Source of the DNA: Pseudovirgaria hyperparasitica
Lineage: Eukaryota > Ascomycota > Dothideomycetes > Acrospermales > Acrospermaceae
Reading direction: 5' to 3'
DNA length: 64,000 nucleotides
Assembly: GCF_010093815.1 (NCBI RefSeq)
Contig: NW_022985564.1
Coordinates: 354,590 to 418,589 of the forward strand
A program made the translations under genes and the position numbers. Below, piece by piece: positions 1 to 64,000 of the stretch. The notes beneath the pieces were generated by a model that saw nothing but the letters and a program-made list of their open reading frames with translations, did no database searches and was not told the origin of the DNA. Each line of letters opens with the position of its first letter. The first letter of the stretch is position 1.

Positions 1-1
1 G

Positions 2-1759
2 GTCAGGAAATGGTTGACACTGCTCGGTGTGTTCGGAAATGCTCACGATTATGCGCCTCACCTGGAGAGGTTTCGCACAAGATTCCCTCACTGGAAGGGC
101 GCTTCAGTGTTGAGCCTTTTCGTGGACGAAATTTGCCCCAGAACCTCCCCCAAGTTCGACAAGGAGGTCAGAGTTGCGGCATTTGAGGCAATCGGCCTGA
201 TAAGCCTGAGAAAACCGAAAGAGCTGAATCGTGATGACGTTCTCTCCGCCATGAGAAAAGCGCTTGAGGATTCAAGTAGCGGACTCGACATTACCGTTCT
301 TGAAGTTCTAAGAGATTTCTTCCAGTCTGAAGAGAAACGATCCGAGACTGGGGCGGTGATAGCTGTTGGTAAGGGTGCTGTGCAAGGTGCCGAGCGTATG
401 GGGACCTCCCTCAATGCCAGCGACAACGATGGTGTCATTACAACGTTGGCGCGCAACTTCTTGCAGCCAGTGAAACACATAGCGCTCTCCACTACGGACG
501 ACCGAGCCCCGGTAGCTGTCAGTATCCTTGTCAGCATCAGTCGCCAAGGTCTCGTTATACCTAATGAATGCATTCCGGCGTTCATCGCTCTGGAAACATC
601 CGATAAGGATTCCATCGCCGTTCCAGTCTTCAAGGAACACGAGTCAGTACACCAGAAGCACGAGAGTATCGTTGCGAAAGAGTATTACAAAGGTGTGCTC
701 CAATCGTATCAATACCAGATGGACAATTTCAGCAACTCGCGAGGTGCCAAGTTTGAGAAAGACAAGGCTGCCATTCCGAAGCTGAAATATCTCTTCTCCA
801 TCATCAAGGGAGCAAGTAGTAAAGTGCGCAAAGACTTCTTCAAGGTCGCCGCCACGAAACTCCAATTTGCCTTTGATGACTTTCAGTCGACTGGCGACGA
901 GCCACAGGATCTCTACTTCCCTCAGTATGTCCTGGAGAATCTATTAGCCGCCGAATACGTACAAAACATCGAACTGATCACCCTGACCGACAACTTGCTC
1001 AAGATCTTTTCTTCGACTGGTACGATAGTTGCAGAGGTTATCGAGAGAGAGGTTCTCTCTTCTAAAACAATGGTAGCGCCAGCCCCAACAGACTTGGCCA
1101 ATGTCACGGCCACGACGGAGTCTACTGCGACAGATTTTGATGGAACTCAGCCGGGGCCTAATGGCGAACTTGTTGCCACTGCAGAGCCTCCACATCTTCC
1201 AGCGGTACCTGACCTAGATTTGGACCGATTGCGTCACCTGACAGCAGCCTCTATGGTCCTGAGTCTCATCCTCGAGACGTGCAATTGGCTTAAACGCGCG
1301 TACAGCCTTGAGAAGGCAAAGGCAAAGAAGGACCAGCACCTGAAAGCACCATTCCGAACCAATTTCATATCTGCAGACAAATACGGCCAGCAGAGCGAGC
1401 AGATCATGTCATCGCTCGACAGCAGAGAAAGCATGATATCGCAATGTCGTTCTTTCTGCCAAGCCGTCGCCCTCGACAGCGAGCACAAAGTCGGCAGTGA
1501 TGACGAGGAGATGGCCGATGCTACGAATCACGCCGGTGGCTATATGACTCCGGAGGAAGGGGATGAGTCCGGTAGCGACAAGTCACGTACCCCTGGATCG
1601 GCTCGAGGCAGGAAGAGGAAAGGCAGTCTTTCCGGCGGCAGCGCTCCTACGCCCAAGAAGCGACGTGGCCGGCCATCCGGCGCACCGGGAAAGAAGACGC
1701 AGTCAAAGAAGGCTGGGCAGAGGAGCACAAGCTCGGGCTTTGATGGTCCGGATGGATGA
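2..1759 (+). CDS. SCC2: SCC2/Mis4/NIPBL cohesin loader, C-terminal part (5' partial)
   Basis: The frame is open from base 2 (reading VRKWLTLLGVFG) with no start codon, so the N-terminal part lies before the window. Scc2 forms the nuclear Scc2-Scc4 complex that loads cohesin onto chromosomes. Seen: alpha-helical HEAT-like sequence, then the stretch near bases 515-730 with GLVIPNECIPAFIALE and HESIVAKEYYKGV, which matches the Nipped-B C-terminal domain in the position expected for this family. After about base 1490 the protein becomes acidic, then Ser/Gly-rich and very basic, with an AT-hook-like KKRRGRPSG near 1651-1680, a plausible DNA-contacting tail. No intron is apparent in the visible part. 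Pds5 is the main alternative, but the Nipped-B motif favours Scc2. The gene converges on the F-box gene downstream. Confidence 0.85.
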   Translation, partial: VRKWLTLLGVFGNAHDYAPHLERFRTRFPHWKGASVLSLFVDEICPRTSPKFDKEVRVAAFEAIGLISLRKPKELNRDDVLSAMRKALEDSSSGLDITVLEVLRDFFQSEEKRSETGAVIAVGKGAVQGAERMGTSLNASDNDGVITTLARNFLQPVKHIALSTTDDRAPVAVSILVSISRQGLVIPNECIPAFIALETSDKDSIAVPVFKEHESVHQKHESIVAKEYYKGVLQSYQYQMDNFSNSRGAKFEKDKAAIPKLKYLFSIIKGASSKVRKDFFKVAATKLQFAFDDFQSTGDEPQDLYFPQYVLENLLAAEYVQNIELITLTDNLLKIFSSTGTIVAEVIEREVLSSKTMVAPAPTDLANVTATTESTATDFDGTQPGPNGELVATAEPPHLPAVPDLDLDRLRHLTAASMVLSLILETCNWLKRAYSLEKAKAKKDQHLKAPFRTNFISADKYGQQSEQIMSSLDSRESMISQCRSFCQAVALDSEHKVGSDDEEMADATNHAGGYMTPEEGDESGSDKSRTPGSARGRKRKGSLSGGSAPTPKKRRGRPSGAPGKKTQSKKAGQRSTSSGFDGPDG

Positions 1760-2483
1760 TGATGAGTAGTAGCATCATGAGCTGTTTGTTCCCATTCCAT
1801 CCATCATTTCGCGCTTTTTCAGGGGTTTGATTTGTCGTTCGAGCGCTTTCACAGTATCAGATATATTCGGCGTCATACAATTTTTTTTGCAGCATATCAG
1901 GCGGCGCTTCAGGACGGGGAGCTTTTCAAGAAGCTTGGCGGAAGATCATTCTTCAAGCATACCCATAGTTTTTCTCTCACACTCCGGAGGAAAATGGCGC
2001 TTTTAGTAGTTGGAGGCGGCAGCTTGGCTGTACTTTCTCTCTTCTCTCTCCGTGCCCATCGGATTCTAGACGCGGGGGCTGTTCGTTTGTGACAGACATG
2101 GGATCTTTTTGTGCTTTCAGTCGGCTTCTTTTTCGTCTTTTTTTTGTTTCGGTGGTAAAAAGGGTTTTCAAAAGCAAGGACTGTGTACAGGTCGTTGCAT
2201 TGTGGTGGGAGCGATCTTTGATGGCAATTAGTTAAGATGGATGATATCCCACTTAGAAAGACGAGACGGAGAATCATATATATCATTTGAACCGCAATCT
2301 CGCACAATCACGGGTTTCATCCGCTGTTACTGTCTGTAGAGCTGTGATACGCTTCGAGTAAGGTATGCTCTGACACAAGGGAAAGGAGTCTACAGCCCTC
2401 AAACGAACTCCTCAGTTTCTCAAATCCACCCCAAGACTCCCCCTAACCCTCTCTCCCCCCAAAATCCAACAACCACACAACAA
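1760..2483. other. Intergenic, convergent 3' regions
   Basis: This stretch lies between the stop codons of SCC2 (+) and the F-box gene (-). It has T-rich tracts (about 1880 and 2136-2150) suitable for 3' ends, and a C-rich strand after 2400 that leads into the F-box gene. I see no coding potential beyond short chance ORFs. Confidence 0.6.
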
Positions 2484-3986
2484 TCATCCATCCCCACGCC
2501 CCAACCCCCGTCCAACCCGCCGACACCCCCCATCAACACTCCTCGTCTCCCACGCCTGCACCCCCCGTCTCCACTCATACATCCCCTTAATCCTCCCCGC
2601 CCCTTCCACCCTCCACCTCCGCCGCTGCCCCTCCATCAAGCCCGGCCTCGCCACATACTGCCGTCTATACTCCTCCAGTCGCGCCTTCTTCTTCTTCTTC
2701 TTCACCTGTTGCCCAAACACCCTATTCCGCAATCTCCTACTTAGGGGGCCAGTAGATGGTGTTGCGGGAGCGGGGTCAGGCACGTACACCGTATGCGCCA
2801 TGAAGCGTGGGTCCCAGGGCTCGCGACACGGGCCGAGATCGCGCCAGGCGGAGATGCGGATTTCGAGCATGTGGTGCTGGGAGCTGCTGGCGGAGGGAGT
2901 TCTCGGGGCGGTTGAGAGTGTGACTTCGTAGTCTGTTGGGCAGAGGGTGCAGCGGTGGGTTGTGGGGCCTGGTGCTGGGGTGATGGTTTGGTAGGGCTCT
3001 GTCTCTGTCTCGGGGCTCGAGCTGAGAGGAGGAGAGTGAGTAGATGAGGAGATTGCGGTGGCGGTGGCAATGGCGCGCTCGAGGGCGCGCCAGAGACCCG
3101 TGTGGATGCGTTGTGCGCCGGGGACGTTGAGGTGCGCGACGAGGAGGTGGGGGAATGTGTAGAGGAGATCACGGGTGCGGGAGGGTTTGAGAAGGGAGCT
3201 GTGGGAGGGGAGAGTGAGGGTAGCGGATGCGTGGAGGAGGAGACTGGGGGTATTGCTATCGTGGGGTTTCGCGGCGGTGGTGATGTGGATTGGGTGAGGG
3301 CAGTTAGGGGGCTGGTATGTGAAGTCTGACGTGAATGCGTCTGCGGACGGGCCGTGGGCGCGGGATGTCCAGAGGAAGGCGTTCATAGCTGCTTGGGCGT
3401 GGTGGAAAGTGAGGGTCCAGTTGTTGTGGCAGGGGATGTAGCCGCTGGTCTGGATACATGGCTTTGTGGTTGTTGTTGGGCGGAGGGGGTAGGATTGCGG
3501 TTTGCTCGGGAGGGCGAGATCGCGGGCGTGGAAGACGTTGCAGGGGTGGCAGTATAGGAAGCTGGGGAATGCGCGCTCGAGATGGACACGCATCTTATGC
3601 CGTGCTGGGTTATCGGCTTTTGCGCATTCGTGGAGGGTTTGTCGGCCTAGGACGTGGCAGAGATGGCGGCATGTCAGGCTCAGTGCTGCGGAGTCCTCTT
3701 GGCATAGGAATGCGTCGATCAGGATTAGGATATCTATGGGGATCTGGAGGATCGGACTGGAGGAGACGGTTGGCCTACTATCATCAGTGCGGCATTGGCT
3801 GGGGCCTTGGAGTGGTTCAAGTGGTGGTTTGGGTGGTGGTAAAGGAGTGTCATCGTTTGTTGAAGCACGGATCTGTTGGTTTGAGCTTGTCTGATCCTGA
3901 GGCTCCTTTTGCCATTCTTTTATTGATTTCACTTTAGAGGACCGTGGGTTGCCTTTGAAGTGATGAGCGAAGATGCGGGCGAGCAT
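2484..3986 (-). CDS. F-box domain protein, fungal, function unknown
   Basis: A single-exon 500-residue protein starting at ATG 3986. Residues about 79-115 (ILQIPIDILILIDAFL, then ALSLTCRHLCHVLG) fit the F-box pattern: Leu-Pro-like start, hydrophobic helix, then the L-x-L-T-C-R-H segment. F-box proteins usually connect substrates to SCF ubiquitin ligases through Skp1; no substrate can be inferred. A Cys pair (YCHPCNVFH, residues about 140-148) follows, as in many fungal F-box proteins, and another pair (CTLCPTDYEV) lies further on. The N-terminus is Pro/Ser-rich, and the C-terminus is basic with a run of Lys followed by Arg-rich sequence. Strong C-richness of the coding strand produces long open shadows on the opposite strand. 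No close relative is recognised by name. Confidence 0.65.
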   Translation of the reverse strand: MLARIFAHHFKGNPRSSKVKSIKEWQKEPQDQTSSNQQIRASTNDDTPLPPPKPPLEPLQGPSQCRTDDSRPTVSSSPILQIPIDILILIDAFLCQEDSAALSLTCRHLCHVLGRQTLHECAKADNPARHKMRVHLERAFPSFLYCHPCNVFHARDLALPSKPQSYPLRPTTTTKPCIQTSGYIPCHNNWTLTFHHAQAAMNAFLWTSRAHGPSADAFTSDFTYQPPNCPHPIHITTAAKPHDSNTPSLLLHASATLTLPSHSSLLKPSRTRDLLYTFPHLLVAHLNVPGAQRIHTGLWRALERAIATATAISSSTHSPPLSSSPETETEPYQTITPAPGPTTHRCTLCPTDYEVTLSTAPRTPSASSSQHHMLEIRISAWRDLGPCREPWDPRFMAHTVYVPDPAPATPSTGPLSRRLRNRVFGQQVKKKKKKARLEEYRRQYVARPGLMEGQRRRWRVEGAGRIKGMYEWRRGVQAWETRSVDGGCRRVGRGLGRGDG

Positions 3987-4324
3987 CGCGAATTGAGATG
4001 GGTCCTGCCTCGTGCTAGAGGATCATGATGATGTGTAGACAGAGGAGTATAAACTCTGTCAGTTGATTGAGAATCAATATAACAGGAAGCGATCAAATGT
4101 GTAATGCCTGGCATAGGATCCACACAGCCCCGTTGCTTGACGTTGCTGCCTCGAGTATCATCACATTGCAATTGCAGGGATGAGCCCCTTATTGGTGGGG
4201 TCCGCGACTTGGGCACAGCCACAGCACATCAAAACAGGGCTAGCGAGGAAAGTCGGAAAGCAGAAAAGCATAGACGAGGATGTAAACAAAATAGATTCTT
4301 TGTGTAAATGCTCGGCCCCGAATC
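3987..4324. other. Short intergenic region
   Basis: This is the promoter side of the F-box gene and the 3' side of the HAK transporter gene, both on the minus strand. No recognisable element was seen. Confidence 0.5.
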
Positions 4325-7079
4325 TTAAATCTCCTTCACAAATCCAACTTCGACCAATTTATCTATGGGTATCCTCATCTTCGCAATCTTCGGCCGTGTA
4401 TTCTCCTTCAACCAAATGAACACCCGAAGCATCAGCCTCGCGGACCAATTGTGATTCTCCTTGATCGTTCTGAGCTGTTGCTTGCCCACGATATAGACGA
4501 CCTGTGCGTTGAAAGCACGATCGAGAGCCTCGAGTCGTTGCGCGATATCGGCTTGACGGCGCTGAGACGACGTAGACACGACGCTGATGCTATCTCCCAT
4601 GTTGCTGGCAGGAGACAACGAACGCGCTGACGCGACACCCGAGGGACGGTCCCGAACTGAGAAGCGAGAGATCGCACGCTTTACTTGAGTGTAGACAAGC
4701 CGCCCCAAATCAGCTGACATAGGACTATCGTTGTAACCATAGCGGATGGTAAGGCGATAGCAGTTGTGGAAAGACGTGCCTACGACGCTGTACTTTTCCT
4801 CGTCGGGAACGTGAGGCTTTTGCAGCGCTCGGAGGTGCAAGAAGACGTGGACTTCTGGATGAGCTTGAAATTTGCGGAGAAACTCTTCGTAGGAAACTGG
4901 AACTTGGTCTCCTGACTTGTCGAAAAAGATGCCAAGACCGCGTATGTTCGTCAAGGTCGCACCACCATAACGGGCTGCAACCTTGAGAGATCCATCTGGT
5001 CCTTTGACAATCATATCAGAGAGAGCAGACCGCTCCCTACTCTCCGAGTCCCACTGCACCTCTTTGCCGTATCGCCATAGTATAAAGATACTCGACAGAA
5101 TGGCGGCTAACAGAAGTGTAAACCATGCACCATCAGGAAACTTGGTGAGGGCCGAGGTGAGGAAAAGCCCTTCGAATGTGATAAACGGTAGCCAGACCGC
5201 AAGCACAAGTATCCAATTGAGTCGCCATACAACGATGGCAACCAAGCTTACCAAGCATGTGGTGATGAAAGTCACAAGAATGACGCAAACGCCATATGCG
5301 TGACCTAGTCTCGTAGTCTAATAAGGGTTAGTGCCAAGATATTAGCCTGACTCCGTGAAGGTGAAGACTCACAGTGTTATACACAGCAGTCACGATGACC
5401 GTGGCTATCATCATGAGCCAATTCACGACGGGTATGAAGACTTGGCCATGGAATCTCTTGTCTGTATGGATGACCTGGAGTTGTGGGAAGTAGCTGGCGC
5501 TCATAGCTTGAGAAAGGAGCTGGAAAGCGGACGTTATAATGGCCTGAGATGCAACTATGGCAGCAAGTGTGGCCAATATAAGTGTTGGCCAGAACAGACC
5601 TGGCGGTACAGCCTTGAAGAAGGGATTGAGATAATCCTCTGGGTGCTCGGATAAGTACGCAGCCTGGCCGATGTACGACAAGAGAATGCATGGGAAGGCG
5701 AAGCAGAACCAAGATAACCGTATAGCACTACATGAATTAGCCAGAATCTAGTACCATAGATACCACTCACCGTGCGGAGAATGCTCCAAGATCAGCAAAA
5801 AGCGCTTCGACACCTTGTAGGATCGCAAGTCAGAGTGTGCTATGTTTCTCTCGATAGTGAGCCACAAACCGGTAAAACTCAGTAAGATCCCGTTTAGATC
5901 TAACCACGCAAGGGTACCTTTCCGCACGAAGAAGTGACCAGCATGGTACGGAGAAAACGCCTTTAACACTGTCCAGTCATGGACAACCAAGTTCTGCATG
6001 AGTCAGTCACCTACGACGGAATATCAACATGTTCGACTTACGTATATACCAAATGCGCAATTGAAAAGCAACCAAACGGTAATTATGGGTGCGTACATGC
6101 AACCAATCTTGGAGACACCAATCGGTTGTACAAGAAAGAGTAAGACGATGACAGCGCAAGAGACACCCACAATGGTGTCTGTGTTGATATTGTCACTAGC
6201 AACTACTCGCAGACCTAAGGCCATGAGAATTCTGTATCAGTTATCGTGTTATTGCAGAACATACCTTGGATAGCACCTAGGACGGACTGAGCTGGAGTCA
6301 GGATGCTATCAGCCATGACAAAACTGATACCTAGAACGGCTAAGCTCTTGAGTACAGTGCGCATGGCAGTGTTTCTCTCGATGAAGGTCCGCGCCTTCAG
6401 ATTACTTGAGGGCATATCTTCGACATGATATCGCTCTACTTTAGTCATGCTTCGAGTTTTGGGGTCGAATTTAGTGATGTTGCTCTGATTTGGTTAACAT
6501 CCTATGATAAAGACAAGAGACCCTATTCGTACGTATCGTGTGAGGAGACTGTATATAGCAAAAGTGCCACCTTCGCCCTCATCGTCTGCATAAAGTACGA
6601 TCCACACATACTTAATAGAGACCATCAATGTAATGGACCATATGATTAGCGACAAAGCGCCCAATACGTCTTGTCTGGAAGGCGGTGCATCTTCAAAGGT
6701 ACTTGAGAAGACGTATAGTGGACTAGTTCCAATGTCGCCATAGACAATTCCTATAGACTGATATGCAAGCCTTGACGGAAGATTAGCATGGCGCTCGGAC
6801 AGAAGCAGGCCAAGAGTGTTACCAGGCCAGTGTCCACCCTTTGAACGTCTGACGTAGTTGAGTTAGTGAGACTGAAACGTCACTATTAGGATGCGGACTA
6901 TAATGTACCTGTCTTGATTTGAAATCGCCCTCCCTCAGCTTCCCATCGTGTTCATCAAGTATCGATTCTGCATCCGAAAGTGGTGTTTGTTCAGTCGAGG
7001 GCTCCCGCTTGGCACGCGTCGAGCGCTCGCGCTGCACCTTCAACGGTTCCTCGAAGCGGAGCCTGTCGGAGGTTGCCAT
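4325..7079 (-). CDS. HAK1: HAK/KUP family high-affinity K+ transporter
   Basis: A plasma-membrane K+ uptake transporter (probably K+/H+ symport, as in Neurospora HAK1). I reconstruct nine exons: 7079-6909, 6848-6823, 6770-6533, 6484-6265, 6214-6042, 5993-5870, 5813-5771, 5727-5373 and 5317-4325. They total 2343 bases, 780 residues, the usual size for the family. The joined protein reads [20 protein letters not shown] followed by [12 protein letters not shown], the family signature, then [36 protein letters not shown] and [15 protein letters not shown], all typical HAK segments. The hydrophilic cytosolic tail follows about residue 500. Exons two and seven are only 26 and 43 bases, and introns run 48-66 bases. 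The first intron (60 bases) is in frame and stop-free, so its retention would insert 20 residues. Start ATG 7079 precedes a charged N-terminus without a signal peptide. Confidence 0.93.
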
Positions 7080-8879
7080 TCACTAGTTGCCGAGGTTGCG
7101 CAACTCGCAATATGCGCCATGCGCAGCCCTCCAGGGACGTGACGAAGGCGTTTATGAAGAGCAAGCAGGCTGATACACGCGGTGTGATGAAGGATGTGGA
7201 AAGGGAGGGCATGCTTCCTTATTCAAGGCTGTCCAGAAAAGCGACACCAAGACACCAGTGTCTCCACCAACCAGGATCCTAGCTGATAGACCGCGTGGTT
7301 GACGGCCCGTTCATGGGCGAGTGGAGGCCTGTGCCGAGCTATTCACGACTGGGTTCAATATGACATCGATGCCTGAGCTTGCCGTGATAGCCTGCTACCA
7401 GTACGCTCAACCACCGATGAGAGAGGACTACATGACTACTTCTCTGCTAGTCACAGTACCATTGCAAACTATACAGGCTGAGAGCGGATCGACTCGGCGC
7501 CCCAGTATTCGATGCTTCGACTGCGGTCGATTTTGGTACACCTGGGTATTGCTACCGTACTCTCTTACTTTCAATTCCAGTAGGGAAACTGGCATGTATC
7601 TCCCACCATCTTCCGGATTGATACTGGGCATACACATGCGTTCTGTGTTTGCGCTGGCGATAGCAGACGCATACCACGCATACTTTAGCACAGCATGCCA
7701 CGCAATTGAATACGAAGTCTGATCGGCAAAGTAACAGCGATACCCTCGAGATGGCGAGTTGAAACCGCCCAGCCAAGACCGTAAAGCGCAGCTACCCGGT
7801 ATGATGATGATGACTAAGGAGCGAGCCCTGGAAAGCCGAAAAGCTCACCATTGTGTGACTGAGATTCTGAATTGAGTAAGGAGATCCGAGCGCCCAGACA
7901 AGGCTGGGAGACTGGACCAGATACGAGCCGTTATTCGTCCACGGGTGGAGCTCGCGCAGAAGTTTTTGTCATCTGAGCTATGATGAGATGAGGTTGATTG
8001 TTGGGTCCCGTTGACATGGAGCAACCTTCGAGCTTTGAGGCTAAAGCTTTGCCCGTGTGTTTTGTATTAATTCACACGAGGAGAGATTAATGGCGTCTCC
8101 TAAGGACGTGCGCGGGATCTGGTGGCAGTACAAAGTTTAAAGTACGTGTATGTTGTAACCAAATTTCGAAGGGGAATGTATCATGTGGCAGCCCGTGGGA
8201 GCTACGACGCGACTTCTGCAAAGTGGAGAATTAGCCTAAAGGTTACTGTAGCTATTTACCTGCTCCATAACTGTGCCCAAACATTACAACATGACCTTAG
8301 CCAAACACTGGGGGAATAACGGAGGGTCTTTGGTAGTACATGCCCTAATACCTCGTCCTCGAGTATATACAGAGATCCAAGATCCCAACCAATTCGCACT
8401 CGTAGCAAGTGGTGCAGCCTACTGCCCAGGTGGTATGCAGGCACAGGTCGGGGCAGCTAATGACCCCACATTTAGATATGGTTGATGAACTAATAGTTAA
8501 AGGAGACATACGCAACTGTTCGCATGATTTCATCCTATTCACTGCCCATTCTTCACAGTCACAGACCCTCGCTCAACCGCCAATAATATACAATTTGCGT
8601 TTCCCATACACACGAGCATCACATTGCATTCCCAGACCATTGTATTTCTACCGCGAACGATCGTTCTGCTGCGCCATAGCTTCACGCCTGATTGCAGTTA
8701 CCAAGGGACGCCGAACTTTTCCATCTTCAAAAGTGTAAAACTGGGACATTCAGATATCACAAAAAGAATACGTGTAACACCGGCACTTCTGACTACTTGC
8801 GGACGCGTTTACGAACGCGCCACCAAATTAAGTGTCCTGGCCATCGACTTGCATCTTACGTCCGTCCAGACTCTGCAGT
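7080..8879. other. Divergent intergenic region (HAK / glutaredoxin)
   Basis: This is 1.8 kb between the start of the HAK transporter (-) and the glutaredoxin (+). The longest ORF (7321-7722, +) has no recognisable domain, and no splice-compatible extension was found. I treat the stretch as promoter and leader DNA for both genes. Confidence 0.5.
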
Positions 8880-9771
8880 ATGCCGTCGCAACGCCGCGTC
8901 AAAGTCTTCGGCCTGTTGATAGTGTTGGCTATTCTTACAACTATATACTGGGCCTCCGCCGCGCAACAAACCAAGTCATCTAAATTCTACACAAACACAG
9001 TGGCCGCTTTGGAAGAGAAGAAACAAGCAGAAATTGCGGCAAAAGTGAAAGCTGAAAATGATGCTACTGCTGCGCGCAAAGAAGACATTGGGATCCGATT
9101 AAAGGCGGCCGAGGAAAAGGCTAAAAAGTCTGCTGACGAGAAAGGTCATAGGATCTCACAGCAGGTCATGGCAAGCAATGAAGAGAAGAAAGATGCTGTC
9201 GATGAAAAGTCAGTAGCAGGTCGTGTGAAGTACAAGGACGAGAAAGAGAAGGACACTCCAGGAGTTGCTAGGGTAGGCGGCAACACAGAAAACATGGAGA
9301 AGCTTGACAAAGAAAGCAAGTCTGAAGAAGACCAGGAAGTTGAAATGGAGCTCAACTCAATCTTGAAGCGGAGTCCTAGTACGTACGTTCCCTTCCCTTG
9401 AAATACCGCCACTAACTCGAGCAGTAATTATATTCTCCAAAAGCTACTGCCCCTATTCGAAGACGGCTAAACATATCCTACTTGACCTATACAAGATCAC
9501 ACCGCCCCCTCACGTAGTCGAGCTTGATCAGCACGAGCTGGGTCCCGGTCTACAGGATGCTTTGGCGAAGATGACAAACAGGAAGACCGTGCCAAACATA
9601 TTGATAAATGGGTTGAGTATTGGCGGAGGCGATGATATCAAAACACTTCACCAAGACGGAAAGATTATAGACACAATCACGACGACGGGTGGTAAGAGAA
9701 TCATAGAAGTGAAACAGGTTGAGGAGCCTGCTAGTAAAGATGGACTACGAAAGCGTCACTCTGGAACCTGA
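8880..9771 (+). CDS. Membrane-anchored monothiol glutaredoxin (Grx6/Grx7-like)
   Basis: A 281-residue glutathione-dependent oxidoreductase in two exons, 8880-9378 and 9425-9771 (intron of 46 bases, joining KRSP to IIIFSKSYCPYS). Residues about 8-26 (VFGLLIVLAILTTIYWAS) form a signal anchor, which suggests a type II membrane protein of the secretory pathway with the catalytic domain in the lumen, as in yeast Grx6/Grx7. Residues about 35-160 are an extended, highly charged, Glu/Lys/Ala-rich linker, probably helical. The C-terminal glutaredoxin domain has active-site CPYS at C175-S178, then the substrate-loop TVPNILING and the GGGDDIKTL turn expected for glutathione binding. The start at 8880 is chosen because it immediately precedes the basic residues and membrane segment; an earlier in-frame ATG at 8832 adds 16 residues that fit less well. 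Confidence 0.88.
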
Positions 9772-10347
9772 AGAGTATAATATCTCGGTGCAAGGTGTCT
9801 ATACGGATTTCGCACTCGAAGTGACCAATGCAGAACATCTGGCTATTCGGGGCTCGGTGCACAGTCGGGCATACGGGTTGTGGTGAAAGACCACAGTCAT
9901 GGTGCGGACCGGACTATGAAAGGTGTGCTACTGCTCCAGGTCAATAATTAGCTTTGGGCGAGCTGGTGACGATTGAAATAATGTCAAGTCGCACTGATAA
10001 TGATAGCGCAGAGGGGAATTGGTTAATGTAGATGGCAGATGAGCAGCATCGTAATGTTGACGTGAAAACGAGAGACACGATTTTGACATGATACTGATTG
10101 TTCATAAATACCACTATATAGACAAATTCGTAACCAATGACAACATGCAATATGCTATGTGTGTGATGCACAATTTATGGTGGCCCGATATAAATATAAG
10201 GCATCAAGGCATCATCTTGGATACCTTAGCGCGCCGCAATTTTTCCGGCCGCACACCACACCGTCCCTAAGCGAGGAAATCGAAACCCACGAAAAGACAG
10301 ACCATTGACGACTTGTACTAATCAGCAGCCCACGACAACCGCCCACG
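9772..10347. other. Intergenic region with the RPL9 promoter
   Basis: This lies between the 3' end of the glutaredoxin and the RPL9 start. It holds the possible TATA element listed separately. No gene was seen. Confidence 0.5.
10189..10196 (+). promoter_or_regulatory. Possible TATA box of RPL9
   Basis: TATAAATA lies about 150 bases before the RPL9 start codon. Position and sequence suit a core promoter element, but ribosomal protein genes do not always use one, and no other element was identified. Confidence 0.3.
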
Positions 10348-11169
10348 ATGAAGTACATTCACTCCCAGGAGACGCTGAACATCCCCGAGGGTGGTAAGTT
10401 TAGAACAGAGGACTGCGCAAGTACGAGATTCGGTGGCTAATTGGGCGCGCACAGTCAAGGTCACCATCAAGAAGAGGGTTATCAACGTCGAAGGTCCCCG
10501 AGGTACATACTCGAAACAACGGCAGACTATTTGGCGGATATATTCTGATCGCTTGCTACAGGAAAGCTGACCAAGAGCCTGTCTCACATCGCCGTCTCGT
10601 TCTCGCACCCTTCTAAGGACGTTATCAACATCGAGCTTCACCACGGTGCCCGCAAAAATGTCGCTACTCTCCGAACCGTCCGCACACTCATCAACAACCT
10701 GATCATCGGTGTGACAAAGGGATACAAGTACAAGATGCGTTACGTCTATGCCCATTTTCCCATCAACGTAAACGTCGACAAGAACCAGGAGACCGGTCTG
10801 TACGAGGTTGAGATCAGGTGAGAGAGCCTCATGAAAACAAGTCAGCTACAGCATTGGGAACGAAAGGACTGATTATGGGTGTAGAAATTTCATTGGCGAG
10901 AAGATCGTGCGGAAGGTCGTGATGCAACCCGGTGTTGACGTCGAGCCGTCGAAGAACGTCAAGGACCAGCTCGAGCTGACCGGAAACTCGCTGGAAAACG
11001 TTTCACAAAGCGCTGCAGACATTCAGCAAATCTGCAGAGTCAAGAACAAGGATATTCGAAAGGTGAGAAAGAAACGTCGCGGAGCCGTGCAATTGACGTG
11101 TCTGACATTCAACAGTTCTTGGATGGTCTATACGTGTCAGAGAGGACCAACATCGTACTGGATGATTAG
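10348..11169 (+). CDS. RPL9: 60S ribosomal protein L9 (uL6)
   Basis: A structural protein of the large cytosolic ribosomal subunit. Five exons: 10348-10393, 10455-10502, 10562-10817, 10885-11062 and 11116-11169, 582 bases in all, 193 residues (yeast L9 is about 191). The joined start [20 protein letters not shown], the stretch [20 protein letters not shown] with its YAHFPINV continuation, and the end [16 protein letters not shown] are all conserved uL6 features. All introns are 53-67 bases, with canonical donors. The many introns clustered in the 5' half fit the pattern of ribosomal protein genes in filamentous ascomycetes. The longest unspliced ORFs here (such as 10907-11326) are not the gene. 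Confidence 0.97.
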
Positions 11170-11729
11170 AGGAAGAGAGCGGACGGTTTCATTGGGGTTC
11201 ATGCGGCACGCCTTCCAGCAATTTCGATCATGGCATGGTGTAGGCTTGAAATCGGGCATGTTATATCGCCTGTATGAACAATTCAAAAAACTGAATTCAT
11301 CTTGGGCGTCTTCGGAAACGATATAGGACATGAATACTGAATTTCTCGCCATTGTTGCGCAAGGTCCCATCCGCTTCGTCTCACGTCCGATACACCAGTT
11401 ATCATTACCAGCAGGAGCCATAAAATTTGCACATTCCCTGGCCTTGTCCTTGCTTGTACCATATCCTCGCGCGCGGGCGGCGCAGTGAGCAGGGTGTAGC
11501 TTTGAATTGTTGTACCTCTTAGGTTCCGCCTGCACTCCTGTGTTTGAAGTTTCCCACCACAATTTCTATCCTCACAATGAGTATCAAAATACGAACGACA
11601 GGAAAGTTAACAGAGATCAGAACAAACCAAGCGTGATGGCATCTAAATCCTATACATCTAACTCATGACGGGAACTACATACACCTCGAAGCCTCAAGTC
11701 ATCCTCACATGAACCCAACAACCTAAACC
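11170..11729. other. Convergent intergenic region
   Basis: This lies between the RPL9 stop (+) and the stop of the glutathionyl-hydroquinone reductase (-). It contains 3' untranslated sequence only, as far as I can see. Confidence 0.55.
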
Positions 11730-13158
11730 TCAGGACCCCTTCACAGCCGCCACCTCCTCCCCCTTGGGCAGTATATCCGGCACGGGCCCCACGGGCGTAA
11801 TCCCAAACTGATTAATCTGCTTATGGCTCTTCGTATAATGCTTCTTGATATGCTCAAACTGCGTCGTCTCACCAAACGCCGGCTCATCCCAGTACAAGCG
11901 CCGAAGCCAGGCATGCAGCGCCGGATACCCATTCCTAATATCCCGCAAATTACACTTGAAATGCTGCACATACACCACGTCAAACCGCACAATCGTCGTA
12001 TACAGCCGGATATCCGCCTCCGTGATCGCAGCCCCAAAATAAAACGGCCCCTCCGTCCCAGCAAGATGCCCCTCCGCCCGATCCAGCGCCTCAAACAGCG
12101 CCCTCACAGCCTTCTCATACGCCTCCTGCGTCGTGGCAAACCCGCTCTTATACACCCCGTTATTAATCCCGTCGTACGTCCACTCATTCGTAGCGTCGAT
12201 CTCGGCGCGCAGCGCGGCAGGGTACGGGTCTACGGCGGCGTATTCCGCGGGCAGCAGGTCGTCGAAGGCGTGGTAGAGCATGCGGATGATTTCGCTGGAT
12301 TCGTTGTTGACGATGCGGTTTGTGCGCGTGTCGTAGAGGGTGGGCACGGTGTAGCGGCCTGTGTAGTCGGGTTGTTCGGCGTGGTAGATGTCGCGGAGGT
12401 GGGTGTAGGAGGCGGGGTGGTGCGGGTCTGGGAGGGTGTTTTCGCCGGGGAGGGACTCGGTGGTTGTGGCGAAGCGCCAGCCTGTGTTTTGGGGGTGGGT
12501 TAGGGGGGTTGTGGGTTTTGGGATGGTTGTTGTTTGGGGGAGGGAGAGGGCACCTTTCTCGAGCATTTCCCAGTGTACGGATGTGAAGCCGATGTAGTCC
12601 TCCAGACCCTTTAGTTTGCGCGTGATGAGCACGCGGTGCGCTTGGAGATGTCAGTCAGTTGGTCAGTCAGTCAGTCAAACAACCAGTCAGGGATAGACCA
12701 ATTCACCCCTCCCGTTTCTCTCAATAGTCAAATCCAAGGGAGCCATAGACGAAACATTACATACCCCACGGACAAGCATAGCTGACATAAACATGATACC
12801 GCCCCTTCTCAGGCGGAAACTCCGCGCCTGGCTTGTTCTCGATGAAGTTCCGGAACGAAGAAGTCTGTCGCTTGAATTCGCCGCTCTTGTCGCCTGGCTT
12901 GACCCAGTTCAGGATACTGTTGTTGTTGCTGTTGTCGGTGCTCTGTGGTTTGTGTTAGTTGGAGGGTTGGCAGGATGATGTTTGTGTGTATACGTGTGTG
13001 TATACATATATATGTGTGTGTGTGAGAGACATGACATAATGCTACCTGATGCCACTTAAGAGGGAATCCATGACTTGATTGTAAGAAAAGAAAAAGATTT
13101 TTACAATGAGAATATATACAGTACAAACAGAAAGAAAGTATCAGAAACATACCGCCAT
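11730..13158 (-). CDS. ECM4: S-glutathionyl-hydroquinone reductase (ECM4/Gto, Xi-class GST)
   Basis: The enzyme reduces glutathionyl-(hydro)quinones, using an active-site Cys and GSH; it serves quinone and redox metabolism in cytosol or organelles. Three exons: 13158-13153 (ATGGCG only), 12942-12765 and 12640-11730, 1095 bases in all, 364 residues. The joined N-terminus is MASTDNSNNNSILNWVKPGD, followed by the family signature FPPEKGRYHVYVSYACPWAH, with catalytic Cys59 in CPW. The C-terminal GST helical domain includes NNESSEIIRMLYHAFDD, EADIRLYTTIVRFD and the LRRLYW helix. The first exon of six bases is inferred from a matching donor, frame and the standard family N-terminus; a different upstream start cannot be excluded. 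Intron 1 carries a GT/TA microsatellite and intron 2 a TCAG repeat. Confidence 0.92.
12651..12677. repeat. TCAG tetranucleotide repeat in an intron
   Basis: Imperfect tandem TCAG units lie in the second intron of the glutathionyl-hydroquinone reductase gene, next to the 3' splice site used by the last exon. Confidence 0.8.
12982..13025. repeat. GT/TA microsatellite in an intron
   Basis: An alternating GTGTGT / TATATA tract with interruptions, inside the long first intron of the glutathionyl-hydroquinone reductase gene. It is likely polymorphic in length. Confidence 0.85.
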
Positions 13159-14022
13159 CCTAATCGACCGTACAATCAATCCTCTATTCAATGTCAAAGT
13201 ATTTCTTCGGGACAGAGTCGCGCAGAGACGAATCGACGATACACGAAACGGTGTTGGTGTTAGGAGCATATATAGAAAACCTTGGTGCTGAAAGGAACAA
13301 AACCAGTTTGCTTAATATATATATACTTGGTGATGTGTAGTGGGCGCAAGGAAGCTCTACCTAGGTCCTCATGTGTATGGTATGGTATGTACCCCTCCTT
13401 TTGGTGCTTCTGCTAAACCACGAACGAACGGACGGTACGGGACACCTCGAGTGGGTCAAATGCGTCACTCTGTTCTCAGGCCTAAAGAAGGGGCTGATTA
13501 AGGATTCTTGTGGAGGCTGACATGAGCATGACAGAGCACAACAGAGCACAATACCAGTCTAGTGCCAAGTATGGGTTGCATGCAGAACTAGCGCTGTGCG
13601 GACTCTGCAGATCCATGGAAGCACCAGGTGGCAGGGTTTATTTACTCAGGTTGATACTGTTCCAACAACCCATTCATGCATCTAGAATAATTTCATTGCT
13701 AGTGTTTCTTCTATATGTGTGATTTCGGCCGTCTCCCTGCACGGGGGGTTCGTCACGGTGCAAGGGAGTGATATGAAAAACCCCTATGTGAGCTCGGATG
13801 CTGGGTATGTAAAACAGGTAAATTCCAAAACGCCCGCTCAAACGCAGTAAGTAGTAAAAACAAGACTGATCGACGCAAACGGGCTCCATTACAACGAAGC
13901 CTTCGTAGATCTATTTGACCCTGCTCTCTATATTCCCTCTTGCATGTCATAGGAAAGCGGCCGTTAGCTTGAAGATAGGAAAGACTGGTATCACGACTTA
14001 AGGAAAGAAAGACGAGGTGAAT
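13159..14022. other. Intergenic region upstream of ECM4-like gene
   Basis: This lies between the reductase start (-) and the LST4 stop (-). No gene or element was recognised; short ORFs look random. Confidence 0.5.
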
Positions 14023-17000
14023 TCATTCCACCTCGGTCAGCCAACGCTTTATACCTTCCCGTAAGGTTGATTCTGCGCTGCGGCTCCTGCGCTCGGTGGC
14101 AAGATTATTCGCAGTCCGTTCCTCTTGTACGCTCTTGACGATTTGCTCCAAAGCTCCGAAGACGAGATCCCTGCATTCGGTGCGAGGGATTTCCACCACA
14201 GGCGGCGTGGGGACATCTGTTGCACCTTTGCGCCCACGCACTGAGCCGGATCGTGATGACGGTTGTGATTGTGCGCGGGACGAAGCTCCACTATGAGCAA
14301 GAACACGCTCAATAGCATCAGCCAGAGTGTCGTCAATGTCCATGACAGACTCCTCCGTAAATTTCTCTTCTAGATGCAATTCCGACATGGGTACGGGAGG
14401 AGGTGTCTGACTGATTTGGTAAGGGTCTGTGAACGGCAAACGAGGTGGAGCCATGGCGAACGGCGTTGGAGTGATAGCTGGCTGGCTGGGGATTGGGACA
14501 AGTCGGACGAGGCGTCGCAGTCGAAGACGCTTCACGGTAAAGCTGCGCGCATCTGCAATCAGAGCGCTGCAAACATCCACCCACTTCTCCGTAGGACCAG
14601 ACTCCAGATTCGGGGTAATCGCTGCCATCACTGGTGTAGGCTCCGCGCTCATTGCCTTGCGAATATCTTGCTCCAGATTGGCGTATGGGCTAACGCCTTG
14701 TAGTTCGAAATCTGCATGAAACTTTCCTAGCCAGCCTGCCACGTTGATGGGTTGTTCATAATCACCATGGCAAAATGAACCATGCGACGAATGAACACTC
14801 GAACCTCCGAATGATCCTGGATTAAGACTCGGTATAGATGGGGACCGCACTGGAGACCCACTAAAACCAGGAAGTGGAATGTCTACATCAATCACTCCAT
14901 CGTTCTCGTTTATAGATAGCTTCAATGGTTCATAGACAGACTTATTTCGGTGAGGAATGTCCCTGGCTCCAGAGCTGGGAATACCACTGATAGTGACGGC
15001 TTCTTCACTAGCTTGATCGTCAACGGCTTCCTCGTTCGTCTCATTGTCGTAATCAGTCCCGCTGAGCTGGTTAACTTGATCTGCTTCGAGAACCATCATT
15101 TCGAGCTTGTTCAAGGTACGTCCATCTGGTGGACTTCTGTATGGCTGTCCACAAATACCAAGTCCTTCATCTGTGGACTGGAGAATGTCACTCGTGTCGT
15201 TTGATGAGGATCTTCTGCCACCGTTCCAGAAGCTCATGATAGACGACCATTTGCTCCCGGAAGACTGTGTATCGAGATTTGGATGTCTTTCATGGTGGCT
15301 GGTGCGTCTGAGGTTGTGCATGAGATTTGAGGACGCTATACTCTCGCAGCTAGTAGAATCTACATCATTCATCAGACCCGAGGAATTTGTGCGCTGCATT
15401 GCGAAATGGGGAACAGGTCTGGGCGCATCCGGAGCGGCGGTCGGTGTGATGGTTGCGCTACTCTTCCCACCAGTTGGACTTTCAGACAACGGTGGAAAGG
15501 CAAGCGTGCTAGTTTGAACCGATATGGTCGAACGTGCTTCAGACGGTCGCCGCGAATGACCTCTCAAATATTCGGCATCGAAAGGGATCGACTCGCTTCT
15601 ATCGTCGCTTGTGCCACTAGAAGGCTGCGCAACGTTCCTGTGTGTAGCCACGTGCCTTGAATGTGTCTGACTTGGGCGACCCCTTCGATTGATAGTCCTG
15701 CGAAGCGATTTCTGACGTGCCAGTGCCATCTGATGAGGGGGAGATTGAGAGTAACCCCGCACTGAAGCAGACGTACTAGGTCTGATGGGTGATGCGCCAT
15801 CATACGACGGAGCGTGGCCAGAGGCAGGCAGAAAGGCAGAAAGTAAGAAGATCAAGCGACGGGCGGCCATCTTATCCGGACCCACAATAACGGTGCGATT
15901 GGATATGGTCAAATCCTCTCCAGCACTAGACTTTTGCTGCTGGATGTGCAGTCTCCTATACCTTTTCGGACCTATAACATTGAGCCACTCGGTGTGGTGG
16001 CCCAAGAAAGCAGTGAGAAGAGTAAAGAAGAAGAAATTTTCCTCTTTACCACCTGCCCACTTACCCAACCATCTTGCTTCATCTCGCCAGATGCCCCAAC
16101 GGGATTGGCCAAGTGACACGCGGGGTATTTTCATTCCACGTACTACCCGCTCTCCAGCGGCGCGAACAGCGGCCTGAATATGCTGATCTGCTGCCAATGC
16201 ATATGGCTGAAGTCTCAAGCTACGACGTGGAGCGACCTGAGACAAGGGCTCTCGACCTACAGCCCGCTGCATCCTAGGAGCCTGTGACGTCTTGACAGTA
16301 GACGCGTCAGTGGCTTTGAACTGGGCAAGAACCCTCTCCTGGACGATGAACTGAAGACTCGTAAGGGTCCTGATAAGGACATCCCAGTGTTGCCCAACAA
16401 TCTCGACGCGATCATCTACATCGCTGCTGAAGGACGCAGAGAGTAACGAATCGACTCCAAAGCTTGAGTCTACCCAGGACCAGCCACCTCGTTGGTCGGA
16501 GTCCACGGACGAACCAAGCGACTCGTGTCCCGGAAATGAACCAACGTTGCTAGAGGCTTTGGGCGGCTTTGGTGCAATCGGTAACTGCATGATGATCGAA
16601 ACGCCATACATGGGTAACTTTGGTGCTCTCGAACGCCGAAAATAACCTCCTGGTGTAGATGCTCCAGTACCAGTGGATGAGGAGAAGGGAAATGCGTTGC
16701 CTTGCGAAGTAGAGTTTTGAGGAGTCGGAGTACTGACGTTTGTGCTGTCGCCAGCTTCGACTTCGTCAGGCAGAGAAACAGAGAAGATCCGGCTGACCAT
16801 GACAGTTCGTCGACGCTCTTTAGATGACTGGTCAGGCGAGGCAGATAAGCGAGGGTTCATCATGTCTGGAGGTGGATTCGCAGGGGTGTACGAAGTCGCT
16901 AGGTTGCTTCTCTTACGAGCCTCTCCCTTTGGCAAGGACCCTTGACCTTCAGATGCGTAGGATGCTATGCTTTGATCTATCGCACGCGGTTCAAGTGGGA

Positions 17001-17646
17001 TAATATGAAGCTTATTACCAGTGCCTTTATAGCCCATGGAGATATTGCCAAACATGCAGTCTAGACAGGTGCTCTGGATATTGGCATCAGCCTCGGATTG
17101 TCGGCGGTTGAGGGAGGTTAAGTGATCGATATTAGGCATGGACGAAATGGACGATGCTCTAGAGGGTATACGCTGGAAAGCACTACTGGCTGGGGAGCGA
17201 GAGGTCGAAGTATCCGAGACCAAGGATGAGCGTCGTGCATGGCCCTGTACAGTGGCTGGAGGGGTTGCAGCATTCTTGCTGTTGTATACAGAGTACGGAC
17301 GAGCTGAGCGGCCGCTGAACGTCTTTGAAGAATCGGCGCGTGGGAATGACTGCTTCGAATCGAACAGCGCACACCTTGGAGTCGAACCAGCTTCATCTTG
17401 AGCAATTATGATTCGTATGTCCCTTGAATGCTCCAAATCAATCTCGCCTTGTATTCCATCATACCCAGGACCAGGACTTTGGGGGCTCGAGGCTTCGAAG
17501 GCGGAGGATATGGCGTTCGGGAAATGGGTTGCTTCAGGGAAGAGGAGGGCTTTGGTATGAGCATCTTCAGTGGTCGACTCGTAGGAGGTGGTTTGCCGCG
17601 GGTGGGACCGCGTGAGGCCTTGAAGATTCAAGAGGTTGCTGAGCAT
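14023..17646 (-). CDS. LST4: Folliculin-interacting protein homologue (Lst4), DENN-type
   Basis: A single-exon 1207-residue protein. Lst4 pairs with Lst7 (folliculin) as a GTPase-activating complex for Rag-type GTPases at the vacuole, signalling amino-acid state to TORC1. Seen: an N-terminal FNIP block with DIRIIIAQDEAGSTPRCALF (residues about 75-95), GYKGTGNKLHIIPLEPR (about 205-221) and VSRIFSVSLPDE before LPMYGVSIIMQLPI; a middle block with WDVLIRTLTSLQFIVQERVL; then ENFFFFTLLTAFLGHHTEWL and ARRLIFLLSAFLPASG. The C-terminal block ends with REGIKRWL. Long Ser-rich, probably disordered insertions separate the blocks, as usual in fungal Lst4. The ATG at 17646 is the first in the frame; the sequence upstream is leader-like. 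Confidence 0.86.
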   Translation of the reverse strand: MLSNLLNLQGLTRSHPRQTTSYESTTEDAHTKALLFPEATHFPNAISSAFEASSPQSPGPGYDGIQGEIDLEHSRDIRIIIAQDEAGSTPRCALFDSKQSFPRADSSKTFSGRSARPYSVYNSKNAATPPATVQGHARRSSLVSDTSTSRSPASSAFQRIPSRASSISSMPNIDHLTSLNRRQSEADANIQSTCLDCMFGNISMGYKGTGNKLHIIPLEPRAIDQSIASYASEGQGSLPKGEARKRSNLATSYTPANPPPDMMNPRLSASPDQSSKERRRTVMVSRIFSVSLPDEVEAGDSTNVSTPTPQNSTSQGNAFPFSSSTGTGASTPGGYFRRSRAPKLPMYGVSIIMQLPIAPKPPKASSNVGSFPGHESLGSSVDSDQRGGWSWVDSSFGVDSLLSASFSSDVDDRVEIVGQHWDVLIRTLTSLQFIVQERVLAQFKATDASTVKTSQAPRMQRAVGREPLSQVAPRRSLRLQPYALAADQHIQAAVRAAGERVVRGMKIPRVSLGQSRWGIWRDEARWLGKWAGGKEENFFFFTLLTAFLGHHTEWLNVIGPKRYRRLHIQQQKSSAGEDLTISNRTVIVGPDKMAARRLIFLLSAFLPASGHAPSYDGASPIRPSTSASVRGYSQSPPHQMALARQKSLRRTINRRGRPSQTHSRHVATHRNVAQPSSGTSDDRSESIPFDAEYLRGHSRRPSEARSTISVQTSTLAFPPLSESPTGGKSSATITPTAAPDAPRPVPHFAMQRTNSSGLMNDVDSTSCESIASSNLMHNLRRTSHHERHPNLDTQSSGSKWSSIMSFWNGGRRSSSNDTSDILQSTDEGLGICGQPYRSPPDGRTLNKLEMMVLEADQVNQLSGTDYDNETNEEAVDDQASEEAVTISGIPSSGARDIPHRNKSVYEPLKLSINENDGVIDVDIPLPGFSGSPVRSPSIPSLNPGSFGGSSVHSSHGSFCHGDYEQPINVAGWLGKFHADFELQGVSPYANLEQDIRKAMSAEPTPVMAAITPNLESGPTEKWVDVCSALIADARSFTVKRLRLRRLVRLVPIPSQPAITPTPFAMAPPRLPFTDPYQISQTPPPVPMSELHLEEKFTEESVMDIDDTLADAIERVLAHSGASSRAQSQPSSRSGSVRGRKGATDVPTPPVVEIPRTECRDLVFGALEQIVKSVQEERTANNLATERRSRSAESTLREGIKRWLTEVE

Positions 17647-20161
17647 ACTTGTAGCAGGCAGACAGTTCGCGCCATAGATGAAGGCAAAGGAAAAGGCGTT
17701 ATACGTGCATCAAGAGCTACGTGGATTTCGCGAGTCGAGTGCAGAACCAGGCCCATTGCCAGCGTGACCGCAGAAGGGTTTCGAGTGAGGCGGATGGTGG
17801 AGTGTGTGTTTTTGTGTGTATGCGTAGGTGAATTGCGTAGGTGAATTACAACAGCTGCTGTCGAATAAGGGCGGAGGCGTGCCACGACCGGCGTGTCGTC
17901 GTCGTTGTTTGCGACAGCCCCTCAAGACTCGCGAACGAGATCTATGAGGGTATATCGAGATGTAGAGGGGAGAAGGATGTAGGGTGTCGAGAAATTGTGG
18001 GAGAAGTGGTCGCGAGAGCGTGCTCACTCAACAGTCGGACATGAGCAATTGACGGGCGCCGGCGTTCTGGGGAAGCGGGTATAGCAGATAGCAGCAATAG
18101 CGTTGGCCGTTCGTTCGTTTCGTTTGCAGCGCAGGAGAATAGCGGTGAAGTGAGATTGAAGCGTGATCCCTGCTCCCTGCTCCCTATTCCCTGCTTGTGC
18201 CCCCCTCCCGAGTCCCAATTCAGCCATCCCGGTCCGAAGGATTGACGGTGACTGTGTACTGACGTCAACGCAGCGTGCTCAGGACTGCCGGGGTCCATGG
18301 CGCTCGCGCGCTCCTTCCTTAGGCTCCGATGCTGCCGAGTGGGGGCGGCCGGGGTAACACCTGCCTACCCTGGACATCATAACACTAATCACCTTTAGAT
18401 ATACATTCATAGGACTATTTACCTTTGGCTATAATTACATAGCACTCACTGGCTGCCCCCTCGCCCTCTTCCGAACAGCCCTCGATGTTTCATCATACAC
18501 ACACATACACACGCAGATGGACACCATGGATACCCGAAAGACACATCAAAGCTGTCGTACACTTCTCTCACGGCCTGCAGGGGTTGGCGATGGCTAATCT
18601 GACAACACCTCGAGGAGTAGCAATCACTGGTTTGGATGAATCAGTCCTCCCACTTTGGAAGACATGCCGCTGTCAGTCTCACTCTGTCAACAATATAGTA
18701 GACATCCTGGTCTGTATCCGAACACGAGCGCACGACTCACTGAGATATCTGTCCACGTTGCCCGCGCTCTGCACATCCGCTCACCCGCCGCCCAAGGTAT
18801 GGTATCAACATGACTAGGTGGTCTTATGGTACTACAGCCCGATCAGCCTCCTGGAATATGCCAGAGCTCGTGTCATCTAAGACCGAAAACCGTACATAGT
18901 ACTCGATACACTCTATTGAGCAACTGTGCCCATCTATCGTCATCTTTGTACAACAAGGCTCACGACTAAAAGCTACACAGACATATCGTGACGACCTCGT
19001 GTCAGCGACATCGTACGACGAGAGGCTCAGCTGCCGGACAGCTTTTGACTTCACTTCGGTCTGCTGCCCGTGGTATGCTTCCAGCGAGCAAGGCGATCCC
19101 GGAGGCGGGTCCGCAACCGCTAGAAGTACTGTATCCTGGCTTGTCTACACGGAATAGAGTTGAAAGATGCATGGATTCCCTGATGATGGTCATCGACTCC
19201 ATTACGCGCAATCTTCAAGTTATTATATCTGCGGAGTCCGTATGGAATATCCATCAAACTCTATTCGAAGCAAGCCATGTCTCCATCCAGGCTTACATAC
19301 GTCCCGTCCCATTCCTCTCTTCTTCCATCTGCTTTGGCTTCATTTCACGTGATACGTTCATGGTAAGAGCAAGAGCATAGTCGCTAAATTTGAGACTGAC
19401 ATCAAGTCTACCCATGTCTGCCAGAAAACGCTTATCATGGCCGAAGACTGAGATCACAGTATAATTAGACATTTCTCTAAGCCACATCTTCTTCGCTCAC
19501 CACGAACTCTTATACCACGAATTTGGAACGACTCGGTTACATCAGCGCTCTGTCGCTGCAATGTAACAACAACCCCACACACGTACCATGCAACCGCAAA
19601 GGCCCGATACACTCCAACAAGAGAGTAATGTCCTCTGTCAGAAATCCTGACGCCCTTCGACGCGACGTCAGCCGCCAGATATTAACGCGCAAGCTATCAA
19701 AATTTAACACACGGGCAAATCAACATCTTGGGCGATCACATCTCACATCGTCACAAATTCCATCCACGAAGGATGGCGGACTTACCTCGTTCGCTCTCGG
19801 TATGTTCAGGATCCATGTCGGTTCGAGAGAACCAGCCCTATTGAGGCGACGATCACCGAACTGCGGCCAACTGCCGCGGCTTTTGGACAGACTTAGTACC
19901 AAAGTGGCAAGGTGTTGATGCATCACACCACAAACTCTCCTACCGTCTCAAGCCGCTATGTCTAATTTGGAGTGGACGGTACAATTCCCTTAACATAGAG
20001 AGTGCTTGGCCAGATAACATGTAGCATGGTCAGCACCATATTGTTTGGCCCGTGGTGCCACATATCGCACTACTTGACCCCAGAATCCCCGCTCGTTACT
20101 GTGCGCGCTTGGTGGACATCGACGCCGTCTTCATTCTGTCCGAGTGCAAGATCAATGCGAG
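17647..20161. other. Divergent intergenic region (LST4 / CFEM gene)
   Basis: 2.5 kb between the LST4 start (-) and the CFEM gene start (+). It has CA/GT-rich patches near 17802-17822 and 18497-18514. ORFs such as 18988-19380 (+) show no recognisable domain, and no splice pattern yielding a known family was found. Confidence 0.5.
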
Positions 20162-21441
20162 ATGAAGTCCATCGTCATTCTCATCGCGACTATCGCAATA
20201 CTGGTCCAGGCCCAAGCGATCGGAGGGCCTGGAACGAACATTCCCGGATGCGTTGTAATTCTCAACTTCTTCTACGTCCTCTCCATCTAGCTGACCACGA
20301 TAGGATTATTGTATCAGGCCAGAGATCGGGGACGCTGGTTGCTCGGACGCTCTCTGTTCATGCCGGCACGAAGACGCGATCCTCTCGTCATCTGATAGCT
20401 GCCTGACCAAGCATTGCGCAAATTCGACTGAGAAAGCTGGTGAGTCGCCCTGATGTTCTTCAAACAACAGCAACAATTACCTCGAAAACACATGAGCCGT
20501 ACAGTTCTAACGCAACGGTAGATGTCATTACTCTCGTCCGGGCGTTTTGTTCAGCACTCTTAGCGAACAGTACCTCGTCCGAAAGTCCGACCTCCAGTCC
20601 GACCTCAACTCCGACCAGCTCGCCAGCCGGATCATCGCCAGCCGCTAGCGATGCATCAGATACGGCCGCACCATTTGTCGACACAGGAGCATCCAGATCT
20701 GGTCTTTCCACTGGCGCAAAAGCAGCAATCGGAGTCGTCGTTCCTGTCGTTGTACTTGCTCTTCTCGGTCTCGCCGCATTTCTCTACCGCCGCCGACGCA
20801 AAGCCAAATCCGGCGTCACCACATCGGAATACGACGAGAAAGGCATGGCTACAAGATACGCAAAACACAACCCGTATGATCCGCCCGCGTTTGTAGAGCT
20901 CGCAGGACAGCCTGTCTCAGCATCTAAAGGCAAGGCTGAGGCACCAGGAGAAGATCTCATGAGGAGTGAACTGCCCGGCAGCGAGCCTGGTCAAAAACCA
21001 TCTTACACAATTGCCACATCTGGCTCACCAGAACAATATACGATACCTGTTATGACTACCGCCGGCGCAGTAGGTCCAACAGCTCCACAGCACTCATCCG
21101 TCTTGTCTAAGCACAGGAGCGGGGACAGCATACCCGTAGATGTCTCCGTGTCGACACACAAAGCGGACAGTGTAGTACCACAATCCCGTGCGTTCAGGGC
21201 AAATACCATAGATGAAGCCCAGGCAGCACATGTGATCCATGTGGGTCCTCAAACTACAGATCCTGCGCCGTCAGAAAGGACAGCCTCTGAGGTACCTGCG
21301 TCTGAATCCACCAAGAACCCTAATGTCTCCCCCCCAATATCTCCACCGGCATCTCCTCCTCTACCCAATTCTACAACGTCTCCGCCCCCACAAAGAGCAA
21401 AGTCATTGATCGTGCAGAAGCCTGGTTGGCAGGGCGAGTAG
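20162..21441 (+). CDS. CFEM-domain single-pass membrane protein
   Basis: A cell-surface protein of 382 residues in three exons: 20162-20254, 20304-20439 and 20522-21441. Exon 1 encodes a signal peptide (MKSIVILIATIAILVQAQA) and the first Cys in NIPGC. Exon 2 continues VDYCIRPEIGDAGCSDALCS, then DSCLTKHC; exon 3 adds the last Cys in LVRAFC. Together there are exactly eight cysteines in CFEM spacing, including the DALCSC core with its conserved Asp. A Ser/Thr/Pro-rich stalk follows (residues about 98-135), then a membrane helix (AAIGVVVPVVVLALLGLAAF) and a basic stop RRRRK, with a long disordered cytosolic tail. CFEM proteins bind haem or act as surface sensors or adhesins in fungi; which applies here is unknown. 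A membrane helix instead of a GPI signal suggests a sensor role. It converges on the pyridoxamine oxidase gene. Confidence 0.85.
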
Positions 21442-21923
21442 TGATGATACTGGGGTCGAACGTTGGAGCATCCGAAGGGCAAAATTGCTCAGGTGAGGGT
21501 TAATTACAAACGACGACTCCGAGGTCGTGATTTGATTGTTGTATTGTGAGAACTGGGGACTATGTTCGGCACATGGGAATTTGTCGTCCGACTATGAAGC
21601 TACGAAGTGATGAAAAACCATATAATGATACCTGGAGAGCTGCGAGCGTGGAGATCACATGATCATGCCGAGAGCTGGAGGTAAGTCTCAGAGAGGGAAG
21701 AGGCGTTTCCTTGATGGTAGGAGACCCTGGTGGCTTCGAAACTCTTGCATATGCAGCTGCAATCCGATGATGAATTGCATTATAGTAACACAACTCAGCA
21801 CGAGCCCTCTTGTAGAAATAGAAACAAGTGTGAATCGTGCAGAACACTCCATAGATTCAGCAAACCCATCTTACCATGTGCCCAAACCAGCACATATATC
21901 ATCTCTCCCCCCATTCTCCCCAC
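21442..21923. other. Convergent intergenic region
   Basis: 3' regions of the CFEM gene (+) and pyridoxamine-phosphate oxidase gene (-). Nothing else was seen. Confidence 0.55.
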
Positions 21924-22781
21924 TCACGGACTCAACCTCTCAACCTTCCACTCCCCCTCCTCACTCTCCCTCACATACCGAAACCGATCATGCAACCGAC
22001 TCTCCCTCCCCTGCCAAAACTCCACCATGCGCGGCACAACCCTCAAACCGCCCCAAAACTCCGGCACCGGAATCCGGTCACAGCCCTCAAACCGCTCCTC
22101 CACCTCCCGGACCCTTCCCTCCAACTCCTCCCTCCCCCCACCCAGTACCTCACTCTGCGCACTCGCCCACGCCCCAACCCGACTCCCCCGCACCCGCGTA
22201 TCAAAATAAACCTGACTCTCCTCCCTCGTCAACCGCTCCGTCGGGCCCTCCACACGCACCTGCCTCTCCACCTCGCGCCACCAAAACACGAGGCTGGCCT
22301 GCGGGTTACTCGCCACGTCCGCCGCCTTGCGCGAGGTAGCCCAGTTGCTGTACACCACGAAGCCGCGCGAGTCGAGTTCTTTGAGGTAGACCATGCGTGC
22401 GCTTACCGCGCCTGAGGGCAGGGAGGCGGTGGCTAGCGTGACGGTTTCGGGCTGGTGGACGGCGTGGGACTGGGCGTGCTCGAACCAGGTGTGGAATTGG
22501 GCGAGGGGGTCGGCGGAGAGGGAGGTGAGGGAGAGGGTGGATTGGGTGTATTGGGCTGCTTGTGGGGCGGTGTTGGGCGTGTTTGGGGAGATGCCGGTTG
22601 CGGGTGCAAAGATGCGTTTTTGGGGGGTGGTGGTTGTGGTGGAGGTGGAGGGGGTGTCGGTGGAGGAGTTCATTTTTTGGAGGGGTGAGGGGTTGATTCG
22701 TGTGTTGATTGAGAGGTTGGGTGGGTGGGTTCGTGGTGGTGGGATGTGTGTACGTTTCGATAGGCGTAGGAGGCTGCGCAT
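21924..22781 (-). CDS. PDX3: Pyridoxamine 5'-phosphate oxidase
   Basis: An FMN enzyme that oxidises pyridoxamine or pyridoxine phosphate to pyridoxal phosphate, in vitamin B6 synthesis and salvage. Single exon, up to 285 residues. Seen: DPLAQFHTWFEHA, then ETVTLATASLPSGAVSARMV (FMN-binding strand), LKELDSRGFVVYSNWATSRK, ASLVFWWREVERQVRVEG, the substrate segment YFDTRVRGSRVGAWASAQSE, PEFWGGLRVVP with FWQGRESRLHDR, and the invariant C-terminal ERLSP. Two starts are possible: ATG 22781 gives a 36-residue Arg-rich, acid-poor leader that could target mitochondria; ATG 22673 (MNSSTDTPSTS) gives a cytosolic form. I list the longer one. The strong CT bias of the coding strand creates a long false ORF on the plus strand. 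Confidence 0.93.
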   Translation of the reverse strand: MRSLLRLSKRTHIPPPRTHPPNLSINTRINPSPLQKMNSSTDTPSTSTTTTTPQKRIFAPATGISPNTPNTAPQAAQYTQSTLSLTSLSADPLAQFHTWFEHAQSHAVHQPETVTLATASLPSGAVSARMVYLKELDSRGFVVYSNWATSRKAADVASNPQASLVFWWREVERQVRVEGPTERLTREESQVYFDTRVRGSRVGAWASAQSEVLGGGREELEGRVREVEERFEGCDRIPVPEFWGGLRVVPRMVEFWQGRESRLHDRFRYVRESEEGEWKVERLSP

Positions 22782-24761
22782 CGAGTGGTATGGGTGTAAT
22801 GGAGTTGTAGTTGTGAAGCTGCTTCACTGCTGAGGCATTGGAAGTGGAATATAATTTGAAGCTTTGCATCCATGACGATGACAGGCACCGGCACAACTTA
22901 GGCATGACTCGCCGCGTACAGGCTATCCTGGTCTGAATTCTACATCCGTGCTCTGGGCTACGCTGTTTATAAACCCAGTATTTGGATACATAGCCGAGCG
23001 GTGGGCACGGGCAAGACGCTACTAATTACTTGTAAAATCTCAATCCTCCAAAACCCCACCACCGGACACGTCAAGAGAATATCATCCAGGAACTTTTACT
23101 ACTACGCGTCCGCCCGCGGGATTTGAATGATTCCCCAAGGCTGCTTACTAGCTGCTCCGTTTGGAGCCAACACTGCCACGACGTCTTTGACTGGTGGGAT
23201 AACTTCAGGCTGAATGGGCTACATGCGTTAGTACGAGCATATAGGCTATACATATCATATATCCTCGGAATGGCTTGAGTTAGAGTCTGGTGGTATCGTG
23301 ATAGAAGGAGCGTATACTACTAGTGTTATAAGAGAGTTGTTATGATACTGACTGGCAGGTAGAGGTCGTGTTTAGCGGTCTTGTCACGACGTTCAGTTCC
23401 GACGGAGGACCCGAGAGGTCGATACAAGCTTTTCTTGAGACTATAGTAGCCTGGTGATTACGCCAAATTCGGTTCGAGAAACAATAGAACAAGTCTCCAT
23501 AGGGGAAAAGGTAATTCGATCGAGATGCCCCTTGTACGAAAATGCTTCCTGCCCCTGAAAGTTTCAAACATATTTCAAACGCACTTCAGCAGGCCCAGTT
23601 ATTGCCCTAGCCTACAGATCGCTTCCAGGATTGAGCAGCCGAGACTCTGCTAGCGAGAACTGCCCCTTGCCATGTGGTGTGGCGCGGTGATCGTCTGAAG
23701 GGACAAAATGTACGTGCAATGACAAGCTCCCTTGGCATCACGGTATGTATCTTAATAAGAGTCTTGGTATTTACATGTGCGAGAGTATTGAGGCCTACTT
23801 TCTATCCGTCAGGACTGCCGATTGTAGCAATCAATAGGGTTACAGGGGCCGGCCAATTGCCAGCCAATCGATTGCGGTCATGATAGGTATTCTTGACTGA
23901 GAACATCTATGCACACACAGCTGCTTCTTATGTGGACTAGATCCGTGAAAGAGCTATTAGAAGATCGTCCTGAATGACGGTCCATGTTTCGAAATGTCCC
24001 CTGAGTGTTGTGTCCACCAGTTGTGAGCCGAATGGGCAAGAGGGTGGGCTGGCTGATTGCGGTCCGTTCCGGTCGCACCCAACGTCCACTAGATGCCTGC
24101 CGGTGGGAGACAATATATCAGGAGTGTGTATGCTGGATGATTCTCCTCGACTAATGATATATCTTACCCTGTCATACTAGACACCGAGATATCAGTTGTT
24201 CATTCTGTTGAGATGTTGCCCCTGTACATGACTCCAGGGGACTGCTGACGATTAAACATTCTTACATTGATACTGTGGTTGACCTTGGTTCCTGGAGGAA
24301 GGATAACTACCTCCTAGCTACGCAAGTGTTTAGAAAAGAATTCCCAAAAGGGGTTCACGGAGCCACGTGATTCGACGTCATGGTACTCAAGAGTGGTGGC
24401 GCCGTTGGAGGGGCGGCGGGGTTTCTCCCGCATTTGGGGCAGTGGAGCTGGTTGTTTTCATTATCAATAAACGTTATATGTGGGTTCAGCAGGGAATATG
24501 ACAGGTATTCTGTCGCACGGCCACGCACGATGGAGCAATTCTAGTCGTCACGGTGTCTTTGGTGACTTGTTGTGTTATGTTGCCCCTCCACCTCCTGCCA
24601 TCTGCCCCTCCTCCCTTGACCCCACCGGAGCTCATAGTTCAACGTTCCAGCAGAGATTTACAACTAATACAAGAACACTGAATCCGTCTTTCTTACATCC
24701 TTCAGCTACAACCTCCACTCCAAGTCTTCTCCATCTCACCTCCAACAACCATTCCAACAAG
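22782..24761. other. Divergent intergenic region
   Basis: 2 kb between the pyridoxamine oxidase gene (-) and the first aldo-keto reductase (+). Only short chance ORFs are present. The final 200 bases are CT-rich, which fits a 5' leader of the reductase. Confidence 0.5.
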
Positions 24762-25809
24762 ATGTCTAAAGGTCGCACAGTAACCCTCAACACTGGCGCT
24801 AAGATCCCGTAAGCTCTCGCAGTTACCACAAGCATATGTGGTCACTTTCTAATAGATTGACAGTCAATTGGGTTTTGGCACCTGGCAAGCTGAGCCTGGT
24901 CAGGTTGAAGCTGCCGTTTACGAGGCCCTCAAGGCGGGTTACAAGCACATTGATCTTGCCAAGGTCTACGGCAACCAGAAGGAGATTGCTGGCGCGTTCA
25001 AGAAGGCATTCGCTGAGGGCGTGAAGCGTGAGGAGCTCTTCATCACGTCCAAGCTCTGGAATTCACAGCACCGTCCTGAGCATGTCGCCGGTGCGCTCGA
25101 CGACTGTCTCGCGGAGCTAGGCCTCGACTACCTTGACCTCTACCTCGTGCATTTCCCCGTTGCTTTCGACTCTCCTAGCAAGCCCCACGCTGAGCTGTTC
25201 CCCTTGACTGAGGGTGCCAACCAGCCTGATGGTGACGTAACCATGCTCGACTCCGTCTCCATCGTCGACACTTGGACAGCCATGACCAAGCTTCCAAAGG
25301 AGAAGACTCGCGCTGTCGGTGTCTCCAACCACACACAAGAGCACCTCGAGGCTATCATCAAGGCCACTGGTGTTACCCCCGCTGTAAACCAGATCGAGCG
25401 TCACCCCAAGCTCATCCAGCCCAAGCTCATCGAGTTCGCCAAGTCCAAGAACATTCACATTACCGCATACTCAGCGTTCGGCAACAACTTAGTTGGCGAG
25501 CCGCTTCTCTTCACACACCCGGAGATTGAGAAGATTGCAAAAGAAGTGGATGCCACCCCAGCTCAAGTCATACTGGCCTGGTCTCAGGTTGGTGGCCACA
25601 GTGTGATCCCCAAGTCCGTCACTGCATCACGCATCAAGGCAAACTTCCAGGAGATCGATCTTTCACAGGCGCAAATCGACGCCATCACTGCTATCGGCGA
25701 CAACTACAGACGGTACAACATCCCATACATTGCCAACAAGCCGCGCTGGCCGGTGAACATCTTCGGTGAGCCAGAGGAGAAGGATGCGCCGCACAAGGTC
25801 ATCGTCTAG
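24762..25809 (+). CDS. Aldo-keto reductase (glycerol/aldose reductase type)
   Basis: An NADPH-dependent carbonyl reductase of 330 residues, (beta/alpha)8 barrel, cytosolic. Two exons: 24762-24808 and 24864-25809, joined as GAKIPQLGFGTWQ. The catalytic tetrad is complete: Asp46 and Tyr51 in HIDLAKVYGNQ, Lys79 in ITSKLW, His112 in LYLVHFP. The NADPH-binding IPKSVTASRIKAN segment lies near the C-terminus. The long C-terminal tail (IPYIANKPRWPVNIFGEPEE) is like fungal glycerol dehydrogenase/GCY1-type and D-galacturonate or aldose reductases; the exact substrate is unknown. Leu47 replaces the usual Thr of the IDTA motif. The frame remains open upstream to an ATG at 24498, but that stretch is CT-rich and low-complexity, so I choose 24762, which has a good AACAAGATGTC context. 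Confidence 0.92.
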
Positions 25810-26224
25810 ATATTAGACATGCGAAAACACTAAATTCACACGGATCATAGATAGAACATACCTAAGATATGATCAATAGACATTTACAAATCACACACAT
25901 GCTGAATCAATTCGAGTGATGACTTATCTTATCAAAAGGCGAGATTCGATGAAGTGTATGATATGCACTAAGCAGTGTTGGAACGCTCCCGTCTTGATAG
26001 TAATCAATTTGATGATATGCCAGAGAGAACTGTAATTAACGCCCGTTGCAGGTAGCACGGGAAATGACGACAGATGGTTCCTCTGTTGCAAGCCCTGTCG
26101 TCTTTATGATTTCGGTCCGCTATTCAATGAAAAGCGTAGTCCATCATCGAAAGGAGCGACGGTCAGTAGTGGAATTCGCTTCTTTTCGTTGGCTGCAAAT
26201 GCAAAGCTCTGGGCCTACTAGTGA

Positions 26225-26475
26225 AACACGTGACTAAGATATATATCTTTAATTTCTAGTCTGTATATTTAGAGAGCTTTTATTATTAGATACTATTGGT
26301 ACTTAGATTAGATGTATAATTATTCATAATATAGTAACTAGAATTACTTCGATTTAAAGAGAAATAGGTATATTAAATCATAAATAAATTATAGAATTTC
26401 TGAGTAGAAGATATATATTAAATACTTTCATAAGAGTTAGACTTAGAGATAATAGCATGAAGCACTACACGCATG
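26225..26475. repeat. AT-rich block, possibly a RIP-degraded repeat
   Basis: The composition drops abruptly: the 60-base stretches 26281-26340 and 26341-26400 each hold only about 11 G/C, and TpA steps are frequent. The edges are sharp against normal sequence. That is the look of a short repeat remnant mutated by RIP in ascomycetes, but no coding remnant or terminal repeat identifies a family. Confidence 0.4.
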
Positions 26476-26541
26476 ACAAATTCTAACAATCGCGCTAAAA
26501 ATATATAGACGGATCTAAAGCTTAACAGCGTTTCATGAGCG

Positions 26542-26562
26542 AGCTCGGCGCTTAGCCGAACT
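26542..26562. repeat. Short inverted repeat (hairpin)
   Basis: AGCTCGGC and GCCGAACT flank the five-base loop GCTTA, an eight-base stem with one G-T type mismatch. It lies between the AT-rich block and the PD-(D/E)XK-like gene. It could be part of a small mobile-element end; no target duplication was recognised. Confidence 0.35.
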
Positions 26563-26902
26563 TCATAGCGTAATCCGACACCATCCGGCGGTTAATTAGA
26601 GAACGCTACAGGACACTCTTTCCATTTCTACATAGTCATGGCCAACCATTGAGAATCTATAAGCGCTCAAATGTCTCACGGTATAAGTACGCTCTGTCCA
26701 AAGACCAACGACAGCGGTCCGCTAATCCTAGATAGAAAAGCCAACTGTCATCACACGCAAAGTAGATGCGCGTGAAGTCCGTCGAAGTACGCGTCTCAAC
26801 ACTATACTACAGCCTATAAAACGGAGCAGAGGAAAGGATCCGGGAACTCCTATACCTCCTTCGGGTCATCACTTACAGGATCAAACCGTAGGTATATCCA
26901 CC

Positions 26903-28485
26903 ATGGTTCTCTTGCGGACTATCTACTAATAATAACTGAACTATAGAGTCCCAAAAGTCTCGGTACATCCCTCGGACGTCCATTGAAGCGAAAACGAGGT
27001 GAAGAAGAACCACATTCCTCCCCTTCAGCGCAAGATCTGCTCTCTTCGAAGCGACCTCGAACAATTACTCGTTACACAGCAGAGGGACGACCACAAGAAG
27101 ATGAAAAGCACAGCAGGACAGCTATTACCGACCCACTTAAGAGCTGGGTACTAAATAACAAGTGGCCTCGCGAATACTTCGAACCAGACGATCAGGCAAG
27201 AACAGAACTTTTGGAACACGACAGCTGGCTGGACGAAATCATGGCACAACCACCTATTTCGGCCGTCAAATATGCGGAATGCAACGGATTCAAATATCCA
27301 ATACCTATGAAAAAGGCCCCTGGATCGCTTCGCCGGAAGCAGTCAGATTCGAGCCTGACTTGGACTAGTGACCAGCAGACGAGAGAAAGCAAGAGTAATG
27401 CGTATCGAGATTCACGTTACTCTATGTTACTTGCTATCAAAGGGAGCTACATGGACAAGTCTGACTTGGGTATTTCGAACACGAGCCTAAGCAGTTATAA
27501 GACCCTGTTGAGCACAGACCAGACTATTCCACCTGACTCGCTATTTCGAGACGATGTGTTCGAAGCAGCATGTCGCGGTGTTCAGGACAGGAATGAAGCT
27601 CGGATCATCCGCAGTATTTCGCCATTCATCGTACCGTCTGCTGAAGACCTGGCGACGATGGGTGCTACCAAGTTAAAATGCTTGATCGAGAATGTTAACG
27701 AAGGGTGGACGGGAAGCATCCCAGTTGAGGGACCACGACCGCAGCCGGATTATTCTGTGGGATTCCGGCGTTCAGCCTTTACAGACGAGCAATTACATAG
27801 GCTAGATCCGCTGGTAGGTAGTGTCTTCGATACATCGTTCTTTGTCGCAACGTACCAGATGTATTTCCCATTTCTTACCTGCGAAGTTAAGCGTGGTACG
27901 GTAGCTCTTGATGTTGCGGACCGACAGAATGCTCATAGCATGACGATTGCTGTGAGGGGTGTTATTGAGCTCTACAGAGCTGTAAAACGCGAGAAGGAAT
28001 TAAATCAAGAGATTCTTGCGTTTTCGATATCGCACGACCACCGAACGGTCCGTATCTACGGCCATTACGCTATCATTAATGATGAAAAGACTACTTTCTA
28101 TCGCCATCCGATTAAAACGATTGACATTACCAACGAAGAAGGCAAAGACAAGTGGTCGGCCTATAAATTCACCAAGAGTGTCTACGACATCTGGATGCCA
28201 GCTCACCTTGAACGAATCTGTTCAGCCATTGACCAGCTACCACCTGGTCTTGACTTTCAGACTTTAGAAAGAGGGTCTAGAGAAGAGTCTGAGAAGGCGA
28301 CTGGGTCATTACAGGATATAAATAGCCAACCTTCCGAGCCATATAGCACTGCTTCACAAGCAGGCCAGGAAGACACCGAGCTCATTCCAATTATCCCGCA
28401 AAGTACAGCTCTAGACACCTCAGCCGCCAAGGGAGGGAAGCAAGGAGCGGCCAAAAGGGCAAAGAGAAATCCTACTAGGAAATAG
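26903..28485 (+). CDS. PD-(D/E)XK nuclease-like fungal protein (DUF7924-like)
   Basis: The main frame is open from 26947 to the stop at 28485. The first in-frame Met within it is internal (27241), so I infer a short first exon 26903-26905 (ATG in the context CCACCATGG) and a 41-base intron 26906-26946 containing CTACTAAT and ending CTATAG, giving 513 residues. This start is tentative. The N-terminus is basic (RPLKRKRGEEE), nuclear-signal-like. The core has RPQPDYSVGF (Asp codon 27748) and 45 residues later FPFLTCEVKRG (Glu 27883, Lys 27889), followed by an alpha helix (AHSMTIAVRGVIELYRAVKR) and a beta-rich segment: the order of a restriction-endonuclease-fold core. I recall similar fungal proteins under DUF7924, unverified. 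The C-terminus is Lys/Arg-rich. Role unknown; genes of this kind are often orphan-like and variable. Confidence 0.65.
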
Positions 28486-28983
28486 CAAGTGGGCTGTTGA
28501 ATGGGATATAGATAGTTAGTTCCTTGCAGAGAAGATCTCGACAAGTAATGCGCATTTCTTACCCAATAACACAAAGGGGGACGGGTCCTATGCTATTTGT
28601 ACGCTCCTGCAACCATCGCTCCTCAGTTCACGGTCCCAGTGCCGACTAGACGGATTTTTATCACGGACCGCGGGCAAGCCTGCTTCGCTGTTGTATTCTG
28701 CACGCAACTACTCTGCGATGTCCTCTGTCATCGTTACTGCACGCGACCTGAAGGAGTAATGTTGTATAGATACCTTCCGGGCAGAACTGTCCACCTCCGA
28801 AGCCCTAGTCAACTCTCCTATTCGTGACATAGGATTAGCAACCAGCCGTTCCAAGGATAGATAAAGAGTGCCCCACATTCTCGAGCTGTGCTAACCTCTC
28901 ATCGTCATATGCATTGATAGGGCTCTGCCGCATGCACATCAGAGCCCAAAAACTTGAGTACTTCATCTGAATCTCTAATCAAA
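28486..28983. other. Intergenic region
   Basis: This lies between the PD-(D/E)XK-like gene and the reductase fusion gene, both on the plus strand. No element was recognised. Confidence 0.5.
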
Positions 28984-30750
28984 ATGGATTCCACGCAGCT
29001 CAAACCCAAGACAGCTCACGTCAACCTCATGGTCGACACGGTCATTGCCAATCTCCCTGAAGACGGCCTACGAAGCGTGATGCGAAGTCTCCTAACCACA
29101 GATCCCTCCATCACCAGCAAATTCGAAGCCCACGTGCGCGAATACTTGCACAACAAAGCAGATCAGCCAATAATTACAGATCTCTTCATCGTAGATGACA
29201 AGCCCCTCAATATCAACTCTCGTGACCCACGCAAAGGAGAGCATAATCAAACCGATCCATCGCAAAATGACCAGGAGAGGTGGGGTTCTTCATATGACAC
29301 TGTAAAGTGTAAGCCGGGACCGGAGTTGTATCGACTGCAGCAATACATCAGATGCTCGATCGGCTGTGGGATGTGCTACCAGAGCATTCCCTTTGCGCGG
29401 CGGATCGTGGACGGAGTATCATCCAGCATCGGGCCGTCGGTGTCGAGGAATGTCGATTTAGTACACTGTTTGGAATCGTTTGATGGCGATATGCTTCAGA
29501 TGGTTACTGCTATCCAGAAGACGCTGCTTGGACCGAGTGGGAAGCGTGAGCTCGACGGGACAGAGAAGGTGCTTGTACAAGGACTGCTTGATGCATTGCA
29601 AAGGTGCAAGATTGCTCTTGAGCAGGGCTTTCCGTTTGAGAGGAGTCTCGGAGCGGTTTCCGTTGCGCTTGGGCAGCGGGATACTGGTTTCGGGTCTGGG
29701 CTCGATGAGGTGAGATCTGGCAAAGATGCTTCTTCGGACACTTCGAAAGGCGTGATGTTGAGCGAGACATTTGAGTTGAATGGCATCGTACTCCCCCGTC
29801 TATTCTCAGGGCTATGGCAGCTATCAAGCCCAGCATGGGGAACTGCCCCGTTCGACGCCATGAACACACATTTCACACACTACATTAGCAAAGGTCTTCT
29901 GGCATGGGACATGGCCGACCACTACGCCGACAGCGAGCTCATATTCGGCCGCCTCAGGAACGCACACGCAAAACGACAGTCCATATTCGGCGCTACAAAA
30001 TACTGCGTCTTCAACCACCCGGTCACCATCACCGCCGAGGTTATATCCGCCGCCATCACAGAGCGTTGCACGCGCCTCGACACCCGCACGCTCGACCTCC
30101 TCCAATTCCACTGGCAGTCCTATGCAGACCCACAGTACATCAGCGTCCTACAATTCCTCCACGCTAATTCCCGCGTCGCGATGCTTGGACTGTGCAACTT
30201 CGACACCCTCCATCTCGAGCAAGTACTCTCGCACAACATCCCAATCGCGACTAATCAAGTACAATTCTCGCTCATCGACGCCCGCCCAGAGCTCAAAATG
30301 GGCGCTGTCTGCGCGAAATATAATATCAAACTTCTCACGTACGGCACGCTTTGCGGTGGCTTTCTGGCGGATAAGTGGCTTGACAGGTCGGAGCCGGAGG
30401 CTTTTTCACAGGGTATGACGCCCAGCCAGCGGAAGTATCTTGAGATGATAAAGACGTGGGGCGACTGGGCACTCTTCCAGCGCCTTCTCCGTGAGCTGAA
30501 GAATATTGCGATGAAGCGTGGCGTGAGTGTGGCGAATGTGGCGACGAGGTGGGTGCTGGATCATGCGTATGTGGGAGCCGTGATTGTGGGAGCGAGGCTG
30601 GGTGTTAGTGAGCATGTAGAGGATAATCTTGCGTCGTGTGGATGGGAGCTTGATGCAGATGATAGGGGGCGTATCGAGAGCGTGCTGGAGTTGAGTCGGC
30701 GGAGGGATATGCTTGAGATTATGGGGGATTGTGGTGCAGAGTATCGTTAA
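28984..30750 (+). CDS. Aldo-keto reductase with fused N-terminal Cys-motif domain
   Basis: A single-exon protein of 588 residues, about 250 longer than an ordinary aldo-keto reductase. Residues about 15-50 (IANLPEDGLRSVMRSLLTTD, then PSITSKFEAHVREYL) form a helical domain I recall in other fungal hypothetical proteins. Residues 124-131 are CSIGCGMC, a Cx3Cx2C motif in a helical segment (YRLQQYIRC...SIPFARRIVDGV). From about residue 270 comes the reductase barrel: FSGLWQLSSPAWG, Asp309 and Tyr314 in WDMADHYADSE, Lys339 in FGATKYCVF, His376 in LLQFHWQ, so the catalytic tetrad is present; then LGLCNFD, TNQVQFSL and a C-terminal GVSVANVATRWVL with VIVGAR. The start is ATG 28984 (TCAAAATGG); the longer frame begins only with TTG. 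It converges on the permease gene with 53 bases between stop codons. Substrate and role of the N-terminal part unknown. Confidence 0.85.
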   Translation: MDSTQLKPKTAHVNLMVDTVIANLPEDGLRSVMRSLLTTDPSITSKFEAHVREYLHNKADQPIITDLFIVDDKPLNINSRDPRKGEHNQTDPSQNDQERWGSSYDTVKCKPGPELYRLQQYIRCSIGCGMCYQSIPFARRIVDGVSSSIGPSVSRNVDLVHCLESFDGDMLQMVTAIQKTLLGPSGKRELDGTEKVLVQGLLDALQRCKIALEQGFPFERSLGAVSVALGQRDTGFGSGLDEVRSGKDASSDTSKGVMLSETFELNGIVLPRLFSGLWQLSSPAWGTAPFDAMNTHFTHYISKGLLAWDMADHYADSELIFGRLRNAHAKRQSIFGATKYCVFNHPVTITAEVISAAITERCTRLDTRTLDLLQFHWQSYADPQYISVLQFLHANSRVAMLGLCNFDTLHLEQVLSHNIPIATNQVQFSLIDARPELKMGAVCAKYNIKLLTYGTLCGGFLADKWLDRSEPEAFSQGMTPSQRKYLEMIKTWGDWALFQRLLRELKNIAMKRGVSVANVATRWVLDHAYVGAVIVGARLGVSEHVEDNLASCGWELDADDRGRIESVLELSRRRDMLEIMGDCGAEYR

Positions 30751-30803
30751 GAATTTACCGATGGCTCTTTTTTCCTTCACTTTCTGAAGTATGAGAACGG
30801 GTA

Positions 30804-32758
30804 TCAGATAAGGTACTTGCGCCACCAGCTCTGCATCGCCGACGGCGATGACTCCCTCTCCTTCTTCTCGATGTCGATCTGATGTATCTCGGCGAGATCT
30901 ATGGCTTCTAGAGTCACGAACCCAGAGCGCGTCCATACTGCCGCCACAGCCCAAAGCACTTTCGATCCCCAATGATTAGCTTTCGCAGTCACACAATACA
31001 AGAGCAAGCAACTCACATATAAAGATTGGAAGGTTAATATAAGTCGTCAGAAAGACCGACGTGCTCCACCTTCCAGGAAAGAAGACACTATACCCAGACG
31101 TCAAAACGACTACAACCAGCGTCCCAAGCGTAGCCCACGCCATAAACGGCTGAAACGGACTCCTATAAAACAGCCGTGCGCGAGATATGCCCTGCGCCCG
31201 CATCGCATAGTAGAATCGTAGGAAAGTCACCGAAACCACGACCCAGCTGATCAGGCTCGAGATGGTGGTGATGTTGACGAACCAGCCAAAGACCACAGAC
31301 GAATTACTCCCAAGACTGAGATAGACAAGCGGACAAAAGACCAGCGAGGCCGCTACGGCAACATAGGGAGTGCCGAAACGGTTCGTGCGGAGAAACACAG
31401 CCGGGGCGTATCCGTCCTCGGCAAAGCCATACAGAGTCCGCGAAGCGAGGAAGATACATGCTGATCCCGCACTGAACGCCGATGTACAGACAACAGCATT
31501 GATAATCGAGGGCAGGACCCTGATCCCAGCTCGCTGGAAAGCGATGACAAAGGGGCTCTGTTGCGCGGTCCCGGTGGAAATGCCCAGGTTGGGATCGTTG
31601 TAAGGGACTAGCAAGCCGACGATGAAGAGACTGAGGATGTAGAAGACCAGGATGCGCCAGAACGTCATCTTCACGGCGTTGGGGATGATGATGCGCGGGT
31701 CCTGCGTTTCGGCGCCGGCGGTGGCGATGAGTTGGATGTTTGCGAAGGAGTATGTAGCTGGGATCAGCGTGCTCCAGAATGCGAGGAAGCGTCCTGTGTT
31801 GCCGGTGAGAATGTAAGTGTTGAAGGGGCCTGGCGAGCGCCAGTATCGGAAGCCGATTCTGTCGCCATTTGGGGAGCCGCCTAGGTCGACGATCAGGCCG
31901 GCGAGGATGAGGCCGATGATGAGCATGATCTTGAGGCTTGCGAAGATGACTTCGCTCTGACAGTATGTCAGTGGTATGTCGTGTGCATTGATTGGGAGCT
32001 CACCTCGCCGTATACACGCACTCCACAGAAGTTTATCGCCGCCGCTACGACCATGAAGACCGTCAAGTAGACCGCAGGATTCGTGGTTTGGTCCCAATAT
32101 CCCACCAGAGTCCCAGCTGCGACAAACTCAGCTGGCGCCACGATGACGAGTGTATACCCTGTGTCGCGACTTCAGCAACAGCTTTGCAGGTAGTAGAGGA
32201 CCTCCCTACAGAAATTCCAACCCGTAGCAATACCCAGTGCTGGCTGAACGAACTTTATGGCATGCCTTACAAAGCCCCCAGTGACAGGTAGGAATGCGGC
32301 CAACTCTCCTGTCATCAAGGAGATGGCATATGTGACGAGTCCTATCAACATGTAGCCAAACAATGCACCTAAAGGTCCAGCGAGAGCGATGGCTTGACCA
32401 GATGCTAGGAATAGGCCTGTACCCTGTAGACATGTTAGTGAGAGCGTCTTAAGCATTACGGGAAATGAGTTACGATTAACCCTGCGATCGCAATCATGTT
32501 GATATGTCTACGACCCAAGTCTCGCCTCGTGCCGCTAGTGACGGTGCCATGTTGCAGCTCTGGATCTGGAGATGGAGAGCCATCTACCATATTCTCAGCA
32601 CCTGTTTTGGTACTTGAATGAGGTGATGATATACTGTGCACCATGGCTTCTACTGTGCGGAGATGAGAGAAGTCTGCGAGATCAGTTGGGCTTCTGGTAT
32701 TTCCAATCTCCCAGGGACATCTAGAAACGAGATATGTAGATTGTTGTGGAGTATGCAA
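30804..32758 (-). CDS. Fungal amino-acid permease (APC superfamily)
   Basis: A plasma-membrane H+/amino-acid symporter of about 582 residues. Five exons: 32758-32474, 32423-32210, 32158-32004, 31956-31017 and 30958-30804; introns 47-58 bases; total 1749 bases. The joined protein has the family start RRDLGRRHINMIAIAGLIGT, GLFLASGQAIALAGP, MTGELAAFLPVTGGFVRHA, GWNFWYTLVIVAPAEFVAAG, NFCGVRVYGESEVIFASLKI, SFANIQLIATAGAETQDPR and SACIFLASRTLYGFAEDGYAP, all typical of YAT-family permeases, with about 12 hydrophobic segments. The last exon supplies the cytosolic tail ending SWWRKYLI. The start could instead be the ATG at 32644 (MVHSISSPHS), giving 38 fewer residues. Substrate specificity cannot be read from sequence. 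Confidence 0.92.
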
Positions 32759-35700
32759 GATAGCTTAGTAAAGACTCATTATCATGCAGCGGTATCAAGC
32801 ATCTCTAACCAATGAGGATTATCGACAGCTTGACTACCAACCCACTGGTGCATAATCTTTGGACTCGAAAGTGTGGGGAAATCCCGCAGACTCAGCTGGT
32901 GTCTCGAGTGCCACCATTGTCGCTTCTATTTCTATGAAGAACAAATTTGAGCTCTGGTGAGTATACTATCAGTAACCAATGAGGAAAGTCATTGATAGTA
33001 TCGTAGGCTTAATCGACAGCCTGAACACGGATCGTGAAGAATCACGAGGGCTCCAATTAGAGATGCGCCATAATTGCCAACTCGCTCATGTCACTGCTTC
33101 GGAGGCCTGGGATAGATAGGATTCAGTAGATAGCACGACGATAGCAAACACCATTGCCATCCAAGTACCAGGACGTAATCTCAATCGATATGGAAGAACC
33201 AACAACCTTGTGGTGAAATAGAACGGAAGACACTCACAATGGAGACGAAAACCCCGGATGCATGAGGGCGGAAGGAAACTTTGGCCCCTACGGCTGCTAC
33301 CGTAGTGCAGCGACCGGCCCCACCCAAGGACCGAATTATTACCTTACAGAATGGCGCCAGAACCCATCAGATGCCTCGGAGAATTTATTTGAGTTGCATT
33401 AGCTTCTACCGTCATGTACATCGTCATGTTTGATCCCGTACATATCAATCCTCCCTGTGCACTTTCTACCTGGTTGTGTCTTACGACTCTATACCTGGCT
33501 GCGTCTTACAGTATCTCGCCAACGTCCTTGGAGAAGTAAACTCACCACGAAGGGAACTGCTACTGAACCTGGCATTCATACCATCATGCCAGTCTCACAA
33601 GCATCACTGCCATGTGATTAAAAGCCAGATCAATGCGTCAGAAGTTAGTATCGCGGTTCCGCGGTCCCTGAGTCAAGAGATCTTGCTTGACTCGAGTCTC
33701 TCCCTACGAAGTCATTATAGAGATTGGACAACACCTTGATCCAGCAGTCCTGTTGTACCAAGACTTTCTACGAGCTATTTCCAATTAGGTATACACGTTT
33801 TGAACAAGGAACAAAAACCGTCACGGGATACAGGCTCCGATCACAAGGAGCTCCTGAAGCTGTTCATACGAAATCTATAAGTCCGACATTGATACAGTCA
33901 AACCCGTCAGATATTGCGACGTATTGGGATTGTTATACAACATGCTGGCTCTAATGAGATCATAAAGCTTCATTGGTCAGTATTGAAACAAAGGAAGAGA
34001 ATCTATCCTAATCATACACGCCTAATCGACCACAACGCCTACGAATACCACACCGCTATCTACCAAACAACACTTATATGCATTCCTCTAGTTCTCCACC
34101 ATAAGGCTTTGCGTAGGCACATTCGCACGTAAAGAATGTTGATGGACCCGTACAGTCACATGGAACTGCTGATCCCGAACTTTCCATTTCCCGCTTTGCA
34201 GCCGTGGATCCGGCTCAAGCTAGTCACACGTAACATCACCGGTCTGGGCAATACCGTGCTCGCTAGAACATGTAGCTTGCAGTGGATGCAAACTTATAAA
34301 TACTACGATGAAGTCATAAGTTGATATGACAAGGTGGCTTACAAACGCGAAGAGAAGAGACCGCAATTACCAGTAAGCATGTCCCAAGGTACGCTTACCA
34401 TATTCGAACACTTCGTCATGAACTTTTCGGAGCACTTTACGGATTAGATCGAGATTACAGGCGGCTGTGACTATTGTGAGACGAAAAGTATGTTTCAGTC
34501 CGGATCTCTAGATCTGCAAGTGGAAAGTAACAAACCTTCTGTACGCATGACAGTCCGGCAGACTTTGAGCTGCAAAACAGAATTCTGGCAGGTCTAAGAC
34601 CTTGTCGAATTTGAATTCCTCGGCCCTATTGCCGAGAGACTTGGCCTTTCACGAGCGGACTAGACATCTCGGACTATCAATGGGGACTCAACGATGATAG
34701 TTTGGTTCGAGATAATGTTAATGGGAGATCTAGTTTTCGAAAAGAGCCGACGGCAGACTGAGATGCTGAAGTGAAGCACATGAAGTAGGTCATCTTTACC
34801 ATTGTCAAATCTCTGTTAGCTCACTTGAGTCTACTGACTGGGAGGGTGTCCAGAATATCAGTCATTCCTAGGCATGTGCGCTTGAGGTGCTCTCACACAG
34901 AGTTCTCTTCTGAAGAGGTCGATTTCTCTTGTATTGCCACTTGCAGCTCCAACAGCTTCAAGTATGGCAACACTAATTCTAGTCTTTTCTGATTACGACC
35001 GACAATATTTCGAAAGAGATTGTCAGGGAGACAACGAAAATGTACCTGAGCTGTGTTGATGTCGTACATGAGACCGTTCTTGAAGCTCTTCCAGTATGCT
35101 CCGTGATACAACGTTCTATCAACGAACGTTACACTACTGCATATACCGAAACCTAATGAAACTCCCGAGTCAGGGTTTAATGAGTTTGATACCCCGCATA
35201 GTCAATTTGAACGTCAACTCGGTCATCTTCCCGATTAGAAAGATGAGTGGATATATTGACACAACAATGGAGAAGGGAAGATAAGTTATTTCGCTGCTCA
35301 ACAATCGTGCAAAATCGACTGTGGCTTACCTCTCGTTCATCCATAGCGTCAGACGCTTTACGCCGCGCGGTGCTATCAAATAACGCAAGATCCTGCTGAT
35401 TTGTAGATCAACACTAAGGCAGGCCAAGGCTGCAATAACGCCCTGATTAAACTTTATATGTCTACTCTGCCCAACAGAAACTAGATTCAGCCGTCCAGAT
35501 CTCGAGACATTCGACCAATGGTAAAGCACCGTTTCAGTCTTCTTACAAAAACATATTTAAGCTTTGAGATCGGAGTGTGTGACTACGAACGATCGTGCCC
35601 TAACCAGTAAGCAGGCCTAAACACTATTCTGCCACTTTGTTTGCGTACAATCCTGAAGGCCGACAAGTATGCTGCGACGTATGAGTGAACAGGGTCTCGA

Positions 35701-35807
35701 GATCCCAAACCTTATATTCATAACTCTCTTTGATATAGCCCGGATGCTCCCTTGTCATCCTGCAGATACTCCTCCGTCTGTCCGCATACCCTGCAGATAC
35801 CTACACG
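32759..35807. other. Gene-poor intergenic stretch
   Basis: 3 kb between the permease start (-) and the PTH11-like receptor start (+). Scattered short ORFs show no domain, and there is no coherent splice pattern. It holds the small imperfect duplication at 33467-33509. It may contain decayed sequence I cannot recognise. Confidence 0.45.
33467..33509. repeat. Imperfect 18-base direct duplication
   Basis: TACCTGGTTGTGTCTTAC (33467-33484) and TACCTGGCTGCGTCTTAC (33492-33509) repeat with a 25-base period. The two differences are both C versus T. Confidence 0.7.
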
Positions 35808-37448
35808 ATGATGATAAGTAGGACTCTACCCTTGTTCATAATTACTGCTGTATGTGCAGTCGCCGCATTCTTTTCAGTTGCCTTGCGATGCTACACACGT
35901 ATCCGGATCGTGAAACTCTTTGGATGGGATGATTGGTTGATGGTATTTGCCAGTGTAAGTACTACAAGACATATACTAATATAATGCTTATGTCTATGAA
36001 TAGGCTTTCTTTACATGGACGGTCGTCGATATTTTCCGTAATCCATTCTATGCTGTTGGTGGCAGTGCGCATATGTCGGATCACTCTACAGAGGATGCTC
36101 GACTAGGATACCATGTAAGAAAGGAGCACATACCTTTAATCGGTTTGTACTGATACGAAGATAGCTGTGGTGGATGAACTATATGGCGTACGGTATAACT
36201 ATGACGTTGGCCCGTCTATCAGTCGCGCTCTTCTTCCTACGCATCACTGTTTGGCGTTGGCATCACTGGATGATTTACCTCAACATATTCGGCAATGTGA
36301 CCTCGGGTTTGGTCTACCTTGGTGTCGTCATCTTTCAATGTACACCGGTGAATCATTTCTGGAATAAGGTCGATCCAACAGCCAAAGGTCGTTGCATTCC
36401 CATCGATATCTTCATCGACCTTGGCTATCTCTATGGCTCTGGTGAGTACATTCCTCTTCCAGACATTCCAGTTGTGTAACAGAACGTTACAGTCAGCGCT
36501 TTTTGTGATCTCGTCCTTGTCGCCTTGCCACTTCATCTCGTCTGGAACCTGGAAGTCTCGAGACAAACAAAGCTGGCCACTGCACCTTTACTGAGTATGG
36601 CCGGACTGTAAGTTGTTCTGTTAAAATCCTCGGGACGATTTCAATGCTGATTTGACCTCAGTTGTGGCTGTTGCCCCTTGGCCCGCATGGCATATCTTCA
36701 AAAGTTTCATGATCCCGACTTTTTCTGTAAGCATTGTCTCCGCTATGAATTGATAGTCCGCTCTTCTCATAAGTTTGCAGTCGCAACTGTCGATATTGCT
36801 ATATGGTCTACCTTTGAGCCCGGTATTGCAATCGCAGCAGCCAGTGCAGCCACCTGTAGACCTCTCCTCAAATCCCTCCTCTTGAAACTCGGTTTCAAGA
36901 GTGAACCTGGTTCTGTAAAGCGCAAAGGCTTCGTAGGATCACTGCATTCCATCGTCCTCAAGCTCGCGTTCGATGACGCGTCACTAATACGAGATACACT
37001 CGCTTCACAGGAGCATCTGCACCAGGTGGACACCGAAAGAGGCGACATAATGATGGCTCTGCGACCTGGAACTCCTTCAACCATGAACGACAAGCGGACT
37101 CACGAGTCGGATTCGGTGCGCGGGATTCCTCGCGCCGCAATCAGCATCCAAGAAGACTTCGCGATCAACGGGAAGGAGCACACGATTGATATCATCGCAG
37201 CGTCACGATCCTCATCAGCGACTGGGAAATCCTATCCTCTGCATCCTGAGCTCCAAACCTATCTCCATTCTGTCCGATCCTGGGGCGGAAATTCTCGTTC
37301 GCTCACACCGACCGAGAGTCTTCCGGAGACACCGGAGCCACCTAGTCATGAAATCCCAGATGCAAGTCTCAATGCACTGCCTCCTATTCATCATCCCTGG
37401 AGCCCAGTGCGAGGGAAAGCCTCGATACCACCGTGTCTGCCGCGCTGA
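35808..37448 (+). CDS. PTH11-like seven-helix receptor (fungal rhodopsin-type domain)
   Basis: An integral membrane protein of 460 residues in six exons: 35808-35954, 36004-36114, 36165-36441, 36493-36607, 36662-36726 and 36781-37448 (1383 bases). The joined protein reads MMISRTLPLFIITAVCAVAA, RCYTRIRIVKLFGWDDWLMV (the conserved G-W-DD-W after helix 1), LGYHLWWMNYMAYGITMTLA, RLSVALFFLRI, VIFQCTPVNHFWN with GRCIPIDIFIDLGYLYG, then DLVLVALPLHLVWNLEVSRQ and DIAIWSTFEPGIAIAAASAA, all hallmarks of the Pth11-like/SAT4 family. These act as surface receptors in fungi; ligands are mostly unknown. The predicted protein lacks an N-terminal CFEM domain. The cytosolic tail is long, with Ser/Thr/Pro-rich sequence. 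It ends 310 bases before the next gene on the same strand. Confidence 0.9.
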
Positions 37449-37758
37449 CGGTCGATTGAGTAACATCATCAACAATATAGCAGTGCGAACTCGCATGCAC
37501 AAGCTTACTAATTACGAGTCAACGCGAGGCAGTGTTAATGAGGTAAAGCTGACGCCCAACGAACCCGAAACCGAAGGATCCTTGGATGCGATCGACACCG
37601 TTACTACGCCACAACAGGTATGCCTCTGACAACACCACGAGACGCCGCAGCCCTTCACAAACTTTACCGCTCCCGTCAATATTTAGCTTTCTGCAACCCC
37701 ACATCACAGCCCGCTTTCTTGCATCTACCACGTACTCCAACTCCAAAGAAACCAAACA
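37449..37758. other. Short intergenic region
   Basis: This separates the receptor from the next aldo-keto reductase, both on the plus strand. It must hold that reductase's promoter; no clear motif was seen. Confidence 0.5.
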
Positions 37759-38781
37759 ATGAGTGTACAACTCCCAACCAAACCTCTCAACCACGGCCCA
37801 AAGCCCGTTCCAATCGTACGCCCTACCCACCACTACTCCAAAGTTACACAAAATCGCTAACCTTTGTCTCTCCCAGCTCGGCTTCGGCACCGGCACGAAA
37901 TGGTTCCTAGCCAAACAGCAAGACAACACCTTCCAGGACGGTCTCGTCAAAGTCCTGAACACGGCCATCAAGTCCGGCTTCCGCCACCTCGACTGGTCCG
38001 AGCAATACGGCACCACGGCAGAGCTGGCACGCGCAATTTCCGATGCTCTGGCATCTGGTATCCCACGGGACGAGTTGTTCATCTCGGGCAAGGTCGAGAA
38101 GAGCGTTGGCGATATCCCCGCTGCTATTGATCGACACCTCGCCGAGCTGGGGATCGAGTACTTCGATTTGTATGTCCACGTCATTTAAGCTTGAGATAGA
38201 AAGCACTGTGCTGATACACGCCCAGGTATCTGATCCACGAGCCATACACGGTTCTGAAAGAGGATCCGACCGCGATCAAGGCAGCATGGGAAGCCATGGA
38301 AGATGTCCATAGACAAGGCAAGGCACGTGCGATCGGCGTATCGAACTTCATGCGCAAGCACATTGAGCCCTTGCTCGAAGTGGCCAGCGTCAAGCCAGCC
38401 GTGAACCAGATCGAGTTCCACCCGTACCTCCAGCGCGCCGACGACTACGTGCCGTGGCTGCAGTCGCAGGGCATCGTGGTGGAGAGTTTCTTTGGACTGG
38501 TGCCGCTCACGTGGGCGAAGGGCGGGCCGTTGGATGCATTGCTGGACAGGATCGCGGGTAAGTATGGGATCGAGACGAGTGCGGTGTTGTTCCAGTGGGC
38601 GTTGGAGCAAGGGGCTGTGCCGATAACGACGACTACGAATGAGGCACGAATCACGGAGTATATGCAATTTATGAAGTTGAAGCTGTCCAAGGAGGAAGTG
38701 GAGGAGATCTCGACTGTTGGGAAGAGTCATCACTTCAGGACGTGGTGGCATGAGCATTTCGCTGCAGATGAGCGAACATAG
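37759..38781 (+). CDS. Aldo-keto reductase (third in the region)
   Basis: 301 residues in three exons: 37759-37815, 37877-38169 and 38226-38781. The joined N-terminus is MSVQLPTKPLNHGPKPVPI followed by LGFGTGTKWF. The catalytic tetrad is present: Asp58 and Tyr63 in HLDWSEQYGTT, Lys91 in ISGKVEKS, His121 in LYLIHEP. RAIGVSNFMRKHIEPLL and VNQIEFHPYLQ follow as expected. The usual IPKS coenzyme segment is replaced by VPITTTTNEARI, so coenzyme contacts may be altered. It belongs with fungal AKRs of unknown substrate and is clearly divergent from the other two reductases here. Its stop lies 91 bases from the TYW1 stop on the other strand. Confidence 0.9.
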
Positions 38782-38872
38782 ACATAGACTTATTATTCCA
38801 CGGCATAGGAATGGACATGACTGATGATCAGAGTGTTTTTCTCATTATTGTCACTCTGGCTGGGCAGCTATC

Positions 38873-41293
38873 CTACCCTTCAGCTGCAACTTCAGCTTCG
38901 GGAGTCGGTTCAATGACGTGCTTTCTCTTCCCTTTCCTACCAACAACACGCTGATCCCGCGGATCAAAGCCCCCATTTCCCCATAGAGCCCATTCGGGCG
39001 TTGGCTGCCCAATATAATCCTCGGGACCAAACTTTCCCTTACTCTCTACCAGTTCAAAGAACCTCTTGTAGTCGATCGTCGTACACCATTGGCCGGCCCT
39101 CCTGAATCGTTCACTAGCTAGCAACACACAACAGCTATGCGCATGCTCTGCGGCGATGCCATAGCCGAGACCACGTCGTTCAAGTTCCGCGCTCAGCGCG
39201 GTGACGAAGTCAGTAACCTCAGAGTAGAAGGGTACATTCTGCATAGTGAGACCAGCCGATGAAGATGCAGAGGTTCCGCAGTAGGTGACTCCCTTGATTT
39301 CCACGAAGCCAGGGAGAGCGCGTTCCACAAGATCAGCGTAGCCAGCGACTTCCTCGTCAACGTTGAAGCCCTTGACAAGTGTGAGTCGGAACACCGTTCT
39401 TTGCTCATGTCTGCGAGCACGCAGAATATCGAGGCATGCTAGGAACCGCTCCCAGAAATCGCGGTGAAGGGGACGATCGATACGTCGGAGTGACTCGCGG
39501 TTAGACGCATCGATAGAAACGTATAATTGTGTGACAGGAACAAGTGCTGCGAGTTGTTCTGGATGTTGGGCGTTACAGACCAGAAAAGTCGAGATGCGGT
39601 GCGAATGAAGAATGGCAAGGAGCTCATTGATGTGAGGGTAGAATATGGGTTCGCCGACAAGACTCAGCGCGCAATGCCTGATGCGCATTGCTTCAGCGAA
39701 ACGCTCGGCTCTCACCCCTGGCACACCTTTCATCATCTTGATCTTCTTGTAATGTGCTGTGGTGATGCCATCGAAGATCATGTCTGGCGGGTCAGTTACC
39801 CAGCGCCATGTTGTTCCAACCGGATTCGTTCCGTGGCGCCAACAAAAGACACACTTGTTACTGCAGGAAAGTGAAGGTGTGGCCTCCATACACAGATGTG
39901 ACTGTATTCCATAGAAAGAGTATTTGTAACACGACCCGCGGCCACGAAGCGCAGATTTGGTCCAACGACAGATCTTTACACCAGAATGGGATCCAATAAT
40001 AGAATAACCTTGCTTGGTGAGAGAGGCGTACGTTGGAGAAGTTTTGGGAACCATCTCTTTGATTGTTGCGGTGAGCGCGCTTTTACGCGGCTTAGATGGC
40101 TTGTAGGTAGTGAAATCGATGGCAATTGGGCCAGTATCGGTCTCTTCTGTTTTCTGAACCAGTTTTCCCAGGTCCTCAAGATCGTCTAATCTTGTACTAG
40201 GCTTCGTTTTCCTTGCTTTCGGTTGCACAGCTACTTCAGTCTCCGCAAGTGCCTCGTCATCCTCATAGATCTCATCTTCATCCTCACTTTCAACAGGGTC
40301 TCCACTACCAGGAACCCCTTCTCCAAGACCATTCCCAGCACAGATCTCGCCCAAGGCGTCCTGGACTCCCATCCGCCATTCTTCTAGTCGAGCTATGGCA
40401 TCAGACTTGATATCTCCAAGACCAAGTGGGTATGCGCGCTTTCGACCTGTCAATTTTGCCAACCATTTGTCCACCTCCTTGGCTTGATAGCAGAATCCCT
40501 CCTCTTCCGAAGGCCAGTCTTCCTTGTCACCGAACCCGAAGACGGCATATCCCAGGAGTCCAGATAGAGGGGCAGTGTCTATGCGAAAGTCGTGGTGGGT
40601 TTCTCGTAGGTGTTCGGTAAAGTTGCTCAGGATTGTGTCTATGTCGTAGCTGGGGATAAGGATGAGATAGAAATATTTAACAGCAGGATCGTCTTTCGGT
40701 GCTGTGATGAAGTAATCATCTAGTTCTACATATGAGATGTCTAGTACTCGAGGCTCTAGAGGCGTATAATCCGACTCCGAATGCTTGATCCATGAGTCTA
40801 GCTCCTCCGTCAATTTCTTAGCTGCAACCTCTGTGGTGCCTGACAAGGAGCTGAAGAAGACAAGTGGTTGTACTTTCTGAGTCGTATGGTCAAACGTGTC
40901 AAGCGATAATTTGGCACGACTCTGAGGCTTCTGTCCGACTATCTTTCGAGGTCCAATTTTCTGTGCGACTATCTTCTGTTCCAGTGAAATTTTGTTCTGT
41001 ATGACCGAGGCTATGCTTTGTTCTGGTCGCTCTTTGAGATTTGAGGCGCCGCGAGGTTCGTCATACCAACGATATCTTGAAGTAAATAGAATAATTAAAC
41101 CACAAAATACTGATACTATGGCGAGTACGGGTATGCGATATAAATGCCAGGACACTAGTAATTCTGTGCGCGAGCGTCAATCGTGAACATATCTGCGGTG
41201 GAAGCAAGACATCTCACCTCTGGGTAGCGCTTTGAGCGCTTTGAGAATCGTATGAAACAGTCCATCTGGCGTATCTGTCAAGATCGAAGACAT
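38873..41293 (-). CDS. TYW1: tRNA 4-demethylwyosine synthase (TYW1)
   Basis: A radical-SAM and flavodoxin enzyme that forms the tricyclic base of wybutosine at G37 of tRNA-Phe, using pyruvate. Two exons: 41293-41218 and 41154-38873 (2358 bases, 785 residues). The longer frame of exon 2 begins with GTG, and the upstream exon supplies MSSILTDTPDGLFHTILKAL. A membrane helix follows (VLAIVSVFCGLIILFTSRYRW, residues about 34-54), as in eukaryotic Tyw1 anchored at the ER. The flavodoxin domain starts LVFFSSLSGTTEVAAKKL and ends before an acidic linker (ESEDEDEIYEDD). The radical-SAM domain holds the cluster-binding CSNKCVFC (C456, C460, C463) and WRHGTNPVGTTWRW, then LSLVGEPIFYPHIN and LYVSIDASN. 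The C-terminus contains the wyosine-specific CCVLLAS and WALWGNGGFDP. Confidence 0.94.
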
Positions 41294-42578
41294 GTTGTGT
41301 GATTGTTCGCAGCACATTGCATTGAGAGGGCGAAAACATTATGCAATGTGATTGTGGGGGTGGGTCCGCAGATACGGAGCAGTTACGGAGCAGTCACCGC
41401 ACTTTCACCTGAGCAGTTCAATCTTTCCCTTTGCAAGTTCATCGCTTCAAGTATCCTATGAATCTGTACATACAGAGAACTCGATACCAAACTATCCTCG
41501 GCGGGCATCTGAATCGAAATTATGATATGTACCCAAGAGATTCGGATTATATTATGTAATCATATTTTATTGGCTCCTTGTACTTGTAAACAGCAGTCTA
41601 GACCAGTGCTTCGTCGTCGGTCCCGTGGAGCTGTCTGGCATTATATCTATCACCAGCTCATGCTGTTCCTTCACGCTAAGCGTGCCAAAATTGATCCCCC
41701 AACAGCGCAAAACGCACTCGTTTCCTCTACGCTGGCTGACTCCGAAATTAGGTACATGACAGGAGAGAATACGTTTTCTTCTGCCAGTTCTTCTACCCTG
41801 TTCATTCCTGTTCACGGAGCATGATTCCCTAACTTCATCACAGCATCCTTGCCCGGCGCATACCATTCTCTGTCGCCTCCACTGTGTCTAATATTCGACG
41901 TTGAATTATGCCGCACTCGGTTCACACAACGAATGAACTGGGAACAAAGGGCGCGACACTGTGTGCTGTTACACGAGTAACAGGCGCATATACTTGTATT
42001 CCTGGCGGGAACATATAAGTACTGATATCCGAAATCCAGTCATGCAGGAATGTCATGAATGTGAGAAACACACTTAGACTTGGCAGTATATATCAGGTTG
42101 ATCTGAGGCTGACTGGTTCCCTAGGGCAGGCATTCAAGGATTTGATTTGCTCACGCACAGAGACTGTGGCGGACTCATGCTTGGGAAGTCAGCATCGTGG
42201 CTGTAGTGTAGTTGTCTTCGATGAGAACAAAAGATCCATCCATGCTTTTGTCTGCGCTACAGGTATACGGAAGCATGAACAAGGCTACAACGGTGATACC
42301 AACCAGTGAGACTTACCCAGCCGGTATCAGAATTCAAGATTTCATGTGGGACAGACCTTTTCAAAGGCTCAAGAATGCACATAGTGGAGCATATATGCTC
42401 TGCCATATTTATCCTAACAGTATATATAGAAGGGGATTGAACTCATCAAATGAACAGTCGCTATTGCACCCCCTTTCATCGACGATCAGTTTCAAACTTC
42501 TCATCTGTCAAATCAACTTCATCACTTCGGCTCTCTCCAGTACGCCATCTTCGTTCGATCTGAGCCCGTCCAAACAGC
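41294..42578. other. Divergent intergenic region (TYW1 / acyltransferase)
   Basis: 1.3 kb of promoter DNA for TYW1 (-) and the hexapeptide acyltransferase (+). A TATA candidate at 42421-42428 serves the latter. The ORF 41522-41824 (+) has no recognisable domain. Confidence 0.5.
42421..42428 (+). promoter_or_regulatory. Possible TATA box of the acyltransferase gene
   Basis: TATATATA lies about 155 bases before the ATG at 42579 and is followed by a CT-rich leader, the usual arrangement in ascomycete promoters. Confidence 0.35.
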
Positions 42579-43388
42579 ATGTCGACCACCTCCGAACAAT
42601 ACGGTACGTCCCGCCGAGAATGGCTTGTGACGAATATCAAGGACAACACTTACCGTTTACCGGTAAATGAGGATGCGCCAGAAGGGAGACCATTGCCCCT
42701 TGGTGTTCGACAAAAACACGCAACGGATCTCTTCTGTCAAAGATGGTTGGGAGATATGTCCGACAAAGCTATCTGGGACAATTTCGCGAAGTGCAATAAA
42801 GCTTTAGAGGCTCAGGCTTTAGCGAATCTGCAGTTCAGAGACATTGTCGAAGCGGTGCAAAAAGCCGACGAACAAAAGAACGAGAAATACGGGAAACCAT
42901 TGGCTCAAGTGACCGACCCGAATTTTCAGATCGAGCCCGAGTTCGAGGCATACTTCCTCACGAATGTCCGTATCGGCAAAGACACTATAATCGGAAGGAA
43001 GTGTAAATTCTACGACAACCCGTTGCAAGACTTCACTATCGGGAATAATTGCACTATCGGTGCTGAAACTATCATCCACGCCACTACTTACCAAGGTGAT
43101 GGAACTTACGTGGCCGGGTGCATCGACATTGGGGATCGAGTCTCCATTGGTACTGATTGTAGTCTATGGCCGGACCTCAAGATTGGAAGCTGGTCGACTA
43201 TTGGCGAGCAAGTCTTCATTGGGCAGGACGTCTCCATTGGCCAGGGGGTCTACATTGGCGATAAAGTGATCGTCAGGAAGAATGTCAATATCAAGAGCGA
43301 TGCGAGGATTGGCAATGGACTTACCATTGGTGCCGGTAACACGGTCTCTGGAGTCATCAAAGAGAATGTGCCAGCGGTCAAGGAATAA
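42579..43388 (+). CDS. Left-handed beta-helix (hexapeptide-repeat) acyltransferase
   Basis: A single-exon protein of 269 residues resembling sugar O-acetyltransferases of the maltose/galactoside/NodL group, which use acetyl-CoA and act as trimers. Residues about 130-265 carry successive hexapeptide turns: VRIGKDTIIGRKCKF, FTIGNNCTIGAETII, IDIGDRVSIGTDCSL, LKIGSWSTIGEQVFI, VSIGQGVYIGDKVIV, ARIGNGLTIGAGNTV. His in ETIIHATTY is a candidate catalytic base. The first about 120 residues (REWLVTNIKDNTYRLPVNED, LFCQRWLGDMSDKAIWDNFA) are helical and unlike the bacterial maltose acetyltransferase cap. Substrate unknown. The ATG follows a CT-rich leader. Confidence 0.82.
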   Translation: MSTTSEQYGTSRREWLVTNIKDNTYRLPVNEDAPEGRPLPLGVRQKHATDLFCQRWLGDMSDKAIWDNFAKCNKALEAQALANLQFRDIVEAVQKADEQKNEKYGKPLAQVTDPNFQIEPEFEAYFLTNVRIGKDTIIGRKCKFYDNPLQDFTIGNNCTIGAETIIHATTYQGDGTYVAGCIDIGDRVSIGTDCSLWPDLKIGSWSTIGEQVFIGQDVSIGQGVYIGDKVIVRKNVNIKSDARIGNGLTIGAGNTVSGVIKENVPAVKE

Positions 43389-45282
43389 GTACGCCACGCT
43401 GAGCCGTCAGACCAAGCAAAAAAAGAATCCCAGATCAATGGGGTTCTTTTCGATCTATCGTGGCTATCTTGCAAATGCGTCAAATTAATGTGGCTACTTT
43501 GTATGCCATTCCTTCCAGACCGGTGCTGGTTTCCTTCTGTGATGCCTTGAGTCACTCATTTATCACTCATTTACACAGTATTGTCTGCCCAAGTGCACCC
43601 AGCTAGTCCTTGCAAATAATGAAAACCTTGCGTGCATCTTTGGGGGAGTTCTTCGATGTCGATGAAGGTGATGTGATCGCTCTGCTTTTGCCGTTGACTT
43701 TGGTCGAGATCACATATTCCTAGAGAGATCTGTTGGTCTTTGGAGAACAGGTTTGTTTGTAGATTCGTGTTTTAGGAGACTGGAAGAGGATTGCACCTAG
43801 AGGTATGTGCGTCAATATTCTCACTCACAAGCTGGAGCCATTTGCTCCAAGGTGCACGAGGCGGTAAAACTCATTCCTACCACAGCTTTCCGTTATTTGC
43901 ATTGGAGTCTCAGCTTTGTAGCTCAGTTCAGGAAATGCTTGACTGCGGATGCTCTGACACCACACCAGAAAGCATACCTGATGGTTCCGGGGTATACGTT
44001 TAGCTCTTTCTAATCGGCTCAAAATCCCTTGGTCGCGATTTCGGGGATGGACTTGCGATATATGGCGTGTAGCGATAGTCAACAGTGCAGGAGGGCGTCA
44101 TCCACGACAATACAAAAGTATGACGTCATATCGACCATCAAATGAGCTCGAACAATGACCTTTTGGAGGGAGGCGAAGTTTGGAGCCAAAAAGAAACCGT
44201 TTACAGTGCTTACAGCAAACTTTTGCTTTGTTGATGTGCATCCGCCGGAGATTCATGGAAGCGAAGAAGCGCCTTTTTTCACACATCGGAACATCCTCTC
44301 GTACAAAACTTCCGCATGCGATACTCGACCCCGCAAAATATGCAACAAGTCCTGGACGTTGTTGTCATTCAGAAGTTCCCTGGCATGGCATGAAGTCGCA
44401 AGATACACAGCAACGGTCCCGGTCCCAAAGCTGCTTACCCATGGACCTTATTGTACTTAGGTTCAAGTAGAGCATTTGCATCCACATCAACATCACATTT
44501 GCGTTCCAAGAGGCTTGTAAGCCAGCAAGTCTGCAAGAACAAGGCAACGCGAACAAACATTCGTTCTACACGTGTAGTTTGGGGCTCGAAAAAGTAAATT
44601 GAGTAGAAGGGTGATGGTCGGCAAAATAAGAAGGCTGCACGCTACCGACCGGAAGCGCCTTTATCCTGTTGATCTACCGGACCCATTTCCAGTAGTAAAT
44701 AGCGCCGCGACCAATCACTACACGTGTTTCAATACACGAAGAGTCTAATATTCCTGGAAGGCGGGAGGCGATGCACGCACGGATGGGGCTACTTCCGGCC
44801 AGTGGCAGTCTGGATTTTCCCCTATCCTTGGCTTGGGCCAAAAGCATCATGCTCATCACCACGAGGCTTTTCTAAGAGTTATTACCAATTGCGTCTTAGC
44901 CCCAAGCATTGGCTACGCCCACTGGTACACAGCAGCATACATCAATCCTGGATGCATACGGCTGGACTGCTTTCCGGTGCGATCCTGCCCGTGCCATACC
45001 TACTAGACTATACCACAACAAGCAGAATGAGCACCGGCGTTGCAGTAATCCGATTGAATTTGAGTAGAATGAGCTTGTCACTTTGGATTACCGTACCTGG
45101 TCCAAGCCGTAATGGATAGGCGTGCCATTATAGCCAATGTCCCGTTCGTGTCAAGATCGTATATAAACACTGACTGCCCGCCCGTACCGTTCAGTTTCCC
45201 ATCCTCAACTCAAGTCATCCAAGATCACTCCACTGTCTGTCGTTTAAGGTCACTTACTACCATCTCTAATACTTAATTCAAA
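43389..45282. other. Intergenic region upstream of the Rds1-like gene
   Basis: 1.9 kb between two plus-strand genes. ORFs at 43791-44003, 44155-44460 and 44724-45119 are short and show no domain. The last 170 bases carry CCAAT and TATA elements, listed separately. Confidence 0.5.
45134..45167 (+). promoter_or_regulatory. CCAAT and TATA elements of the Rds1-like gene
   Basis: CCAAT at 45134-45138 and TATAAA at 45162-45167 lie about 145 and 116 bases before the start codon and are followed by a C/T/A-rich leader with little G. This well-formed core promoter suggests strong or induced expression. Confidence 0.5.
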
Positions 45283-46244
45283 ATGAAGACTGCATTCGCC
45301 ATCATCGCCGCTGCGGCTCTCACTGCTGCCAGCCCAGTCAAGCGTGCTGCCATCACTGACGCTGACATCCTCAACTACGCCTTGACTCTGGAGCACCTTG
45401 GTAAGTCGATCATTGAATCACACGAAAGAAATGTTGAATCTATGCTAACAATCACTTAGAGGACACCTTCTACCGCGAGGGTCTTCAGAAGTACACCGAG
45501 GCTGACTTCGCTGCCGCCGGTTTCGACTCCACCTTCTACACCAACCTCAAGGAGGTCTCCTACGATGAGGCTACTCACGTCTCCTTCCTGACCAGCGCCC
45601 TGTCCGCCGCTGGTGCCAGCCCCGTTGCTGCCTGCACATACAACTTTGGCTACGACAGCGTTGAGACCTTCGTTGCCACTGCTGGTGTCCTTGAGGGTGT
45701 TGGTGTTTCCGCCTACCTCGGTGCCGCCGCCTCCATCGTCGACAAGACTTACCTTACCGCTGCTGGGTCTGTCTTGACTGTCGAGTCTCGTCACTCCTCC
45801 TACCTTCGCGCTGCTCAAGATCAGAGCCCCTTCCCCCAGGCGTTCGATGCTCCTCTCACCTTCAACGAGGTCTACACCCTGGCAGCTCCCTTCATCGTCT
45901 CCTGCCCAGAGAGCAACGCCCCTCTCCCAGTCAAGGCCTTCCCCATGCTCGCTCTCAGCAGCACGGACGCCCTGAAGACTGGCAGCACCGTCGAGTTCAC
46001 TGCCTCAGGCTACTCAGTCACCGGCGATGTTCCTCTCTACGCTGCATGGATTGCCGTCACTGGCCCAACTTTCGCCCCCGTCACTGTCGGATCTGACGGC
46101 AAGACCTTCTCTACCACCGTCCCAGAGGGCTTCCACGGCCAAAGCTACCTCGTCCTCACCACCTGCTCTGACAAGGTCACCGACGACACCACCACCGCTG
46201 GTCCTCTCCTCGTCGAGATCACCGGCACCCAGGGCTCCCCGTAG
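45283..46244 (+). CDS. Secreted Rds1-like protein with ferritin-like domain
   Basis: 300 residues in two exons, 45283-45400 and 45460-46244. It begins with a signal peptide (MKTAFAIIAAAALTAASP) and a Kex2-type KR site at residues 20-21. The ferritin-like region follows: ADILNYALTLEHLEDTFYRE, HVSFLTSALSAAG, then SAYLGAAASIVDKTYLTAAG and ESRHSSYLRAAQ, where Glu and His positions (EHLE, ESRH) match the four-helix diiron-type layout. The rest of the protein (after about residue 200) is beta-rich. S. pombe rds1 and related fungal proteins respond to stress, conjugation or desiccation; their activity is not established. Codon use is strongly C-ending (GCC, CTC, ACC), as in highly expressed fungal genes. 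Confidence 0.9.
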
Positions 46245-48322
46245 ATGATTCGTCATACGCGGCAGTGGACAGTTGATGGAGTGGCAAAGAACTTACTAAC
46301 TCGAATCTGATACCCTTCTTCCCCTCGTCGCGCCAGCATACATCACCAGCATTGTTGGGCGTTCAAGTGGAATGGAATTGCAAAGCTGTAGCGGCAGTAC
46401 ATTTTGGATTGTTATGCACCTGCAGTCACGCAAATATTACAACGGATTGAGATCTGTATTTACTTAATCATAATGCAAAATAACTGATCAAACAAATCGT
46501 GTACAGTCAAACTTTTGCGTGAATTATTATTAACTTGTTATGTTCATGACGCGATGTGTTCGCAATAATGATGCATCACCCGTGGACATTGAATAAGTGG
46601 AACAAGAGCCTTCTAGTCCACGGATTTCATTGCCAAGGAAGACCTGCACCGGCTTGTATGCATCACATTCGAACGACAACTGAAAACGACAATGCCCGCG
46701 CTCACAAACCCAAATCCTACGGTTCACACCTATAGCTAACAAGGTCCTAGAGCCCCTGGCTCCCAACTCTACAGCTCCACCAATCAGCACACCCAGCTGC
46801 GAACGGCCTTACTAAGCCAATAATACACCGCGAGGGGCCCCCAAACTCCTATTTGCCCAGTCTGACTTGCACACTATCGATTGTGCGTCTAACCCGCATC
46901 GGTCCACCAAACACCCGTCCAACGCCCAAGCACCAAGCGTCAACGATTGCATCACCACCCCCTTGCCTTCTTGTCCCATAGCCCACAGCATCGCCATTCC
47001 ATCACGTTATCAATTCCAGCCCGAATCCATTTACAAACAGATACCCAGTAATGAACGTCTATGATCCTTGATATAATGAGATCCTCCAGTACGCCCTCAA
47101 ACATGAACGAGGCTCGATATGGAGAAACCCGCATCGCAAACTACCGGGGAGATTGGATTAGATAACCAACGCGGGCTAGCCCGTCATGATTGCGGCTGCT
47201 AATTACTCCATGAGGCGTACAGCTTTGGGGGGAAATGAGATGATGATGCCCTTCAAATCTCACTACTGTACCATCGACACTAATAAACCAATTGCGACAG
47301 CTACGCCTCCGTAGCATAGCGCAAAATGCCTCAACATGGGACTGCCATACATCATTGCCACCGACAGAAGATCAGAAAGTGGTCGAGAATTGCCATATGG
47401 CCTGACGTCTTCCATTATCATAGCCATAGATGCTCAGGAGTCTGGGCAGCTCTGGGTGCATGGGGCAAACCGTACTTTTGAACGTGTTTTGCGGGGTTAG
47501 CCTTGCTTGAGCACCGGTTTTGTTTGTGGACTGTTGTGACTGTTGTGATTGGGGCAAAGGAGGGGAACGGGGGGGCAAAAAGGTTAAGTTCTGCGGATGC
47601 GTGGGCTGCCGGACTCGTGGGAGATTTCCAGAGATTCTCAAGACCGCAAAGCCATATAGTGGCGAATTCTGGGGCTTGTTCGATGTTGTTTTGTAAGGCG
47701 TTTCATGGGAATCTTATCTGATAGGATTTCTATGTTTGACCAGGTCGAAAATTGTAAACAAACACGTCCTTAGAAAACGGCATCGACAGTCTTTGGTGCG
47801 CAAGATTCAACACGCACGCTCATACATAGACATACATAGACACATAAGGGGCAGAAACCCTGTGACAAGTATTCTCCGCACGGCAATTCAGACTCCGTAA
47901 TGTGGATACTCATCTCGACAGTGGAGGATCTCTGCCGCCCAGACTCGTAGAGCGGAACTATTGGGAGATTAGATTGATAAGATTGATCTCGTTTTCTAGG
48001 CATGCTGGGCACCAGAGATGATGACTCGGTGATGAGGAGCATATGTTGGAGGCGTGAGCTAAAAGTATTTGTGATGGTAATACGCTTGCGCAGTCCAGCG
48101 GAGCCTAGTTTGGTAGTTTCCTAGTCAGGTACCGAGTAATTAGGTCGATCATCTTCGCAGGCACGTGCTTTGAATCTCAAGTTTCATTTGGGAAACGTGC
48201 TATCAGGAGATCAGTAGATCGCGATATCTGGTCAAAGACGCTTAGCTAGGTACGGTGACCGTTCCTATTCTATTTTTCTTTTACCGCATGTAATTGTATA
48301 CTCTACTAAGTTCTATCAATAC
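46245..48322. other. Convergent intergenic region, 2 kb
   Basis: This lies between the Rds1-like gene (+) and QNS1 (-). A T/A-rich stretch after 46430 fits 3' sequence. ORFs 46530-46790 (-) and 47503-47721 (+) have no recognisable domain. An ACATAGACAT-type short repeat lies near 47823-47846. Confidence 0.45.
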
Positions 48323-50498
48323 TCACTGCTTCTGGAGCTTCTCCAGCTTCTCAAGTACCTCATCGATCTTTTTGTAGCTCCAACTTTCATAGAATGCAGG
48401 ATACAGGAACGGTCGTAGATCGAATCGGTTGTCGTCTGGGCTGTAAGCTTCTGCGTGATATGCCGGTGTCATGGTCGTCATCTTGTGTCTATTGATGGCA
48501 TAAAAATGATAGAAACGCTTCACCTTCACGGCAATCTCACGCGGAGTCATCTCGTCTTTCCAATCATGAAGAAGGCGCTGGAAACAACCATACGGACCAA
48601 GCTTGTACTGCTTCCGCATGATACCGAATGTACTGAGTTCGGAATATGTCAGCCCCATGTCGGCTTCGTCGGACTGCACATAGTCTGCCGTAATCGGTTC
48701 GAGTTCGGCTGTTGGTACTGCATCGAGGAACTCATCGAGGATTGGAAGGTCGAACTCAGAGGAGGCCCAAGCGATGAACCGCTTGAGATCATTCTTACTG
48801 ACCGAGCCGATAGGGTTGATGTCCGCTGACGAGCAATCGTACTTTGTCAGATATCCACGGAGACACTCGTCGACATTAGCACTGCCTAGCACGAGCAAGC
48901 CGCCTCCGCCTTTGCGATTTCGTGTGGTTGGAAGCATCTGTGCAAACATATAAGTGGAAACCATACGGCTCCGGGCCTGAATATTCTGCAGAGCTAGATT
49001 CTCTGTGTTTGAGCCACCATGGACCTTGAAATTCGGTTCAAAGCCCGTGGCATCAGCTAACAAGGATTTGAAGGCTCCAAAAGCAGGATCAATGTTCGTA
49101 TCAATATGATACGCACCGATATTCTTCGCAAGGCGTTCTGCTCTGCTTCGCGTTTCCTGTGAAGATTGCGACTTCATCCCGAGATAGACGGTGTGGAAGA
49201 TTCTATTGCAGAGCTCCTGAGCGGTCTTGGGCATCCAACCCTCCTTTTCCAGCGCACCAGCAATTCTCTTCACATCACTGATGACTTGCTCGTTTCCTTG
49301 CTTGATGTGGTCCATGACTAAACGGCACATCGAAAAGACGATGACTGACGTAGCACAGCTGTCGATTCCGCCACTGAGAGGTACAATGAAGCCGGCAGCC
49401 TTTGAGCGTCGGAGATAGTCCCATAACCAACAGGCTGGACCGAGAGCGATCTCTTCCTCTGGCTTATGGTAGAAAATTGGTCGTCCCTGGGACGGGGCGA
49501 CAGAGAAATCCAGGTTGTCATCGTGGGGAGATAGACTGAATTTGGTCTCGATTCTCTGGTAAGCCGGTGCATGGATTGCTTGCAACCCTCGTGAAGGCGC
49601 AAATCTATAGGCGCGCACTTCTTCTAGGTCACAGGTCGCAGTGATGACTTCAACATCGTTCAGTGCAAATTGACTGCCCTGTGCAACGACCTCACCGTTT
49701 ATCAGAATGAGAGGCGCTCCATCGTAGTACAGACGGTCTCCATCACAACCACGCTGATTCGAGTAGATGTAGATTCCCCCGTTCTTTCTTGTGGCTTCTT
49801 GAATAAGTTCTAATCGAATGTTGAGCTTCCTCAGGTTGTGGTGCGACCCTGAGCTGTTGGTGATGACTTCGACGCCGTTCAGGGACATATTTGAGTGTGG
49901 GGAGTTCGGTACGAAGAGCTCCTCACATGTTTCCGCTCCGATGCAAGTATCAGGTGTAGATATGACAGCATCTCCAATAGGCACTGTGACAGAACCCTGA
50001 ATATCTTGTATCATCCTTGGAAGATACAATTGCTCTACATGCTGAGGCCTGGACCAAGGCGTGAAGTATCGCATTTCTACATAAGCATTAGAAAGTCGGA
50101 CAAGGCACAGCTTCCCACAACATACCACGATAGTTACCATCATTCGCAAGCCATAGCTTCGGTCTTACAAGGAGGATCTTGCCATCTAGAGCCAATACGC
50201 GACAGTTGTACCTTATGTTGCGATGCAGAACTGGCATTCCAATATCCAAAAGAATTCCGTTGCAGCTCTCATCGGTGAGAATCTTCTTCAACATCTCCCA
50301 GCTGTGTAGAAACACATCCTGCTCTAGAAAGTGGTCAAGTAGACCATAGCCAGTTATTTCCAACTCTGGACCGACGCGCAAAGTTGCCCCAGCAGCTTTC
50401 GCTCTTTTGATACTCTCGATGATGCGAGCTACATTGCCCTCGAAGTCCAACGACCACTGATTAAGGGAACATGCCGCAACGGTCACAAGGTGCCCCAT
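48323..50498 (-). CDS. QNS1: Glutamine-dependent NAD+ synthetase
   Basis: Converts nicotinic acid adenine dinucleotide to NAD+ with ATP and glutamine-derived ammonia, the last step of NAD+ synthesis. Two exons: 50498-50126 and 50076-48323 (2127 bases, 708 residues; the yeast enzyme is similar in length). The N-terminal nitrilase-type glutaminase has Glu in RVGPELEITGYG, Lys in RPKLWLANDGNY and the Cys nucleophile in GAETCEELF. The C-terminal ATP-pyrophosphatase domain has PLSGGIDSCATSVIV, then VLGSANVDECLRGYLTKYDC and SADINPIGSVSKNDLK. The start MGHLVTVAACSLNQWSLDFE is standard for the family. Its promoter faces that of the SANT plus ADP-ribosyltransferase-like gene. Confidence 0.97.
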
Positions 50499-51668
50499 CC
50501 TATCTGTTGACGGTCAATTTGTATCTGCTACAGAGCAGAGCACCGATTCCAGGAGATGTATAGTGACAGTCTCGGACGCGGGGCAGAGAATATATAAAAC
50601 TTCAGGAGCTAAGGATCACGAGATACAGATTTTTGCACCACACTGTGAAAGAGCTCGTACGTTTTTGTCCAAGAGATATCATGCGTTGCTCGAGAGCAAT
50701 AACGCGAAAGCGAATTGCGTGACGCGAGGCTATTAATACCTCGTGTTCCACTGCGAATGCGCGCGGTCATTCTCGTCGACCCTGGAATGCAAGCTTAGCC
50801 TTTCGGTTACTATCTTGGCATTCACTTGATGACTAAATACCTCGCTAACCGGATGCGGCACAGAGCCCTGCAGAGGTCTGTCTCTCTTGGCGTTTGTTTA
50901 CACAAAGTTTTTCGCCCCTTAATTATATAGACACTCTTCTCTCGAGATGGCTTACAGTTTCTAACAGCTTGAGCAATAGAGACAAGTGTTAACCTTCATA
51001 TGATTCTCAAATTCTAGAACTCTAAAGCTGGCTAACAATATAAGAGAGGTAATTCTTCAAGAAATAGAAGAAAGAAGAAATACTTTTATAAGCTCTACAG
51101 AATTTTCTCTAGAATCAACATGGAGTCTCCGTATATTCGTATTTTATCTTTACAGATATACACTAATGTAATTATATATATCTAGGTCGATTTATTTCAT
51201 CGACAAGTCACTTATTAGTAACTTCAAATCAGGAAATACGCTTGAATTCATGTCAAACAATACAACGTCCAGTATAGAGATTTTGAGCCACGAGGTATGA
51301 ATCATGCTAGGATGCAACGGCTCTTCTTACATGCTATGGCAGTCTTTCTTGAGTATGATCGATATCTTACATCTTCAACCATAGACTGCTACAAGTCTAC
51401 CATAGCTCTATTGATCTCAGATTCGATGTTACTCAGCGCATATATGACATAATGACATTCATGTTGGCTCATATTAGAAGACCTTGGGGTTACAGGTAAA
51501 GTCCTCTGCAAACTCGCTAAAATATACCTAAGAATCGGAGAAACGGTCGACTTGTGAATGTTAGACTCAACAGAATACGATCATCACTCAGAGTCATCAT
51601 ATACTGCCATCTGACTCTGACTAGGAAGTCCACCTCCCGACTCAGTCTCAATCCTTGCTGTGCAAGCA

Positions 51669-51693
51669 CTCACTCACTTGATGAGTGGGTGAG
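51669..51693. repeat. Hairpin upstream of the SANT/ART-like gene
   Basis: CTCACTCACT and AGTGGGTGAG flank a five-base loop, a ten-base stem with one mismatch, about 230 bases before the start codon. Confidence 0.6.
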
Positions 51694-51703
51694 TCTTTAT
51701 GAT

Positions 51704-51866
51704 AGTCGCGTCTCTTTGGAGGAAAACGCGACTCACTCAGTTCACTTTGACGCGACCGCGTTGCGCGCGTCTTATAACAAAGTCATGTACTTCCACTTCC
51801 GCAATCGCTTCATCTTCTTCCCCTCACTCTCCTTCTCACACCCGTTCTGCGTCTTCAAGACGCGTC
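51704..51866 (+). promoter_or_regulatory. Cluster of CGCG motifs, MluI-box-like
   Basis: Four separate sites with a CGCG core (AGTCGCGTC, AACGCGACT, GACGCGACCGCG, GACGCGTCC) plus GCGCGCGT lie in about 160 bases, 55-220 bases before the ATG at 51922. The last contains ACGCGT, the MBF cell-cycle box of yeasts. Function here is untested. Confidence 0.35.
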
Positions 51867-51921
51867 CTGTCCTTTCCAATATACTTGTACTACCACGTCC
51901 GACCTCGAACCTTCAAGGAAG

Positions 51922-54107
51922 ATGACTGTTGTATGGGAAGACGCCGGCACCGCTGGACGTTATCGAGTCCAGATCATGGTCCCGCAGCGCTCCAACAGCC
52001 TTTCAAACCAAGTGTCAGAACTGAGCCTGAAGCGACGAAGGCACGTCTCTCCGGATGTCGTCATATATGAGTCTCCCCAGACAGACCCCAAGTGGAGAGA
52101 CGAATATACCCAGTTCGGCGGCCTCGACGATGTAGATCTTCCTCGACGGAAGCTTCTTTTCATGCCGGGTGATGACCTTCACAGTCTCACCAATGCGAAG
52201 CCGCGAAGGTACGGAACCAGACAACTAGCATGACTGGCCTTATTATCTTGCTAAGAGTGTGTACCTAGGTGGACTTACAAAGAGCGCGTTTACCTTTGTG
52301 TCATGTACCGATACTTTGCCAACGACTTCGACGATATCACACTTGTTTTCAATAAGTGCTTCAAAAGCGTGGTCGAGCGCCGCGTGCTAAAGTCTCAGTA
52401 CATTAGTGAGCTTCGTTGGTACGGTGTGAGTATCAGCATACTTCCCCCATCCCAGCTCAACCCACTTCCACTCCATAATCTACGTCTGCAGTATTAGAGG
52501 CATTTTCTTAACAGCTTCTTTAGTATGACCGTGCGTGGGTACAAGTCAACAGGGACACCGCATTCGCAAACATAGGCGAGAAATGGGAGGCCGTGATCGA
52601 AGAGCTCGAAGCCTGCGCGGCAATGTGCTCTGTCGAACTTGTGCCGCGGAGCATCGACCCGCCGGATCTGTTCGCGAAGGAAGCAAAGCCTAGGTCTCCC
52701 GGGACTATCAAGCGCCTTAGACAGCTCAAGAAGCTGAGCAAAGTACCCATCAGTCTCAGCGATGATGAGGAAGAAGACGGATATGACGAATCGACCCATT
52801 CTCCAACCTCGGACGCGTCACTACTGGTAGTAACGCCCTCTACACTTCCATCGTCACAAGCAAGTCAAAGCCCCGAGTCACCGCTCTCATCTCCTGCAGA
52901 CAGCGTAGCAAGCCCCTTCCAGCATCTCGACAGACCAAGATTCACATTCCGATGCGACCACGCTACATCTGGCACAATCCGAGACGCACGCGGTCTGATC
53001 GGAGGAGAGTTCGATACCTGGCCGAACCTTGAGCGTAAGACGTGGCCCACCGCAGACGACATCTGCCTACAAGACCAAGTAATCCGACAGTAAGTCCCCT
53101 CCCAACACAGCCAAGCAGATATATCTTTCTTTGGGGAAGGAATTGAGATTTGGGCTGATTTATAATGACAAAAGTATCTGGCGCTCGGACAGTAGCCGTC
53201 CTTACTCTACGTGAGTCTCTCCCCTGTTCCGTTTAGGTTACTGTTCCTCTGACTTACTTACTTAACTCATGTTGACAGACTCGTTTCGACGTCCACAAGC
53301 TTGCTGGAGCTGTTTCGCCGCGCCGTGCCGAATATAGAGACCGCCACTATCAGTGTGATTGAATACGCAAAAATCGCAAACCACACCTATCACGCTGAAA
53401 GCCTTATTCGTCGCTTGAAGCCAACAGGCAATTTCATTGGCATGCACTGTACGTTGAACTCGTCAATCTGTGCACGAGCTCGAGACAGCAAACTGACAGT
53501 TGCATAAAAGACAAGGGCACGTGCGAATACCTAACATACAGCTATATCCCCAACGGCGCCATCGTACACGAGTTCAAGTTCGCAGACCTGCAAAACCGCC
53601 TCGTACACGCTGGCTACGGCGCCGCTATCCTCGAGCGTGTTGTTGGCAAACATGTATCCACGGTCAAAAGACAGATGTTCGAGAGTCCTATCCCGGCTGA
53701 TAATCGCGGTGCCGGCCTGATCGGGATCATCGCGTCGTTCTTTGGCGTGACTGCGGATTCAGATTCGGATTACGTCCAATTGATCGTTGTGCTACTGATG
53801 GACGCCCTAGTCATCGAGGTGAGCTCTTTCTCTCAATGCTTCTGGTCTACACTCACACACATACAAGCAAGACACTGACGTTCATTAGTTTGCAATTGAG
53901 CCTACCGAGGTAGAAATCGACAGTATTGTACAACACTTTGTCAGCGAATTACTCCGGCAGCCTGATGGCAACTTTGCACCTCTGGATGATTCCCACTTCC
54001 ATACGCTCAAATCCGGCTTCATACTAGGCTTAGTCCAGGGACACCAGAAGTTGAAAATTGAGAAACGTAAGTTGGACCGTGCTGAAAGTTCATACCGGCG
54101 ACGATGA
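51922..54107 (+). CDS. SANT-like N-terminus plus ADP-ribosyltransferase-like domain (DUF7587-like)
   Basis: 580 residues in seven exons: 51922-52208, 52269-52425, 52524-53089, 53175-53210, 53279-53448, 53511-53818 and 53889-54107. Residues about 96-185 (RWTYKERVYLCVMYRYFAND, DDITLVFNKCF) resemble a SANT/Myb-type helical domain. A Ser-rich acidic linker follows. Residues about 285-425 carry, in order, PRFTFRCD (Arg291), IGGEF, LVSTSTSLLELFRRA (S352-T353-S354) and GTCEYLTYSYIPNGAIVHEF (Glu411). This order and spacing resemble the Arg, STS and Glu motifs of R-S-E ADP-ribosyltransferases. I recall similar fungal regions as DUF7587; neither that name nor the fold was checked. A GTAAGT donor at about 54067 could start a further intron, so the last residues are uncertain. 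No signal peptide. Confidence 0.7.
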
Positions 54108-54684
54108 ATTGGGGGCTGAACTGCCTCAAGACAACACACTTTCGTACTGGAATGACATATGTCGAATTTGTAGAGATTGCACTGATGATGGTTGCGCGGT
54201 GTATTAGACATACAGGTTGAGCACACGATCTGCATGTGTAATTGTACTTCTGATGAAAGTTTGCTTGCAATCACCAGCACCGGTGATTACAGGCGTAGCG
54301 GCTTCATCAAGCTCGCCTAGAAACTCGCGATAGCACTTCTTCATCCTCGCGAATCATCTCAGTTTGTTTCCAGGCTCCAGATGATAATTATGCAAAGCGC
54401 ACGCCAAAAAGATGGTTGGGCGCATCAAAGCAAAACCCCGCAAATACTTGTTACACAGAAAGAATTATATGCATAGCCCAATAATGATAGAGATTTCACC
54501 TTGTCCATATTGTCCCTGCCATGAACGGCGAAATAGAGACTTCATAAAATGCGCACAGTCAACAGAGAATATGGCTCGTGAAGCCATGCGTACGAACCCT
54601 AACGCCGATGTAGATGCAGGGAGCAGGAACGCCAAATTGTGCGCGAATATGGATGATGAACAAAGATTATGTAAAGTATAATTG
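54108..54684. other. Convergent intergenic region
   Basis: 3' regions of the SANT/ART-like gene (+) and SET2 (-). ORF 54412-54681 (+) shows no domain. Confidence 0.5.
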
Positions 54685-57600
54685 TCATTGACCGCTTACA
54701 ACGGGCAGATGTCTGTTTTGCTCGCAGCTGTCGTGCTCAGATCCATTCGTCGTAGTTGGTGGCGTTGCAAGCTGCGTAGGACTTTGCATCAAGGTGTCTA
54801 ATGGAGAAGCTTTCATGCAGTTCGCAAGATCGCTCGAGCTGGCCATAGGGTCGCTGATGTGGCCAGGGTGGTATGCTACAGTTTCAATGACATCAGCACC
54901 ATTTTCAGTCGGCGTCGAATCCTCAGTAGGTGGTGGAGGAGGCGGTGATGGCGTGTCAACTTTCGATCGTTTTGGCGATATGATATCATTGTGAGCGGTG
55001 ATTTCTTCTGGAGTGTTGTCGGCAGGTCTCTTCCTCTTGAGGCCTGGTGATCCAGATCTTACAGACCCAGACGGGGTATCGTTGATGTCGTCGAGCTCGA
55101 CATCTTTGCCGTCATGGTCTAATGCTGCGAAAGGCGAGGGCGCTGCAGGGATGTCATGAGGTTTCGTTGAATTGGATTTCGTTTCATCATTCTGTTTTGG
55201 CGCTTTTCGTTTGGATCGCTCCTCTTCTCGCCGCGCATGTTTTGTAGCAGCCTTCTCGAAGAACTGTGCAATGTGTTTGCGCACTAGCTTGACTTGGGTA
55301 TCATCCAAATGGTGAGGGTCGGACACTCGTTTGTGCTTGAAGTCAGATTTCGTCATAGATTCGCTGATCTGTAGTCACGAAGTGTTAAGAGGCAAATTTG
55401 GAGGTTACAGTCGAGAAAGCTCACCTCTTTACCGTAACGCTTCAGATCATCGCGGGGAAGTTTCTGCTTGTATTTGTCGATATAATGCTTGATATGTGGA
55501 TGCAGCTAAATACGGCTTGAGCTTTAGTTTCATAGTCTTGTTCCCTAGACTCACAGTATTTTTATATATTTTCATCTGCTTTTCTTCAGGTAAACTCCTC
55601 CATTTCTCTTTTCCGTCTTTTCTCGGTGTGGCGTTGGACGGTGTGGCAGACGTAGACAAAGGTTTATCTTTCGGTGTGGAGTTTGCAGTGATGCCATCGA
55701 TGATGTCCTGGAGCTTTTGCTGGTGTAATCTCTCCTGAGATATAGGTGGGGGTGGTGCTTGCGGCTGTGTTGCTGCGGTCGTCGGTCTCGTCCATTGTGT
55801 TTCGCCTCCGCCTTGGGTATAATAGTACGTACGGCCACCGCGCGGGTCTATAGCCGAAAGCCAACCAGGCGGGAGAGGTAGTGTGGGTGGAGGAGGTCGC
55901 CTGAAAGTGGAAGCCCTTGGACCTGTTGGAGCAGCAAAGTTTCTCTGTGGCAGTGAAGATTTAGGCCCAGATGGAACACCAACAGGTACAGATGGTCCTT
56001 TCGGTCCTTTGGGCGGCTCCGGCGAGCGTGACCTGGAGCGCGACCTACCCCTACCATTAGTCCTGCGGTCGAGTCTTTCCACCTTGACTGGTGCCGCGTT
56101 CGGATCTCTCTTCACTCGCGGGATCCTGTAAGCAACTTCTAGTTTGCTCCAAATATCGAGTAATGCCAGCGCCCTAGTCTTGACCCTCTCATCCTCGTTG
56201 GTGGCAAGCTTCTCAACGGTCTCCTCAATTTTGGCATCTTGAATCTTGTTCCTAGTGATGCGCGGTAAGGAGTCCAGAACGTCCAGAACCTGCAAGATGA
56301 CATTTGAATCTTCCATCCACTGTATAAGGGTTGCCTTCATAATTTGGTACCCGTGCATCTTGACGACCCGGCTCAGAATTCGCTCATCCTCGACTCGTTG
56401 CAAACGACCCAGAAGCTTAACAGCGATCCATTTCTCCTTGCACTGTCTGAGCGAGGCCATGACTTTGGTGACACCGCTTTCTTCCAATAATTTCGGTTGT
56501 ACATTGTTGACATATTCCTCATCCGCTTCGCCAAGTTTCTTCTTCCTGGGTCGTTTCGAAGTGGCCTCGTCCCAATCCTCGCCATCGAGGATACCCAGCG
56601 CTTCAATTGTGATATTGGAAAGCTTGGGCGCATCGTCGGTCTGAGTCTTGCCTCCTATGAAACCAGAGCAGTTGGGTTCACCACAGTAGCACGGCTGAGG
56701 GTCCGCACCATATCGGTCTACATTATAATTGAAGACCAATTCTTCGCCTGCTCTGATCTTGCGTTCGGCGAATATGCCCATGCGTAGCTTATCTCCAATC
56801 ACCCATTTGTCGACGTAGCAATTCGGATTGCAAGAATGATTGCAAAATCTGCCCAAGTTTCCTCTCTTTGTTGCATCCACAAACTCGCCCCTGCTGAGTG
56901 ACATGAAGTAGAAGTGCTTGATGCCTTCTTCATCATATTGGCGCATTCGTCGACGAAAATTGCCTTCGTTGATAACTTCTCCAATGTATTCAAAAATGAA
57001 ATCACCCTCACGTAGGTCGGTATTGGCGCGAAGACCGTAACCTTTCTTTTCAGTCTGAATTACAGACACGTTGGCATACTGCTTGCGCTGAAACCGCTGA
57101 TTCTGGCAGTCCGTGCCACAGCCGCACTCCCCAAGACACTCCATTTTGGTGGCCCGATTGATGCAGTCGGAATCTTCGCCACAAGCAAAGTTCATTTGCG
57201 TTGCCGAATCTGCTCGCAAGGTTAGTCCAATTGAAATGGCATGGTCAGAAAGGTTTTGCAGTGCTTTGCAGCTGACGTACCCCACTCCTCTGGACAGTCG
57301 CACTCCAAAGCGTGCTCTGTTTCGCCCAAGTACTTGGGGGTGTAAGTGCAATCTGAGAGGACCAGAAATTTAGAAACGGCTTCTTGTGTCTTATCCGGAA
57401 GATCGTTATACAGCGGCGGTGGTCGGGGAACAATCTTTTGCGACGCTGTTCGTGCCAGTCTTGGAATCTTGCCTGGCTCCAACTTGAGTGTAATTTCGCC
57501 ACCTATGGTTTCCTCCTGTTCCGCCGGAGTGGCCGGGGACTGCAACTCTTTCTCCATCTTGTGTGGTGACAGCGAGGCTGATGCGAATTTGAGAGCAGTC

Positions 57601-57764
57601 GGAGCGACGTCGCTGTTAGGAGTAGAGGACCGTTGTCGGCCGGCAGGGGACTGAAGATGGCCATCTGTGCGTAGAGGACTAGGAGAACCTTCTTCTTCAA
57701 TCTTCATCTCGCGCAGCTCGGGTTCTAGTTGCGCTGACTGGCGATCACCGTCATCTTCCGACAT
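54685..57764 (-). CDS. SET2: Histone H3 lysine-36 methyltransferase Set2
   Basis: Methylates H3K36 during RNA polymerase II elongation. Four exons: 57764-57281, 57209-55555, 55505-55425 and 55368-54685 (2904 bases, 967 residues). Domains in order: AWS ([20 protein letters not shown] onward, residues about 154-200), SET ([63 protein letters not shown]), post-SET ([14 protein letters not shown]), a helical TFIIS-like/autoinhibitory region, a basic SRSRSRS stretch, a WW domain ([20 protein letters not shown], about 606-637), and the C-terminal SRI domain binding the polymerase CTD ([20 protein letters not shown], then [12 protein letters not shown], about 700-790). The small third exon of 81 bases encodes the SRI core. 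The tail after 800 is disordered and Pro/Ser-rich. Confidence 0.97.
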
Positions 57765-60446
57765 ATCGTGTGGTTGGGTGAGGGAGCGGGACAGGGAGCT
57801 GGCAGACGTGATCGCGACCGTGAATCAAAGGACGCTAAGCGATCCCTTCAGGCAAGACAGAGGACTGGTTATAACTCCACCATGACCTTCTCCAGGCGAC
57901 AGGCTCCCAGCAGTTAATCCACCTCCTTGTCTCGTTCACGGCTCTATTGTCATGTAAGTCCAATTGCCTGTCTGTGCATGCGAGTGTAGCCTTCGACCGG
58001 CAAAACGGGCAGCCTCTGAAAGAAGTGGGCCGGCCCCTATTTTCACGAACAAGAATTTGCGCGCGTATCGTCAAGAAGGCGAAAGATACAAAGGAGTGAA
58101 GACGTGTGGGTGGGACTCGGTGTGGGAATTGAAGCGTGCGTCGACATCCAGGCGGAGAAGGTGCTAGCCGATCGTAGTGAAGAGCGGCGCACCGAGAGGT
58201 GTTCTTTAGATGTCACGCAGCTGACTGTCTTGACGTCTCGTAAGTCTTCAGCTGCGGCGTATGCGGCTTATCGAGTCGTTTGTTGAAGTCAACAATAAGG
58301 AGCGCCGGTTGGAACGCAAAACCAGGCTCTCACGCTGACTTCAGTCCAAGTTCCGACGCTCTCTCGGCAAAGATACGCTAGAGCTACCTCTGGCTCCGGC
58401 TGGCAGAGCAGCCTGGGGCCACAACAACATCTCAATTCGACGCCAAACTGTGAGAACTTCAATAGGGAATCTTAGATCCACAAGACATGTGTGGATTGAT
58501 GACTTCGACGGTGCGAACATCGATAGAGTAGGTATAAAAGCAGTTGCTATGATACAACCGTGAGAGCATCTGGTGATTGGCCGCTTCCTAGCTAAATAGT
58601 GGTCACAGCAAATGAAAAGCGAACATTCGCATGCTGTGGCTGCAATTGACCTTGATCAAGACTACGTATCATGAGTATGGGCCGTGGACTGTTTCGAATG
58701 GGCGCCCTGCAAATAGGGAGTTCGAAGCTTTGAATCTCACATCTGGAGCCTGCACTCGCCGACCTGTACGATTTGACCGACACCTTTTGGTAGCTCTGGG
58801 CTTGATGGAATGGGATGTGGCTATGCGAGTCTTGGTAAATCTACTTGTGATACCCATCAGGTGTAACGACGTACACGCGGTGGCTTCGTTCGCGGCGTAC
58901 TGCGTGGTTGACAGCAGCCAAGTTGAAACAGCTCAGTAGAAAGGGACTTTCTCGAATGAGTAATACATTCGCGAGGCCATCTCTTTCTGGCATGCAAGTA
59001 AAAGCACAGCACAGTTTGATCATGATCTTGTGACCCACTTTGCCATCGAATGTAGGAAGACAGATAGACATCGTCATGTTGATGACATTCCTCAAACTGA
59101 ACCGGTGAGGACGGCAGGTCTATCTTACCAACCATGGACGGGCGAGTAGGAGCGAGTCCTGCGGTTGTATAATCATGCGCATCGGCTGCTGGGTCATCTA
59201 ATATGCAGGAAAGCCTGTCGGGTTCAGAGGCTTGAGTTTTCTCTCCCAATGGGGCCTGCCGATTCGTTCTCGTAGCCAATGTATCGTTGAGACAAATTTA
59301 CATATGAGAAGAAATGCACTCGCCAATGGAGTAAGCAAGCCCACGGCCACTGCCGACTAATGTATATCTAGCACAGGATCAAATTTTTTTCTTTGGAGGT
59401 GTTGAACGAATTTGTGCGGAGTGGCGGTCATGCTGAGCGCAATTAATATGCGCATTTGGACGCCGGCTCCATCATCTTGCAAGGATATGCATGCTTCGTT
59501 AGGGATCCAAGCACCGAGAAATCCAGCGCGCGGTGAAAATAGTATTACTGTATGATGGAACAGGAGCATTTTACAATGTACGACCGAAGGAAATGCGGGA
59601 CGAGCCGACCGCACCAAAGCTTTGATCTAGAGCATCCTCGGAAGAAGGAGTTGTGTTGGCAGTTGGAATGATGCGTTGGCCCTGCAGGAGTTCGCTATAT
59701 GATTTGGCAGTGAGTGTTGACGGCGATCAGAAACATGTCTGAATGCATTAGTGTCTGAAAGTATATAATGCGAAGAGAATGCATTCTTGACTACTACTCA
59801 ATCTCTCACACCTTCTAGATGACACCTGGCGGACTAGAAGGATTCAAGGGATCCAGGGGACATAAAGAGGGGCAGTGACAGTGTCCAAGTGACAGCGACA
59901 GGGGTTCTGGTATGGAAGCTTGGAGGAATTACTATTTCGTTGGTACCTCCGTTCCCAGGAAGAATCGAGTCTGCATACTGATCAGCCGAAGCGCCTTTTG
60001 AACGACCGAGACGTCCAGTGACAGCCTGTCAGGATCGTGTCAAAGAGCTCTGATGACCTTGGATATGCAGGCTCTAGCAGGAGGACAGCTGCACAGAGCA
60101 GTAGAGCAAGTTACTTACCTGCAACCTGCTCAGCCTATATCGCCCAGGGCTCCCAAGGTTGTGTTCTATCGCGCAATGTCCGATAAGGTTGAAGGCGAAG
60201 CGAAGAGCGATCTGAGACAAGGAAGTCGTTTGACAGCATCCATGATTCCATACCACTCCTCAGCGGCGGCACCTGTAACTGCACCTAGCCTATTTGCAAC
60301 AACACGTTGATGTCCACGCTCGCTCTCTCTCCCTCACATGTCGAGAGGACAAATCCAAGCCGAACCCCAAGTCGCGCAGGCATCCATGCAGAGTCCAGGT
60401 CTCAATCAATAATCTTCGAGTATTCCGCCCTTTTTCGATGAGTTGA

Positions 60447-60457
60447 GGGGGGGGGGG
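60447..60457. repeat. G homopolymer run
   Basis: Eleven consecutive G on the plus strand; length may be unreliable in sequencing. Confidence 0.9.
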
Positions 60458-61498
60458 TCGGAGTCGAACAAATTGATTGCCCATGATGAAACAAACAGCC
60501 GCGTGTGTCCCGATTGGCCGTGAAGATGAGCAGGTTAGTCCATCAGCATCCAGTCCGGCGCATCAGGCTCCAAAAAGGAAACATGCCTAACAGCTGGTAC
60601 CGAGAAACGAAGAGGCTGCATGGGTGGGTGGTAGGAGAGATTATGAGTGTCTAACCTCTAATCATCAATCCCGCGATACCATTCTACTACCTATTCTCTC
60701 GCCCAGTATCCGCGCGCGGCTCCTCGCCTAGGAATCCAATAGCAGGTCTTTTTAGTGATTGACCAAGCGCCGCAGGGGCGAGCGCCTCGCAGCACAACGT
60801 CCGCCCTCTCAACGCCAATCGGCGCGTAGACGGTCGTCTGGGTTGGAGTAGTGAGTGTTTTGCCATTCGTCCAGTCGCTTCGTTTGCAGACGAAACGGCC
60901 AGATCATCATGATCGTCAAAGGATGTGGCGCTTCTTTCCTCGTGGCCTTTGTTCGAAGACCACAAACCGTAAACGTCGAAAGAGATGCTAATTAAGGCCA
61001 GAGGGAACACTGGGAACAGGAGGTCGTAAGCCCAAATGCACTACTTGCTGCAAGACATTCGGCCGTGCATTGCCCTCAATTCCCTGCTCCCCTAGACGTG
61101 CATACCCCATGCAATTTCTTCGAGCAGACTGGACGTAGTGTGGGAGGAGGAGCGCAGCGCATCGTGCTGTGATCTTCTCTTCGTCGTCCTCCATCCGTTT
61201 CTGCGTCTTCTCCTTCTCTTGATGTGCTGTGGTGACGACGGTCTTGTTCGTACCGCCTGGTGGACCACCGCCTATAATTCTTCTGCTCTGCTTCGACTGC
61301 ATGGACATGACTTTCGTCGCGTCTAAGCCCTTTCTCTTTTACTCTCGTTGAAGCCCCTTCATGTTCGACTTCTCTCGTCTATTCTGCCCTTCGTCACCAC
61401 CTTCATTTTGCTGTTGTAGACTTCCGGTACTCGTTTCCCTTTGAGCGCGTCTCTGTACCCTCCCCGGCGCACCTGTCTGCACACCCAAACGTCCTTTT

Positions 61499-61519
61499 GT
61501 GTGTGTGTATGTGTGTGTA
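61499..61519. repeat. GT dinucleotide repeat
   Basis: A GT tract with one interruption in the probable leader of the AT-hook gene. Confidence 0.85.
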
Positions 61520-61636
61520 GGTCTGCGCAGTGCCAATTGAACTGCGGATTACATGGTCGCTGTTTTCGCGTCCCAGGCGTTGTCTGCTATTTGCTCTGTT
61601 CGCCTGTGTCACGACGCCAGGGAACGACTTGACATT

Positions 61637-62872
61637 ATGGACCATTCTCGAGAGGCGCCTTGGGCGGAACATGAAAAGGTAACCCCCACCAAACTTCTTC
61701 TCGCAGCCTCCTACCTACTGTCCCTGTTTATTATAGCTAACCACTCCTATTATGTTAATTGCAGACATATCTGTTCGCCGAAATCCTCAAAGGATCTTTG
61801 TCATCGCCAGCTTTGTTCGCCATCATCAGGGACAATCACATACAGCCAAGATGGACCGAGATCGCCCTGCCTCCTGGTAAGTAATACGCCCACTATTGAC
61901 CGTCTACGCGCGCCTGATTCATAGACGCGTCGAAGGGCGATAGCAACGTCAGACGGCCACCGTTTGCACACTTTCATTCTGACTCAAACTCTAGGACGGT
62001 CTCTGCGCTCATGTCAAACAGCCTTTAGCGAATTCATCGGGGCAGATCATCGCGCTTTACCTCTGCAGCCTCAACCAACGCCTCTCTTGAATCCTGTTCA
62101 AGATCTTCCCAGGAAAAGACCGATACATCCAGACCTAGCTCCATCCAGTGCGCGACCCCTGCAGCCTCGTCCTCCGATCGCCTATTCTAATGATCCGTAT
62201 GGTTCACCCTATGCTGCCTCGTCGATGGGGGAACCAGCCCACAAGAAGAAGAGAGGTCGTCCAACCAAGGCAGAAGCCCAACAGAGAGCCCACGATGCGA
62301 TGCTACGTGGAGAGGTGTATCCACCCCCTAACAAGAAGAAGCCTGCGAGACCATCTGTGACCGGCAGTGATGGCGGAACCACTCCTGTTGCGGGAGCCTC
62401 GTCCGCTAATCCTTTTGAGAGGGCCAGCACCCCACCACAACCACCAATGGAAGTTGAAGAGACGTCTTCAGGCAAGAGGCGTCGTACACGACCGACGAGA
62501 TCAGAATTGTCAGAGAGGCATAGTGAGCATGGTATGCAGCCACTCGCATCGCCACGGCAATCGCACTCAAGCCGTCCAGACACTGGGCGCGCACCCTATC
62601 ATCAATCAGCGCCACCCGAAGAACAAGGTTCTATCACAGAACGTCGTGATATACGCATGGAGGGAGCGGAGGAATTTTCAACACCGCAGGCACAAATAGA
62701 GACACTCTACCCACTACACCACACCTCACAACAGCAACCGCAACAGCAACAACAACAGCAACAAGCCTCATCAGCGCCCTCACTACCCCCACCCCCGCCA
62801 CCACGACCACAATCCCAATCATCACAGCAAACACCTACATCACGTTCATTCAAGGAGACAGTCGGGATGTGA
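61637..62872 (+). CDS. AT-hook nuclear protein, fungal, function unknown
   Basis: 343 residues in three exons: 61637-61678, 61765-61876 and 61995-62872. The joined N-terminus MDHSREAPWAEHEKTYLFAE, with ILKGSLSSPALFAIIRDNHI and RWTEIALPPGRSLRSCQTAF, forms a compact helical region that looks conserved in kind (a Trp/Leu pattern like small Myb-type domains of fungal regulators). Residues about 120-150 carry HKKKRGRPTKAEAQ, an AT-hook that binds the DNA minor groove, and further Lys/Arg patches follow (KKKPARPS, GKRRRTRPTR). The C-terminal half is disordered, with a glutamine run (62731-62766) and a proline run. It is probably a chromatin or transcription protein; no target is inferred. The ATG sits in an ATTATGG context. 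Confidence 0.78.
62729..62766 (+). repeat. CAA/CAG tract encoding polyglutamine
   Basis: Mixed CAA and CAG codons in the AT-hook gene, likely length-variable. Confidence 0.85.
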
Positions 62873-64000
62873 GGAGGAGCATCTTCTTGCGTAATATACA
62901 CGAAAAGCACACTTAACATGGGCGGCATTCTGTCGATTTATCAATTTAAAAGCGGTCTGACGACAAGTCACGCATTTATGACGACATTTAAAAACGATAC
63001 CATTCGATCATGGGAAGACGTCGAGGTCTAATGCAATGCACGAAAAGAGCGAAATGGTGTTATACAACCACCTACACAACGCGTTCGTCCTAGTCTTTAC
63101 CCTTTCTGTCCCTCCACCTTTTTTCTTTGACTCGGCGACGCCGTATAGAACGATTTCGCACATGTCATGCGACCAACGACTCAACCACTTTTACAGCCAA
63201 TTTTTCAGGCGCCTACGCTGGATACGCGACACTGTCCTATCATACTTTAATGTCTATGTTTCATCATGAGCAGAGTCATATGTTATTAACTATACCGATC
63301 CGGCCTTTTCCTTTTATCTTCTGCGATTTGATGTACTATAGTCGCGCATAATCTCTTTCTCATATGCAATGAGTCTGATGACCTACAAAAGAAGGGCAAT
63401 GATTGGCATCTGAGAGAGCAGGTGTAGGAGGACGCTCGAGTGCTCGAAGCCATCATGGATGGGCGGTCTCCCTTAGTTTTGATTTTTTTAAAGGCCTGCT
63501 CGTGGCTTGTAATCTCTACGGCTGTTTCTGCGGCGTCTCAGAAGCAGAGAGCGACGGTGTCTTCTCTAGCACACACCTTCAACAGCTTCCCGACCTGTCC
63601 AGCTGAGTCATTCCCGAGAATAGTTCGCTTACACTGTACTATATTTCCTCTTCAAGCCGGGCCGAAGGTTCATCGCACCTCGTACAACCCGAATACAATT
63701 CAACGCCCTCCTGACAACCTGTATGCATGTTCGGCTGGTGCTCTTAGTCTATGTGATAATTGAACGCAGTACCTTACGATCAGGATCAGAGTAGCACATG
63801 ATCTCCTAGCCGTGCATGCTCTTGATGGGTGCCAATAATGATTCGCTCGACCAGTCTGACTATGCATACAAACTGTCAGACTTCTCGGGCTTGCAAATCA
63901 GAGTGGATCGTTGTGACTAACCTCGCTCTACGTAACGCTGTTCTTATTCCTAAGCGATTCACCTTCTACAGCTGATCAAAATCAATTGTTGCACGTCTAT
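62873..64000. other. Region downstream of the AT-hook gene to window end
   Basis: 3' region, then about 1 kb without a supported gene. Short ORFs at 63036-63351 and 63403-63763 show no domain. Confidence 0.5.

What the first reader, a model, noticed from the sequence alone, without database searches (positions are those of the whole stretch)
51922..54107. Intact SANT-like plus ADP-ribosyltransferase-like fusion in a fungal genome
Spliced residues Arg291 (PRFTFRCD), S352-T353-S354 (LVSTSTSLLEL) and Glu411 (CEYLTYSYIPNGAIV) line up in order and spacing with the Arg, STS and Glu elements of R-S-E ADP-ribosyltransferases, where the STS strand reads VSTSxSL and the Glu precedes an IP turn. An N-terminal SANT/Myb-like domain and no signal peptide suggest a nuclear or DNA-bound protein, which would make it a candidate chromatin or DNA ADP-ribosyltransferase. 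The motif match is seen; fold and activity are inferred.
Basis: partly seen in the sequence, partly recalled or inferred. Interest (0 to 1): 0.7.

Follow-up and report, generated by a model that had tools for sequence, protein, structure and literature searches.

The report
Fungal DUF7587 protein, likely ADP-ribosyltransferase
An intact fungal gene carries a protein domain of unknown function that looks like an enzyme using NAD to attach ADP-ribose to other molecules; the fold is supported by a related gene's model, but its activity, target and suggested role on chromatin are untested.

Summary
The region is a known, unexplained Pfam family, DUF7587/PF24494 (residues 285-432, E 1.8e-24). The same genome has five further DUF7587 loci, four of them over the family cut-off. 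On the Pfam profile the Arg is kept in 5 of 5 members readable there, the Ser in 5 of 5 and the Glu in 3 of 4 (one His). A model of one paralogue (pTM 0.66) matches ADP-ribosyltransferase-superfamily chains in PDB ranks 1-24 and in all 50 rows shown by a second aligner, with its Arg at the catalytic-Arg position. So DUF7587 is most likely an R-S-E ADP-ribosyltransferase family. I found no statement of this in the papers searched. The window protein itself was not folded, because it is spliced. The N-terminal 'SANT' has no Pfam or PDB sequence support. The nuclear or DNA role is a guess. New member of a known kind; activity and target unknown.

The parts
51922..52208 (+). exon 1, start codon at 51922 (residues 1-95 and two bases of codon 96)
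   Evidence: open frame, GT donor
   Evidence: open frame, AG acceptor and GT donor; no Pfam Myb/SANT match
52524..53089 (+). exon 3: end of N-terminal region, Ser/Asp/Pro-rich linker (residues 225-285), start of DUF7587
53175..53210 (+). exon 4 (36 nt), inside DUF7587
53279..53448 (+). exon 5, inside DUF7587, with the STS strand
   Evidence: matches PF24494 positions 63-113 on its own
53511..53818 (+). exon 6: end of DUF7587 with Glu411, then C-terminal region
   Evidence: matches PF24494 positions 117-146 on its own
53889..54107 (+). exon 7, C-terminal region without known family, stop at 54105-54107
52932..53590 (+). span of the DUF7587 / ADP-ribosyltransferase-like domain (residues 285-432, with three introns)
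   Evidence: PF24494, E 1.8e-24, 87 bits against a cut-off of 27; coordinates
52950..52952 (+). codon of Arg291, predicted catalytic Arg of the first strand
   Evidence: profile position 8, Arg in 5 of 5
53286..53294 (+). codons of Ser352-Thr353-Ser354, predicted S-x-[ST] strand
   Evidence: profile positions 65-67
53525..53527 (+). codon of Glu411, predicted catalytic Glu
   Evidence: profile position 125, Glu in 3 of 4

Best explanation
The gene encodes an intact 580-residue fungal protein whose residues 285-432 are a DUF7587 domain. DUF7587 is, most likely, a family of the R-S-E clade of ADP-ribosyltransferases. By analogy with that clade (roles recalled), Arg291 would hold the NAD phosphates, the S-x-[ST] strand (Ser352, Ser354) would shape the nicotinamide pocket, and Glu411 would stabilise the ribose cation, so that ADP-ribose passes to a target inside the cell; mono-ADP-ribosylation is the likeliest reaction. 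The N-terminal region would choose the target. Shown: the gene model, the family, conservation of Arg and Ser and mostly of Glu in paralogues, and the fold of one paralogue by prediction. Inferred: that the window protein shares the fold, is active, transfers rather than hydrolyses, and acts inside the cell.
Confidence: 0.62

Rival explanations
1. Pseudo-enzyme: the ADP-ribosyltransferase fold is kept but the protein only binds NAD, ADP-ribose or a partner.
For: Two of the five paralogues seem to have lost a key residue (His for Glu in L004; Met for Arg in L007 by MAFFT only).
Against: The window protein keeps Arg, S-x-[ST] and Glu together.
Confidence: 0.2
2. NAD glycohydrolase: the domain cleaves NAD and transfers to water, for example as an intracellular self-destruct or self/non-self enzyme.
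For: ADP-ribosyltransferase-fold enzymes that hydrolyse NAD(P) are reported (title and start of abstract of PMC13285283, listings). Fungi also have a surface NADase (PMC7955114, listing; its fold was not looked at here).
Against: Nothing here tells transfer from hydrolysis; a fused extra N-terminal region fits a chosen target better.
Confidence: 0.12
3. A different fold: DUF7587 is not an ADP-ribosyltransferase and the motif and fold matches are chance.
Against: Foldseek ranks 1-24 are all one superfamily, before an unrelated row at probability 0.05, and the Arg falls on the catalytic Arg.
Confidence: 0.06

Closest known systems
Pfam DUF7587 (PF24494)
   Same: The window domain is a nearly full-length member (positions 2-146 of 146, E 1.8e-24).
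   Different: Pfam describes it as of unknown function; no paper in the library holds its name or number.
R-S-E clade ADP-ribosyltransferases of the cholera/LT A and pertussis S1 type
   Same: Predicted fold of a paralogue, the Arg, the S-x-[ST] strand and the Glu in order.
   Different: No such chain found in the PDB by sequence; no hydrophobic N-terminus; extra N- and C-terminal regions.
Fungal R-S-E ADP-ribosyltransferases reported as toxin-like (Tox-ART-RSE in ascomycetes and basidiomycetes, PMC3482391, passages; ADP-ribosyltransferase-like secreted proteins of Beauveria, PMC12099005, passages)
   Same: Same superfamily, also in fungi.
   Different: The Beauveria proteins are secreted, some enterotoxin-like; this one has no hydrophobic N-terminus and belongs to DUF7587. 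Whether those sets include DUF7587 proteins was not checked.
Tpt1/KptA and DarT
   Different: Those act on RNA or DNA; nothing here tests nucleic-acid substrates. The genome has its own Tpt1-family gene.
LRRC9-type predicted ADP-ribosyltransferase-like family (PMC7955679, abstract)
   Same: A eukaryotic family assigned to the fold by prediction, thought by its authors to be mostly pseudo-enzymes.
   Different: Lies between leucine-rich repeats and lacks a clear active site; the window protein keeps R-S-E.

Membership tests
DUF7587 (PF24494) | score over Pfam's gathering cut-off of 27 bits | tested here: met
   87 bits, residues 285-432
R-S-E ADP-ribosyltransferase superfamily | ADP-ribosyltransferase fold | tested here: met
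R-S-E ADP-ribosyltransferase superfamily | Arg on the first strand | tested here: met
   Arg291; Arg in 5 of 5 at profile position 8; by range starts the paralogue's Arg falls on residue 7 of cholera/LT A and 9 of pertussis S1 (catalytic roles recalled)
R-S-E ADP-ribosyltransferase superfamily | S-x-[ST] on the second strand | tested here: met
   Ser352/Ser354; Ser and Ser/Thr in the 5 of 6 members whose fragment matched. Against: MAFFT and one truncated fragment put the strand about three residues off
R-S-E ADP-ribosyltransferase superfamily | catalytic Glu in the C-terminal third | tested here: met
   Glu411; Glu in 3 of 4, His in L004
R-S-E ADP-ribosyltransferase superfamily | NAD-dependent activity | not testable with these tools
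   needs an enzyme assay
SANT/Myb | profile match to a Myb/SANT family | tested here: not met
   no Myb/SANT family up to E 10; HMMER filters can drop weak matches
SANT/Myb | three-helix Myb-like fold | not tested
Nuclear or chromatin ADP-ribosyltransferase | nuclear location and a DNA or chromatin target | not testable with these tools
   only weak hints: basic runs KRRR at 37 and KRLR at 211

The most novel reading that the evidence does not exclude
DUF7587 is an unrecognised fungal family of intracellular R-S-E mono-ADP-ribosyltransferases, and in this architecture a Myb-like N-terminal domain brings the enzyme to DNA or chromatin, giving fungi a nuclear ADP-ribosylation system apart from PARP.
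Probability: 0.18. Interest if true: 0.78.

Novelty: new member of a known kind. Interest (0 to 1): 0.5.

Why it matters
A Pfam domain with no function, present in this one genome in five genes over the family cut-off (window gene included) and one below it, gains a likely chemistry (NAD-dependent ADP-ribosyl transfer) and a testable active site. The same genome has matches to PARP, Tpt1, macrodomain and ADP-ribosylglycohydrolase families, so a second, non-PARP source of ADP-ribose marks could be read and erased there.

Tried and rejected
Relatives outside the genome: none found in prokaryote genomes (window domain; L002), viral contigs or plasmids; the first two kinds of search reach close relatives only. 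So conservation rests on six loci of one genome. The full window protein matched only its own exons in its genome at E up to 1. PDB profile searches with A1 and A3 gave only rows such as a potassium channel, an inositol kinase and a ribosomal protein. A model of the second subfamily (A4) was useless (pLDDT 30.7) and was not searched. In predicted viral structures no row of the 50 shown (of 54) passes probability 0.18; one, at 0.16, is a Tpt1-like protein. MAFFT alignments of six members put window Thr, not Ser352, on the family Ser; fragments scanned with Pfam give Ser352 at position 65 in the window fragment that starts at the strand and, read from its end, in the longer fragment that holds both sides, but a fragment cut after Ser352 ended with Tyr347 at position 63. 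I chose where the fragments begin, so the register is partly forced. An HMM from the five paralogues scored the window domain at -3.0, 3.0 and -0.6 bits with three alignments: direct similarity is weak, and kinship rests on each matching PF24494. CCTX2 (PMC13324453, passages) has a different fold by its authors' account. Literature: 0 papers hold the family's name or numbers; the listed titles and starts of abstracts (20 of 47 papers; 6 of 6; 20 of 29; 20 of 40; 8 of 8; 12 of 19) showed none that assigns DUF7587 to ADP-ribosyltransferases, and one search found 0. Subscription papers are missing, and the Aravind 2015 review is not held. InterPro may already attach an ADP-ribosylation superfamily label to such proteins (recalled, not checked).

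Full report
Joining seven exons at consensus GT..AG introns gives a 580-residue open protein at 51922-54107 (+), with Arg291, Ser352-Thr353-Ser354 and Glu411 as described. The pattern alone is modest evidence: shuffles of the domain reproduce a strict version in 13 of 20,000 trials and shuffles of the whole protein in 309 of 20,000, and looser versions far more often.

The region is a recognised family. Residues 285-432 match Pfam DUF7587 (PF24494) at E 1.8e-24, positions 2-146 of 146. The genome is a 35.0-Mb assembly in 59 contigs; no tool named the organism, and I take it for a fungus from its short introns, its eukaryotic neighbour genes and the family, which I recall as fungal. It holds five other DUF7587 loci: L002, L003, L004 and L005 over the cut-off and L007 below it; the other two of the seven matches are exons of the window gene. 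Hmmscan of their open frames again puts four over the cut-off and L007 at 21.5 of 27 bits. No relative was found in prokaryote genomes, viral contigs or plasmids.

Active-site conservation was read on the Pfam profile. Counting from the ends of the matches, position 8 is Arg in the window protein, L002, L003, L004 and L005 (5 of 5; L007's match does not reach it), and position 125 is Glu in the window protein, L005 and L007 and His in L004 (3 of 4; the matches of L002 and L003 stop earlier). Fragments beginning at the second strand give position 65 as Ser in the window protein (Ser352), L002, L003, L004 and L005, and position 67 as Ser or Thr in the same five; the sixth, L007, gave no match. 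These counts assume no gap between match end and residue, and my choice of fragment starts partly forces the register. Against it, a window fragment cut after Ser352 ended with Tyr347 at position 63, and the MAFFT alignments also shift the strand. By MAFFT, Arg is kept in 5 of 6 and Glu in 5 of 6.

Mechanism. By the chemistry of R-S-E enzymes (clade named in PMC3482391, passages; residue roles recalled), the window protein should bind NAD and transfer ADP-ribose. Whether it transfers or hydrolyses, and to what, is not shown. Loss of key residues in L004 and, by MAFFT, L007 warns that some members may be inactive. The rest of the protein matches no Pfam family over its cut-off; the one weak row, DUF711 at E 0.036, is below cut-off. 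The SANT/Myb reading got no sequence support, but its fold was not tested. Basic runs (KRRR at 37, KRLR at 211) are weak hints of a nuclear signal. A very hydrophobic stretch at 493-511 (mean 2.21, holding Asp and Glu) leaves membrane contact possible.

Surroundings. The gene lies between a gene with NAD synthase and amidase-type CN_hydrolase domains, a glutamine-dependent NAD synthetase by that architecture (48323-50164, minus), and a Set2-type histone methyltransferase (SRI, SET, AWS, WW and Med26-like matches in frames at 54685-57369, minus). Both are suggestive for an NAD-using chromatin enzyme, but neighbours in fungi are weak evidence. The genome also has PARP, Tpt1, macrodomain and ADP-ribosylglycohydrolase matches.

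Novelty. R-S-E ADP-ribosyltransferases in fungi are known (PMC3482391 and PMC12099005, passages). What seems new is the assignment of DUF7587 to them. The name and numbers of the family occur in 0 papers of the library, and the wider searches showed none among the papers listed (0 papers).

Noticed in passing
window 48323-50164 (-): A gene with NAD_synthase and CN_hydrolase domains, so probably a glutamine-dependent NAD synthetase, lies upstream of the DUF7587 gene on the opposite strand.
   Followed up: partly
window 54685-57369 (-): Set2-type histone methyltransferase (AWS, SET, Med26-like, WW and SRI matches) converges on the DUF7587 gene; an open frame at 57222-57824 may be its start but was not scanned.
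   Followed up: partly
window 53771-53818 and 53889-53897 (residues 493-511): Hydrophobic stretch with mean Kyte-Doolittle 2.21 that holds Asp and Glu; membrane helix or buried helix.
   Followed up: no
L004 and L007: DUF7587 paralogues that seem to have lost a predicted catalytic residue: His for Glu in L004, Met for Arg in L007 (MAFFT only). L007 lies about 15 kb from L005 on contig C7.
   Followed up: partly
L002 and L003: A second DUF7587 subfamily, 25% identical to each other over the aligned stretch, that share the Arg, Ser and a Glu further on.
   Followed up: partly
G000:C16:527690-528619: An ADP-ribosylglycohydrolase match on the same contig as the window, about 109 kb beyond its end.
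   Followed up: no
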